From Prostheceraeus crozeri (taxonomy: Eukaryota; Platyhelminthes; Polycladida; Euryleptidae), in NCBI GenBank assembly GCA_907163375.1, contig CAJQUW010008995.1, forward strand, positions 248,001 to 312,000: a DNA stretch of 64,000 bases. The letters run 5' to 3'. The position numbers were made by a program, and so were the translations under genes. A model generated the notes under the pieces. The model did not search any database and was not told the DNA's origin. It saw only the letters and a program-made list of their open reading frames with translations. Of the stretch, positions 1-64,000 are shown piece by piece; position 1 is the first letter of the stretch; each line of letters starts with the position of its first letter.

Positions 1-51
1 CTCGGAAGCACATGGATCCACATAAACAAATAAGATTTTGTGATGTTTTAG

Positions 52-230
52 GCTCTGTAACTTGCAAGACGACTGGAGATACAACTTAAGAATTGTAGTT
101 TTACTGATATTGGGTGACAATCTACATATAAAATATAATGAGAAGCTCGTACGTGAATTTAGGAAGAAAATGTCAGCAGCTCTCGGCCTATATGGTCTGG
201 AGATGACTGCCATCAATGCTGATGGTCACG
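52..230 (+). CDS. candidate internal exon, unrecognised
   Basis: An open frame runs from an acceptor-like site (gatgttttag, AG at 50-51) to a donor-like site (cacg/gtgagaag, GT at 231-232). It would encode about 59 residues, including the segment FRKKMSAALGLYGLEMTAIN. The alternation of a hydrophobic strand (LRIVVLLIL) with a charged amphipathic helix loosely recalls an extracellular SEA-type fold, but I cannot assign a family. The ends have different phases (2 at the 5' side, 1 at the 3' side), so it is not a symmetric module. The frame stays open past the donor to 274, so the donor call rests on sequence alone. It could be a chance ORF. Confidence 0.25.
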
Positions 231-900
231 GTGAGAAGAAGTCTCGAGAGGCAAGAAGATCAACTTTCCATTGAACGCGTAATTCAAATACAAGTCTAAA
301 TCATTGACAGCAAATTAAGGGTACCCAATCAGTAAATTTAGATCGTGAAGAGTGGAGCGCTGTAAATAAGATTTCCATTTGATGAATTTATCATTGGGAA
401 AAGTTAAGTTAAAGATGTGTACATTTCACTTGACTGGCTTGCAATCTGTCTCTGGCTCAATCTGCTCTCTGCCTTTGCAGTGTTCTCTAGCGTCAAATAG
501 CACTAAAAATTGGCAAAAAGAAAACGATTTTAAACATGAAGATGATATTAACTGCCTTGAACTCGACTTAATGTCATTTTGAAAGGTGTGTTGCACTATT
601 TAAGTTGACTAGCTGTTATTCGTTAAGAATTTCACTAATTTTTAGTTCCAGTCCAATACAGAATAAGAATAATGAACTGGAATGTGAAAGATCTGCTGTT
701 TTCCCATCTATTGAAAGTGGTATTATTTTAATGTCAAAATCGTTTTTTAGCATTTGACTGCAGTCTGACGCAAAGAAAAGGGTTTTTGATGCGAGCTACT
801 TCTGCAATGCGCAGAGAGACGAATATCTATGCCAGTTTCTATCATTGCATACAATGGCTTAAGTAGGATTATGTACAGAGTAAACCACACGCAAATGAGT
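231..900. other. no recognisable gene
   Basis: AT-rich DNA with only short ORFs (up to 67 codons) that lack recognisable motifs or a convincing exon structure. I see nothing further in it. Confidence 0.6.
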
Positions 901-904
901 CTAT

Positions 905-962
905 CTGTGTGGTTACAACTCTCGCGCTTCGCGCTCGTGTAATCGCTCGTAGTGTGACCCAT
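905..962. repeat. short dispersed repeat with CG-rich core
   Basis: The core ctcgcgcttcgcgctcgtg followed by taatcgctcgt recurs at 25025-25066 with few changes. It is unusually CpG-rich for this window. It is probably the terminal part of a small DNA transposon, but only one end is seen in each place. Confidence 0.5.
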
Positions 963-963
963 A

Positions 964-2240
964 TGTAGAGTGTCGACCCCAAAAAGTATCTGTATACAGT
1001 AAAAATTTTCATATCAAAAGATCCAGTCTCTTATGGAGATTACGTTCCTGTGGTCTGAAACATTATTTGAGCAGCTTTTAAAAAACTAAATTTTTGTATA
1101 TTTATATACTACCGACATGGAGCCCCTTTACAAGTAGTTTGAAACAAGTTGGATATCAAAAGGAATGAATATCTGCTAACAAGCATCTTATTTAAGCGGA
1201 AATTAAGCTAACGATCTAGGAAGTTTCATGAGCTGCATTATAATGCAAGTTCCTGCAAGTCGTCAAGGAAAAGTTGAGATATCATTGTGCTTCTTAACTG
1301 AGATGTTATGTTTTTAATTCAATTTTCAGCGGCATGATTTTATGATTCACAAGGCGTCATTTCTTGTATCTGAATAGTGATATGGACTCATTAACATCTT
1401 TTAAAGTTAATTATGATAAGTTTCATTGATTATGATGTTTCGCTCTTTCAGTGGCAGTTTGTGAGATGATCTCGCCTAGGAAAATAATCTTATTATAATA
1501 AAGCTGAGCCTTTAGTAATGGTAACCCATCGAATTGCTAATTTAACAAACTATATTCCCTCTCCAATTGTCATGACATGTGAAATACCATTCACTATTTT
1601 GTGGTGATATCATGATCAATCAAATTCGTGCTAATTTCTCCAAAAGTGTAAAAATGTGCATGTCTCACAGGTGGTGACAATACCAAACTGTGTTCACTTC
1701 GAGTTCATTTAATGAAATCGAAACTGTATTCACATTGGGGATTTAATAAATGCTGAGTTGCTGCTTAATATACTTACTCTATATCACAAACCTCCTGCCA
1801 CCGAAAGAACAAAATATGATAATCGAAGACAATGATCATAATTAACTTTTGAAGATGTAAATGAGTCCTCAGTGTTGTCCAGATTCCAGGAGTGAAACAT
1901 AAATCTAGTGAATAATAAATTCATGTCGATGAAGATTAAATTACAAACTTGAAACTTTTCCATGAAGACTTGCATTATAATGTGGTTCATGAAATTTCTT
2001 TTCATGATCAGGTCAATTTCTGTCGAATCAAGACATCTGTTAGTTAATTTCCATTCATTTTAATATCTAATAACTTTCATGCTTGTTATATAGGGGCACC
2101 AATTGCTTTTGTATATAAACACAGGAATAATTTTCAAAATTTTAGCTTCTCAAAAATATATCAAATATTTTTTTGGAGCGCAGGAACGCAATCTACGCAA
2201 AAAAACTGAAGCTTTATGTAAAATTTTTAATGTATGCCGA
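964..2240. repeat. foldback repeat family A, inverted pair
   Basis: Positions 964-1783 hold a nearly full unit in plus orientation. It starts gtagagtgtcgac...gtatctgtatacag and ends near aatgctgagttgctgc...tacttactctat. Positions 1784-2240 hold a second partial unit in the opposite orientation; for example, tgccaccgaaagaac at 1797 mirrors gctctttcagtggca at 1442-1456. Other copies lie at 7168, 9301, 17805, 21849, 28796, 31275 and 58213. No coding capacity is visible. Full units have similar ends (GGTAGAGTGTCGACTCA and GGTAGAGTAGCAACTCA), so this is a non-autonomous TIR or foldback element of unknown superfamily. Confidence 0.75.
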
Positions 2241-2257
2241 CTGTCGGCATACAAACG

Positions 2258-2850
2258 TAGGGGAAGTCGGGGGTACGATGAGACATTTTTCTTTTTTGCC
2301 GTCTAACTCGTGAAAAAATAAAGTTAGACAATCGGTCTTTTATACTTAGTAGCTCCTTTTGATCAAGATCAATATACAACAAATGAATTTTATTGAAAAT
2401 ACATTACTCGTTCTAAATTTTGAAATTATTGAAACAAGTGAATTGTTTCATCATGCCCTTATAGTCGGGCAAGATGAAACAGGGTTGGTGCACTACTCGT
2501 TAAAAACGATGCTGTAAATAAATGCTGGGATACGACTATAGGACAGGCGCATATAATGAAGCTTATAAAGGGGTAAAAGAAATCACAGGAGTCATAATCT
2601 TTTCATCAACTTTAAGTTAGCCAGCACAGTTCGTCACTCACCTCAATTGTAGCAGAATTCAGGTCAAAATGAAGTTTCCCTTATCTGCGTCAAGTATATT
2701 CACGCACCGATGATGACAAATAGCGAGGTCTCCCCTTTCAGTGATGCGATTGGACAGACAAGCTTAGTCAAAACGTCAATGTATCCGATCACAGAGAACT
2801 GCGCCTGTTTCATCTTATACAATGTTTCATCGTACCCCGGCTTCCCCTAT
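2258..2850. mobile_element. TIR MITE, TA-flanked
   Basis: Imperfect terminal inverted repeats of about 28 bp border this 593-bp stretch. The left end reads GGGGAAGTCGGGGGTACGAT and the right end, on the other strand, GGGGAAGCCGGGGTACGATG. A TA dinucleotide sits outside each end, as expected for a TA-targeting element. A smaller hairpin (tttcatcatgccc/gggcaagatgaaa) lies at 2444-2478. There is no transposase ORF. It sits at the edge of the inverted family A copy. Confidence 0.65.
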
Positions 2851-3129
2851 ACCTATTTTGGCCCTATTTTTAAAGAGTTCGAGATCAGTGAAAATCCAAC
2901 CAATTTTTAAACCCCAGAGTGTGGACATCATTTTAGCGGCTATTAGAAGATCATACATATGTTGACTCTATATAGATATCTAGTGATAAATCCATCACTG
3001 AAAAATCAAATTTACAGCTCAAAATCATTTTCAGTGTATTGTACCATCATCTATTAAAAGTGAACGCAACCAAAAAGTACTATTTACATCAAATTATATA
3101 AATAAGGACATGCTGAGTCAAAGAAAGTA

Positions 3130-3660
3130 AATTAAACATTCCTACTATAGTCATCACGATTAATGTGACCTCCATTCCTCACTACAATATTTTCTACATC
3201 TTTTCGTGATGGGCATGTCCGTCGACTCACACTTCGCCAAATGCTTTGGATTTCTGCTTTCAATGACGACAAATCATTGAATTCTCGGTGAGACAATCTC
3301 TCTTTGATGAGTCCCCAAACATTTTCAATAGGCCAGCAGTCATCAAACTTCGCGGACTGAATGTCGATTGGAATTCGATAATCAAATAGTAGATCAACTT
3401 GTTCTAGTATTTACCTTGTTCGGTGGATTGAGGCACCATCATCTTGCCTAATGCAATTGCCACGGGATAGCGGCGCGCTGTCGCTGGACAGATCACTTCA
3501 CGCAGACGAATTTCGCATCGAGGTCAAGTCATTGTTCTGCGTTCACCGCTTCGGAAGTGAAAGCGATGCTCCAACCACTCTTCCACAAAGATCTATCCAT
3601 TCACTGGTATCAAACCATTCCGGGAAATGGCTCCCACTGCAGCCACCACATTTTTCAGCT
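3130..3660 (-). pseudogene. Tc1/mariner-superfamily transposase relic
   Basis: The minus strand, read through stops and frameshifts, gives the C-terminal half of a DDE transposase. In order: VVAAVGAISRNGLIPVNG (the 'vwGgIs..G' strand), a QDDGASIHRT block (second catalytic Asp) and WPIENVWGLIKERL (the usual 'DLNPIENVWG.lK' block carrying the third acidic residue), then a tail ending near NGGHINRDDY. Several in-frame stops make it non-functional. It differs in sequence from the intact Tc1-type gene just downstream, so it is a separate and older insertion. Confidence 0.75.
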
Positions 3661-3779
3661 ATATACTCATTGACAAAATTTTTGAAACATTTACTTCTTT
3701 AACTTCCTTCATTTTTGACTGGTATATATACATGTATGTATGATACCTTGATAATTTAGTCGCAATCTCCACCAAGTCG

Positions 3780-4829
3780 CTAGCACAGAAAAACAACGCA
3801 TGTAGCAGATTCAACTTTAATAGCGCGTGTGACCCCTCTAGCTCCAATACATTCAGTAATCCGAGATGGCATGGATTCACAAAGTTTCTGAATGAAGGAT
3901 GTTTCAAGGAGAAGCCACTGCTCTGTCAGTTTTTCAGAGAGAATCTTTAGGGACACTGGTGGAAGTGAATAGCGGTCTCTCACTCGCCGCCCAAGCTCGC
4001 CGCAGACTTGTTCAATGAGTGACAAGTCAGGTGAGCTTGCAGGCCAGTCAAGGGTTTGAATGTTCAATCTCCTAACAGTGGCAATGACAGCCGAGGAGCG
4101 ATGTGGTCTTGCGTTGTCGTCTTGGAAGACGAGATCCTCCACCCTGACCACTGGGGCAACAACAGGAAGCACAATTTCATTAAGATACCTCTCTCCAGTC
4201 AACGTGCCTTTGATGATGACTGCTGTCGTTCGTCCGCTATGCCAAATGCCACCCCACAGCATAACACTTCCACCACCATATCTGTCGTGTTCTTTAATAC
4301 AGCATGGGGCAAAACGTTCACCTGGAAGACGATGCACTCTGACAAGACCGTCATTGAAATCCAGAGTGAATCTCGATTCATCGGTCCACAAGACATTCTG
4401 CCAGTGATGGTCATTCCATGAGCGATGGGCATCACACCAGGCAACTCGTCTTCTGTGGTGCTCAAAACTCAATGGAATTAGGACAGTTGGTCGTCGCGAT
4501 TGAATTCCAGCTTCTCGCAATCTTCGGTAAGCCGTTCGAACGCTACAATCTATATTTGAGGCACTCTTCCAGTGTACGACTAGCTTTGGGACTGATACAA
4601 ATCTATTCCTCTTTGCAGCTAAAACTAGACGTGCGTCTGTCTTTCCTGCAGACTTTCTTGGTCGACCAGATGCCTTCTTTTTTTTAACATCTCCTTCTAC
4701 TTTCCATCGACACCACCACCTCCAAACAACGACTCTCGATAGTTCCAGCTCTTCGGCAACACTCGCACAACTTCTACCACAACGAATCATTCCAATAGCC
4801 ATACCTCTGGTAAACTGATTGTGTGCCAT
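3780..4829 (-). CDS. Tc1-like DDE transposase, uninterrupted
   Basis: A single open frame of 349 residues, the normal length for Tc1-family transposases. Residues 1-110 form paired-like helix-turn-helix DNA-binding domains with a basic GRPRKS linker near 55-60. The catalytic core follows: D150 in LWTDESRF, D238 in FQDDNARPH, and E273 in SPDLSLIEQVCGEL. With 34 residues between the second Asp and the Glu, this is the DD34E arrangement that cuts and pastes DNA at TA sites. The start ATG at 4829 has A at -3 and G at +4. I find no convincing pair of terminal inverted repeats nearby, although tgaaacaa-rich stretches occur on both sides. The intact triad implies a recent insertion or an element still able to make protein. 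Confidence 0.93.
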   Translation of the reverse strand: MAHNQFTRGMAIGMIRCGRSCASVAEELELSRVVVWRWWCRWKVEGDVKKKKASGRPRKSAGKTDARLVLAAKRNRFVSVPKLVVHWKSASNIDCSVRTAYRRLREAGIQSRRPTVLIPLSFEHHRRRVAWCDAHRSWNDHHWQNVLWTDESRFTLDFNDGLVRVHRLPGERFAPCCIKEHDRYGGGSVMLWGGIWHSGRTTAVIIKGTLTGERYLNEIVLPVVAPVVRVEDLVFQDDNARPHRSSAVIATVRRLNIQTLDWPASSPDLSLIEQVCGELGRRVRDRYSLPPVSLKILSEKLTEQWLLLETSFIQKLCESMPSRITECIGARGVTRAIKVESATCVVFLC

Positions 4830-5510
4830 TTTATTTTACAAAAGCTGGATTTCAGTTCACGTATATGTTCAATTTGTAAAAGCAATTGTGACAGTTGTAT
4901 CGATATCAAAATTTGAAATTTGACCACCATAGATCTTTCTCCATTCTCTAATGTGTTGAATGGTAATACATAGAAAGCGAGATATTGCATCATGCCTGAG
5001 AAAAAATGAAACAAACTTCAATTCAAGCCAATGATAGCTTGTTTCATTAATTATGTTAATTAGTATATATCGCCGGACCTCTCAGTGCGCAGTCTACCAG
5101 ACTGTTAGTGACTTCGCTCAGCCACTCCTGATGTGCGAATACTTTCCAGAGCTCGCAAAACAACCTTTTTGATGGAGTTAAAACCAATGCACTAATTTCA
5201 GAGTGCTAACTTTCTTTTAAGTATTTAGCTACTTTACAGCCACTCCAGCCACCATGAAGACCATTTAGCTCCCCAAATGACTTCCACAGGAAATCTCTTG
5301 TAGACACAGACAGCTTCATCTTAGCATAAATCCACAGATCAACTGCTCAAACTATTGCATACATCATGTATAAACATGTAAAACTAGGAACCCTTTTCAA
5401 ATTCAAAACCGTTGGATATCGTGAAAGCTAACATATCTATGTCGTTTTGACAACCACAGAGTTGCTGGGGTTTAAAATGACAGATCTCATTTAAAAATTG
5501 GTTGCATTTT
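4830..5510. other. Tc1 flank, no gene
   Basis: This region contains the 5' flank of the transposase gene, including an inverted tgaaacaa/ttgtttca pair at about 5008-5046, then AT-rich DNA. Nothing else is recognised. Confidence 0.5.
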
Positions 5511-6457
5511 CACTGATCTACAGCACTTTACAAAATGCGGAAATTTAATATGACTCACCCAGTACAACTTGAAACTAACATTTGATGCGAGATTCTCGTA
5601 TGTTTACAGAGATCTGGCATGTTTTTTTATACGAAACCTCACTTACTTTCGTATCTGATTGGCATGTAGCGATACGAACTATTCCATCTGTGATTGGCTG
5701 TTTTACGTATGCTTTATATACAAGACCCGATGCAAATTGGTTCTCATTCGTATGTGCTAAGGATGAAGAGCTTTAAGTCACCTAGCAAAAGTAATATGTA
5801 CATGTACATATTACATACTACTGTCAAATAACTTTTTTCAGTAATACCAGTCGTGAACATTTCTTTTTGATATTGTGGTACTAAACTAGATTAGATTTAT
5901 TGAGAATTTTATGGTGTATGTCGTCGTTGCTATTTGCCTAGCAACATTAACAGGACGCATAGTTAGTTCTACTTAATTAACGAAGTTGACTAACATCAAT
6001 TCATTCATACGATATGTTTTATGCAACCATGTTGACTTATATATCTGAAACATAACTATTTTTGCGTTCATGAATTATAATGTACTTTTATTTCGGATTC
6101 ATAATATGCTTAGTTCCAAAATTACGTAGTGCATAATTGTTGATGGTTGAATACGTATTGATTGTTTATGAAATGCCTTAAACTTACATGTATTAAAATC
6201 AAATTCAGTATTGTAAGTTTGACTGTTGAATGTCATTATCTCACTACTTACAAACCAGTAGTAACATTAGTGTGATCTTTATTTTCAAAAGGCCTTAACA
6301 TTTCCTTTAACATTGTGCTGGTATGGCTTCAGTATGTAAAGCATACCACACTTGAAATAACATACGAAAAGCATACAAATAGGTACAGAAATATACCAAA
6401 AAATATTTTGATATACATCCTTCGTATGTGATTGATTGGTATTGAGCGATTTACAAA
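5511..6457 (+). repeat. repeat family H, copy 1
   Basis: About 950 bp that matches 45597-46567 in reverse orientation. It begins cactgatctacag and ends near attgagcgatttacaaag. The other copy has clearer ends (CACTGTAAATTGC / CACTGTAGATCG), so the family has short CACTGTA-type TIRs. The unit is rich in scattered catacgaa/ttcgtatg words in both orientations and contains an inverted tacatgtacata. It has no plausible transposase. Superfamily unknown. Confidence 0.65.
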
Positions 6458-6611
6458 GTACTTTTGTAGAAAATGAGGGAAGAGTCCTCATTACCCAATC
6501 TTATCTACGTTTGATGTAAATTAGATGGACGTTATTTAAGTGTCACTCTAATGAAAATTATGTCAGTATGAAAGCTAATTCACCGGGTTCGTCGTTGTTT
6601 TCTCTTTGCAG

Positions 6612-6986
6612 GTTTTACTTTTCTTCTCAGTTGCAGCGCTGATGGCTGCTTGTATTTCTGTTGCCAGTACCAAGGCAAATGCAACCAAAGTTGATGAAAA
6701 AGATCATCAAAATATTACAAAAGCAGAGGCTGCTACTAAAATGAATAAAAAAGATCATGAAAGCATTGGAAAAATGTATGCAGATTGCCTTAAGAAATGT
6801 AAGAAGGATAGAAAATGCATAACTGGTTGCAGAGAGGATGCTGTGGCCGCTATGTGTGGTTTGAAAAAGTCGGCGTGCAAGAAAGACAAGACAACATGCG
6901 AAGAAGAGGCAGAAGCTTGCATCCGTTATGTCGCCGGAGACGAACCAAACGAGGCCACAGAAGAATTCTACATGTACTACGAGTAG
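6612..6986 (+). CDS. secreted cysteine-rich protein, terminal exon
   Basis: The exon starts at an acceptor (tctctttgcag, AG at 6610-6611) in phase 0, ends at TAG 6984-6986, and is followed by AATAAA at 7075. The first residues (VLLFFSVAALMAACISVAS) are a signal peptide whose start Met must lie in an upstream exon or at an in-frame ATG at 6642. The mature part has an acidic/lysine-rich segment with an internal near-duplication (KVDEKDHQN / KMNKKDHES). A cysteine block follows with eight Cys spaced C-x3-C-x5-C-x3-C-x8-C-x6-C-x6-C-x6-C, then an acidic tail ending EFYMYYE. I do not recognise the family. It is probably an extracellular disulphide-bonded protein; function unknown. Confidence 0.75.
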   Translation, partial: VLLFFSVAALMAACISVASTKANATKVDEKDHQNITKAEAATKMNKKDHESIGKMYADCLKKCKKDRKCITGCREDAVAAMCGLKKSACKKDKTTCEEEAEACIRYVAGDEPNEATEEFYMYYE

Positions 6987-7074
6987 GTACCTATACGCCG
7001 CAAGAGAAATGTATAGTTGATCGGATGGCTGTGCTGAATGTTTCAGAACAGATTTGACTTATCCGTTTCAAATT

Positions 7075-7080
7075 AATAAA
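7075..7080 (+). terminator. polyadenylation signal
   Basis: AATAAA lies 89 bp after the stop codon of the secreted cysteine-rich protein exon and is followed by a T-rich stretch (gcggtttttatttcg), as in a normal 3' end. Confidence 0.6.
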
Positions 7081-7167
7081 TGAATCATCTAATAATTTGT
7101 CAGCGGTTTTTATTTCGTTTTTAGGCGGGAGGGACACGCGATAAGCCATGAGCTGCAAGCTCATAGA

Positions 7168-7225
7168 GTAGGGATATTTATGTAGAGTGTCGACTCAAAA
7201 AGTATCTGTATACAATGAAAGTTAA
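7168..7225 (+). repeat. family A terminal fragment
   Basis: The sequence catagagtagggatatttatgtagagtgtcgactcaaaaagtatctgtatacaatg (positions only partly quoted elsewhere) matches the outer end of family A units. It is directly joined to hAT-related DNA and appears to have cut off the left end of that element. Confidence 0.6.
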
Positions 7226-7601
7226 TCGTGTGTGATGGCTCCTCTAAAGCGGATATTAAAATCGAAAGTGTACTCATATTTTTTGGAGAAGGATGGCGAT
7301 TTTCGTGCCAGGTAGAGACTGGAGAAAAACCGTGTGAAGCACACATCAACAAGATGAGAGGAGCCGAGTCGCATGCATCCAACTTAAAGCGACATTCGAT
7401 AAACTTTCATCGAAAATGATTGGTAATTGATGCAGCGAGGATCACTAAAGATAGGTTCAGCTAAGCCTATAATGATCTATGATGTAGCTTACCGGTTTAT
7501 TTTTCAAAAAACAAGGCTTTATATATTGGCCACCCGGAGTCGGAGTCGGAGTCCTATCAAAAACCGGAGTCCTATAAAAATGATAGGACTTCGCATCCCT
7601 G
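7226..7601 (+). mobile_element. hAT relic with BED finger, truncated
   Basis: Matches the right two-thirds of the hAT element at 39262-40068. The right end has ggagtcggagtc motifs and closes with cgcatccctg, the complement of a hAT-type CAGGGATGCG terminus. The plus strand encodes a decayed BED-type zinc finger (KSKVYSYF...GEKPCEA...SHASNLKRHSINFHRK) with a frameshift between the first strand and the cysteine part. The left TIR is missing; a family A fragment occupies that position. Confidence 0.7.
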
Positions 7602-9290
7602 CTATGAAGTAGATTCTTCATGTTGTTTCATTCCTCATGAAGTGACTTTTTCAATGTTAGAAGATTAAAAGTTTCAATGAATCAACGATTGAAAATTGTC
7701 AATAATAATTTTCATAGAGATAGAAGTATTTTGTCGTTATCATTTTTATTGCCAGGGCCTCGCTTGCTCTATGTGACATACTGCAAGAATTATCAATATA
7801 ATACTTGGTGCAGCAGACAACACATAAATATCGTTCACACTACGTTGAAATCACACCGAACATTTACACGGATAATGAAGACAATAGATAATAGATACAT
7901 GCAAATCAGCGGCCAACAGAGCAATTGTCGCGATCCAAACAGATACAAGTCAGAACATCAGATTATACAGCAAATCAGAAAATTTCATTACAAATAAATG
8001 CACAAAAATAAAGTAAAATAATATAAATAAGTGCATCAATAAGTCGAGAAAGAACCAAAATCAATATAAAACCAAAAAGGCTATATATGTACAATGATAT
8101 GATGCACACAAAAGTAATGAAGTAAGTAGTATTTCAACTAAATATAAATGATAAAAACTCAGCAATAAAATAAATAAATAAATAAAAAATAAAAATAGAT
8201 AAGTAATACTGAAACAAATAAGAAGTAAAGTAATGGTGAATGTTAGAAAGTTAAAGAAAAATAGTAAAATTAATAATACTGTTAACATGCAGGACGGAAC
8301 ACAAGAAAACGAAAGTAGAACTATAACTCAAGAACGTTACAACAACCGAAATATGAATAATCTATCTTCTTGTACACACAAATCAGGCTTTTGAAAACGG
8401 ATGGTAACGCTCTCTGCTATCTTCAAGTGAATGTTACTTTGAAAAGAATTAAAAACCTTTAAATCCACAATCCTCAGTATTTAGCAAATCGGGTTTTCGC
8501 TCACAAGTCATTAAATGCTAGATACAGTAATTTCCTAGTGATGTTCATTCGATTCTAAGTAATACTGTACAGCTGCAGTTCTCACGGCGTGCGGAAATTA
8601 AATTTTGAGTGGTGAAAGTAAAGAAATGGAGATAGACTCTAATTTTGTTGAATACCGCGGATTGTCTTTTTTTGTCGGGAAATACCTCATAAGACGCGAT
8701 AAAACTTTTAACTTCATCGCTCGACTTCAGCCACAACGAGTTTCTGCAGGGAAAGAGACTTTCACACAATGATGAACATCCTATGCCTACTGCGAATCTG
8801 CACGTCTGTGGAGTTCTAGTGAGTTCCTCTCCTTGTCAGACAGGATCAAAGAAAAACACGTATGTTAATTCAACGGGATACACATTACAGCTTTTTGGTT
8901 AAAATCAAATTTTAACCGTGTGTTTAAGTGTGGATAGAGTGGGCGGCACTGTTGGTGTTAGCCGACAGAAGGAAGCTTGCCAAGTCTGAATGTGTTTAGC
9001 TTCATAGATGAAGGCACATGAACATGATAGGAAATGACCTGACGACATGCGTTGCTAAGAATTATGTTTTTAGACTAAGTACTCTTCATTTGACAAACGA
9101 AGGCAAAAAGAATTTCATTTTAAACAAAAACTCCAATCTGCACCTAATTTGATTAACTTGTGCTTTTTCTTTGATCGTGTCTGACAAGATAGATCTCGGC
9201 AGACACAAATTCGTACTCAAAAAAGTCAAGTCAAATCAAATATGGATAAATTTAAAAGAAAAAGGCTGACAGTGACGGCTTCTAGGCCTA
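7602..9290. other. AT-rich intergenic DNA, no gene
   Basis: Strongly A-rich on the plus strand, with an (AAAT)n-like microsatellite around 8166-8200 (aaataaataaataaaaaat). The ORF on the other strand here is low-complexity Leu/Phe and is not a gene. Nothing else is recognised. Confidence 0.6.
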
Positions 9291-9300
9291 TGTACAATTT

Positions 9301-10088
9301 AAAAGGATCTGTATACAGCGAAACTTTTATATGAAGAGATTCAGTTTTTTTGCGGAGATTACGTTCACGTGGTCCAAAAAAATATTTTGTCGGTTTTAAA
9401 ACAGCTAAATTTTTGAAGATTTATATACTACCGACACCAAGCTACTTTACAAGTAGCATGAAGCAAATTGGATATCAAAAGGAATGAATATTTGCTGACA
9501 AGCATCTTCACTAAGCGGATATTTCATGAACCGCATTATAATGGAAGTCTTCATGAAAAAGTCGAGATCTAATTGTGCGTTCTTGGCTGAAATTTCAAGT
9601 TTCTAATTCAATTTTCATCGGCATGATTTTATGATTCACTAAACTTAAGTTTTATTTCTTGAATCTGAATATTGATGTGGGCCCATTTACATCTTTTGAA
9701 GTTAATTTGAAATCATTGTATTTGATTATGCGATTTTGCTATACCAAAGGCAGGTTGGTTATGATGTGATGACGCTTAAGAAATACTCTTTAGATTAAGC
9801 ATGGAAGCAATAGTAACTCATGGAATTGCTAATTTAAAAAATATTGCCTATCCAAGGCTGTCATGACACGGAGGATCTGTAAAATAATATTATTCCTTTT
9901 GCATTACTATCATGATCAGTCAATTTCGTGGTAATTTCTTCAAAACTGGAAATACTTGCATATCTCACATTTAGTAACAATCCAAGTATGTTCACCTCGA
10001 TTTCATTTAATAAAATCGAAACTGTATAGACATTGGGGATTTCATAAAATGCTGAGTTACCACTCTACCTAATATACTTACTCTATGG
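9301..10088 (+). repeat. foldback family A, near-complete unit
   Basis: A single plus-orientation unit of about 790 bp, from ggatctgtatacagcg to the terminal block gagttaccactctacctaa followed by tatacttactctatggg. It aligns along its whole length with 964-1783 and, reversed, with 58213-59012. It has the best-preserved right end of the family. No ORF of note. Confidence 0.7.
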
Positions 10089-10273
10089 GTGTACATCATT
10101 CTGTGAAAGTCTCATTTTCGGCCTCCCGTTCCCTGCAGAACCTCGTTCTGGCTGCCGGACTATAATCTTATCTTCAAATCCTCCAATGAGACTTCCACGT
10201 TCGCTGATGACAGTGGGGATTGAGATAACTCGCGAGATAGACTTTAATTCTGCACATTTTCATCGCAGACGCT

Positions 10274-10586
10274 ATGATCGCAGCTGTTCGCTTCGCCATC
10301 ATCATTTTTGTGACTTGGTCGTGGATTACTCAATGCCACACTGAGAGCTCACTGCCTCAAATAGTCCGCGCAAAAGTAGGTCAGACGGTTGCATTGAAAT
10401 GCCCTGAATCTAAAACACCGAAAAGTTGGGACAGAATTACGTGGGAGAATGATAAGGGCGCGTTTCTGGCAAAGGGGATGCAATATTTCATCAAGAATAT
10501 AAAGATGGAGGATGCAGGAATATTCGTCTGTCGGAAACTGCGATTTCAAGAGATGGAAATATCCAAGATCGACGTGAAAGTGTCAG
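10274..10586 (+). CDS. signal peptide plus Ig-like domain exon
   Basis: The ATG at 10274 lies just inside an exon that begins after an acceptor (cacattttcatcgcag, AG at 10269). Residues 1-24 are a signal peptide (IIIFVTWSWITQCHT). The mature part reads as a short Ig domain: a Cys in VGQTVALKCPE (B strand), a Trp in ITWEND (C strand), then MEDAGIFVCRKL (the 'D.G.Y.C' F-strand box, with Phe for Tyr), and a final strand KIDVKVS. The exon stops at tgtcag/gtgagg in phase 1, the usual phase between Ig modules. It is the first coding exon of a secreted or membrane Ig protein. Downstream exons are not certain; the LDLa exon at 47664 also begins in phase 1 and could be spliced to it. Confidence 0.8.
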
Positions 10587-10625
10587 GTGAGGGAGCATGA
10601 TGTAGAATAGTTATTTACGCAACTA

Positions 10626-10745
10626 GTGCATGATTGCTTCTTTATAGCAATCCACAAGTTAGATGTCTTAAATGCCCGAGCCCTTAGGGTGAGGGACACT
10701 TAAATATCTAACGAGTTCAAATGCTATGATGAAGCAATGATGCAC
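10626..10745. repeat. 120-bp foldback element
   Basis: Inverted arms gtgcatgattgcttc (10626) and gaagcaatgatgcac (ending 10745) enclose a second pair, ttagatgtcttaaatgcccgag and ...acttaaatatctaac. The whole unit would fold into one long hairpin. Half-units of the same family appear at 34553-34620 and 46795-46845. It begins 39 bp after the Ig exon donor. Confidence 0.6.
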
Positions 10746-10854
10746 TAATTGGGGAGAGAATTATATTTGGCGACGTGCTATGATGACCAAGAGTAATTGA
10801 ATAGAAATTTAGCCTGATCAATCATGTAAATATCTATTCTCAGATCTAATACAA

Positions 10855-11243
10855 AGCCTAAGCCAGTCAAAGCTCGCCCATAATGAAGATATATTACCTT
10901 TCAAATGACAGCCTAAATCGTCGGCGCGTAGCGTTACTGATTGTTATACCGTTATGTATTGTTACTGAACTAAAAATCTATGACATCAAAAATCCAAGAT
11001 TTTGATCTGCAAATGACTAAAATCTATGATAATTTTCTACATAGCCCATGCAGCTCAGAACATTGAAGTATATAAAGCTTGAGATATCTACTAATCATAA
11101 TTGTGAAACATAGGAATCACTTCAAAGTCATTTTCACTGGGAACACGAAGATGGACGGTGAAATGCTCCTACCTCAATGGCATTACACAGCAAATTAGAC
11201 TTCCTTAATCACGGCAATTAAGGCCGTCTAATTTGGAATTGGA
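10855..11243 (+). repeat. repeat family D, copy 1
   Basis: Matches 13641-14012 in reverse orientation across about 370 bp (shared text includes tgacatcaaaaatccaagat and the gggaacacgaagatggacgg region). It ends with an imperfect palindrome around aattaaggccgtctaatttgg. No coding capacity; probably a MITE. Confidence 0.7.
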
Positions 11244-13640
11244 GATGTGATTGATAGTTTCGCGGACCTGACATAGAAAAGCAAAGCCATTAAGGAATTG
11301 TGCACCAGTGGATTGGATAATGGAATGTGCTGGATGACGGCGATGTCGATAATTATTCAATTCCTGGTCAGTCGATCGTGAGTCCGAACCAACTCTAGGA
11401 AGACTCCAAAAAACAAAACTCATTCGAATCCAAAATGTGCGGCCATGACCACTTTCCCGCGACCTGTTGTGACCTTGGCTTTCCGCGGCAGTGTGATCCT
11501 GGGTGCTTCATTGTATCGATTGTTCGTTCGACTCTGGCTGATAGTGGTGGTGATCCCAATTATCGCTTTGTTTTTTTTAATGTTTTTTTATATATCAGGA
11601 TGTTTTATACGAGTTTGTAATTTGTTCTTTACTTATTTATATAATGAACCGTTCATGAATTTTTTCAGGAATCTATTACGAAACAGCGGCCCAGGTTGTC
11701 CCTTGAGATTGAGAAATGCGGGCTCGTTTTTTCTCTGGTGTGAGCAGTCGTGGCCACATCGAGCGGAACTTTGTTCATGCCAATGTTATGATGGATGTAT
11801 GCTTATGCTAACACGCATCTTGTGAATTCTTCTAGTTCGACACAATCTTTCGCTCCGGTTGTACGGCGGATCATCAGAATATCCTTCTTATGGAAACCTT
11901 GATCATCACATCTGATTGTGGCTCACGGTCACTGAAGTCTTCCACAACGGATCATCTTCCAAGCTCTAATGAATCTGCTGATCTGAAACCACATCTTGAC
12001 TTGTGGTGGAGGACGAGATTTCTCACCAAGTGTTCCAGCCATATCATCATGAAATATCTGACTAATAACTTCCTTTTCAAGCAGAGACTGAAGTTAAGTA
12101 TTGCTCGAATTTGAAACGGTGGTGATCCATCGTACGCAATCACTTATCACTGCACTAACTGACCCTGATAAGTAGTAACTGAAGTTAAGTAGCTGCCGGT
12201 TTTACCAACAGTTACGGATCTGATCTGATCACTCGTCATAAACGACTTTCATAGAAAAATGACATGTGAAATGTCGGCTGACAACTCTACTTACTCAGTA
12301 ACAATGTTCATAGACTGCGCTCCTTCCCCTGCATTAGAGCAAATATTATTTCCCGCGCGAGCAATAATCTGCTTTACAGGTCAAATAAAGTGATGGGATA
12401 TCTACATTATGCTCCCTACATTATCCTACATATCTACATTATTATCCCTCTTCATTGCATTTTTCGAGATCAATATGTCTATGCACAAGCCCGAAAGATA
12501 AGAGCATAGTTTGTTGATTGAGAACAATGAATGAAGATGGATATCTCTGCACGAGTTGCGTAAGTAACTTTATATTTCACAGAATCCACAGAATCTATCA
12601 CCATCCAAATTTTATTGTGCGTAATTTAGCTATCGTACAATATGGAAAAAAGAAGGCAGCAATGAATTTGGTAATGATGATATCCGTATCTGCGCATGTG
12701 AAAGATATTTTAGAAATATCAATAGGCGTATATCTACATGTGTAATCATAGCATTGTTAGTGATCGAATCAAGACACGACACGGTCAAAAAATTCGAAGG
12801 ATCCAGGAAACAGAAGATACCAAAGTTGAACAACTACCCTATTGGAGAATGCTGTAAATAATTAGGTAATTAAAAGTCATGAACGAATGAATATAAATTA
12901 ATACTAACAACATAGAGTAACCTACTCCAGTATAGAGTAGGGACTGAAATACGTAAAAAGGCTAGTCGACTCAACTGAAGACGGCAAGGGAAATAAATTA
13001 ATACTTACAAACGATTTCATTTTATCATATAAGAACTGAAATAAGAGTTCGTCATGGACCTGACGAGAAGCTAACTTAAAATAGCCACAGGTGAAAATAA
13101 GAAACCTAAAAACCCAAAATTAAGTTTGCTATGTATGGAGTCATCAGGGAGGAACCATGTGGCTGCATGAAGTAAGGTTTCGGCCCCTAACCTCCAACCT
13201 ATACCACATGGCGGGGCCAGGCCAACCATATCGAATGTACGACATGGAAGGTCTCTACAAGCCTGAGGAAACATAGCAGAACCTAACAGAAAATAAAATT
13301 TTTGGAATTTATTAGGACAAAAGGAAGCACATGAAACTAGAAGAGGTTTTCTTAGCCCAACATGCCAATGATGGATGGCATCTGGCGGGGCGAAAAACAA
13401 CCAAACTTAAAAACGAGGAACCTATTCTTGGAGAAGGACTTTATGCAAGAATTAACCAGCAAATTACTCTTATAACCCCCGTGCTTTGAAGATATCAAAA
13501 ATGCCCTTAACTCTTGATGTGAAGGTGGAAGCATCAGATGAAATCCTGGCGAACCTGATGAGTTGATGAGTAAGTAGGGTTGTTAGCCGATATTTCACCT
13601 TTCATTTTTCTGTGAAAGTCGTTCATATATCTCCAAAGCC
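11244..13640. other. no recognisable gene
   Basis: Contains only short ORFs. The stretch 11445-11620 encodes a hydrophobic run (LWLIVVVIPIIALFFLMFF) that could mimic a transmembrane segment, but it is produced by T-rich DNA and has no exon signals I trust. The interval 13080-13500 reads somewhat like protein on the plus strand (for example a MAGPGQPYRMYDMEGLYK stretch), but stops interrupt it and no family is recognised. Confidence 0.5.
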
Positions 13641-14012
13641 AAATTAGACGGCCTTAATTGCATAATTAAGGCCGTCTATTTTGCTCTGTAATACCATTGA
13701 GACAGGAGCACTTCACCGTCCATCTTCGTGTTCCCAGTGAAAATGACATTGAAGTGATTCCTATGTCTCACAATTTGGAATCGTAGATATCTCAAGCTTG
13801 ACATACTTCAATGTTCTGAGCTGCATGGGCTATGTAGAAAATTATCATAGATTTTAGTCTTTTACAGATCAAAATCTTGGATTTTTGATGTCATAGATTT
13901 TAGGTTCAGTAACAATGCATATAATACCTTTCAAATTCGCCGACCAAGCTGTCATTTGAAAGGTAGTATCTCTTCATTGCTGCCCAGTCAATTTCAATTA
14001 CGCACAATATTA
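13641..14012 (-). repeat. repeat family D, copy 2 (inverted)
   Basis: Reverse-orientation copy of 10855-11243. It begins with a clean palindrome, aaattagacggccttaatt and aattaaggccgtctatttt, separated by gcat. This marks one end of the family as a self-complementary terminus. Both copies carry a caaatgacag/ctttgaaag-type block near the other end. Confidence 0.7.
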
Positions 14013-14013
14013 T

Positions 14014-14112
14014 TAACATAGATTTTTTCGGGCAACAATGTGGGACATTTGAGGGCGCGTATGCAGCCGAAAATGTCCCACATTGTTGCGTTCAAAAATC
14101 CATGTTAATGTT
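14014..14112. repeat. hairpin repeat
   Basis: Inverted arms: aacatagattttttcgggcaacaatgtgggacattt is mirrored by aaaatgtcccacattgttgcgttcaaaaatccatgtt, with a short loop around gagggcgcgtatgcagcc. It sits directly beside family D. No gene. Confidence 0.65.
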
Positions 14113-14494
14113 ATATTGCTGTCAAAAATCCAACTCTATTTGTTCTGGAATTGTAGATATCAGTGGTATTTCTTGAGATTTCCATGTAGAATTCACCGTT
14201 TTAGAGGATGAAAAACTTTCTATGTGCTAATAAAGTCTGTTGATTGCACTCCTTTGAAGTTCATGAAAACATAAACTTTATTATGGAAGCAATAATCATA
14301 GAGATCAATTGCACTGTAAAATAGAAAGATAAATTCTAATGGGAATTCCTGGAGTCCTGAAGCAAATGAACTTCTCGATTTATGAGCAGATTAAGTTTGC
14401 TAGTAAGACTAGGATGGACAATATAGGAATTATGTAATATATAGCAAATTAAATTATGGATTAATTTAACTAAAATCTAAATGGATTAATTAAG
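14113..14494. other. no recognisable gene
   Basis: AT-rich spacer between the hairpin and a stray terminal fragment of the P-like MITE (14495-14533, reverse orientation). Nothing else is recognised. Confidence 0.5.
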
Positions 14495-14687
14495 TCAAAC
14501 AGAAGAAGAGACGACCTATCTAATTCTCTGGATGTACCGGATGATATGTGTTCTGTTAGACGGGAACGCATAGTTCGCTTGGATTCTCCGATGTAGAATG
14601 AGCTGCACTCTTGACGTCGGATGAGGTAGACCATATTCTTAACAAAACAATCGGCGTTATCATAAGTTGCAGCCGAAAAGAACGAGC

Positions 14688-15209
14688 CACAGAATTAGAT
14701 AGGTCGTCTCTTCTTCCGTTTGACTAGAAGGGAAACATTGGAACATGTAACGTCAATGAAATGGCACAATTTGCTGAGTAAATGCCATAGCAATCGAACA
14801 GTGAGCAGTCAGTTAAACATTAAACACGCCAAATTGTGCAAAGTTTCAGTGACTGTTATCAACCGGATCACACAACAAAAAAGACACAGGCGATGTCAAG
14901 TTCTACAGAGAAGTTTGCGAACGTTTTTTCATGCGCCTGCTAACTTTTTTAAAATGATCGGAGGACCCAACATTATCGAGAAAACGTTTGAGCAATGATC
15001 TGAATTCTTCGAATCTGAAGGAATCGTGGCGATCGGAGCATTTTGAAGGAATTCAGAGCAATCCGCAAGCAACACACGACTATTTTTCCTATCTCTGTAA
15101 GGTATTAAAAATTTCTTGTTGCCCACTTATTAAGTTCCTGCATGTGCCATCTGTTTGAATCAGTTTGCACTTCTGGCAAAGTGATACGATTAAACAATCT
15201 AATTCTGTG
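14688..15209 (+). mobile_element. P-like MITE (family B), complete with TSD
   Basis: A 522-bp element with 13-bp TIRs: it begins CACAGAATTAGAT and ends with the complement ATCTAATTCTGTG. The 8-bp sequence gaacgagc is present at 14680-14687 and again at 15210-15217, a perfect target-site duplication. The first 16 TIR bases match 13 of 16 positions of the P element TIR at 42090. It encodes no transposase. A stray family B end in the opposite orientation lies at 14495-14533. Related copies are at 24790, 35503, 53358 and 63532. Both the 8-bp duplication and the TIR support a P-superfamily origin; hAT also makes 8-bp duplications and is the alternative. Confidence 0.85.
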
Positions 15210-15344
15210 GAACGAGCAATTATCTGTCAAACAGTTCTTTGATGGCTTGGATTCCAACCACGATACCATAGATTTCGATCTGAAAGAGACTCGAACAGCT
15301 TTCTCTAAGTCACATTTGTGGAGAGTTCATCGTATTTCTCTTAT

Positions 15345-15428
15345 GCTCTTTTCATTGGTGTAAGGTAAGGTCAAATGCAGATTGTGATTCCTTCATTAAT
15401 TTGACTTTACCTTACACCAATGAAAAGG
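15345..15428. repeat. hairpin, 29-bp arms
   Basis: cttttcattggtgtaaggta at 15347 is mirrored by taccttacaccaatgaaaag ending at 15427. The pairing continues through aggtcaaat/atttgacttt, with a loop of about 25 bp. Short foldback sequence with no gene. Confidence 0.6.
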
Positions 15429-15429
15429 A

Positions 15430-16230
15430 CATGAGGGACATACAAAGAACTCTGTCGGTCGTAGAATTTGGAATTTTAGTAATATATCATAGAAATAGAT
15501 TGTTTATCTGAAGTTCGCTAGAATGGAAATTGACTCAAGGTCGCGGCACTTCGTGGGAACTAAGTTGGGGCATCAAGAACCAATTAAAAGCTTCGATTTA
15601 CTCATGTGACTGATTCTAACCCAATGATACAGACGTTGGTAGGTGCATCTAAGTGAAAATGCGTGCGATTTATGTGCCGTTATTGTGCATTGCATGAAGC
15701 TTAATTTCCATTCTAGAGGTTTTATTGTTGTCAATTTCTATGTAATATATTGATAACTTATTCCGACCGATGAAGTTGGCGGACTTCACTGGATTTGCAA
15801 TTAAAAGTTCTATTTCTATGTCCTGAAATGTGATCTATGCTTTAGCGAGTGATCTATGCAGAATACTCATGTTTTGAAACTATGAAAAATATTCATCCAT
15901 CACACATGTCTATGGTATAACTAATTTGTACCATAGCTTTTATGTGCAACTGGGAAACTGTCTATGGACACAGAAGTAGATAATAGTAGACTTTTTATGG
16001 TATCGTTAATTTCTATGGTCTATGGAACTTGTGTATGGAATGCATTAGATATTTTAAGGCACAGAGCATCAACGGAAATTTAAATACTCTATGCCACAAA
16101 ATGCAACAAACGTTGCCATGTACCTTAATTTTAAATGTCAGTTATTTTCACAGTTTATTGGGAGGTATTTCAACATGAGTGAGCAGTTCCATGACGATGC
16201 ATATCGTTTGCATCACTTACTGATGACGAT
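15430..16230. other. no recognisable gene
   Basis: Contains several ctatgg/ccatag words in both orientations around 15905-16030. A short stretch (15985-16025) resembles 52500-52540 reversed (ccatagaaattaac, accatagaaagtc), suggesting an old dispersed repeat. No coding signal. Confidence 0.45.
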
Positions 16231-16239
16231 ATTAATGAC

Positions 16240-17040
16240 TTGATCATTGAAAATCAAAGTAAAAACACTATTAAGAACACAAATTGGAGTCTAGGAATAT
16301 ATAACAAGTGGCGTGTAGAAAGAAATGCAAGAAACAATGAACAAATACCAGAACTATTAGATTATGCGACGCCAGAGCACTTATCATCATGCCTAGCAAG
16401 GCTAGTGGTTGAAGCCATGCAGACGTCAGGATGGCAAGGAGTACCCACCCAACACAATATACCTAATGTTAACCGGGTTGTTGCGACACATGCGCGAAAA
16501 TGGCAGAACCAGGTGGAATTTCTTGAATCGCACAGATGACAGATTCGCATTTCTCCGACGAGTATTGGAAGCAAAGTTAAAAGACCAGCAGGCGTGGCAT
16601 TGGAAGCGAGGTAAAAAGAGCTGACGCATTCACCAAGCAAGACGAGGAAGTATGTCGGCAGAAGCGCAAATTACTTGTCCAAAATTATATAAAGTGTGGC
16701 ATCGAAAGCTGAGTTAAAAGACAGATTTACCTCACATAGTGGAAAAGTAACTGGCATTTCCCAAATGTATGATGCTGGAGTTCCTGAAAACACCATACAG
16801 CAGAGAAGTGGGAATCCATCGCTCTACTCATTGAGAAAATATAGCAGAAACAGTGCATTAAGTTTGGTTGCCTCTGAGGTTTTAACACCGGGACATTCTT
16901 CGGCATCACACCATGGGCACGATGTTGCAGAGCAGGAAAATCCAGTGTCCAGCAGCAATTCAAATGTCTTAAGTCATGAATTCGTATCAAGGAAAATGAC
17001 TCCAAACGAAGATTTTGTTGTTCAAGGTGAACCTAACTGA
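16240..17040 (+). pseudogene. Crypton-like tyrosine recombinase relic
   Basis: The plus strand encodes pieces of a DUF3504/KCTD1-type tyrosine recombinase. The N-terminal part is SKNTIKNTNWSLGIYNKWR with a following helix. After a +1 shift at about 16410 comes RRQDGKEYPPNTIYLML (the 'dG.eY.p.tL' block), then LRHMRENG. A gap follows where most of the catalytic domain is missing (16625-16695). Last is SHSGKVTGISQMYDAGVPEN and a LRKYSRNS tail. The H-x-x-R box has Lys for Arg, and the usual 'TGHRS' is SGNPS, so key residues are lost. Tyr in RKYSR is in the position of the nucleophile. An AATAAA follows at 17197. Dead element copy. Confidence 0.75.
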
Positions 17041-17430
17041 AGAATGCTGGTCGAGGCCGATGGTAATTCTAACATTATAAGATTCTCATTTCTGTAAATA
17101 ACTGTTGCAATTACGTGTAAAGAACTTTTGCAACTTTCATGCTTATTTCATAACTTTCTTCTAATTTCATAGACTTCTTGTTATTTTCATAGTTTTGAAT
17201 AAATAGTGTGAAATTAACTAGATATATTTTCTTATGCGGCGCAAAGAAATAATTGATAACTATGGTACAACAACAGTGCAATAAGAAATTTCAACAATTA
17301 TGTAGCGATAAATTTTTCGATCATATTTATTGCACGATGAGGGTCATTTATCGTCCGTCGAGCAGTTATATCCTCTGCGCACCTAAACAGTGACATGAGC
17401 CTTCATCAACACCTCCATATTCCGTTGAAT

Positions 17431-17500
17431 TGGCCGCGTAGATAGAGCAGTTGTTTAGTTTTCATGTGCTTGCTGACTTTGTGTTCAAATCCTTATCGAG
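17431..17500 (+). ncRNA. possible tRNA-derived SINE head, degenerate
   Basis: An A-box-like stretch (tggccgcgtagatagagcag) and a B-box-like stretch (gtgttcaaatcc at 17481) lie about 40 bp apart, as in a tRNA gene or a tRNA-derived SINE. The acceptor and anticodon stems do not form cleanly, so it is not a working tRNA. Confidence 0.4.
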
Positions 17501-17804
17501 TTGCAACGCAAGCGCACATGCCGCATGAAAACTTCGCGAGCTTCCTCAAAATATTTTGCCGTCTTTACGAGATCACGAAATGAACATTGGAATGCAGACT
17601 GATTAATCTGAACGGATTAAGATACTATATTTTGTAAAAAAATTGATAAAAGTCCTCAACTATTATAAAATACTTTAACTACAGGTCAAGTTTCTTAAGT
17701 TTCCATGCACTAAAGTTGATAAAATAAAAATGAATTATCAAAACAATCAAAATCACAAAGAAAAATAGATATGATCACGCTTAACAAAACAATATCATTA
17801 TAGA

Positions 17805-18510
17805 AAGGCTGAGGTTTGAAGTAATTGCAACCCATCGAATTGCAAATTTGACGAACCATATTACCGCTCAAAGGTTGTCATGACACCGAGGACTCAGCAT
17901 TTATAAAATCCCCAATATGTATACAGGTTCGATTTTATTAAATGAACTCGAGGTGAACACAGTTGGGTATTGTTGCCAAATGTAAGATGAGGAAATTTTT
18001 GCAGTTTTGAAGAAGTTACTACGAAATTGACTGATCATACATGATAGCAATGCAGAAGGAATAATATTATTTTACAGATCCTCCGTGTCATGACAGCCTT
18101 GGACAGGCAATATTTGTTAAATTAGCAATTCCATGGGTTCCTATTACTTTCATGCTCAACCTCAAGAGTATTTTCTTTAGCGTGATCATATCACAGGCAA
18201 CCTGCCTATGGCAGAGCAAAATCACATAATCAAAGACAATGATTTCAATTAACTTTGGAAGATGTAAGTGGGTTCACATCATTATTCAGATTCTAGAAAT
18301 GAACGATAAGTGTAGTGAATCATAAAGTTATGCCGATGAAAACTGAATCAAAAACATGAAATTTCAGCCAAGAACGCATAATAGGATCTCGACTTTTTCC
18401 ATGAAAACTTGCATTATAATGCGGTTCATGAAATTTCCTTGATCATCACATAATTTCCGTTTGGGTTTGACTTGACACTCTCCCTCTGATGCTTACTACC
18501 TATTTACTGT
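17805..18510 (-). repeat. foldback family A, head-to-head pair
   Basis: Positions 17805-17905 are a short plus-orientation piece (aacccatcgaattgcaaatt...). It meets a long minus-orientation unit from 17906 to about 18510 that ends tgacactctccctctgatgc, the complement of the family's gagtgtcgac end. The minus unit lacks a block of about 150 bp near 18456. This is another inverted dimer of family A, sharing the arrangement at 964-2240. Confidence 0.7.
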
Positions 18511-18583
18511 ATGAACCAGACACATTTTTTACCCTCTCTGATACATAAATATTTCTACGTCATAAATTGTAGAGTAAATCCAT

Positions 18584-19097
18584 GGGTGTAGTGGAGGGGT
18601 AACGTGGTATAACGCCGTTATACTTCCTAAGGTCATCAAATGAACGTCCAAAGATGGTAAGCTGTATGTGGCAAACATTTAATGTAAAAATGCTCATACT
18701 TGATGTGCATTATTGATGAAGATCTTATTCAACTTCCTATTTTTGCATTTTGTCATGAGCATGCATGCTTTCATTATTACTTGGATTCATGTGGAAGTCC
18801 TTCAATGATAAAGTAATCGCCGAAAGGGGATGAGAGCGGTTGAAAATTCTGAAAGGGCGATTATGTAGCTCTCGAACAGTCCGTTATGGACAACAGTGGC
18901 ACGAATATACGTTTTTCAGCTGAAACACTAAAAGTCAAAAGACTTGTCATCCTTGCGCATTAGTTAACATTGCATGTGCGACTAGTCTTTTGGCTTTTAG
19001 TGTATATACATGTCAAATTTAGCGTTATAATTCCCAAAATTCAGCTGAATTTTTAGCTCTTAGCGTTATACTTCCTAAGCATTTACGACTACACCAC
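18584..19097. mobile_element. MITE with inner and outer inverted repeats
   Basis: The outer ends ggtgtagtggaggggtaac and ttacgactacaccac are imperfect TIRs, each followed inside by a gttatacttcctaag block (18615 and 19063). An inner palindrome lies at about 18926-19003: cactaaaagtcaaaagact is mirrored by agtcttttggcttttagtg. No ORF. The superfamily is not clear. Confidence 0.6.
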
Positions 19098-20118
19098 TGT
19101 AAATCTGTATGTCCGATTTCCTTTCAATGTTCATTTCGCGATCTTGTAGTTGCGGCGATATACGTTGTGGAATTCACGGAACTTTCACGCGGCATGTCTA
19201 ATTCAATGCATTTGATAATTTGAAGTTAGCATCATGTGTCCATGTTGCAACTGCTTGGTGAGTATTTCAGAAACCTTGTAGGACGAAGACTTTTAAGAGC
19301 TCCGAGCTGGTTATTGCAGAATTGATTGAATTTGGATAATGATTCTGATAAAGCACATTGAAGGCCATTTCTCCTCTTTTTAAAAAATGCATCTGAGATT
19401 TGCAGAAATAGAATAGATTTTCTCAAAGTTTTAATCGGTATTTTTTAAGGTGAATTTCTGTCTGGGGAATTCAAAGTTTCAGAGTTTCAAACAAGTTTCG
19501 CTTGCTTCCTTCCTGTATAGCAATTTTCTGATCTTTGGCCGGATAAATGTCAAATCATGTTGTCGTTTAAAGTCTGGTAAGTGTTTATATCAAACGGCAG
19601 AGTGATCTCCAACCTTGTCCTTGCCACAAGGTCATCGCATTAAAATGTCAACTTAAATGTTTGACTTGCTGTGAATTTGCACTGCGATCCAAATAACACT
19701 TTTCAATGTCATTTATCTTATCAGATTGACCATAGATTATCTCTGTAGAGAGCGTAAATAGCACAATGTGTCGCAATGTCCTATTTACTAATAAACACAT
19801 CTTGTGAATAATGGTTGAAAATGGAGCAGATACTATCAAGTCATCGATACATGACGAATGAGGTCAAATATGATTCCCATTTGAAGTTGATAGACTGCAT
19901 GTAGAATGCCTAGCTCACAATCAAACTGCTGACAAGGAGGTGGGAAACATTTGCCAGCATTTATCATGGTGTATTGACCTACCCTGGGATACGCGGGACA
20001 AAGGTCAGCAAGGTGAGCAGGTGTATTGAGGTAAATCATCTCTATTTTTCTATAGCAAACTTCATTCAGCCAATATCCGTCGACGATCTTCTAGAGTGAA
20101 GGGAATTAACCGTCGCCC
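19098..20118. other. no recognisable gene
   Basis: Ordinary AT-rich DNA with short ORFs only. Nothing recognised. Confidence 0.5.
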
Positions 20119-20197
20119 CACTGCACAGTGGGCCAGATTTCGCTGTAGCTGGCCAAAAATATTTTCTCAAATACTACCGTAAAGATTAATGAGATTC

Positions 20198-20580
20198 GAT
20201 TTCAATGGTGATTATTTTGCATGCGGTTGCTAAGGGCCCCATTTCTGCATAGCAACCAGAAAACTAAGCAAGCTACGGTCTCCATTCTTACACCTACCCC
20301 CACTAAATCGACCACGAAGATTTCAATGGTGATATTTTTGCATAGCAACGGTTGCTAGGGGGCTCATTTCTGCATAGCAACCAGAAAACTAAGCAAGCCA
20401 CGGTCTCCATTCTTACACCTACCCCCACTAAATCGACCACGAGGATTTCAATGGTGATATTTTTGCATAGCAGCGGTTGCTAAGGGCCCCATTTCTGCAT
20501 AGCAACCAGAAAACTAAGCAAGCTACGGTCTCCATTCTTACACCTACCCCCACTAAATCGACCACGAGGATTTCAATAGT
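20198..20580 (+). repeat. 125-bp tandem repeat, about three copies
   Basis: The unit runs from gatttcaatggtgatattt through ctcatttctgcatagcaacc and the tacacctacccccactaaat region. It repeats with a period of 125 bp (20316, 20441, 20566) and a slightly shorter first copy at 20198. Each unit carries two tagcaac/gttgcta words, including the palindrome tagcaacggttgcta in the second unit. Copies are over 90% identical by eye. Confidence 0.85.
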
Positions 20581-21136
20581 AATATTTTTTCAACAACGTA
20601 GCTGGGGAACTTGTTTACGTTTAGTAGAAAATGAGTTCTTACATGACTGTATAAGAGTAGGCCTACATAAAAGCTCCAATTTACTAGGCCTATATCTAAT
20701 GATAAAACGTCCATTCAAAATAAAAACCATTATGTAATTACATCATCTTTCTTGCTTACCGAACGGTATCAAGTCACAAGTCTAAATTGAACAAGGCGAT
20801 TGCCTCCGAAGAAAATGGGGTACGTGTCTGTCCGAGTTTTGGTTTCCGGTAAGGTCGGATGAGCAGATCAAGCGCCTAAAGATGTGGTAAAGCGTTCTCG
20901 TTTTAAAATCTTTATTCGAGCTTCAAGACTTCTTCACTCAAAAAACCAATGGGAAGCGTCATCCTTCGCACAACCTGATGACCATGGATGAGAATTCGAT
21001 GAAGTGACTGAGGCATGTTGTAACAATCATATTTTAACTTCACTCGTCCAGTTGTAGCCTACACCATAACAGGAGTAAAAAAAAAAGCGATTTATGCTCA
21101 TTCAGAGGTTCACGGGTATTATGAAGAAAAAAAAAT

Positions 21137-21162
21137 GGGGGGGGGGGGGGGGGGGGGGGGGG
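21137..21162 (+). repeat. poly-G tract, 26 bp
   Basis: An uninterrupted run of 26 G between A-rich flanks (aaaaaaat and acaaaaaaaaa). Its exact length is likely to be unreliable in sequencing. It produces the false proline-run ORFs on the other strand. Confidence 0.95.
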
Positions 21163-21245
21163 ACAAAAAAAAAATCGTAAAACCAATTGAATTTGCGAAT
21201 TTCGATTTTCGTATTTTTGGCCACCCTCTGGCCCACTGTGCACTG

Positions 21246-21848
21246 CGGTGTTTTCCTGAACGCGCCCCACTAATTCGCCCACTGGTGATCTTCCAATTTT
21301 GCAAGCTACACATCAATCAAATAGGCATTGAAAGGGGATTCAGGAAAACAGCATCAGTTTTATTTCTCAGGTTATTCCTGGGTTGAGGTGAAGGTCAAAG
21401 ATAAAATTCACCCAAGTTTTAGCAAATTTCCATTAGATCACTATTTGAAATGGAAAATGACAACAAAAACTAATATATACCATACACTAAGAAAGATCTG
21501 GTCAAGGTGGCTAATAAAATGATGATTATCAGTCGTTGTGAGATTACATCATTGTATTAGATGAGGTCAAAGGTCAACTGATTCAGAGCTTCAGCTCAGC
21601 TCAAATATCACTAAATTCGCACATTTTAGTATTTAGTTTGTACAAGTGAAGAATGAATGCAATTCGGTCACTTTTATCGAGACACTGAGGCTAAAAGCAA
21701 TATGATTCTGAAAAATGTCAATAATTGCTGAGCAGATGCAGAACTAAAAAGTACAAAAACAATAAAAATCTTATTTGAAATTTGAATTTCAAATTTTAGA
21801 GACGTATTCATAATGAGCAGATAATCTCAAATTCAAAGATTTTTAACA
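21246..21848. other. no recognisable gene
   Basis: AT-rich DNA with no repeats or coding motifs that I can identify. Confidence 0.5.
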
Positions 21849-22047
21849 TAGAGAAGTATCTGTATGCTGTGAAAATTTTTTACATCAAAAGGTTCAGTTT
21901 TTTTGCGGAGATTACCCGTGGTCCAAAAAATTATTTGAGCAGCATAGGGTAGTTGTTTGCCAATTTATGTACTACCAACATGACGCCCCGTTATAAGTAG
22001 TATGCAACAACTTGGATATCAAAAGGGATGAATATTTGCTAATAAGC
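21849..22047 (+). repeat. foldback family A, 5' fragment
   Basis: The first 200 bp of a family A unit (gtatctgtatgctgtg..., catcaaaaggttcagtttttttgcgg, ...ggatatcaaaagggatgaat). It is truncated after ttgctaataagca. Confidence 0.7.
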
Positions 22048-22639
22048 AATATTCCAATCATTCAAATTTTAAAATAGCTTTCACGCCAAAAGTATCGTGC
22101 CAACTTTATTTTTCGTCTGTCAAAAATTGCATGATACGTTGAAGGTAGGCTACTATTAGAATTCTATCGTTTTTTGGGCTTCATGGGTATTAAAAAAATT
22201 CGCCAGGGGGGTGGCGAAAAACGCCCCCCTAGTGGAGCGAGGGTTGGGGTGTCACTCAAAAACTTATACTGAATCTGATTGCTAATTCCTTGAAAATGAG
22301 CCGTTGTGCCAACACTTTTAAGAAGTTTTCTTCTTAGCGTATCTCACGAAAAGTCGTTGGATTTGGCTCACCTAAAGATTTTAAAAGTACTTCTTATAAA
22401 GCTCTGAATCTTGTTACTTTTTGTTAGCATTTTGTCTGTGTGACAGCTGTCAACGAAACGCATTTTTAAATGATAGCCCATGAAAGTGTAGAAAATTCAA
22501 ATATTATGTAAATACTACTTGAATTATAAAATGAAGATAGTCACCCAATTCATTAATTCAAGGCAATTCCTAAAAACGATAAGCACCAAAATGAAAGCAC
22601 TAGCCTTTCGCCTTTCGGCCTCGTTCATAAGAGCATGCT
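22048..22639. other. no recognisable gene
   Basis: Includes a small G/C-rich inverted stretch (cgccaggggggtggcg / cgcccccctagtgg) at 22201-22235. Otherwise nothing is recognised. Confidence 0.5.
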
Positions 22640-23260
22640 GATTTTATGAGTCTCGTGAGAAAGTACTTAATTAATTATGATTTTCTGAGAATATAATGAG
22701 TGATAATGAGAACATTCATGTGGATAATGTCTCATGATTCGTTCATGGGAAGATTATGAGCATTCGTGACGTTTTCTGAAAATATGTTTATAAGTAGTAC
22801 GGTATGCATGCTAGTCGCGAATGGAAAGAGTTATAAGAAAGCTTATTCTATGAATAAGAATCTCCAAGTTTGATCTGTAGAGGATAAAAAGCAACAATAT
22901 AGAATATATCATAGCGATCTGCAACAGGATTTTCGAAATGACGTGAGAATACTTTCACTTTACAATTAGCACTACTATGCAAGATGTTGAAAATTGACAT
23001 AAATACCGTACAATATCAGCGCCGTATCCTAACATGATAAAACAATGGTTAATTATCTCCGATAGTGAAATGATAGTGGAGAATGCTCTGCGGCAACGTG
23101 GCGAGGCTAAGAGAGTCTCAATAACTTTATGCCAAAAAAAAAAAACAAATTCAGAGGTATGAAAGAGTATCTCTTAATTTATTAATGAGATTTTTATGAG
23201 AAACTAATGAAATTTCATGAGTTATATAGGCCTATGAGAAAAAATCATGAAGAAATGCGA
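22640..23260 (+). repeat. repeat family J, copy 1
   Basis: Matches 46915-47615 in reverse orientation over more than 600 bp (shared landmarks: gtagtacggtatgcatgcta, ggataaaaagcaacaatata, gcaagatgttgaaaat). Both ends are rich in tcatgaga/tctcatga words that can pair with each other. No ORF with a known motif. Confidence 0.7.
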
Positions 23261-24019
23261 TAAAGATGGATACCTTGAACTTGTTGCGTGAGTAACTATT
23301 CTCACACTGGAATGATCACTTTTGAAGAACTGTCTTCCATATTGGAGTTGTATTCCATGCTCAAATCAATCATTTCAATCTATCTTTTGCCTAAGAGTAA
23401 CTTCTCGGTGCATGTAATCAGTCTGGCATCGAAAATTGCAATTGTCTAGAAGATTCATGGCCAAAAATTCGCACAAGCGTAAAATAATTTTGAAAATTTG
23501 TCAACATTTCTGATTTTGAATTTTGAATAAATTTTGAATGAATATGTGAGAACCATTGCAAATAAATACCAGCTCACAAGCCAGGTATGTTGCATTTACC
23601 ATTTCAAGAAATTGGGAGATTTATTTTGAAAGTTAAGGAGTCACTCCTCTACCTTCGAATATCTATGTACTTCAGGGGGCCGACATAGAAGATTAAATCA
23701 AGAACGTTGCATTTAAACCGGCAGATGTAGACAAACTCCACTATAGAATATGTAGCAGCATAGTGTCCATAGACACATTCTTTGTTCCATAAATGACCGA
23801 CTGTAAATGCCTCGCTGCAGGCACTTTTATACATCTATGATAATCACGTGTCACTTTACAACGACATATCGAATTTTAGACCATAGATATGTTATTTAAT
23901 TATCTCTCATGAAAGTCTCAATCATTTTTAGTTACACCTTGTATTTGCTGATAGTCCGGGGGCTACTGACACCTTCTTCCTAAATTCTCGTACAAAGGGC
24001 TTAAAAATAGCATGGATGT
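23261..24019. other. no recognisable gene
   Basis: Nothing recognised; short ORFs only. Confidence 0.5.
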
Positions 24020-24645
24020 GTAGATCTTGAAACGCTGAATACAAAAATCAAATTCTTGAGTGTCACAGCAAGTCGCTTTTGGTTATAGATAAGGTTAAAG
24101 GATTCTCATTGGAATCCAATGGTACAATTCAAGAAATATCTGTGGATTGTGAAACACTTGGCAATTTTCGTATTTTTTCCTTTGCAGAAAATAAATTATT
24201 TATCAGAATGCCATGAAATTTGAAACATGATTGAGTTCAGAGCATCACCTGCGATATAAAAGTTGAAGTGAGTCACATGATTCAGTATTTGATGTCTGAG
24301 AGCCTCTACAAAATGAGTAATTTTCATGTTTTGACTTAATTTTGGCGATTATACTCATTTTATAGAGGCTTTCAAACATCTAATGTTGAATGATGTGACT
24401 CAGTTCAACGTATATATTGATGTTGATGTTCTGAACTCAATCATGTTTCAAATTTCATGACATTCGGTAAAGGGAAATGTACGAAAATTGCCACAATCCA
24501 TAGATATTTCTTGAATTGTACCGTTGGATTCGAATGGGAATCCTTCAACCTTAACAATAACCGAAAGCGACTTGCTTTGACATTCAAGAATTTGATTTTT
24601 GTATTCAGTGTTTCAAGATCTACAATCCAAGCTCTTTGTGCGCGA
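24020..24645. repeat. 620-bp palindrome
   Basis: The left arm (about 24022-24325) and right arm (about 24345-24640) are reverse complements over roughly 300 bp. Examples are gatcttgaaacgctgaatac with its mirror at 24606-24627, and atgaaatttgaaacatgattgagttc around 24216 with its mirror at 24433. The arms differ by scattered substitutions and small indels. The centre is near 24335. No gene is convincing on either arm. It is a foldback element or an inverted duplication. Confidence 0.8.
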
Positions 24646-24789
24646 ATTGAGGAAGAAAGTGTCAGTAGGTCCTGTCCTATTAAGTTTCTTGTCGGACCCT
24701 GTTTGTTAGCAGAACCTGTCAACAAAACTGCATGACGCGTGTTATGTTCGCGACAGGTCACTCGGTGTGATTTACTTTGACCTGATTTT

Positions 24790-25008
24790 TGTCTGATTAT
24801 CTAATCTCTTCAAATCTGAAGCAATTGTGGCAATCGGAGCATTTTGAAGGAATTCACAGCAATCCGTAAGCGGCGCACGACAGATCTTCCTATCTCTGCA
24901 AGGCATAAAAAAACTTTTTGCCCACTTAGTAAGTTCCTGAATGTGCCATCGTTTTGAATCAGTTTGTTCTTCCAGCAAAGTGATACGCTTAAACAATCTA
25001 ATTCTGCG
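24790..25008 (+). mobile_element. P-like MITE (family B), 5'-truncated
   Basis: Right 220 bp of a family B unit (tctgaagcaattgtggcaat..., ...aagtgatacgcttaaacaat), ending ctaattctgcg where the complete copy has ctaattctgtg. The left half is absent. Confidence 0.7.
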
Positions 25009-25017
25009 GTTACATCA

Positions 25018-25072
25018 ATCTCGATTAAACTCGCGCTTCGCGGTCGTGTAATCGCTCGTGTTGTAACCTTTA
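25018..25072. repeat. short CG-rich dispersed repeat, copy 2
   Basis: aactcgcgcttcgcggtcgtg followed by taatcgctcgtgttgtaacc matches 905-962. It abuts the family B MITE end. Confidence 0.5.
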
Positions 25073-25489
25073 ATTGTCAATCGACAGGGATACCCGTCAG
25101 AACTAAAAATTACTTGATAAAGTAATATATATGCACAAAATAGTATAATTATTGGTAATAAATAACCGAAAACAAGAAAGAAAAAAATGATGAAAATAAA
25201 AAAGGCAGAAAAAATCGAGACATGACATGGACACATGAACATACAAGAGATTGTCGTCCACGCGTCGTCCAAATTATGAAATACACGATTAACACTTCTA
25301 TTAACACGAGTGAACAAGGTTTCCTTGATTCTTTGTCGAGAAGGAAATTACTGCAGTGATGGTACACTGCAGACATCAACTCTTTCACTTGACAATAGTA
25401 ATTGATAAAAATGCTAATGTTTTGCTATATAATAGAACATTTGAATCAACAAAGCATAAATGTGTGACGCATCCGTAGTCGTGGATTTA

Positions 25490-25945
25490 TGAAGTTGCAT
25501 TGTCGACAAGGATGAGAATGCTGAAGTGTTATGTCTGGTCAACACTGTCATATGGCTGTGAGACCTGGACGGTGAGTCGCGCCGATAGACAGAAACTCGA
25601 AGCGGCGGAAATGTGGTTCCTTCGTCGAATGTTCAAAATCTCCTGGACGGAACATCGCAGCAACGAGCAGGTTTTGGCGATGGCGCAAACATCGGCAAGT
25701 TTGCTTCGGGAAATAAAGGAAAGGCAACTTCGGTTCCTAGGACACGTACTGAGGAAAGATGCAATGGAGAAGTTGGTAACCACCGGAAACGAGCTCGGGG
25801 ACGTCAACGGGAGACATACGTCACCGCATTGGCAAAGGACCTGGACATCACAAATATCAACTTGCTGCGCATGGCAACGAATCGTTCCTTGTATAGACAT
25901 TTTTGTGTCTCATGAACCCAACATTCCAGCGGAATATGGGAATGT
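25490..25945 (+). pseudogene. non-LTR retrotransposon RT C-terminal relic
   Basis: Encodes the thumb/post-RT region of a LINE-type reverse transcriptase: LSTRMRMLKCYVWSTLSYGC, the ETWTVSRADRQKLEAAEMWF block, RRMFKISWTEHRSNEQVL, then LLREIKERQLRFLGHVLRK. After a frameshift near 25790 it continues in another frame as KRARGRQRETYVTALAKDLD to about 25915. The copy is truncated at the 5' side, which is typical of LINE insertions. It ends close to a tgattgattgat simple repeat (25947-25958), like the short tandem tails of some LINE clades. The RT catalytic core is absent. Confidence 0.8.
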
Positions 25946-25959
25946 GATTGATTGATTTC

Positions 25960-26451
25960 GATACCATGGGCCGGGATAGAGACACTCGCAGTATGCGGTC
26001 GGCAGGTCGGCGTGCAAAAGTCCAACCGTTAAGATCATGGCTGCAAATTTCAAATTGTAAATGATTTAGCTGGCCGGGTAAATTCATTTTAAAAACAACA
26101 TTTGTCAAAAAAAGGTCTTCCGTTAGTAAAGTCCTTCGATCTGAACCGATTTTCAAGATTTTTTTCATCTTGATCCTTAGGATCTCTTCGTTTCGGTCGC
26201 GATAAATTAAAATAAATTCAAAAAATTTAAAGAAAAATTTAGTTCAATGCAGAAAAAATACCAAAAAGGTCTGTCTCCAGCATAGGTACTCAATCTTAAG
26301 CAAGAAATTTTGTTGTGATCTATTTATTACACATGTAAAATTATGCATCATGTGAAAGCGCAGGTACCGTACATACAACCAGACTACAATTCAGGATTGC
26401 ATTTACAGTTATTTGGAATTCTTCTTCGCCTATCCTTTGTCCCCCAAAAAC
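25960..26451. other. no recognisable gene
   Basis: Nothing recognised. Confidence 0.5.
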
Positions 26452-27271
26452 TGTCTTCTGACCGATACCATTTTCTGTCTTCTGACCGATGCACATATTT
26501 CTCAACTTAGAAATGATGTTTTTACTTTCTTTATACGACGAAATACATCATTTGTGAGTCTAGTTGTTGCATCAAAAGGAAAAAATCAACAATGGATCAT
26601 CACATTTAGTGAACTGTGGATTTAAAAAAAGGGACATGTATTCTTTTGACCAGACTTTTTGATTTTTCTCAGAATTTCAATTTGTTGCTGAAACCACATG
26701 TTTATGCGGATCTCATGAAAACTCACAGAATTATCATGAACCATGATGAAATTATGTACACTGTAAACCGTTGACTGACAATTGACAGACATTTATCCTA
26801 CAAAATCTATTTTGTTGGTCATTGTTAGTTCTTGTAGAATGATTGCCACTGAACACCTACAATATCTGACAAAAAGCGACAAAATGAATAGCAATGAATT
26901 ACAGCTTAATTTTATCAAAAATGTAGGTAATTAACTAAATTATGTCGAAATATATCATGGTTTTGTCACACAATAATACAGATTGCCCAAAAGTCAAGCA
27001 ATCACCAATCGAAAAAATCAATCAATATTCAACAGTTTTTGTTTAGTTAATTTGCACACAAAGCATCTGTTTCGATGTCGGTGGAGAACCTACAAATTCG
27101 TCGGATATCGCAGGATATTGGAGGTGACAATCGTCGGTTGATTTTGTCGGTCTACGGTTTACAGTGTATGCGATTTTTTTTTGAAAATACAATGATTATC
27201 ATTTCCAAAATTTCGTAAAACGGCCGAAATGTCCATCTGACCGAGACCACAAAATTATCGGTCAGAAGACA
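26452..27271. mobile_element. nested TIR elements
   Basis: An outer inverted pair, tgtcttctgaccgat (26452, repeated directly at 26476) and atcggtcagaagaca (27257-27271), spans 820 bp. Inside lies a distinct 408-bp element at 26759-27166. It starts cactgtaaaccgttgactgac and ends gtcggtctacggtttacagtg, giving TIRs of about 20 bp with a TA on each outer side. It has no ORF. The inner unit is probably a younger MITE inserted in the older one. Confidence 0.6.
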
Positions 27272-28795
27272 TCTGGTAATACATAGTGCAAATACAAAAC
27301 TTGTACAAATACTCATTTGTTGTGATCGCCACTACGAGTTTCGAATTCAGTGTGAAAAATTGACTATTTATGCACATTTTCAAAGAAAAATATGTTGAAA
27401 AGACAAAAATTGCTCAAAATATTGTTATATAAAATGGATTTACCCTCAATCGCAATGTTGCCTGATTCGATGGTGGAGTGCTCACCAATAGCGTAGACGC
27501 ATGTTACTACGCCTATTATACTCGCAGGATGATAATAGTATCAAGTATCAAGGCTTGTAATAACTTAATAACAAGTAATAGGCTTGTTCATTAACTTTTG
27601 TTTTTATTAAGCTTAATTGTCTGTCATTGGTCGAAACCTGACGCTGAAAGCTATATCACATCCCAAAAATTTCATTATCTTTTATGAATCTATTATGCTA
27701 CTTGACCTGAAGTCAAATGATTCAATGCCTCTAATGTACGTGTCCTCTATAGTCCTTTAGTACAGATACCTTTTACTTTGCGTCAAATCGTGTTCTAGAT
27801 TAGCAAAAAGAAAATTATTTTTTAACATTAAAATTATAGCACCTACCATGAACTCTTGACTCGAGGACACCGTGAAAAGGGCCAGAGTGTCTGAGTGTCA
27901 TGGCTGCATTGTTTACGACTATAGATATCTTCCTCCAACCATAGATACCAAATCAAAGTTGCTGATTGCTATGTCTCCTTTAAGATCTCTCACATTGTCG
28001 TACACAGTGAGACATTCGATAACGGTAATTTGTAAATATTGCCCATTGACTTTCAGCTTACTATAGGGATTCTTGAAAATATCACACCCGTGAACAACGG
28101 CATCCATCATGTTTTATTCTCAACAACAAAATTCATCAATGCAAGTTATTAGATATACAGGCTTGACCACCTGAAAGAAATCTCGTCTCTGATTCCTCAC
28201 TTATTGATTGAAATGTCTCTGTTATCTGACTTTCAAACTGATATCGTGAAATTTGAATAGATTATGATGTTTAGATACATATTATTAAAGTGTAGCGATT
28301 TCAATCAATGATAGGCAGAAATAATGTTCATCGTAAAAGATATTTATGTTGAAATGTAAATCTCCATGTCATTGCATTCCTCTATCTCTGTGGGTGGGAG
28401 ATTCTCGAGTGAAATCGGAGCCAGTATCAGATCACATCTGATCCTGATCAAATTTTGCTCTGATGGCTACATCTCAAGTGCACTTGTAGATAAAACGTCA
28501 AGAAAAAAGATACAAATCTTTTTTGTCCGGAATCATAACATGGCCTCCATAACTGACTGCTTCCATTCAAGAATAGAAATTATTAATCTGATTTCTGCTG
28601 CGATGTGACCATAAAATGGTAATTGTCATCTTTTAAGTGTTCGGAGAGAAAGCTTACTGCCAGATGCGATCACTTGTCTAAGCATTACATGTCTACTTGC
28701 ATTATGATAGGAATTTATCGAATCATGTCAGTTTTCTAAATGACATGCATCTGGCTCAGTGGACACAGAGGAATAGAGGAAGCACATACTGTAGA
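27272..28795. other. no recognisable gene
   Basis: About 1.5 kb of AT-rich DNA. Short ORFs (up to 80 codons) have no motif or splice support. Confidence 0.5.
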
Positions 28796-29405
28796 TAGAG
28801 TGTCGACTCAAAAAAGTGTCTGTATACAGTGAATTATTATTACCGAAACTTTATTTGAACAGAAAAGCTGAATTTTTGTAAAAAATATATATTACTATTG
28901 ACATGTAGGTATGAGACATCTGCTAATAAGCATCATAGCTGAACTTGAGATGATTATCAAAGGAATTTCATGGACTGCATCATAAAGCAAGTCTTCATGA
29001 AAAAAGGCTGAGATCTTACTGTGCCTTCTTGGCTGAAATTTTTAAGTTTTTATTTCAATTTACAATTGCATGATTTTATGATTCACAAATTTATGTTTAT
29101 TTATGAATAGTGATGTGGCCCCATTTACACCTTTAAAGTTAATTATAATCAATGTATTTTTTTATCAATATGATCAATATAATATTTTGCTCTAACAGTG
29201 GCAGGTACTTTGTGATATAATCATGCTTAAGTCTGAGCATGAAAGTAATAGAAACCTTTCGAATTTAACAAACATTGCATCTCCAAAGTCTGTGATGACA
29301 CTGAGGATCTGTATTACTCCTTCTGTATTGCTATCATGATCAGTCAATTCCGCGGTAATTTCTTCAAAATTGCAAAAATTTTCATATCTCACATTTGTTA
29401 CAACG
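28796..29405 (+). repeat. family A, left arm around unit U
   Basis: Plus-orientation family A unit, starting gtagatagagtgtcgactca and running to tcatatctcacattt, where it is broken by the 1.83-kb unit U. With the opposite-orientation arm at 31275-31712 it makes a 2.9-kb structure with long inverted arms (about 600 and 430 bp). Confidence 0.75.
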
Positions 29406-31229
29406 GTGACAAAAAAAGCAACATCTGTCACGGCAAGTAGCGTCTGAAGCATTTTACTGACATTCTCTGAAGTAAAATGGATGACATTTTAGAACTTCAT
29501 AACATCCCTTCTTTGAAGATCGTAAAAGATATTTGCCTCTGATATGTCTAATATGTATATGATATTTGCCTCTGAACGTCGCATTCCATCCAGGATTTTG
29601 GCGAAATCTGAATGGGATACAAAATTAACTCACATATACTATTATTAGTTAAATTCCCAATGACAAAGAGAAATTTGATCATTCACAATGGCTTGACTAT
29701 TTCGGTTATCGTCGACGATACAACTTAACAAAATCGAACCTCTGTGACATTGCTGCTGATTCATAATATTTCCCGTTGCTTTGGTCAAATATCTGTTTCA
29801 ATCGAATACTTCAGTCAGGAAGATTTCACTTGCTCTCGAGGAAAGGTTGCAAATTCGCTCGAACAATGGTGTAATCATTCCGATCTGATCAGATGTGTGG
29901 ATGCGCACTTTTTAATAAAACAAGTTGAACTTCTGTAAAAAACTAATTTTGAGGACCAGTGGCGTCTTCTCCGTACCTGCGAGGCCTTCGGCGCATCCTC
30001 AAAAATGATTTTCCAACAATTGTAAAAGTGAAAAGTGTCATCATTCATTTAAATTCGATAGCTTCTCGTGATAGCTGTGCACAGCTTTCCGTCTCAAAAT
30101 CAGACGCTTAATCTCAGAGCTAACAGTTTTGCAGTATGTGCTCGAATTACAGCTGTTTTCTTCGAACAATTAGACACACAAGCTAGTCGTGTGTCCAGAC
30201 AGAGCACTGATGTTCAGACAGCGAAAGAGAGTTGCGTGTGTGTGAGGCCGTAAGCGCACGCGCCCGGGACAATATTGGCTTCCCCGATAGACATAATGCT
30301 TTGCCTTCTCCAGTTTTTGCAATGAAATTCTACGCAATTCTTAATCAAGGCGCGGTATCTAAATATAGTAAGGGAAGTGCAACTCAATTGTTCCCGGATT
30401 CGCTTAAGTCAGAGAGGCCACTACGTCAACAGTAGCAGATGGCTGACGTTCAGACAAGACTGTGATCAGATGATGAGCGTTCTCCAATGAATGCAGAGTA
30501 ATGCATCTGACTCGAAAACCCAGATTCGGTAGAATTCCATAATTTGTTTTTACGTTATTGATGTAACGCTATGTTGAGTACTGCAGATGAGATCATGACC
30601 ACGCCTTTCGTCCGAAGGGAATATACTGAAAAGATGACAGTCGACAAGCAAGGTAGACCAACACCTATGAAATGAAAGTAGTCACTGAGAAAGAAATAAG
30701 AAGCACTACACAAGACATTTTAATGCATCAAATTCAAACATGTGAGTGGCTGACCGGCCGTGAGAAACACAGGAAACTGTTGGCCTTGCCTCCTTTTTTC
30801 TCGAGATAATGTGGTCTCAGCTACTTGAGTAAGGCGGTTAAGCGACATGAGCAATCACTTCTCATGTGCACATTCACTTGGCCTTAAATAATGTTCGGGA
30901 TGATGTTATTAAAAATTCATTTAAATTCATGAAAATTAATGTTGTAACATAAAAGTGTTTGGTATAGAAATAGTATTCCAATGCCGAGTGAAGGCCTATG
31001 GTCTGGGAGCACGCGACGCCACTGTTGAGGACTCTTCTAAGATGATTGTAATTGAGCAGATTCGTGCAGCTGGCCTTTATCCTGCAACTTTGGTTAAGAG
31101 CTTCAGCTATTGTCATTCCAGTCAACGAGTACTATGTGTGTATCTCACAAAACTAATCAAATGAAAATCTCAGACAGATAATGGCAACAAACTTTGACTG
31201 CAAGAAGCAAAATGTCTATGTCGTCATAC
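29398..31229. repeat. repeat unit U, copy 1 (1.83 kb, uninterrupted)
   Basis: Begins ttgttacaacggtgac and ends gtcgtcatacctagaatat. The whole length recurs at 41291-44966 with only a few differences per hundred bases, but there it is split by a P element. ORFs are short (up to 83 codons) and conserved only because the DNA is. No protein family is recognised, and I cannot define TIRs. The site gtcgtgtg at 30186-30193 is the unoccupied version of the P insertion site. Confidence 0.8.
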
Positions 31230-31274
31230 CTAGAATATTGTCGTACACGATTGTCGAATACGACACGTAGGCCT

Positions 31275-31712
31275 ATATCGAAAGATGTAAATGGGTTCAC
31301 ATTGCTATTCAGATTGAAGAAGTGAAGCATGAATTTAGTGAGTCATTAAATTGAATTAAAAAGTTGAAATTTCAGCCAAGATGCACAATAAGATCTCATC
31401 GTTTTCAGGAATACTTCCATCATAATTTGATCATGAAATTCCTTTGATAATCATCTTAATTTCCGCTTAATTAAGATGCCTGTTAGTATAAATTTCCATT
31501 CATCTTGACGACATCTAGCAAGTTTCGTACTATTTATATAGATGGTCTCATGTCGCTAGTATATAAACAGGAATAATTTCCAAATTTTGACTTCTTCAAA
31601 ATTTATCAAATATTCTTTTTGGGCTGTCGGAACGCATAATTTTCACTTTATGCTGACTTTGTTTTGAGTCGAGACTCTACCTACTATATGCGTACTCTAT
31701 GGATGACCCACA
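31275..31712 (-). repeat. family A, right arm around unit U
   Basis: Minus-orientation family A unit, from gaaagatgtaaatgggttca to ttttgagtcgagactctacc and the outer flank tatatgcgtactctatgg. It lacks the proximal part of the unit; the piece matching 9700-10088 is missing. Confidence 0.75.
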
Positions 31713-32811
31713 ACCCACCTGATAAAATCAGAATTAATCTCCTGCTCTTATGAATCACGCGACCCACATGTTCCAAGCATTAATTTTTATTTTGATTTTC
31801 TGCAGCAATTTCCAAATGTGTGCCACATTCAAAAAAGCCGTGAAGATTTTAGATATTGGTCCTACATTCTATAGCCCTTTGTGGAACTGGTAGATGCATG
31901 TGATCAAGAAATCTAGCTTGAGATCAAGAAAAATGTCGGTTGATTACATTGGGGCACATTGCCCTAAAAAGGTGCATCAAAATAATCTGACAATTTTATA
32001 TAAGGCTGTAGAAGGTTAATTATTCATCACGGTGCGTCAGGAGAGGCGGTTTCATTTTGAAAATGTCCCATTATATTTCTCGACGGTTTCTGATTAGCCC
32101 TTTTCTAAAAAATGACGAAAATTCAAAATGGTGGACATGAAGCTGCATTCTGGGGCTAAGTTAAAAAGTCTCAATTATTTCGTCAACAGCTTTTTATGTT
32201 ATTTGAATCGCTCTTTTCAGTTGTCACTGTTGGAATATCATGCTGCTAGTACTTTTCGAGAAAAAAGAAAAATTCAAAATGGCGGACATAAAACCGAAAG
32301 TGCTGTTTGAAGCTCGTCTACTATGTATTATTCATCAGGTTCTTAAAATCTCTTGGATGCATCGTTTTTGCTTATGTACAAACCAAAATATGTGAATCAG
32401 TGGTCTACATTAGATCGGTCAGACCTCCAAGACTTGTTGTTGATGCATAATATATACTAGACGAGCCCCAAACTACGGTTTCGATAAAACGTTTTGATAA
32501 AAAGGATTTTGATATCACTTCTTTCGGGAGTGATACATGAGTTGCACGCTACTTTGGGTTTACAAAAGATTGCAAAAGATCTACTCCAAACTATGTGGCC
32601 ATTGCAACGAAAGATCGAATGATAGCCATTTCCAATGTCATAAAGGATCTGTAAGTTCATCGATTCGACTGACACTTTTGTTATCTACTCTTTCATCTTG
32701 AATATTTGAGAAATTTGAAAATATTTGAAAATTGTTTGAAGTTTCCCTATAAAGTACATGCACATTTTGAGCACATTTGTGTGAAATCCGTAAAAATCAA
32801 TCAATGCTTAT
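31713..32811. other. no recognisable gene
   Basis: The phrase attcaaaatggyggacat occurs twice (32121 and 32271) about 150 bp apart, a weak old duplication. No coding motif. Confidence 0.45.
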
Positions 32812-32815
32812 TTAA

Positions 32816-33635
32816 CCCTTGAATGCCAATTGTGGTCGCTTTGACCCACGTGAATTTTGAAAGTTAATCTGTGTCATTGATTTTGCATCAAATACGCTGA
32901 AACTTCTTGACTTTTCTTAACTTTTGATGATATTATATAAACCATAATGAAAATTCGTTTCAAATCTTTTATCATGTGGAATGTGAATTTCGAATTTGTA
33001 CTTACGTTAAATCTCGCTTGGGTCGAAATGACCCGATTTCATATATTCATCTATGTTAATTATATTGTGTGCACAAGAACGTCAAACATACATTCCTACA
33101 AGTAACATCAACGCGAAAGAAAACCAAAACACCATCCATGCAGATATTTATTGAACGGAGCAAATTACAATAAATTGGAAATTTTTACAAAGCATTGACG
33201 TTCAAGAAGACTAACAATGAGGACACATGTATGATGCACATGATGTGCAAATGGCTTCTCACACGACTTACAACGCTGAGCTGTATTGTTCGTTTTGCAT
33301 ATGATTTGTTGAACCATATGTTGAAATAGGCATTTTGGCCAGCGAAGTGTTCGTTTTCTTGATGTATGCACTGCGCACATTCGTCCCAAATAATCACAGC
33401 CACTCACGCAATCGAAAGACTGGCTTCGTGCGTTAGAATACTGCAGATCCTAATTTCCCGTGATAATAGGATGTAGGGATTAGTAATAAGTCAAATGGAG
33501 ATCACGATAAACATGAAATTAATGCTTGCATTCACAAATAAACTCATTCAAATGCATTTGTGTTCAGTAATTCATTTATGGGTTAAATTGACCCACGTGG
33601 ACGTCAACGTAATTATTTTTAATGGTGTTCAAGGG
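32816..33635. mobile_element. piggyBac-like element, internally deleted
   Basis: The left end ccttgaatgccaattgtgg follows TTAA (32812-32815). The right end, on the other strand, begins cccttgaacaccatt and is bordered by TAAA (33636-33639) in place of TTAA. Subterminal tttgacccacgtg (32841) and ttgacccacgtgg (33588) face each other. The 820-bp length is too short for a full transposase. A minus-strand relic of the transposase C-terminus lies inside. Confidence 0.75.
33165..33415 (-). pseudogene. piggyBac transposase C-terminal relic
   Basis: The minus-strand frame gives MSGCDYLGRMCAVHTSRKRT then LRWPKCLFQHMVQQ. This fits the conserved piggyBac block 'MgGVDllDqm..Y...RkT.RWp..lFfh', with Cys for Val next to the Asp. 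It is followed by RCKSCEKP and a CVLIVSLLERQCF stretch, which fits the Cys-rich finger at the end of piggyBac transposases. The rest of the protein is gone and the finger is partly out of frame. It is a fossil piece inside the piggyBac-like TIRs. Confidence 0.7.
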
Positions 33636-33639
33636 TAAA

Positions 33640-34552
33640 AAAATGTGTGGCAAGGTAGTGGTCGTGGGAAGATTTCAAATAGCGCAGTGGATGAGACGAA
33701 GAGGGAGAGAGAACAATGTGCACACGAGTAGCTACAACGCGTCGAGTAGACGAAGTCAGATCAAGCTGTTGACATCGCCACACGTAATAACGCTATCACC
33801 ACTAATTCAAAAAGTGCATGTACGATTTACATGAAGTTTTGTATACTGGTAGAAAATGTACTCAAGTACGTGTACTTGATGTTTTGTGGCGGTTGGTTCA
33901 TTTATGGTGAGTTTGTGCAATTTGAAACCGTGGGGGAGTTATCAAGTTCATACCTTTGAATCTTCATCACAAAAGTGCAATGAAAGATAAAGTTTCCTTT
34001 AACATTTTCAGATAAAGTCCTCAATGCAAATAGCATTGATGAATAATGCTTCGCGGAATTCATTTGGCAATAAGTCTGAACTGCAAAACGGATAGTTTAT
34101 CAACCACTGTCACAAAATGATAAGATTTGTTGATATTTTCCTATCAAAAGTTGCAGAATATTTATCTCCGTCATCAATCAGTCTCCAGATAGAAATGCAT
34201 GTGATGCGGAAACACGGGGCTATTGTTTTGTCAATATTGAAGAGGTGTTAAAGAGCAGTGTGAAATATTTATTTAATTCGCGTCTTATTTACACAATCCA
34301 CATCATCATTGGAACATCCTGGATTGAAACCTTCTGAAATCAGGAATATCTGTCTCAGAAAATACACCCAACCTCTTGTAAACCATAGTGCGTGAGTGTG
34401 CATATTATGGGAACCCTTACGCGCATCTCACGAGAATTTATATGAATACTGGTAGAAATTTCGTTGCGGTACGTGAGAAAGTAGATAAAATAGAACTATT
34501 CCAATGATAATCATAGTCCAATTTACATGCAGATTCAATAAATTGCCTCACC
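33640..34552. other. no recognisable gene
   Basis: Nothing recognised. Confidence 0.5.
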
Positions 34553-34620
34553 TTACGGCCTCGGGCATTTAAGATATCTAACTCGGGGAATCACATAAAG
34601 AAGCATTCATGACTTCACTT
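34553..34620. repeat. half of the 120-bp foldback family
   Basis: cggcctcgggcatttaagat, then atctaactcggggaatcaca and aagaagcattcatga, resembles one arm of 10626-10745. The same half occurs at 46795-46845. Confidence 0.5.
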
Positions 34621-34635
34621 CAAAGCATTCTATCA

Positions 34636-34890
34636 AGGTTGCCGGGCATAAATTGGAAATTTCAAGTTCATGCCCGCCAATTTCAATGTATTTTCAATAG
34701 AGCAAAAACTTTCCAATTATGCCCTGCGCTTTCACATATTCATCGGCATTCATGGATTACGTCGTAAATGTTTTTTAAGCCATGATAGTTCATGCATGAA
34801 TGGAAATTATAGCTATCTGTCGTCGGGCATAAATTGGAAGATATCCTCGTGGAAGATATCTTCCAATTTATGCCCTCGACAGATAATCAC
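34636..34890. repeat. palindromes built on cgggcataaattggaa
   Basis: At 34822-34878, cgggcataaattggaagata and tatcttccaatttatgccct form a near-perfect hairpin with a loop of about 12 bp. A second partial one at 34638-34676 (cgggcataaattggaaattt ... catgcccg) uses the same word, and ccaattatgccctg follows at 34712. The region is a decayed foldback element, possibly two nested copies. Confidence 0.65.
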
Positions 34891-34899
34891 GCACTATAG

Positions 34900-35170
34900 G
34901 TGCGTAGATAACTATTATTTGTCTCCGTGCATGCATTGTAGATATCCCATCGCTTTATTTGACCTGCAAAGCAGATTATTGTCCACGCGGGATATAATAA
35001 ATACTCCAATGCATGGGAAGGAGCGTAGTCTATGCCAATTACGAGTGCTCTTGTCCTGCTTTAGTATAGACTGGATCTGTGAATAGATATTTACTTGACT
35101 GATGAAGCTAATTTATATTCAAATACTCTTGATAATAATAAACATGTCAATCACAATATGTCCATGATCA
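34900..35170. repeat. dispersed repeat family K, copy 1
   Basis: Matches 40410-40550 joined to 41103-41190 (shared words ctttatttgacctg, agcagattattg, gtcctgctttagtat, atcaatcacaat). In the second place a palindromic insertion and its flanks interrupt it. No ORF. Confidence 0.6.
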
Positions 35171-35502
35171 TCATAGGGTTCGATTCCGGAGAGGGAGCAT
35201 GAGAAACGGTTACCAGAACTACGGTTTGCAGCAGGCGCGCAAATTACCCACTCACAGTACGGGGAGGTAGTGACGAGGCATAAAGATGCATGCTTGAAGA
35301 CGCCATAATCGCGAACCCCGGCAGCGCTGTGATTGTGCTTAGATGTATTCTCACATCAGGATTTCTTGAAGCTATTTATCATAGAAATCCGACATTCTAT
35401 AATAATAGAGGACTAGAACGGTCTTGGATATCGGAAACAATAGAGCGTCATGGACATGCGATGTCGGTTGAAAGCAATGGTTAGAAAAACAACGGTTGAA
35501 AG

Positions 35503-36022
35503 CACAGAATCAGATTGTTAAGCCGTGTCACGTTTCTAGAAGTGCAAACTGATTCAAAACGATGGCACATCCAGAAACTTAGAAAGGGGGCAAAAAGAAA
35601 TTTTTAATACCTTGCAGAGATATGGAAAATAATCGTGCGCCACTTGCGGATTGCTGTGAATTCTTTCAAAATGCTCCGATCGCCACGATTCCTTCAGAAT
35701 CGAAGAATTCAGAGCATTGAGCAAAAGTTTTCTCGATAATGTTAAGCCCTCCGATCAGGATTAAAATTGTTAGCAGGGGCACGAAAAAAGTCCATTAACT
35801 TCTGTAGAACTTGACATCGGCTGTGTCTCTTTGCTGTGTGATCCGGTTGATAACAGTCACTGAAACTTCGCACAATTTGGCGTGTTTGATGCTGAACTGG
35901 CTGCGCATTGCTCGATTGCTATGGTATTTAGTCAGGAGATTGTGCCATTGCATTAACGCTACATGTTCCAATGTTTCCTTTCTAAGTCAAACAGAAAGAA
36001 AGACGACCAGTTTAATTCTGTG
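35503..36022 (-). mobile_element. P-like MITE (family B), complete
   Basis: A 520-bp copy in reverse orientation, from CACAGAATCAGAT to ttaattctgtg. The flanks gttgaaag (35495-35502) and attgaaag (36023-36030) form an 8-bp duplication with one mismatch. Internal sequence matches 14688-15209 throughout. No ORF. Confidence 0.8.
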
Positions 36023-36029
36023 ATTGAAA

Positions 36030-36350
36030 GCAGCTGAAATTGCCGTCATCAAACAGCTGTTGTCCATTCTAGTCTCACTAACTTAAACAGTGGGGTTATA
36101 GTATTTTTCCCAATCCCTGTCATCAATTGACACGTTATTCCCTTTCGGTTTCAGAGGATAGCTGTTCATTCATTCGAGATCATGATCAAGATGGCTCCTA
36201 TATTCGTGCAATTGAAGGCAATTGATCGCAAAATATAACGGAAGAAATGATGGAAGTCCGATTTTTCGCTTTGCTTAAGTTAGTAGGTTGTTTAAGTCAG
36301 TGAGACTCGAATTGACAGCAATTGTTTGTTGATGGTAATTTCAGCAGCTC
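36030..36350. mobile_element. MITE with about 55-bp TIRs
   Basis: The left end gcagctgaaattgccgtcat followed by caaacagctgttgtccattc is mirrored at the right end by tcgaattgacagcaattg and tttgttgatggtaatttcag. A single arm of the same family is found at 59125-59190. No coding capacity. Confidence 0.65.
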
Positions 36351-37299
36351 GGTCGCACACGGATTGTTAGATCTTTAGAAGACGCAGATTGCTGAAATAT
36401 GTTGTAGATTCTTGCTGGAGGCGATCTATTGTAAATTATTTTATCAAAAATTAATGTCCACGTTCTGTACTGTTGCAATATTCATGGTCGTTCTGGTGCT
36501 CTATTAAAATGAATGTTGGATTTCTATAATTGAAGTTTTAAGTATTGACAGTGAGAAGCCGTAAGCTTTTGATAGGTTTATCAGCAGCAAACATGTTTCA
36601 GTAGGCAAGCTACCATCATCAGTGACAACGGTCAATAAACAAGGATGCATATATACAGTGCGAATGAGACAAGAAAGATCAATATAGGAAAAGCGGCTGT
36701 GATTGGCTGCGGTTATTCATTAGGTACTGTGAATGAAGGACTTTATGTACAATGATTCAGCAATTTTCGTGTATGGAGTGCGAATGAGAATTTTAAAATT
36801 ATCTTTATTTGGGATGTGAGCATGAAGAGATATTTCGGATGCTGGTCGACCTTTCACGTGTTCGTTTATCCTAGTGAAAATATGGCGACGGGTTTCACCG
36901 ACGTAGCATTGACTGCAATGCTCACAAGTATACTTATACACTACGGAAGATAACTCATTGAAAGGAATTTTATCTTTATTGCTTATCATGTTTTGTGTTT
37001 TGTATGTGTTCAAGGCAATTCTTAAAATACTATTTTTTAAAGCACTATTTATGTGGCGAATATTACGTTTTATTCGAGAAAGAAGAGTTGAAATATAGGG
37101 GAGCTTCCAAAATATTTCAGTTTTTTCTCTAGATTCTATTTTAGTCTTAGGATTATCACAACGCTAAAAGACTTTATTTATTCTATCCGGATGATATCCG
37201 TTTTGAATAAAAATATTCCTAACTTGGTTTTTGTTACAATCGCGGTCGGCAGGGAGACTGTTTAGTTTTTGAGATCTACTGTACAAGGCTTTAATCGCG

Positions 37300-38490
37300 T
37301 TGTTCTCTTTCGATTTTCCGTATGAAAATCCTTACTTAGTCAGTTTCGATGCTGTTCAACTTTTCACTAATATTCCAGTCAATGACACTATCGACCATAT
37401 AATTAGCTTAGTCAATTTTGATAGATTTCCTATTAATGATAATACTTTGCGTACTCTCTTGCAACTCGCTTGCACTAATGTGCCGTTCCTGTTCAACAGT
37501 AGAAACTACCTTCAAAAGGAAGGAATGAGTATGGGATCCTCCCTTGCACCTCTTTTGGCTGAATTCTCTTTAAATATTATAGAAAGTAAAATGCAAATGC
37601 CGGACTTTTACATTAGGTACGTCGACGATATTTTAGCAGTCTTTCGGTCTCGAACCGAAGCCCTCACTTTTTTAGACCAGCTCAATGATGTTAATTCATC
37701 TCTTCAATTTACGATAGAAGAACCCATAAATGACTCTATCAATTTTCTAGATATGAATATTTTCATAAAAAATGGCAAATTTGAAACCAATTGGATAACA
37801 AAAGAAACCAATACTTTATTGCATACTCATAGCAACTCCTACAGTCCTGACTCTTGTAAGAACAACGCGATTAAAGCCTTGTACAATAGATCTCAAAAAC
37901 TAAGCAGTCTCCCTGCCGACCGCGATTATAACAAAAACAAAGTTAGGAATATTTTTATTCAAAACGGATATCATCCGGATAGAATAAATAAAGTCTTTTA
38001 GCGTTGTGATAATCTTAAGACTAAAATAGAATCTAGAGAAATAACTGAAATATTTTGGAAGCTCCCCTATATTTCAACTCTTCTTTCTCGAATAAAACGT
38101 AATATTCGCCACATAAATAGTGCTTTAGAAAATAGTATTTTGAGAATTGCCTTGAACACATACAAAACACAAAACATGATAAGCAATAAAGATAAAATTC
38201 CTTTCAATGAGTTATCTTCCGTAGTGTATAAGTATACTTGTGAGCATTGCAGTCAATGCTACGTCGGTGAAACCCGTCGCCATATTTTCACTAGGATAAA
38301 CGAACACGTGAAAGGTCGACCAGCATCCGAAATATCTCTTCATGTTCACATCCCAAATAAAGATAATTTGAAAATTCTCATTCGCACTCCATACACGAAA
38401 ATTGCTGAATCATTGCACATAAAATCATTCCTTCATTCACAGTACCTAATGAATAACCGCAGCCAATCACAGCCGCTTTTCCTATATTGA
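37300..38490 (+). pseudogene. Penelope-like RT + GIY-YIG endonuclease, one stop
   Basis: One frame runs through the whole block, interrupted only by TAG at 37999-38001. The RT part begins inside the fingers/palm (YLVSFDAVQLFTNIPVNDTI, the first Asp motif). It continues with EGMSMGSSLAPLLAEF and the active-site box IRYVDDILAVF, then INFLDMNIFI. After the stop, a linker leads to the endonuclease: YKYTCEHCSQCYVGETRRHI, then FTRINEHVKG. This is the GIY-YIG variant of Penelope-like elements, with the Cys pair before YVG and the conserved Arg and Glu-His. The protein would nick the target and copy the RNA. The missing N-terminus and the stop make this copy dead, but it is young. Confidence 0.88.
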
Positions 38491-38546
38491 TTTTTCTTGT
38501 CTCATTCGCACTGTATATATGCATCCTTGTTTATTGACCGTTGTCA

Positions 38547-38574
38547 CTGATGATGGTAGCTTGCCTACTGAAAC
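38547..38574 (+). ncRNA. hammerhead-ribozyme-like core
   Basis: CTGATGA at 38547-38553 and GAAAC at 38570-38574 enclose a small hairpin (gtag/ctac with a cttgc loop). These are the two conserved strands of a hammerhead catalytic core, in the right order. The mirror copy lies at 36595-36621 in the reversed arm. Hammerhead motifs are documented in Penelope-like elements. Stem II is short and not perfectly adjoined, so self-cleavage is uncertain. Confidence 0.45.
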
Positions 38575-38679
38575 ATGTTTGCTGCTAATAAACCTATCTG
38601 AAGTTTTAAGCTTCCGGTATTACTGCTGCACAGACTGCGTCAGTAATATCTTCGCATATTATGTGACAAAGAATTCGAA

Positions 38680-39183
38680 TGTTTCCATTTTTGGAGGATT
38701 TCAACTCAAAGTGGAAAATTTAGGTACTGTGATTAGCAGCAGTAAGCAAGACATTAGAGTACGTTTGGTCATAGCCAGAAACGCCAACTACCAGGTTGTG
38801 AATGAAGCAGGTTCAGCCTGCGTCTGAAGAGCGTCTGAAACAAGCATCTGAATCGCGTCGTACGGAGCAGAGAGTTGGGCACTGAGAAAAGTGGACGAAT
38901 GGAGAATCAATGTGCTCGAGATGTGGGCCTGGCGGAGACTCCTAAGAATCTCCTGGTGTCAGCGGAAGACAAATGAATGGATGCGAGACAAAGTGAAAGT
39001 GCCAGAAAACGATGGACTGCTGGAGACTATCAAGCGGAGGAAATGGGTAAAGTACGCGCATTGGAAGCGGAGACCCGACAGCCTGGTGTTGGCGACGATC
39101 AAAGGCGAAGTGGAAGGACGAGCGAAGAGGAAGACGGAGAAAGGCGTGGATTGACGATCTACGAGGGACGCCCACGGCCCAGT
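38680..39183 (+). pseudogene. non-LTR RT C-terminal relic, frameshifted
   Basis: Starts with VENLGTVISSSKQDIRVRLV (the 'YLG..i......I..Ri..A' block of LINE RTs) in one frame. It then continues in another frame as IASYGAESWALRKVDEWRIN, EMWAWRRLLRISW and TNEWMRDKVKV, up to LETIKRRKWVKYAHWKRRPD. A last shift gives RRRKAWIDDLRGTPTAQ. Three frames in 500 bp and no catalytic core show a 5'-truncated dead LINE. It is not the same family as 25490-25945, although it is the same region of the protein. Confidence 0.8.
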
Positions 39184-39261
39184 GAACGGACTACGGTATT
39201 GACCCTGAACCTGATTAGCGCTTTATGCCTAGCTTTCAAAAGTTATAAGTAAACTGCAAAA

Positions 39262-40068
39262 TAGGGATGCGGAGTCGGAGTCCCGGAGTCCTATCAGATG
39301 CTAGGACTCCAGATTCCGGCTTGTAACTAGACCCGAAATATAATACCAACAAATTATTTGTCCTCGTGCATTGCTGTCGCTGTCTTGATGTTGACTTTCT
39401 CCATCAAACAGAAGTACAGAGACAGCAGTGCATGCAAAGTTTGTAATAGTTGAGGGAATGAACCGTGAAAGTGAAAAAAAGATTGTCTTTTCACTCGGCG
39501 ATTTAGTAGAGAAGACAAGTCTTCCTAGCCTCGATCACACCTACGCGCCAAAGGTCACATCAGAGACAAAAATGAAATGCTAGTTTGTTTGAGAACATTA
39601 CTTCTTACCCTCATGTTAATCGCGTGTGATTTCTCCTCTTACTAACCGTATATGATCACTTAATCGGGTGTAATCTCTCCTCCAAACGCATATTAAAATC
39701 GAAAGTGTACTCATATTTTATGAAGAAGGATGGGGGATTTTCCTGCCTGATAGAGACTGGAGAAAAACCGTGTGAAGCACGCATCAACAAGATGGGAGTA
39801 GCCGTGTCACATGCATCCAACTTAAAGCGACATTTGATAAATTTTCATCGAAAATGATTGATAATTGATACAGCAATGATCACTAAAGATAGGTTCAGAT
39901 AAGCCCATGATCTATTATGTAAGTAATCATTTTTTATCAAAAAAACTAGGCTATGCATAGGCTACTTGCCACCTGGAGTCGGAGTCCTATTAAAAGCCGG
40001 AGTCCTATCAACCCCCGGAATCGGAGTCGGAGTCCTATCAAAAGCCGGAGTCGGAGTCCGCATCCCTG
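39262..40068 (+). mobile_element. hAT element, non-autonomous, with 8-bp TSD
   Basis: 807 bp bounded by TAGGGATGCGGAGTCGGAGTC and the complement of CAGGGATGCGGACTCCGACT. The 8-bp sequence ctgcaaaa flanks it on both sides (39254-39261 and 40069-40076), a perfect hAT-type duplication. Near 39690-39855 the plus strand is open for a BED-type zinc finger: SKVYSYFMKKDGGFSCLIET, then GEKPCEA and SHASNLKRHLINFHRK, then a stop. BED fingers are the DNA-binding N-terminus of hAT transposases. The DDE/dimerisation part is missing, so the element is a deletion derivative. Both ends have several ggagtc(ggagtc) subterminal repeats. Confidence 0.88.
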
Positions 40069-40801
40069 CTGCAAAACATAGTGATTTATTTGACCTTCAG
40101 ACTTTTCTCATTCCAGCCTAAGCAGGACTCTAGTCTATAGCAGAATTCAAGTCATCCCATTCGGTGTCTGCATATAGTGATTGCTAACACTGCATGGCAG
40201 CGAAGGAATGCCCAAAAGCGATTCGCACATCGCTACGATCGTAGTGATCGATATAATAAACAATTTACTGCTGCATATGCCTACGATTGTGCGTGAAAGC
40301 GCAAAAATTGTGCAATAGAAATTCAAAATTCTACAAAATTTTGTTATTAATTTCGGCTGACATGAAGAGTGTAGTCACCGCATAATTTCATTCATCTGTC
40401 TCCGTACATGTGATGCAGATTTCCTATCACTTTATTTGACCTGTAAAGCAGATTATTGCCGGCGGGGAGACAATATTTGCTCCATTGCACTGGAGGGAGC
40501 ACAATCTATGCCAATAACGACTGATCGTGTCCTGCTTTAGTATGGACTAGATCTCTGTGTGCTCCCGGTTCACCAGAATAACACGTGTGCCACCGAGTTA
40601 GTGAAAACTATATTTACGCATAACATGAAATATTGTCGTAGTGATGCAGCAGACACTAAAGATCTACATGTAACATTTAACATACGCATCAGATAGAACA
40701 GCAAAAACAAGCTACTCACAATTCGCCAAAAGTAACCACTAGTAGAGTACAAACAAAAGAGGAGACATAAAACACAACACTGTGAATAGATGCTTTTACA
40801 A

Positions 40802-41087
40802 TGAGGATGAGAAAGCAAAAATGCGGCACTCCCTTTATTAATGGCTTTAATAAAATTAGTTGCTAAAAATATATACACGGCAAACGTTTCGCGACGCAGT
40901 CGCTGCCTCAGTGCACTAAAAAGAAGGCACCTTCTTTTTAGTGCACTGAGGCAGCGACTGCGTCGCGAAACGTTTGCCGTGTATATATTTTTAGCAACTA
41001 ATTTTATTAAAGCCATTACTAAAGGGAGTGCCGCATTTTTGCTTTCTCATCCTCATCATGAACACCCTCCCGTATAAGGCTATCAAC
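40802..41087. repeat. near-perfect palindrome (126-bp arms) with 15-bp TSD
   Basis: Left arm 40802-40927 and right arm 40930-41055 are reverse complements with one mismatch in 126 and a 2-bp centre, followed by 32 bp of unique tail. The 15-bp sequence tagatgcttttacaa is repeated at 40787-40801 and 41088-41102, an exact target-site duplication. Each arm carries cactgaggcagcgactgcgt and cgcgaaacg, the 'ctga...gaaac' layout of Penelope-type hammerhead motifs. The unit therefore looks like a minimal retroelement end inserted head-to-head. The arms create mirror-image ORFs that are artefacts. Confidence 0.85.
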
Positions 41088-42417
41088 TAGATGCTTTTAC
41101 AACTGATCAAGCTAAATTTCTATTCAAATGCTTTTGATAATCTTAGACATATCAATCACAATCTGTCCTTCATCATCATAGCACGTCGTCAAATAAATTT
41201 CTCAATGCAACTCGTGCATAGGAATGCTACATCCATGTTTCATCATAACATTCGAACTCCAATTTTCAAAAACTCCTCCACTGTTGTTTTGTTACAACGG
41301 TGACGAAAAAGCAACATCTGTCACGGCAAGTAGCGTCTGAAGCATTTTACTGACATTCTCTGAAGTAAAATAGATGACATTTTAGAACTTCATAATATCC
41401 CTTCTTTGGAGAACGTAAAAAGATATTTGCCTCTGATATGTCTAATATGTCTATGATATTTGCCTCTGAACGTCGCATTTCAGCCAGGATTTTGGCGAAA
41501 TTTGAATAGGATACAAAATTAACTTACATATATCATTACTAGTTAATTCCCAATGACAAAGAGAAATTTGATCATTCACAATGGCTTGACTATTTCGGTT
41601 ATCGTCGACGATACAACTTAACAAAATCGAACCTCTGTGACATTGCTGCTGATTCATAATATTTCCCGTTGCTTTGGTCAAATATCTGTTTCAATCGAAT
41701 AATTCAGTCAGGAAGATATCACTTGCTCTCGAGGAAAGGTTGCAAATTCGCTCGAACAACGGTGTAATCATTCCTGATCTGATCAGATGTGTGGATGCGC
41801 ACTTTTTAATAAAACAAGTTGAACTTCTGTAATAAAAACTAATTTTGAGGACCAGTGGCGTCTTCTCCGTACCTGCGAGGCCTTCGGCGCATCCTCAAAA
41901 ATAATTTTCCTACAATTGTAAAAGTGAAAAGTGTCATCATTCATTTAAATTCGATAGCTTCTCGTGATAGCTGTGCACAGCTTTCCGTCTCAAAATCAGA
42001 CGCTTAATCTCAGAGCTAACAGTTTTGCAGCATGTGCTCGAATTACAGCTGTTTTCTTCGAACAATTAGACACACAAGCTAGTCGTGTGCACAGATCTAG
42101 AAAGGGATAGATGGACTACTCCCCGATTTGCGTGAAGCCTGCTTTCCCTGCCACGCGCGCGCGCACAATCCCGGTATGTAGGCAAGAAACAAATGTTGGC
42201 ATGCACGTGTCTGTGAGAATGTAATGATACCAAGCACATTAACTTTCAACGACGATAATAATTGATAACAAATCATAGGAATGTTGACAATTCCTGATGA
42301 CCTGCAATGTCATACTTTCTCACTCATCATGATTGCTTACATAAATGTAGCTTAAATAGAAAATTAGGTGCATGCGAAGTAACGTTTTATTCAAAAGAAA
42401 ACTCGGTAAATCAAAAT

Positions 42418-42867
42418 TTATTTGCCTCTAAAGAGAATCAGCTTCATTGCCTGCTGACGTGATAGGACTTTTGAATTAAAGATATTACGTTCAAAATATA
42501 TCTTACCGTACCGAAAGAGGCGAATTTTGACATAATTCGACGTGATCAGCCTGATAAGTTTTGTTAGATGATCAGAGTCTTGATGAAAGTCATGGTCATA
42601 AAAGTGGTCTGCAAAAAGGGTAGGAAATAAAGTTTTTACATCAACTTTCTGCAGGACAAAATGTTCAATTTTCAAATCAATGTTCGATACTGTGGGGAGG
42701 AGGGTCACATCGTGAACACCCGGAAAAAGAGAGCGGAAAGCTACTTCAGCAATTTTTACGATACTATATACAGCGAAACTAGGAGTGGATAGGCCTCCTC
42801 TCTGCTTTGCTGAAAACAAACGGATGAAAGATACATCCTTCATACTGTCTTCATCGCTCTCAAACAA
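42418..42867 (-). CDS. P-element transposase C-terminal segment
   Basis: A 149-residue frame ending at 42418, followed by AATAAA on the minus strand at about 42386. It includes RLFSAKQRGGLSTPSFAVYS and the following VKIAEVAFR helix, which is the 'RGGL..PS......v...E..f' block near the end of THAP/P transposases. The upstream boundary is unclear: an intron from the gtaagc donor at 42968 or the deletion junction itself. No catalytic Asp region is found between the THAP segment and this one, in about 100 bp of AT-rich DNA. Confidence 0.75.
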   Translation of the reverse strand: MFESDEDSMKDVSFIRLFSAKQRGGLSTPSFAVYSIVKIAEVAFRSLFPGVHDVTLLPTVSNIDLKIEHFVLQKVDVKTLFPTLFADHFYDHDFHQDSDHLTKLIRLITSNYVKIRLFRYGKIYFERNIFNSKVLSRQQAMKLILFRGK

Positions 42868-42967
42868 CGCACCATTGCATATTGCATTTAAATATTATAT
42901 TTATTGTTATATATTATTTTTTTAGCTTTGTATACATTGTGGTCCGCTAATCGACTGATTATCTTGC

Positions 42968-43459
42968 TTACCGACCAACTTGAGTAGCCTGATCCATGCG
43001 TTTTGGAATTGCGCGGATATCTGAGTCTTGATCCACATCCATGGGTTCCGATGATGGCCCTGGTGACTGAGACTCGGCAGAAGTTGCATCAAAAGACTGC
43101 TCAAAAAGATTGCGCTGCTTTGGGGATCGACGCTTTTTGGAAGGTGTTTGCAGATAAAGGGGGAACGCTTCAAAAACAGTAGGCACTGCGTCATCCTTCA
43201 GCTTCCTTCGAGTTCTGGGGCGAGTTCCATACTGTCCCTTGTCATGAATAACACTTACGCCCTTTTTATAGTCATCATCGGTGAAATGAACACTGCATAC
43301 GCGTGATGAATTCTTAGAGGGAGTAAAGTTCTTACGTCGAATGTTATGAAGCCACTTCTTCAACAATTCGGGGTTTGAGAACGGAAAGGCGTGAAAAGAA
43401 ATGTTAGAGTTTTTCGAAGCACGGTTCTGGTATCGCGGAACACAACATGAGGTAACCAT
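42968..43459 (-). CDS. THAP-domain segment of P-element transposase
   Basis: A 163-residue frame from ATG 43459. Residues 1-75 are a THAP domain: MVTSCCVPRYQNR start, SFHAFPFSNPELLKKWLHNI (the 'F..FP......W' core), then RVCSVHFTDDDY (the C-x2-H half of the zinc site). AVPTVF follows at about residue 92, the conserved box at the end of THAP domains. The usual second cysteine of the C2CH zinc site is replaced (PRYQNR instead of PxCxNR), so metal binding may be weakened. After a basic, Ser/Pro-rich linker the frame ends at ggtcg/gtaagc, a good splice donor at about 42970. The protein may therefore be spliced on to the C-terminal segment downstream. Role: DNA binding of the transposase or of a repressor. 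Confidence 0.85.
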   Translation of the reverse strand: MVTSCCVPRYQNRASKNSNISFHAFPFSNPELLKKWLHNIRRKNFTPSKNSSRVCSVHFTDDDYKKGVSVIHDKGQYGTRPRTRRKLKDDAVPTVFEAFPLYLQTPSKKRRSPKQRNLFEQSFDATSAESQSPGPSSEPMDVDQDSDIRAIPKRMDQATQVGR

Positions 43460-45120
43460 TTCTCAAGAAATGAAATTTCTGTAAACAGTTTTGCAAACGT
43501 GTTCGAAAATTTTATCTTTCTTATGCCTTTTGAACACATGTTTCGGATTAAGAGTAGGAGAATTGATAGCAATTGCCTAGGGCGTGAGGATTTTATTTAA
43601 TGATAAAATCGCCATTTAGCGTCGGTAGAATGCATGTCAAATTCAATTTTATCTTGTTGAAGTATTGCGACATCGCCACACTGTGTTATGACACTCATCC
43701 CAGCTTCGTTAAGTACACAAATTTTGTCACCCTTATCAAATAAATCATCATCAATTGAAAACAACACCACAGGTGTCAATTGCGATCAGCTCAGCGGCCG
43801 TCATTTCTTGCCTACATACCGGGAGCAGGCGTGGCGGCGATGGGAAGTTTTCAGGCTTCACGGCTGAAATAGGGAAACGCGGAAAGCAGTCCATCTATCC
43901 CTTTCTAGATCTGTGGTCGTGTGTCCAGACGGAGCACTGATGTTCAGACAGCGAAAGAGAGTTGTGTGTGAGGCCGTAAGCGCACGCGCCCGGGACAATA
44001 TTGGCTTCCCCGATAGACATAATGCTTTGCCTTCTCCAATTTTTGCAATGAAATTCTACGCAATTCTTAATCAAGGCGCGGTATCTAAATATAGTAATGG
44101 AAGTGCAACTCAATTGTTCCCGGATTCGCGTAAGTCAGAGAGGCCACTACGTCAACAGTAGCAGATGGCTGACGTTCAGACAAGACTGTGATCAGATGAT
44201 GAGCGTTCTCCAATGAATGCAGAGTAATGCATCTGACTCGAAAACCCAGTTTCGGTAGAATTCCATAATTTGTTTTTACGTTATTGATGTGACACTATGT
44301 TGAGTACTGCAGATGAGATCATGACCACGCCTTTCGTCCGAAGGGAATATACTGAAAAGATGACAGTCGACAAGCAAGGTAGACCAACACCTATGAAATG
44401 AAGGTAGTCACTGAGAAAGAAATAAGAAGCACTACACAAGACATTTTAATGCATCAAATTTCAAACATGTGAGTGGCTGACCGGCCGTGAGAAACACAGG
44501 AAACTGTTGGCCTTGCCTCCTTTTTTCTCGAGATAATGTGGTCTCAGCTACTTGAGTAAGGCGGTTAAGCGACATGAGCAATCACTTCTCATGTGCACAT
44601 TCACTTGGCCTTAAATAATGTTCGGGATGATGTTATTAAAAATTCATTTAAATTCATGAAAATTAATGTTGTAACATAAAAGTGTTTGGTATAGAAATAG
44701 TATTCCAATGCCGAGTGAAGGCCTATGGTCTGGGAGCACGCGACGCCACTGTTGAGGACTCTTCTAAGATGATTGTAATTGAGCAGATTCGTGCAGCTGG
44801 CCTTCATCCTGCAACTTTGGTTAAGAGCTTCAGCTATTGTCATTCCAGTCAACGAGTACTATGTGTGTATCTCACAAAACTAATCAAATGAAAATCTCAG
44901 ACAGATAATGGCAACAAACTTTGACTGCAAGAAGCAAAATGTTTATGTCGTCATGCCTAGAATATAAGCAAAGCAGGATAGCGCATGTCACTTACTGGAC
45001 TTGGCAGATGTCGTCGCAGTACTAAAATGTGAATTATCATCACACTGATGCAGAGATCATAGCAAGGGATGTATCAAACTTCACAAAGCATACAGTTTTC
45101 GCTGCAAGTACAAAGGAACT

Positions 45121-45332
45121 ACACTCTAAACCAGTACCTCCTAAATCACACACTAAAGCAACACACCATTCGTAACTAATAAAAAAGTCCTAAAGCAAAG
45201 CTTTTTAGGAGGCTGGCGCACTAGGGTTATTGTTTTCTTTAGTATGTCAACATTCTATTTCACGCAACCACCTAAAATTCTAGGTTTAGGATGAAGGTTT
45301 CTTCGATTTTAGGAGGCGCTGGTTTACGGTGT
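45121..45332. mobile_element. 212-bp MITE with aggaact duplication
   Basis: Starts acactctaaaccagtacctc and ends with the mirror of acaccgtaaaccagcgcctc, TIRs of about 27 bp with four differences. The 7 bp aggaact occur directly outside both ends (45114-45120 and 45333-45339). An aaaagct/agctttt hairpin lies inside near 45190-45210. No ORF. Confidence 0.7.
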
Positions 45333-45596
45333 AGGAACTGATACAACGACATTACTGAGCAAAACGTTAATATTATCCATCTATTCTTGACCAACACAAA
45401 CAGTGGAACAATTAAAATTCATCAGTTGAATACATCAGTTATTCAATGTCAATAATTTTTTTCCACTTGCATTGATTTGTCTTGTCATATGCATTTCATT
45501 ACAATGAGTAAAAATTTCATACATGAATGGAATGAAGCTACATTTGATATTTGAGAACTGATAGGTTAGAAGTATTTTTCGGTGCTGCTTTATCCT

Positions 45597-46567
45597 CACT
45601 GTAAATTGCTCAATACCAATCACATACGAAGGATGCATACCAAAATATTTCTGTATTCTCTTGGTATATATTTGTATGTTTTTCGTATTTTATTTCAAGG
45701 GGGGATGCTTTACATACTAAAGCCATACCAGCACAATGTTTTCTAATGGAAAGCATCAATGATTTCTAATATATGTTGATTTAAGGCCTTTTGTCAATAA
45801 AGATCACACTAATGCTACTACTGTTTCGTAAGTAGTGAGATAATGACATTCAAGCATCATACTTTCAATAATGAATTCGATTCTAATACACGTAATTCTA
45901 AGGCATTTCATGAATAATCAATAAGTATTCAACCATCAACAAATATTCATTATGTAATTTTGAAATGAAGCATATTATCCATCAGAAATAGAAACACATT
46001 ATAATTCATGAACGCAAAGATAGTTATGTTTGAGATATATAAGTCAACATGATTTCACGAATGACATCGCTCACATGAATAGATGTTTATCACTTGGTTC
46101 ATAAAGTAGAACTAACGAAATGTCCAGTTAATGTTGCTATACAAGTAGCATCAACGACAACCTGGTAGAGCCTAAAATGCGCACTAAATCTATTCCAATT
46201 AAATATCACTCTATCAATCACACAATATTCACGACTGGTATTACTGAAAAAAAATATTTGACAGTAGTATGTAATAGATAATTTTTTGCTATGTGAACTA
46301 AACACATACGAATGAAGACCCATTTGCATCGAGTCTCGTATATAAAACATACCAACAACTCGTATTACAGTGTAAAACAGCCAATCACAGATAGAATAGT
46401 TCGTATCGCTACATACCAATCACATGCGAAAGTAAGTGATATGTGGTATGAAAAACATACCAGATCTCTGTAAACATACGAGAATCTCGTATGGGATGTT
46501 AGTTTCAAATTGCATGTGATTTTGGTATATGTTTGTATGTAATTTTCGTATCCATCGATCTACAGTG
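45597..46567 (-). repeat. repeat family H, copy 2 (complete)
   Basis: 971 bp from cactgtaaattgctc to cgatctacagtg, so the ends are short CACTGTA TIRs. It aligns in reverse with 5511-6457 along its length. I find no convincing target duplication next to the ends. No transposase. Confidence 0.7.
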
Positions 46568-46914
46568 TTGATGAATGAGAAGCTAGATTATGCTGTATTT
46601 TCTTGGATTTGCTGTTAACCATAAATTGAGTCACTTCACTCAGTTGATGGGATAATGAAGGGAATGTGACTCTTTCATGACATTTCTCTGATAAATCAAA
46701 CCAACCATGGCTACTCCATGAAGATCACCAATTTGTACTTTGTGCTTCCACTGTTTAACAGAATATAGTGGTAAAAGCTTTTCCACAAATTTAGGATATC
46801 TAACTCCTGGAATCCTATAAAGAAGCAATGATGCAGTAGTTGCATAAATAACTATAGCCGTATTAATTTTTGCTAAGCATTTCTCCGAAGTCGTCTGGAA
46901 GCGGCTGCCACCCT

Positions 46915-47615
46915 AAGGAAAATTCTTCATGATTTTTCATGAGCTTTTTTCTCATATGTATCTCATGAAATTTCATGCGGATTTGGAGCGTTTTCTCATA
47001 AAAATCTCATTAATAAACTAGCAGTTGCTCTTTCATACTTATGAATTGATTTTTCTGGCATTTAGTTACTGAGGCATTCTTAGCCTCGCATTCGCACGCC
47101 ATGTCCACAATGTTATTTCATTCTTCGCAATAATTAACCGTTATTGTTTTTACGATAAGATAATGAACTGTGATTGCATATATCTATATTTTCAACATCT
47201 TGCATTCAACATCTAATTGCAAAGTCAAATTATATATGCATCATTTTGATAAGGCAGTTGCAGATCGCTATGATATATTCTACGAGTATATTGTTGCTTT
47301 TTATCCTTTATAGACTTAAACTTTGAAATTCTTATTGATTGAATAAGTTTTCTTATTACTCCTTCATTTCGCGGCTAGCATGCATACCGTACTACTTGTA
47401 AATTTATTTTCACAAAACCTCATGAATGCTCATAATTTTCGCATGAAATTGACCCCATGATTTTGAGATATTGTCCTCATGAATGTTCTCATTACCACTC
47501 ATTATATTCTCATCAAAGCATAATGAGAACATCATGAGTTAAATATTATTAATTATTTATATTATAATTATAATTATTAAATTTCATGAGTTCTCATGAG
47601 AAGTTTTCGTGATGG
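46915..47615 (-). repeat. repeat family J, copy 2
   Basis: Reverse copy of 22640-23260, longer at its right end. Both borders contain paired tcatgag/ctcatga words (tcttcatgatttttcatgag at the left, catgagttctcatgagaag at the right). It ends about 50 bp before the LDLa exon acceptor. Confidence 0.7.
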
Positions 47616-47663
47616 TAGTAGGCAATTGTCTACATGATCTTCCGCTTCGACTTTCAGCTGCAG

Positions 47664-47996
47664 GGGAAGGACAGGAAGAAATGACATCGTCAGGAGAGAC
47701 TGTCTCTCAGCAGCCTTCAACTTCCCTCCCTCCTCCTGTTTCGTCTGAGGCCCCTCCTGTTCCTTCAAAGTCTTCAGAAGACGTAGATGATGGAACACAG
47801 CTTCTCACGGAAGGTGGGACAGAATTCGAGAAGCGTTCCACCTCTGGCAAATCGGCATGCATGGCGAATGAAGTGATGTGTGGAAGCTCTACGAGTGGAG
47901 AAAATCCAGCAGTCCTCTGTATTCTCAAGAATTGGATCTGTGACGGTGAAGATGATTGCTATAACGGCTGGGATGAGGAGAATTGTCAGAAAACCG
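47664..47996 (+). CDS. Pro/Ser-rich linker plus LDL-receptor class A exon
   Basis: A 333-bp exon begins after the acceptor cgactttcagctgcag (AG 47662-47663) and ends at the donor aaaccg/gtaagatg (GT 47997). Both ends are phase 1, so it is a symmetric shuffling-type exon. The first 70 residues are rich in Ser, Pro, Thr and Glu (a mucin-like stalk with TSLPPPVSSEAPPVPSKSS). They lead into an LDLa module: CMANEVMCGSS, then LCILKNWICDGEDDCYNGWD and EENC. Six cysteines are present, and the Ca-binding signature W-x-CDGEDDC-x4-DE is complete. It is extracellular, part of a receptor or secreted modular protein on the same strand and in the same phase as the Ig exon at 10274. Confidence 0.85.
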
Positions 47997-48009
47997 GTAA
48001 GATGACACA

Positions 48010-48792
48010 ATCTTGACGTCCCTAATTTATCCTATAGAGAATATAAGAACCTGTATTTCTTCAATGCATGCAAATATGAGGTGATGACACTCTTACAGAA
48101 AATAGCTCGTCGCGTGATTCATAGCTGGATTAAGAGTTCGGGCCGAGGCATATATAGTGTCTGAAATAAGTAAGGGGCTTATATGTTCATCAATTAATTG
48201 ATAATAGGAAAAGCTATGCCATCGTCGCAATTTTCCTGTAGCTGAGCCACTTGATAGGCTTTTGAGATTCTTAGTCAAGTAGTTAAGGCCTGACGTAATC
48301 GATTGAATTTACTACATCAATTCATATGACGATTTATTCACGTAATTCTTGGTATTTAGTGTCTCTTTGGTGTTTTCTCTTTTATGGCTTAAGTAAACAC
48401 TATTAAACTTTACTCTGAATAGGACAACAAATCTAATGAGATGCAACATTTTCATGTTGGCCTAGGTCCGATGCGGGTCGCAGAAACCGGTCCGGTTCAA
48501 GCTCTGATGTGACTTATGAGAATATGGAGATTTTTAACCTATCTGTAAGGAGAAGACATTTCATTGATATACAATTAATGATAGAACTATTCAAAGAGAA
48601 AAAAGAGTCTGTACATATAAACAGCAATTACAAATCAGCTTGTTTTAGATTTAGTAGTCGTGATCATTTCCAACCTGATTATTAAATCCTAAATAGAGGC
48701 GAGGAACGAAATATGAAATCTAATCAACTGAGAAGTACAAATTCAAAAATTAAGGAATACATGATGCTTCAGAATACCTCACACTAAAAGGA
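48010..48792. other. no recognisable gene
   Basis: The intron side of the LDLa exon. No further exon or known repeat is identified. Confidence 0.45.
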
Positions 48793-49062
48793 TTAATGAG
48801 TCAAAAAAATCACTGATGTACCTCCTGGACCCTGGCAACGATTTGACTTTCCATCAATTCGTACTGGACAGTTTTTTCCAAGAATCTGTGTTGGTACTTT
48901 ACGCAATTTGTCAACTGTGACGTCATTCGCGTTCGTTACGGACTTGGTTAATTTCACAGCTTCATCTCTCTCGGGTTTCCAAAAAAGCCAATACCTGCTA
49001 GCACTACTTACTGAACATTCACAAATGAAGTGATGGTATACAGTTTCTAACCGCTTAGTCAT
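48793..49062 (-). CDS. possible minus-strand exon, unrecognised
   Basis: An open frame of up to 89 codons includes SRYWLFWKPERDEAVKLTK and KNCPVRIDGKSNRCQGPGG. The composition (Cys, Gly, balanced charge) looks more like protein than its surroundings do. A possible acceptor (gtgaatgttcag) precedes the middle and a donor-like gtacatc follows the GPGG end. No family recognised; a chance ORF is quite possible. Confidence 0.25.
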   Translation of the reverse strand: MTKRLETVYHHFICECSVSSASRYWLFWKPERDEAVKLTKSVTNANDVTVDKLRKVPTQILGKNCPVRIDGKSNRCQGPGGTSVIFLTH

Positions 49063-50094
49063 TCATGCCTCAATTAATCGATTTAGCAATGGAGTAATAA
49101 CACTTGGCGGTTATCCATTCATGGCCACATATGAATGCCACAATCTGCCACATATTACATGGTAAACTGAACAAAATAAAAATACATAGTAAAGAACCGC
49201 TAACATTAACAGCTAAATAGTATTTTAACTGATTATTTACCACCGTAATAGAAATCTGGAAAAATAGTGACTTTTTTTAGCAAGGGTGGCGCCAGGTCAT
49301 TCTTGAGCTATTTCTCATGTTTCATAAATAAGATGAGCTTGTAAGATCATATTTCAGCGTTTGAAACATAGGTCCTGCATCAATCAGAAGCTTAAAGTTA
49401 TGTATCTTTTCAATTCTTTTCGAGCAACACTTCGTCACGAGTGTATAATAAGACATTATATACAAGAGAAGTGAAAATGCTTCATCAACGTTGTACATTG
49501 ATGTTTGCCAAATGTTCAACAGACAGAGCGTCAGTCATCTTTCAGGGCAAGTAACACAATGAAATCGCAATGTCCAGACTGTGTGATCAGCTACTTGTAG
49601 ATGCAGCACTAAGAAATGCAGACCTACAGCCATAGCATAAAAGGACAAAGCAAAAGTAACACAATAATGAAATTGGAATAGAACAAACAGATAAAGGCAA
49701 ATCAACTAATCGGTATAAATGATTTAAAAACAAAATAAAATAATCAGGAAAGGAAACTCTCATTAACAGTACTAATAAATGCAAATGGAAAAGAAAAAAA
49801 ACAACACATCAAGCAGCAACTAAAATGATAACAATAAACGGGAAAACAAACAGCGAAAACAACGCAAGTAGGAAAACCAAACAGAAATAACGCTGAACCT
49901 AAATTAAACTAGAACTAAATTAAAAGATGAAACCTAATATCGAAGCAAAAATGAACAAATCAATATATAAATAATTACGCAAAAATAAAAACGATGAATT
50001 AAGAAAAATGCTCCTTAATAATGCTCAATAATAAAGGAACTAATGTTTTTATACTAATTGTAATACTAATGCCTGTACAGATGTAAACAAAGCG
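49063..50094. other. A-rich DNA, no gene
   Basis: From about 49620 to 50030 the plus strand is strongly A-rich, similar in character to 7980-8290. No coding motif is seen. Confidence 0.5.
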
Positions 50095-50146
50095 ATGACT
50101 ATGGCGGCTGCACGAGCAGAACAAGGGTTTTATTCTGTGGCCGCAG
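50095..50146 (+). CDS. possible short first coding exon
   Basis: ATG at 50095 (followed by a second in-frame ATG) opens MTMAAARAEQGFYSVAA and reaches gccgcag/gtgatg, a fair donor in phase 1. The 52 bp are GC-richer than their surroundings (atggcggctgcacgagcaga). No downstream partner is identified, so this is weak. Confidence 0.2.
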
Positions 50147-50579
50147 GTGATGCCATGATTATGATATTTTTTTAAGTCAGAAGCAAAGAAAATTAGACAA
50201 GCTTCCTACATTTCATTTCTCATGAGGTTGTGCTGAAAGAGGGCGATGAAACACATATTTGCATAATGCATAATTCTCTCGAAATTTTGCAGACCTATCT
50301 GCTAGATTCATCAAATATGAAGTATGCGAGCTTTCTTCAACATAGAAAGTATATTTGGATGAAATTATGAAGCACTACAAATTTGATGGGCAATTACCTA
50401 TAAAAAATATCGAAAAAAATAATAATCCACCTCAGGAAGAGTGTTGCGAATGCATTGTCACGCACGATTGCCGAGCTCAACCTCTGCCACAACTATGTTT
50501 CTTCCCTCTTATCACCAGTAGCCGTCATCATCTTTAGACCCCATGATGCCAACATGCATAATGACTAAATTGGTGTCGT

Positions 50580-51560
50580 ACTTTTGTCATTACTTCACTG
50601 TGCAGCTCTTGGTAAAAACTCCGGCTGGGTACATCAGATGTGAATAACACGTCAGATGTCTACAAGGCTTTAACAAGTCAGTGAGCCATCGAGCTAGACT
50701 GTGAGTTGGTGAGCCAGTCATAGACAAAATAGGTCGCGAAGGACAGTTGTCTTTGTGGATTTTGGTAACCCATAGAGCTTAGGAATTACAGATCCGATAG
50801 GTTTTAATTGAGAGAAGATGGTTTCGGATATTAGACCTCGATTACAGAGTTTCTTGAGCTTATCAATTACAGATTTCTCAAGCTTTTCAATCATGTCTTT
50901 ATTTGCATTGTCGAGCGAAAATTTAGAAGCATGAGATAAGATGGATTGCATTCTATCCATGGTATCTTTTGATGCTAAATCTCTGTTTACGAATGTGTCT
51001 ATCATGGAGACTGTTAACATTATAAAGCAAGTCATTGAATGCCATAATTTAACATTGCCCATGCCTATGGACGGGTTTAGCGATGTAATTTTTTTTGTGT
51101 ACGTGATGTCCAGTTTTCTTTTGATGAAAAGTTTTACCGTCAGACCGATGGCATTGTCATGGGTAGCCGTTTAGGACCCATTCTATCAAATATTTTTTTC
51201 GGGTATCTTGAATGTAATGTTTTGAAAAATTCTATCAATGACTTATGTCTTCGTTATCAAAGATATGTAGATGACACTTTCATAATTGCAAGATCCTTAA
51301 ATGACTCTCAACAGTTGCTGACTGCTTTTGATTGTGCTCACAATGATCTGAAGTTCACCTGTGAAAACGAGTCTGCTGATGGTAGCTAGCCCTTTTTAGA
51401 TGTTTTGTTGAAGCGTGATCATGAACAAAAGGCTGTCACTAGTGTGTTTAGGAAAACCTCATGGAATGGTTTGTATCTCAACTTTCATAGTTATGTCAGT
51501 TTTAGGTCAAAAACACAACCTTGACGCAGGTAATCTATATATCCTCATCCTATTCACCTC
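50580..51560. pseudogene. Penelope-like RT, rearranged pseudogene
   Basis: The minus strand (about 50950 down to 50590) encodes the N-terminal RT part: a KLKKLCNRGLISETIFSQLK helix and IPKLYGLPKSTK. After a one-base shift it continues RPILSMTGSPTHSLARWLTD. The plus strand from 50941 carries the following part: SFDAKSLFTNVSIMETVNII, a broken stretch, VMGSRLGPILSNIFFG, the active site RYVDDTFIIARSL, and FLDVLLKRDHEQKAV after a stop at 51387. The two halves therefore lie head to head, so an inversion broke the gene at about 50945. Stops and shifts confirm it is dead. It is a different family from the element at 36571-38598. Confidence 0.8.
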
Positions 51561-51762
51561 AAGACCTAATGTCGAACTCAATCGTCAAGTTTCCAAAGTT
51601 TCCTTTCTTTTAGGTCTATTTTGCAACGATTTAGTGACTTTCAATCATATCATTAGCACATACCCAACATTATTTGAAACAACGGTCAACTCAAGAAATC
51701 ATTCGACTAATAATTTCAACGACTGGCCTACTGCTGAAAATCATAGCAATATTTCGTTGTAA

Positions 51763-53357
51763 GATTCCACAATATTAGGCCTACTATTGATATTTTCAGT
51801 GAAGGACTGGATGAGACCTTTTCCTATTTATATAACCTATAAATTGATAAATTGCGTCACAGAAGCAAACCACTCCTGTCATCTTTACTCCATCCAAGAA
51901 ATAATTTGTGATTTCTGACGATCTTGTTCTTCGGTTCTGTCCTCTTTATTAATGTTTCTTATATTCCATTATTGATAAGGTTACCACTGAACTCAGGACT
52001 AAATTATTGAACTATTTCTTCAGAGTCGTGCAGGAAATTTTGAAGAGTATATTTTAGGGCATCGTGCACTCCTGTTTGGAAACATCAAATGGATTAAAGT
52101 ATGAATGTGGATTACATAATTTCCTGAAAATACAAATACCAGGTAGCTGCCGTTTATGTCCTCTGATTATCCTTGCGGAGTTATGGAATTTTGATTGGAT
52201 TTTGCTCAACGATTAACAATGATTAAGAATTTGCGGAGGCAATGTAAACAATGCCCGTGTGCACCTCCTGTAAGCAATCATGTCAATACAAATTCATAAG
52301 ACACAAAGTTGGCAGCTTCTTGCTGTTGAAGCACTTATTTCAAACATTTAGTCGACTTGCTATTCCCTCTGAGTAAAGCCAAAGCGACGTAAGTACATCT
52401 ATAGCTGCTGTATATTTTCAACTTGAATGATTTGACAAACTGACGTAACTGCATTTGCGACAGATCATGGCATCTGATTTTGAACATAATTTGATTTAGC
52501 CATAGAAATTAACAATACCATAGAAAGTCCTAGAATGGAAATTGCATGAAAATCATGACGCACGCCGGAGGAACTTAGTTGGAGCAAAATGCAAATTGTG
52601 CGAGCTTTTTTTCAAGTTTTCTGATTGGCATTTATATTTATGAAACCAATTTGTGATCTGAATTGCTGTCCCCTATTCAAAGATCATATACACAAAAGCA
52701 ATAATGAGTTTACAAAATACTGCGGCGACAGGATGACAAAGAAGGAAATCCTTTGTTCTGCACGTTCATCATTTTGAAATATCGATCCCATAATCTGCCA
52801 AGAGTATAATCAGACACATGCGCAACTTGCAATGTCGATTTACAGAACATGCATTTCTCCATCTTGAAATCAGAGGCCAATAGATCTTCGGGTATTCATT
52901 TTACTTTAAATGGCTCCCATGCTCATTATATTTGAACAATTCTCAAAATCTCTGCATGCATACGAATATCAGCTGCCAAAATATCATCAAACTATTTCAC
53001 ATAAGTCATTCAATGACTAATTGAAGAGTTCCAGCGACATTCTATTTATCTGAGAAATTATTGTAGGTAAAGAAGCTTTCAGTGTGTCTATTCCGGAAAA
53101 GCGCTAGGTTTTTTTAACTGCTTGACGGAGAAATTATCCAATAATTAGAAATTTCATCTGTGAATTCTTGAGATGTTCTTCCAACCAGCAGACCGATCAC
53201 TTTCAATTATGAATCTGTTTATTTATGACATGAAACAATACCACCAGCTCACTTAAAATTCTCTTCATGAAGCTGCAATTTGCTGTCAACAATTTCCACA
53301 ACCAACTTGGCGACGTTTGACTATGATACAATGTTTTTATCGGCATTAATCTACAAA
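51763..53357. other. no recognisable gene
   Basis: 1.6 kb with short ORFs only. Around 52500-52545 a fragment resembles 15985-16025 reversed. Nothing else. Confidence 0.45.
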
Positions 53358-53786
53358 TTGCTGTGTGATACGGTTGATAGCAGTCACAGAAACTTTGCAC
53401 AATTTGTCGTGTTTAATGTTGAACTGGCTGCTCATTGTTTGATTGCTATGATATTATGTCAGCAAATTGTGCCATTTCATTGTATACCATGTATATAAGA
53501 CTGATATCTTTGATAATGCCCAGAAATTCATTAACGGCCCGGAAATCATGGCCGGAATTCATGGCCTGGAAATGAAACCATAGAAATATTTCGCAACATG
53601 GCATACAATGATTATGACATCTACATTTTTCGGGCTGTCAATGGCAAATTGTCGAGCCGCTAACGCGGCCCTCTAATTTGCCATTGACGCCCTCAAAACA
53701 TAGCTGTCATCATATCATTAACGTTACATGTTCCAATGTTTCCCTTCTAGTCAAACAGAAGAAGAGACCACCTGTCTAATTCTGTG
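53358..53786 (-). mobile_element. P-like MITE (family B), truncated and interrupted
   Basis: Family B sequence from tgctgtgtgatacggttgat to the TIR ctaattctgtg at 53786. About 235 bp of another repeat (family C) is inserted at 53482-53720 between cattg and acgttacatg. The flanks cattg/catta suggest a 5-bp target duplication. The insertion includes a hairpin, gtcaatggcaaattgtcgag...ctaatttgccattgac. The family C repeat is therefore younger than this MITE copy. Confidence 0.7.
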
Positions 53787-55076
53787 GTCAAAATCTTTAA
53801 ATTGCTCTCCTGAAGAGTGACTGAAATTGACTTACGTGGCTTTGTGGAATCACCGACGAAATGCATGAAAAAGGAAGGCATAAATGAGAAGTAGTGGCTC
53901 CACTGAAAATACATTGAAATTGGTGCACGGCTACCTTGATAGAATGCTTTGATGTGAAGACATGAATGACACAGCCATAACCGTGTGTTAGAAGTGTAGT
54001 AAATGAATTTTGAATCTCCGAGAGCTGATTGAGTCGATCATTGGACACAGTTCGAATCATTATTTATGATACCCTAAAATGAGGGAGAGGGGAGTTGGAT
54101 GCTTCACGGGATTTCTTGGAACTCTTTTGATGACCGATCTAGTGTCACAAAATTGACAAAACCGCCAGAGGTGGCGAGACATTACCTTGAAAATAACGGA
54201 AGATGGCTTGGTATGAAAGTCTCACACAGGTTGCGCATGCTACCCATACTGTCTCAAAGCTCTAGGTTTGATTATTGTACTGTATCTGAAGCGGTTTAAT
54301 GTTACGTATGATTTCAATATTTTGAGTGCTTTCTCCAAAACTGTCGAAATTAAGATGCTCTCTAGACACAAGCTAAACATAAGAACGATTAACTTATTTG
54401 ATTTGCAGTTTAACAGGTACGGTCTAGATTAGTGGTTAACCAACAAGACTGTAACTAAATGCCATCAATTATTTCATTCATTTCATGTTTGATTACTTGC
54501 TTCTATTTTCTATCTATTAAGAAATTAATTTTGGTTTTATATTGTTGAATTGCAATAGGTGAAATACAGACTTATTTGATTAATTCGGTGAAATAAATTT
54601 CATAGCTGAAAATAACCGTGCGAGACAGAAATCTACTGGTATATCTGTGCCACACCCATATCTGCTAAGCGTCTCTGTTTTAACAGCGTTGCCGCCAAGA
54701 GAAATGAGCTGCTTGATAAATGATACTTATTTATTTTGTGAAATGTGAATCTTCTGCCCATTGCATAATACGCGTTGGGAAAATAAAGAGACAGTGGATA
54801 AAATGGATTAAAATAATGATCAGAAATATAATCATGGTCAAATCTGCACTAAATCAATCAAACGAACTTCTAATCTGAATGTTTATCTAATAACAGTAGA
54901 ATGTTCATTCCTTCATCATTGGCAAGCTCTCACTCTCATTGCAACAGATAACACAAACTCAGTCATCCGTGAACACCTCTGGCGAGACACAGAATTTCAA
55001 TTGATAGACAAGAGCCAATGCTCTGGACATTTTTTGGCAATCTCAAATGAATTTTTAAAGAAAGATTTAGATAACA
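53787..55076. other. no recognisable gene
   Basis: Short ORFs only (up to 87 codons), no motifs or repeats identified. Confidence 0.45.
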
Positions 55077-55216
55077 TTTTGTAAATGATATTAATAAATA
55101 ATTAATCTTTCGACGCACGATATTTTTCTTATTACGAAATATATTTCTGCGGACTGTCCTTGTCAATCAATTTTACAGTATTGCACAGTATGATTTGAAA
55201 TCAAATTCAGTAACAT

Positions 55217-55683
55217 ATAATGCATGATTTTGTAAGGCTTTCTATGTCAACAGGTTGAGAAGTTCCACGAAGCAAGTAATTATCTTCCTTATTGGAAATT
55301 ATTAACCTGGTACAGACTTCTATGGAAAAAGTCATGCATTATAACAGATAATGATATGATGACAGCTATGTTTTGAGGGCGTCAATGGCAAATTAGAGGG
55401 CCGCGTTAGCGGCTCGACAATTTGCCATTGACAGCCCGAAAAATGTAGATGTCATAATCATTGTATGCCATGTTGCGAAATATTTCTATGGTTTCATTTC
55501 CAGGCCATGAATTTTCCAGGCCGTTAATGAATTTCTGGGCATTATCAAAGATATCAGTCTTATATACATGGTATACAATGCATAGATTTCTTCCGTCATT
55601 ATTTGTCATAATAGCCTCGAGTCTTCGGCTCTCGGTAATTATAGCAAATAATAACCTTAAATCTATGCATTATCTATTACGTA
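55217..55683 (+). mobile_element. repeat family C, inserted in the left arm
   Basis: Ends ataatgcatgattttgtaag and, mirrored, ataatgcatagatttaagg are short TIRs. gtaac borders both sides as a likely 5-bp duplication. The interior has the hairpin gtcaatggcaaattagaggg / cgacaatttgccattgac and matches the family C piece at 53482-53720 in reverse. Confidence 0.65.
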
Positions 55684-55927
55684 ACAAGAAGAATGTCAAA
55701 ATATCATTAGTAAAGTTAAAGATAAGTCATAGACAGAGAAGTTAAACGTTCATGAGCACATAACACCTTTTATGTGCTACCTTTTCATCACATCTGCCAT
55801 AGCATGTAATTAAAGGATACCCACTTTAATTAAATTACGATATTCAATGGAAGTTAAAACTCCTCTATGATCAGGTAAATGTATTTATAACTCAACATAG
55901 CTAATAAGAAAATTTCTATGAACAATA

Positions 55928-57317
55928 CTATGGTAACACAAAAAGAAAGAAAAACATATCAAGGAAAAAATGAGAAAGTAAAGAAGGCCTAAACGATATC
56001 ATGATTTTGTTTTTCTCACCGTCGATCTCAACATCCATTATTTTGTTATTTGGAATGGAAGTTTCAAGTTTATTTTCATTGACTTCTGTAATTTGAATGT
56101 TTGTTGTGGTCGACTTTGTCAATATTTCCGATGTCATTTTCATAGTTTTTTCAGGAATCACATTATACCCATTTATGCAATCAGATCGATGGCCTGTAAT
56201 TTTCTTTGCAGTTTCCTTGCTTCCATGTAGCTTCAATTATTCTACAAACTGCGCTTCGACGTCCGGAATGGTTAATGTAGTGAGCAGAATCCTCCCCTGC
56301 TGCATCCATCAAATTTTTTATCATTGCTTTCAATGTGCTTTGACCAATAGGAGAGTTGAGGTACCACACCTTCTCCGAAAATTTTGGGTGGGCCTGTAAA
56401 GAAAATGCCCCACTCGTATCATTGCTAGGTCGCAAATGTGAAAATTTCTTAAAAAGTTGTATGAGACATCTTCCTTCTACTTTGGCAGGATAAATATTGA
56501 AACATTTTGGTTCAATGTGATGGTCACGTAGTCCTCCTTTGTTGGCTTTTGAAATGTCTTCTTTATAATTTAGAACCTCGGTTTCATCAGGGAGCTTTTG
56601 CAACGTTAGTTGAGAGCCTTCTCCCCACTTCAATTGACGCAGCTCTTGGCCACCTCGCAATCCACAGTTTATCGAAATAAGATACAACAAGGTGCGCGTC
56701 AACTTTTTCGGACAATCACTTCTCAGTACCTTTTTCCCCATAGTTCTTCCTCTAGTTCAGATGAGATAGGCGCTGCTATTTTTCGATTCAAAGAAAGTCC
56801 TTTTGAAGTGGAAATTTTCATGGCAGTATCCAATGCATCTCTGCAGTTCAGGAATAGAGGATCTGTCATCAGCTGCCAATCCAAGAGTCGTTCAAATCGA
56901 ATATATCTTTGAATGCCAAAGAATAGTCTGAGAGCGATCTCCATTTTGTTTTCTTACTTCGTGAAAGAAAAATCTCAAAGCATCCGACAGCTTTTCCTTT
57001 GAAATACAATCCAACTTTTCATGACCATCACTAGATTCTTCTGAAAGATACATGAGCTGTGATGACTCTGAATTCAATATGCTCGCATTTCTCTCGCGTA
57101 TCCAATGGTCGAAAACGTTTCTTACCCACTGATTTTGATATATAGTACCTTTTGGGATTTGTTTTCGTCTTTCTTTTTCGATTTCATCTTCCGTCATAGG
57201 AGTTGAATGACGTGAGGCAACATTGCTTTCCATGGTTGAACCACTTAGAAAGTTTGCTAAGTTATCCAAATCAACATCAAAATCAAAATCATCATCAAGC
57301 AGTGATAGATATGACAT
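55928..57317 (-). pseudogene. Crypton-like tyrosine recombinase, frameshifted
   Basis: Four overlapping minus-strand frames make up a DUF3504/KCTD1-type recombinase. N-terminal (57317-56892): IPKGTIYQNQWVRNVFDHWI and FFHEVRKQNGDRS. Middle (56944-56723): LFFGIQRYIRFERLLDWQ. Catalytic (56741-56181): LISINCGLRGGQELRQLKW (catalytic Arg) and YINHSGRRSAVCRIIEA (H-x-x-R). Last (56236-55928): KKITGHRSDCINGYNV, with the second His and the Tyr nucleophile. All catalytic residues are still recognisable, so the copy died recently, through three indels rather than long decay. The frameshifts lie near 56920, 56735 and 56200. The protein would cut and rejoin DNA by a covalent phosphotyrosine intermediate. 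It is better preserved than, and distinct from, the relic at 16240. Confidence 0.85.
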
Positions 57318-57424
57318 GACTTTGATTGGTACGTTGATAGAATATGCGAAGGTTGGAAGTGAAATAATTTTCCTCTCTATATCCCAGACAATCGCATAGC
57401 CATCCTCTATCCATTACACAATGA

Positions 57425-57700
57425 AGATTAAATAGGTAAATGCAATATCAAATATTTTTGTAGAAATCGATGCGCAAAATCATATTTGACAAGTCAATTG
57501 ACCAAAGGTTAAATCTGCTACAGGTAGAGATTTCCTTTATAGAACACTGTGAAACCCAGCATGAAGGAATCAAACAAAATTTTAACATGAACGTAACCGG
57601 GGTGTACCATAACAACGCAATGGAAAGACAGATCGCCGAAGCTGTAACAATCAGAAACAAAAATCAACAACAAATGACACTCATAGATAAATAACAAAAC
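57425..57700 (+). pseudogene. possible retroelement polyprotein tail
   Basis: A plus-strand frame includes SFIEHCETQHEGIKQNF and VYHNNAMERQIAEAVTIRNK. The RQI-x-EAV-x-I string resembles C-terminal ends of some metazoan retroelement polyproteins, but I cannot name the clade. It faces the recombinase gene and lies inside the inverted repeats. Confidence 0.3.
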
Positions 57701-58100
57701 TGAATGGAATCAATCGAAATTGTCTACACTGACATTACAGCATTAAGAGACTATGGTATACAATTACATGCTATGGCAGATGTGATGAAAAGGTAGCACA
57801 TAAAAAGTGCTATGTGCTCATGAACGTTTAACTTCTCTGTCTTTGACTTATCTTTAACTTTACCAATGATATTTTGATATTATTCTTTTTACATGTTACT
57901 GAATTTGATTTGAAATCGTACTGTGTAATACTGTAAAATTGATTGACAAGGGCGGTCCGCCGAAATATATTTCGCAATAAGAAAAATGTCGTGCGTCGAA
58001 AGATTAATTATTTAATAATATCATTTACAAAATGCTTTGGACGATCTTTCACAAATATCAGTCAAAAATGTGAAGAGTTAATAGGATATTAATCTGATAG

Positions 58101-58178
58101 TGGTCAACGTGGCACAGTGGTTAAGTGCTCGGCCAAGCGATCTTTCAGTTCAGAGGTCGAACCCTGAAGGCGTCATGG
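58101..58178 (+). ncRNA. tRNA-derived SINE head
   Basis: An A box (tggcacagtggttaagtgct) and a B box (gaggtcgaaccc at 58154) are spaced like those of a class II or long-loop tRNA. The head resembles tRNA-Ser/Leu-type leaders. The acceptor stem does not close, so it is a SINE rather than a working tRNA. It ends just before a family A repeat. Confidence 0.6.
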
Positions 58179-58212
58179 GAAGTCTGCAGGAACGGCATTC
58201 GGACTAAAAGAA

Positions 58213-59012
58213 CTCATCGAGTATTAGGTAGAGTAGCAACTCAGCATTGATCAAATACCCAATGTGTATACAGTTTCGATTTCATTAGATGAATATGAGT
58301 CGAGACTATGGTGCCACCTGTGATATGCAAATGTAGAAATGTACACGAATTTGACTGATCATGACAGCAATACAGAATAAGGAATAGTATTGCTCAAATC
58401 TTCCATGTCATGACAACTCGAAGAGGGAATATAGTTTGCTAAATTAGCAATTCGATGGGTTACCATTGCTAAAAGCTCATCTTTATTATGATAAGATTAT
58501 TTTTCTAAGCGCAATCATATCACAATCGCCACAGAAAGAGCGAAACATTATAATCAAGGAAGCTGATCGTAATTAACTTTGTAAAATGTTAATGGGTCAT
58601 ACCACTATTCAGATTCAATTAAATGACGCTTTGTGAATCATGAAATCATGCCGCTAAAAACTGAATTAAAAACAGATGCACAATGAGATCTCAACTTCTC
58701 CTTGAAGACTTGTAGAGACTTGCATTATACTGTAGTTTATGAAATTCCCTAGATTGTTAGCTTAATTTCCGCTTAATTAAGATGCTTGTTAGCGAATATT
58801 CATTCCTTTTGATATCCAACTTGTTTCAAACTACTTATAAAGGGGCTTCATGTCGGTAGTATATAAATTTGCAAAAATTTAGCATTTTAAAAACTGCTCA
58901 AATAATTTTTTGGACCAGAGGAACGCCGTCTCATTAAAAACTGGATCTTTTCATATAAAATGTTTTACTGTATACAGATGCTTTTTTGAGTCGACACTCT
59001 ACCTATATATGC
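58213..59012 (-). repeat. foldback family A, complete minus copy
   Basis: Runs from ggtagagtagcaactcagca to ttttttgagtcgacactcta, the mirror of the family's other end. This is the most complete copy and shows both termini (GGTAGAGTAGCAACTCA / GGTAGAGTGTCGACTCA). Flanks are tatta and tatatatgc, compatible with a TA target. Confidence 0.75.
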
Positions 59013-60425
59013 TTACTCCATGAAAGGACCATAACGCCCCGGAGAAGTCTGACTATGTCAGCACCGTCCAAGCCCCCAATATGGCAAGTAGTGCAGTTAA
59101 AGCTTGAAGAAATTCGACTTTTCCCTTTGTTTAGGTTAGTGAGACTAGAATGGACAATAGCGGTTTGTTGACGGCAATTTCGACAGATCATTTAGACAGA
59201 GATTTAGGTCAGAGATACACACTGTTATTCGTTAAGTCCCAAATGAGTGCTTGAAGGACTACTGTATCTGAGTTCGAAATTATGACTAAGAAATGAGTCC
59301 AAAAATCTCGCACTCTTAGTGTCTGAAAACATCAGTGCTCATTTTAGAACTCTTTGGGTTCGAAAGCACGGTGCGTAATTCGCATTCATTTTAGTACTCA
59401 TCTAATGAGTTGTATAGGCCCAGCAACTCCAGTCGATAAGTACCATACGGCATTTCTAAACCTGCCTTCCATATGCACATCTATCTGTAAGAACTGCTGT
59501 GGCATTTATACGCATTTGGATCAATTAAATGAAAGCAGCTAACTTGGATCTCATGTCGTCTTTCTTTGAAAATTTGTCTTTTTCAAATCTTCACCTTACC
59601 GTATATTATAATACTGTAATAATAATGACAATTAACATGCCAACGGTATGTCCACGCGAAGAACGTGCGAATCGGTTGATTCGATTTCATAATGATCATC
59701 ACTGAAGTTAAAATAACATGTGTGTGTATATGCCGTCGGAAAAAAGTTAGTTCAATTAGTACCTTTGATGTAAATTGATGTCTTAGGAAATCGATGAAAT
59801 GTCACATGTTGCGTTGGAGGATCGTGTGTAGCCGTCATTACCAGCTGTGAGCACTCGCTACTTGAGACAGAAGTGACCTGAGTGATAATTTTGCTACAGG
59901 AGCTATGAATAATTGTTTTGACTTGCTGATTGGCGCCGTAGTTGCCCTAACACAGCCGTTGTCCAGTAATTTTAGTACTCTTCCGCTTAGTACTCAGATT
60001 GTTACTTTAATAGGACTTCAATATTTACAGTGTAATGTGAGAGCTACCAACATTTTCTACCTAAATTCACACACGAGCTTCTTAGTAATTTCTGTTTGTA
60101 GATTGCCACACAAAATGAGTAAATATCTATATTTCCTATTTATACTTCCAGTCGTCTTGTTACGGAGCGTCAAATATCGCAAAATCCCATTTGGTTATAT
60201 AGATTCTTATACTTCCGAGTTTGGTGCACTTAATAACACAATGATCAAGCATTCATTTAAATCTCTCAAAATGAAATTTGTCATTTTTGTGATTTTGATT
60301 GCATTTTTATGGCAGAATTCTCACACACACAGAAGGCAGATTGTGATATTCCTCGTAGACAGTAGCTTGTCCAATATGCTGTTAAACATAATGAAAGCGT
60401 CATGACAACCGCTGTTATTGTTGTA
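59013..60425. other. no recognised gene; one arm of a MITE; one 166-codon ORF
   Basis: 59125-59190 matches one arm of the MITE at 36030-36350. An ATG-started 166-codon frame at 59905-60405 is hydrophobic and Leu/Ile/Ser-rich (KYLYFLFILPVVLLRSV), with a possible acceptor (attttgctacag) just before it. Its composition follows the T-rich DNA and it has no known motif, so I do not call it a gene. Confidence 0.4.
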
Positions 60426-60730
60426 GATAAACAAACAGACTCTCCTGATCACAAAGCGAAACAAAATAAACACAATCGAATCATGCATAACAAAAAACAT
60501 TGCATATTCTCTTCGTTCTAATGGCTGTAACTTCATTTACATCTGTGAATCGGGCAGAAGTCTGAGAGAATGTATGAATGAACATCGCTATAATATTGCC
60601 CATAAGAATCATTCCATCGTTGACTTTCATGGTTAACGGTCGGATTGCAGTGCGGCTCTTGCAGACTGTGCATCTGCTCGTAAGCATATCTATGATGGAA
60701 TTAGATCAACGCATTACCTATACACCAAAT
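60426..60730 (+). pseudogene. Penelope-like GIY-YIG endonuclease relic
   Basis: The frame gives CITKNIAYSLRSNGCNFIYI, then CESGRSLRECMNEHRYNI. This fits the Penelope-like GIY-YIG nuclease ('C..C...YiGetgRsLreRmneHr.nI'), with Cys in place of the usual Gly after YI and Cys for Arg. TAA at 60637 interrupts it, and the reading continues as RSDCSAALADCASARKHIYD. No RT part is attached upstream. A dead fragment. Confidence 0.7.
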
Positions 60731-60776
60731 GAGTTACAAAGAATAAGATCTCTTGCATGTACTGGACTGAACTGAT

Positions 60777-61243
60777 CACATTGAAAAAATGGTAAAGAAA
60801 GTACAAATGAGAATGCATTTTATAAGTGAAATGATGCGATGTGGACTTCAAAATGAGGATATTATACGGTATTTCTGTGCTTGTGTCCGAAGCATCCTCG
60901 AATATGGTGCTCCAGTGTAGCACTTCGGAATCACCAAAGCTCAATCAATTGCTATTGAATCTGTTCAAAGACGACTGATAAGAATGATGGAACACATCCC
61001 ATATGATTATCATGATTATGATTATGACCGTCTTCTGCAAAAATATTCACTGGAAACACTTAGTTCACGACGTATGAACATCTGTCGGAATTATTTTAAC
61101 AATTTGCCAAAAGCTTTGAGTGAAAGAATTTCACACCGTCCACAAAAAACGGAAATATTGAGACGTAAAACAAATATCATCTTTTGTAACACCAACAGGT
61201 ATAAAAACTCCTTCTTGCCATCTGCAGTACAGAACTTCTCGTA
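60777..61243 (+). pseudogene. non-LTR RT C-terminal relic
   Basis: Reads MVKKVQMRMHFISEMMRCGL, FCACVRSILEYGAPV, a TAG stop at 60918, then IAIESVQRRLIRMM. The far C-terminus follows: LETLSSRRMNICRNYF and RYKNSFLPSAVQNFS, the typical 'R.kNSFiPwai' ending of LINE polyproteins. It stops at 61243, and an (ATT)n microsatellite at 61333-61352 is likely the element's 3' tail. 5'-truncated dead copy. Confidence 0.85.
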
Positions 61244-61332
61244 ATTGATTTTTAGTGTGTATACATGTATATCTTCTCCTTTTCACTTTTTTGTAAAATG
61301 ATCAGCTTCTGCTGTCTAGTATTGAATAGACA

Positions 61333-61352
61333 TATTATTATTATTATTATTA
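61333..61352 (+). repeat. (ATT)n microsatellite, LINE tail
   Basis: Seven ATT units about 90 bp after the LINE stop codon. A short tandem repeat is a common 3' terminus of such elements. Confidence 0.8.
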
Positions 61353-62013
61353 TACAGACAAAGTAGTTTCTTTTCATTGCACAGAACACAAACATGATGA
61401 ATCTGAAATGAAAATGTCTAAACTAAAAGAACTAAACGGAAACGAGAAACAAGGGAGAATAGAAGGACTCAGGTTCATCACTCAACTGATGACAGGTTGT
61501 AAGAAATATGCAGCATGTTTTACAATAATCTTCCATTATTGAGTCCAAATCTCCTCTCATTATGTCCCAATGAGTGATTTTGTATATGACGTTTCCATTA
61601 CTCACACTATGACTTGATCTTCAATGATATATGAACGGCCAAATTTCAAATTTTCTAATGTTAATATGCACATATTATGCCCTTTTCAACTTAATTCCTG
61701 ACGAAGATTGTGTTCAGTAGCCCATCTTACTATCCTCCAATCTAAACCAGTTGAAGTTTTAAAAATAATGTGGATTTGAAAAGACAGTGTTTCATGAAAA
61801 CTTATATTGAAGTTTCGTCGAACGATCCGTCTCTCGGGCTGTTGATTATTTGAAGAAAAGTACATATGTTTCCGTCATTATTGCTTGTTGTTGTAGCTTC
61901 TAGCCGCTTTGTCTCGTCAGATCAACGCTAATTACATGTTTTATCAGCCATCAACGGCAATTTCAATTGATTCGCGACATTTTTAGGGTAAACCTTAACG
62001 GCTCCTAATCGAA
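61353..62013. other. no recognisable gene
   Basis: Nothing recognised. Confidence 0.5.
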
Positions 62014-62351
62014 TGTCACATGAGCGCCTGTATACCAAGAAGTTTGAAGGAATCGAACAAAATCGCAACAGAGCAAACGTTGAGGCAGATAGGCGAGAGT
62101 ATGCCGGATGACTGTCAAACAATGAGGGCCTAGAAATAGGGCGAAAGCGGATTTCTACTGGCTCTAGAGAACCTTCGAATGTGGGAAGGGCACTAGGGAT
62201 AGTAGTTGGAGGATGCGGACACAAATATTGGGATAGAAAACATGTAACCGAAGGATCATGCAGATTTTTAGAAAAGTTGATTATTCCAACAAAACTTGAT
62301 GAAGCAGTAGAAATGTCATGCTTCATCGACAAAAGTGAAAAACCGAAATAA
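62014..62351 (+). pseudogene. coding-like relic, unrecognised
   Basis: A plus-strand frame interrupted by one TGA (62107) reads MSHERLYTKKFEGIEQNRN, then EADRREYAG, then EGLEIGRKRISTGSREPSNV and GGCGHKYWDRKHVTEGSCRF up to a TAA. The balanced composition over 110 codons suggests an old coding sequence. I recognise no domain. The opposite strand also has a 134-codon frame (61928-62332), which I regard as the shadow. Confidence 0.3.
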
Positions 62352-62636
62352 CTTCATTGCTTCTGCTTGAAGCGAAATCAAGGAGCAGACATGCAAAAAG
62401 TTTGCGAAGATGAAAGTGATATAAAAATAAACGGAAAATATAAGCTCCCTGAAATGCACACGTTAAAACACTACCAATTGATGCAAGTTAAAAAAGTTAT
62501 AACGATGTGCTCAAAAAATGGTGATCTAACTATGTAACAGCAAAAATTAACACAGAAGGAATATGAAATCGAACAAATTTAAATTCAAACATTCTCATAA
62601 ATTTGTTTTTCACACTCCTTTCTACATTTGAGCTGA

Positions 62637-63110
62637 AATTGCCGATGATGTGACAATAATAGAGACTATTGAATCTCTTGAGACTGATTTTGTTGTCCTT
62701 AACAGATATTGTGCTTCACAAAACAAGACTTGCTTTGAATATTTATAAATGTAAAGAGAAGATCGTTCCAATCCACGGTTGACATGTCCTGCACAGTTTC
62801 ATTCAGTCATGTCAGTGTTGATTTTATTCGATTTCTTGGTGTCACGTTCTCAAAAAAGTAGTGCATTGAAGTTGCATGTTAGTGAAATTTGAAGAATGCA
62901 TCCCGTCGTCTTTACATCATCCGTTGTCTGCGCGAAACTTTGGGGAAGCATGAGCTGACTGTGATTTTCCGGGGAATCATTAATTCTCCATTTATGTATG
63001 TTTCACCGGTATTTGGTCATTTTTCAAAAACGTTGACTGAGAATGATAATCATTTTTTCAGAAGATCACACCGTTTGGTTTGTGGACGTGAGTGTGAATG
63101 TGGCAAGTTT
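62637..63110 (+). pseudogene. non-LTR RT palm/thumb relic
   Basis: Starts with IADDVTIIETIES (the YADD active site with Ile for Tyr). It passes through a frameshift (LNIYKCKEKIVPI), then VDFIRFLGVTFS, three stops, and KNASRRLYIIRCLRETLGKH with NSPFMYVSPVFGHF. This is the region from the catalytic box to the thumb of a CR1-like LINE. It runs straight into an unrelated RT piece at about 63130. Confidence 0.75.
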
Positions 63111-63139
63111 GACCTGTTTTCGGAGAATAAGCTTAGTAC

Positions 63140-63518
63140 TTCGATATGGGTTGAAATTTTGTGCCGTTTGATAGCGATAGAAGAGGTGTTAAGACGAATT
63201 ATGGGGAAAATGGTTGTTTGGTTGTTGAAGAATGACATTCAAGACGCTGTAGGGCCTCTTCGAACGTGCTCCGGACTGCAGTCTGGAATAGAATCGGCCA
63301 TTCATGCAATCAAACAACTGTTAGATAATTCAGAAACTGAAGCCATGATGCTTGTTGACGCGACAAGCGCCTTCAATTCACTGAATAGAAACGTCGCATT
63401 ACATAACGTCAAACAGAAATATCCTCCTTTCTTTCATTATTTGAACAACACTTATCAGAAACCTACGAAATGGTACATCGAAAATAATCGTAAAGACAAA
63501 AATTTCATTTTTTTCTGA
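63140..63518 (+). pseudogene. reverse transcriptase N-terminal block, second family
   Basis: Open to 63518. EVLRRIMGKMVVWLLKNDIQ, then VGPLRTCSGLQSGIESAIHA, and the first catalytic Asp box MMLVDATSAFNSLNRNVAL with the following NTYQKPTKWYI. These blocks characterise a distinct metazoan RT family ('LLVDA.NAFNslNR'), different from the LINE piece upstream although the reading frame continues across the junction. The YxDD part is missing; a family B MITE starts 14 bp after the stop. Confidence 0.7.
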
Positions 63519-63531
63519 AGAAGGTTGTAGT

Positions 63532-64000
63532 CAAAGAATTAGATTGTTTAATCGTATCACTTTGCTAGAAGTGCAAACTGATTCAAACAGATGGCACATG
63601 CAGGAACTTAATAAGTGGACAAAAAGAAATTTTTAATACCTTAAAGAGATAGAAAAAATAGTCGCGCGTCGCTTGCGGATTGCTCTGAATTCCTTCAAAA
63701 TGTTCCGATCGTCAAGACTCTATCAGATTCGAAGAATTCAGATCATTGCGGAAAGGTTTCTCGATAATGTTGGGTCCTCCGATCGTTTTAAAAAAAGTTA
63801 GCAGGCGCATGAAAAAACGTTCACAAACTTCTCTGTAGAACTTGACATCGACTGCGTCGCTTTGCTGTGTGATCCGGTTGATAACAGTCACTGAAAATTT
63901 GCACAATTTGGCGTGTTTAATGTTTAACTGGCTGCTCATTGTTCGATTGCTATGGTATTATGTCAGCTGATTGTGCCATTTCATTTGCATTACATGTTCC
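63532..64000 (-). mobile_element. P-like MITE (family B), cut by window end
   Basis: Reverse-orientation family B copy starting caaagaattagattgttta (one change from CACAGAATTAGA) and continuing to atttgcattacatgttcc at the window end. It lacks about 50 bp to its other TIR, which must lie outside. Confidence 0.75.

Follow-up and report, generated by a model that had tools for sequence, protein, structure and literature searches.

Results

We analyzed a 64,000-nt stretch of DNA (the window), in which a P element copy of 1826 bp was found at positions 42090-43915. The first 28 bases of the copy (left terminal inverted repeat, 42090-42117, + strand) match the reverse complement of the final 28 (right terminal inverted repeat, 43888-43915, - strand) at 28/28 positions; the left repeat lies at the 3' end of the transposase gene and the right repeat at its 5' end. 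The next base outward of both repeats is a G, so the 28-bp repeat extends no further. When the window was searched with the 28-mer, allowing up to three mismatches, the only two matches were the element's own ends (none in 100 shuffles), which makes this the only copy bearing these ends within the window. Further inside lies a second perfect inverted repeat, TCCCGGTATGTAGGCAAGAAA, at 42169-42189 (+ strand, 51 bp inward of the left terminal repeat) and 43804-43824 (- strand, 63 bp inward of the right one). The original prediction, made from the sequence before this analysis, had described perfect terminal repeats of 28 bp and perfect subterminal repeats of 20 bp; the former proved exact, while the latter are perfect and 21 bp long. 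When the 150-bp segment inside each terminal repeat was shuffled base by base 300 times, the stretches shared by the two segments reached 10 bp at most.

The element is bordered by the 8-bp sequence GTCGTGTG, which is identical on the left (42082-42089) and on the right (43916-43923) and to which no strand is assigned. The predicted duplication on both sides is thus present, and the element boundaries that had been given as exact are supported. The + strand of the window contains GTCGTGTG three times, the third time at the empty site, 30186-30193. This site belongs to a host repeat of approximately 1.85 kb that surrounds the element and is found in two copies in the window, both on the + strand, one interrupted by the element (41288-44965) and one uninterrupted (29394-31238). 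The second copy had been proposed to preserve the unoccupied target, with an alignment of the two copies as the check, and the alignment bore this out: when the flanks of the element were joined with one GTCGTGTG kept and aligned with 29394-31238, 1808 of 1839 aligned bases were identical, and none of the 11 gap columns fell at the junction. The gap-free junction with a single GTCGTGTG indicates that the insertion consists of exactly the element plus one additional 8-bp copy of its target.

A precise excision would likewise be expected to leave one clean 8-bp copy, and the site at 30186-30193 could then be read as a scar instead of a pre-integration site. Excision of P elements usually leaves a footprint, however, and this site carries no additional bases; insertion into one of two repeat copies is also the simpler account of a clean site, and we regard the scar reading as very improbable. 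Inspection by eye of the four ends of the host repeat, covering 30-40 bases per side, revealed no inverted repeats and no duplication, and we leave the repeat as a duplication of undefined kind. A near-perfect palindrome with 127-nt arms (99% complementary, 2 nt apart) is located at 40801-41056, just upstream of the interrupted copy.

Two open reading frames (ORFs) on the - strand of the element could be related to P-type transposases. The first (42968-43459) encodes 163 amino acids with a Pfam match to the THAP domain (PF05485, E 1.4e-20), the N-terminal C2CH domain that is a feature of the P superfamily, and its best relatives among solved structures are THAP1 and THAP2. The ORF ends in a splice-donor-like GTAAGC (42966-42971, - strand), which contains the TAA stop codon that would be used if the transcript were left unspliced. 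Database searching with this ORF yielded two proteins from nine candidates, namely P0005 and a distant protein from Halyomorpha halys. P0005 is identical to the window ORF at 162 of 163 residues, and the sole difference is at residue 10, which is Cys in P0005 and Tyr in the window. Residue 10 aligns with a cysteine of THAP1 that is a zinc ligand. Because Tyr replaces the residue aligned with this ligand, the window copy probably has a non-functional THAP domain. The sibling ORF P0005 is intact at this cysteine, judging from its sequence, and could be an allele of the window locus.

The second ORF (42418-42894, - strand) corresponds to the C-terminus of the transposase. By itself it had no Pfam match at E <= 1, and neither the ORF alone nor a two-sequence profile retrieved a significant solved structure. 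A search with this ORF yielded one relative from 16 candidates, P0001 (56% identical), whose stored PF22824 label was not recovered on rescanning at E <= 1. A joint query of both ORFs separated by an X spacer returned three proteins from 880 candidates (P0002, P0003 and P0004). P0002 has 339 amino acids, with matches to TNP-like_RNaseH_C (E 5.5e-18) and THAP9_C (E 6.8e-07), and its residues 187-339, in the THAP9_C region, are identical to the translation of 42421-42879 at 152 of 153 positions. The THAP9-type C-terminal domain of the window copy was therefore recognized through the common part with P0002 and went undetected on the window ORF directly. P0004 also matches TNP-like_RNaseH_C and THAP9_C, with weaker scores than P0002. 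P0003 is encoded on an ENA contig of 2453 bases and combines THAP and THAP9_C in a single ORF of 353 amino acids, with no match to TNP-like_RNaseH_C. The matches of P0003 and P0004 to the window are at 54-56% identity (55-56% for P0003 against the window's two ORFs). Its domain content makes P0003 look like a further P derivative with an internal deletion.

The remaining part of P0002, residues 1-186, had no tblastn match within the window at E <= 1. P0002 shows a modest match to the Drosophila P transposase structure 6p5a (E 0.0049 for the whole protein and 0.016 for the matching stretch), and a hand count of the alignment places its E63 on chain residue 531. E531 is described as a catalytic residue of the Drosophila P transposase (PMC8230255). 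The equivalent of E531 thus falls within the part of P0002 that is absent from the window, and the window copy keeps its termini and two coding ends without the catalytic part. The P/THAP9-type RNase H (DDE) domain is itself only partly present in P0002, as TNP-like_RNaseH_C and the E63 on E531, and the first half of the RNase H fold had no Pfam match in P0002, P0003 or P0004. As P0002 has sequence that the window copy lacks, the two cannot be the same, and from its near-identity to the window ORF we infer that the source of P0002 is a more complete copy carried by the same species. An AT-rich stretch (42880-42967, - strand) is taken to hold the joint of an internal deletion, at which the start of an intron would be joined to the last exon.

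Searches for related sequences elsewhere gave no confirmed relatives at the DNA level. Among viral contigs, a protein alignment search for related DNA produced 159 pattern matches, none of them confirmed, and exact searches with 27 bases of the terminal repeat and with the subterminal repeat found nothing. Genome contigs searched with P0002 gave 21 pattern matches, again with none confirmed, and an exact search of these contigs with 25 bases of the terminal repeat had no hits.

We also surveyed the other content of the window. No tRNA was found, and Rfam had no match in the window at gathering scores. Pfam was scanned with 68 of the 81 stop-to-stop ORFs of at least 85 amino acids; the other 13, set aside by hand, either shared sequence with further ORFs or were located within the element or the host repeat, except for a few elsewhere. 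The 68 ORFs matched 19 families at E <= 0.01, including reverse transcriptase, GIY-YIG, THAP, DUF3504, Tc-type transposase and DDE_3. Also among the 19 were LDL-receptor class A, matched once (E 1.4e-07), a number of Ig families (E 6.5e-05 for the best) and weak, unexpected families such as Adeno_E1B_55K and XTBD. These domains point to an animal host, and the earlier description of the genome as non-insect-looking stays an impression. A motif scan of the translated window for LDL-receptor-like and Ig-like patterns found nothing; by eye, the ORF at 47600-48013 (+ strand) has a cysteine pattern like that of an LDL-receptor class A exon, and may mark a host gene some 3.7 kb away. Several further repeats and transposon-related ORFs can be seen. 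An uninterrupted ORF of 349 amino acids at 3780-4829 (- strand) encodes a Tc1/mariner-type transposase (HTH_Tnp_Tc3_2, DDE_3), and at 20198-20589 a 125-bp unit is repeated in tandem about 3.2 times. A reverse-transcriptase ORF (37300-38001) within 36555-38614 is flanked, and partly overlapped, by inverted repeats of 577 nt (98%) and 186 nt (96%), possibly in an inverted Penelope-like arrangement. The ORF at 56181-56741 (- strand) matches DUF3504 (E 2.6e-14), a domain that occurs in Crypton-like tyrosine recombinase derivatives.

Discussion

We consider it highly likely that 42090-43915 is a non-autonomous, internally deleted copy of a P-superfamily DNA transposon in an animal genome. The 8-bp duplication and the perfect terminal and subterminal inverted repeats are features of this superfamily. 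The length of the duplication does not by itself separate P elements from hAT elements, and THAP domains are also found in other transposons, so that membership of a different superfamily, one that makes 8-bp duplications or carries a THAP domain (hAT, Kolobok or Merlin), could be envisaged. This is extremely improbable, given that one set of ends encloses both the THAP ORF and the ORF that matches a protein with THAP9_C and TNP-like_RNaseH_C; moreover, Kolobok targets TTAA, which the duplication is not. The cut-and-paste insertion of a P-superfamily element that had been predicted therefore stands, on the ends, the duplication, the empty site, the THAP ORF and the ORF matching a THAP9_C-bearing protein, with the qualification that the copy is internally deleted.

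The structure suggests the following history. A longer P element would probably have lost its middle, comprising the rest of the intron, the catalytic RNase H part and the start of the C-terminal domain, perhaps through incomplete gap repair after excision, with both of its ends retained. A full transposase made elsewhere could then have recognized the terminal and subterminal repeats, excised the shortened copy and integrated it, through joins 8 bp apart, into one copy of the 1.85-kb repeat that was already there, and repair would have produced the GTCGTGTG duplication. The window copy is an internal-deletion derivative, and since it has no catalytic part it would have needed transposase in trans in order to move; in Drosophila, deleted P copies are mobile when transposase is supplied from elsewhere. 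Splicing, mobilization in trans, and the manner and time of the deletion are what we infer, and the deletion could in principle postdate the insertion.

The two coding pieces each differ by one residue from their database relatives (152/153 for P0002 and 162/163 for P0005), and between the copies of the host repeat 31 of 1839 aligned bases are different. These figures are compatible with insertion after duplication of the host repeat and with recent activity of the family, which the near-identical database proteins would also suggest; a figure for protein cannot, however, be compared directly with one for DNA.

Repressors, among them the KP protein of 207 amino acids, can often be encoded by small P elements (PMC7776569), which raises the question of whether the copy has been kept as a putative KP-like repressor source. 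Its product would be either an unspliced THAP protein of 163 amino acids or a spliced protein with THAP and the C-terminus, binding the ends and blocking the transposase. The uninterrupted THAP ORF terminating in a donor-like GTAAGC fits this proposal, as do P0005, which is the same ORF with its cysteine intact, and P0003, with THAP and THAP9_C in one 353-aa ORF and no TNP-like_RNaseH_C match. Set against them, the window copy lacks the intact THAP domain of a KP-type repressor, with Tyr at residue 10 in place of the presumed zinc ligand, and we think a repressor role for this copy unlikely. On a broader and rather doubtful view, P derivatives with THAP and C-terminal domains and no catalytic core (the window copy, P0003 and possibly P0005) might recur in this lineage because truncated proteins regulate transposition; if true, such recurrent truncated regulators would be a parallel to KP outside flies. 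We retain the reading of an internally deleted, non-autonomous copy that was presumably mobilized in trans.

P elements are already on record from flies, mosquitoes, zebrafish and Ciona (for Ciona, PMC7776569; PMC1562414), and our findings leave the knowledge of these elements unchanged. The locus is a clean case in which the exact ends, the duplication and the empty site of a P element can be seen within one window, and the element could be used to define its family and to seek an autonomous copy.

Close parallels exist with Drosophila melanogaster P, which has perfect terminal repeats of similar length (31 bp), subterminal inverted repeats, an 8-bp duplication, a transposase with THAP and RNase H domains, and internally deleted copies of 0.5-2.8 kb that include KP (PMC7776569). 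The same source attributes the duplication to the joining of the two ends by the Drosophila transposase at sites separated by 8 bp, and mentions a transposase source acting on non-autonomous elements (PMC7776569). The two elements differ in their terminal repeats (28 bp here) and subterminal repeats (21 bp here, 11 bp in Drosophila; PMC7776569), and compared with the Drosophila deleted forms the window copy retains the THAP exon as well as the C-terminal end of the coding sequence, though its THAP domain is damaged. In Drosophila, 9 and 21 bp separate the terminal repeats from 10-bp transposase sites (PMC7776569), a 12-bp difference equal to that between the spacers of 51 and 63 bp here; we did not use this agreement as evidence, since the two cases have opposite polarity with respect to the gene and the distances refer to different repeats.

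Zebrafish Pdre2/Pdre is likewise a non-insect P-like element with ends starting CA, an 8-bp duplication and a THAP9-type protein, and a full-length element occurs there together with multiple internally deleted copies (PMC10983969). Unlike the element described here, with its repeats of 28 and 21 bp and spacers of 51 and 63 bp, Pdre2 has shorter repeats (terminal 13 bp, subterminal 12 bp) and longer spacers (400 bp) (PMC10983969; spacers from PMC7776569). The P families of Anopheles gambiae resemble the window copy in their terminal repeats of 27-31 bp, which have fewer than two mismatches in five clades, and in their perfect 8-bp duplications (PMC1562414). The central part of the A. gambiae P-MITEs is unrelated to P (PMC1562414), whereas THAP and C-terminal coding pieces are still recognizable in the window copy.
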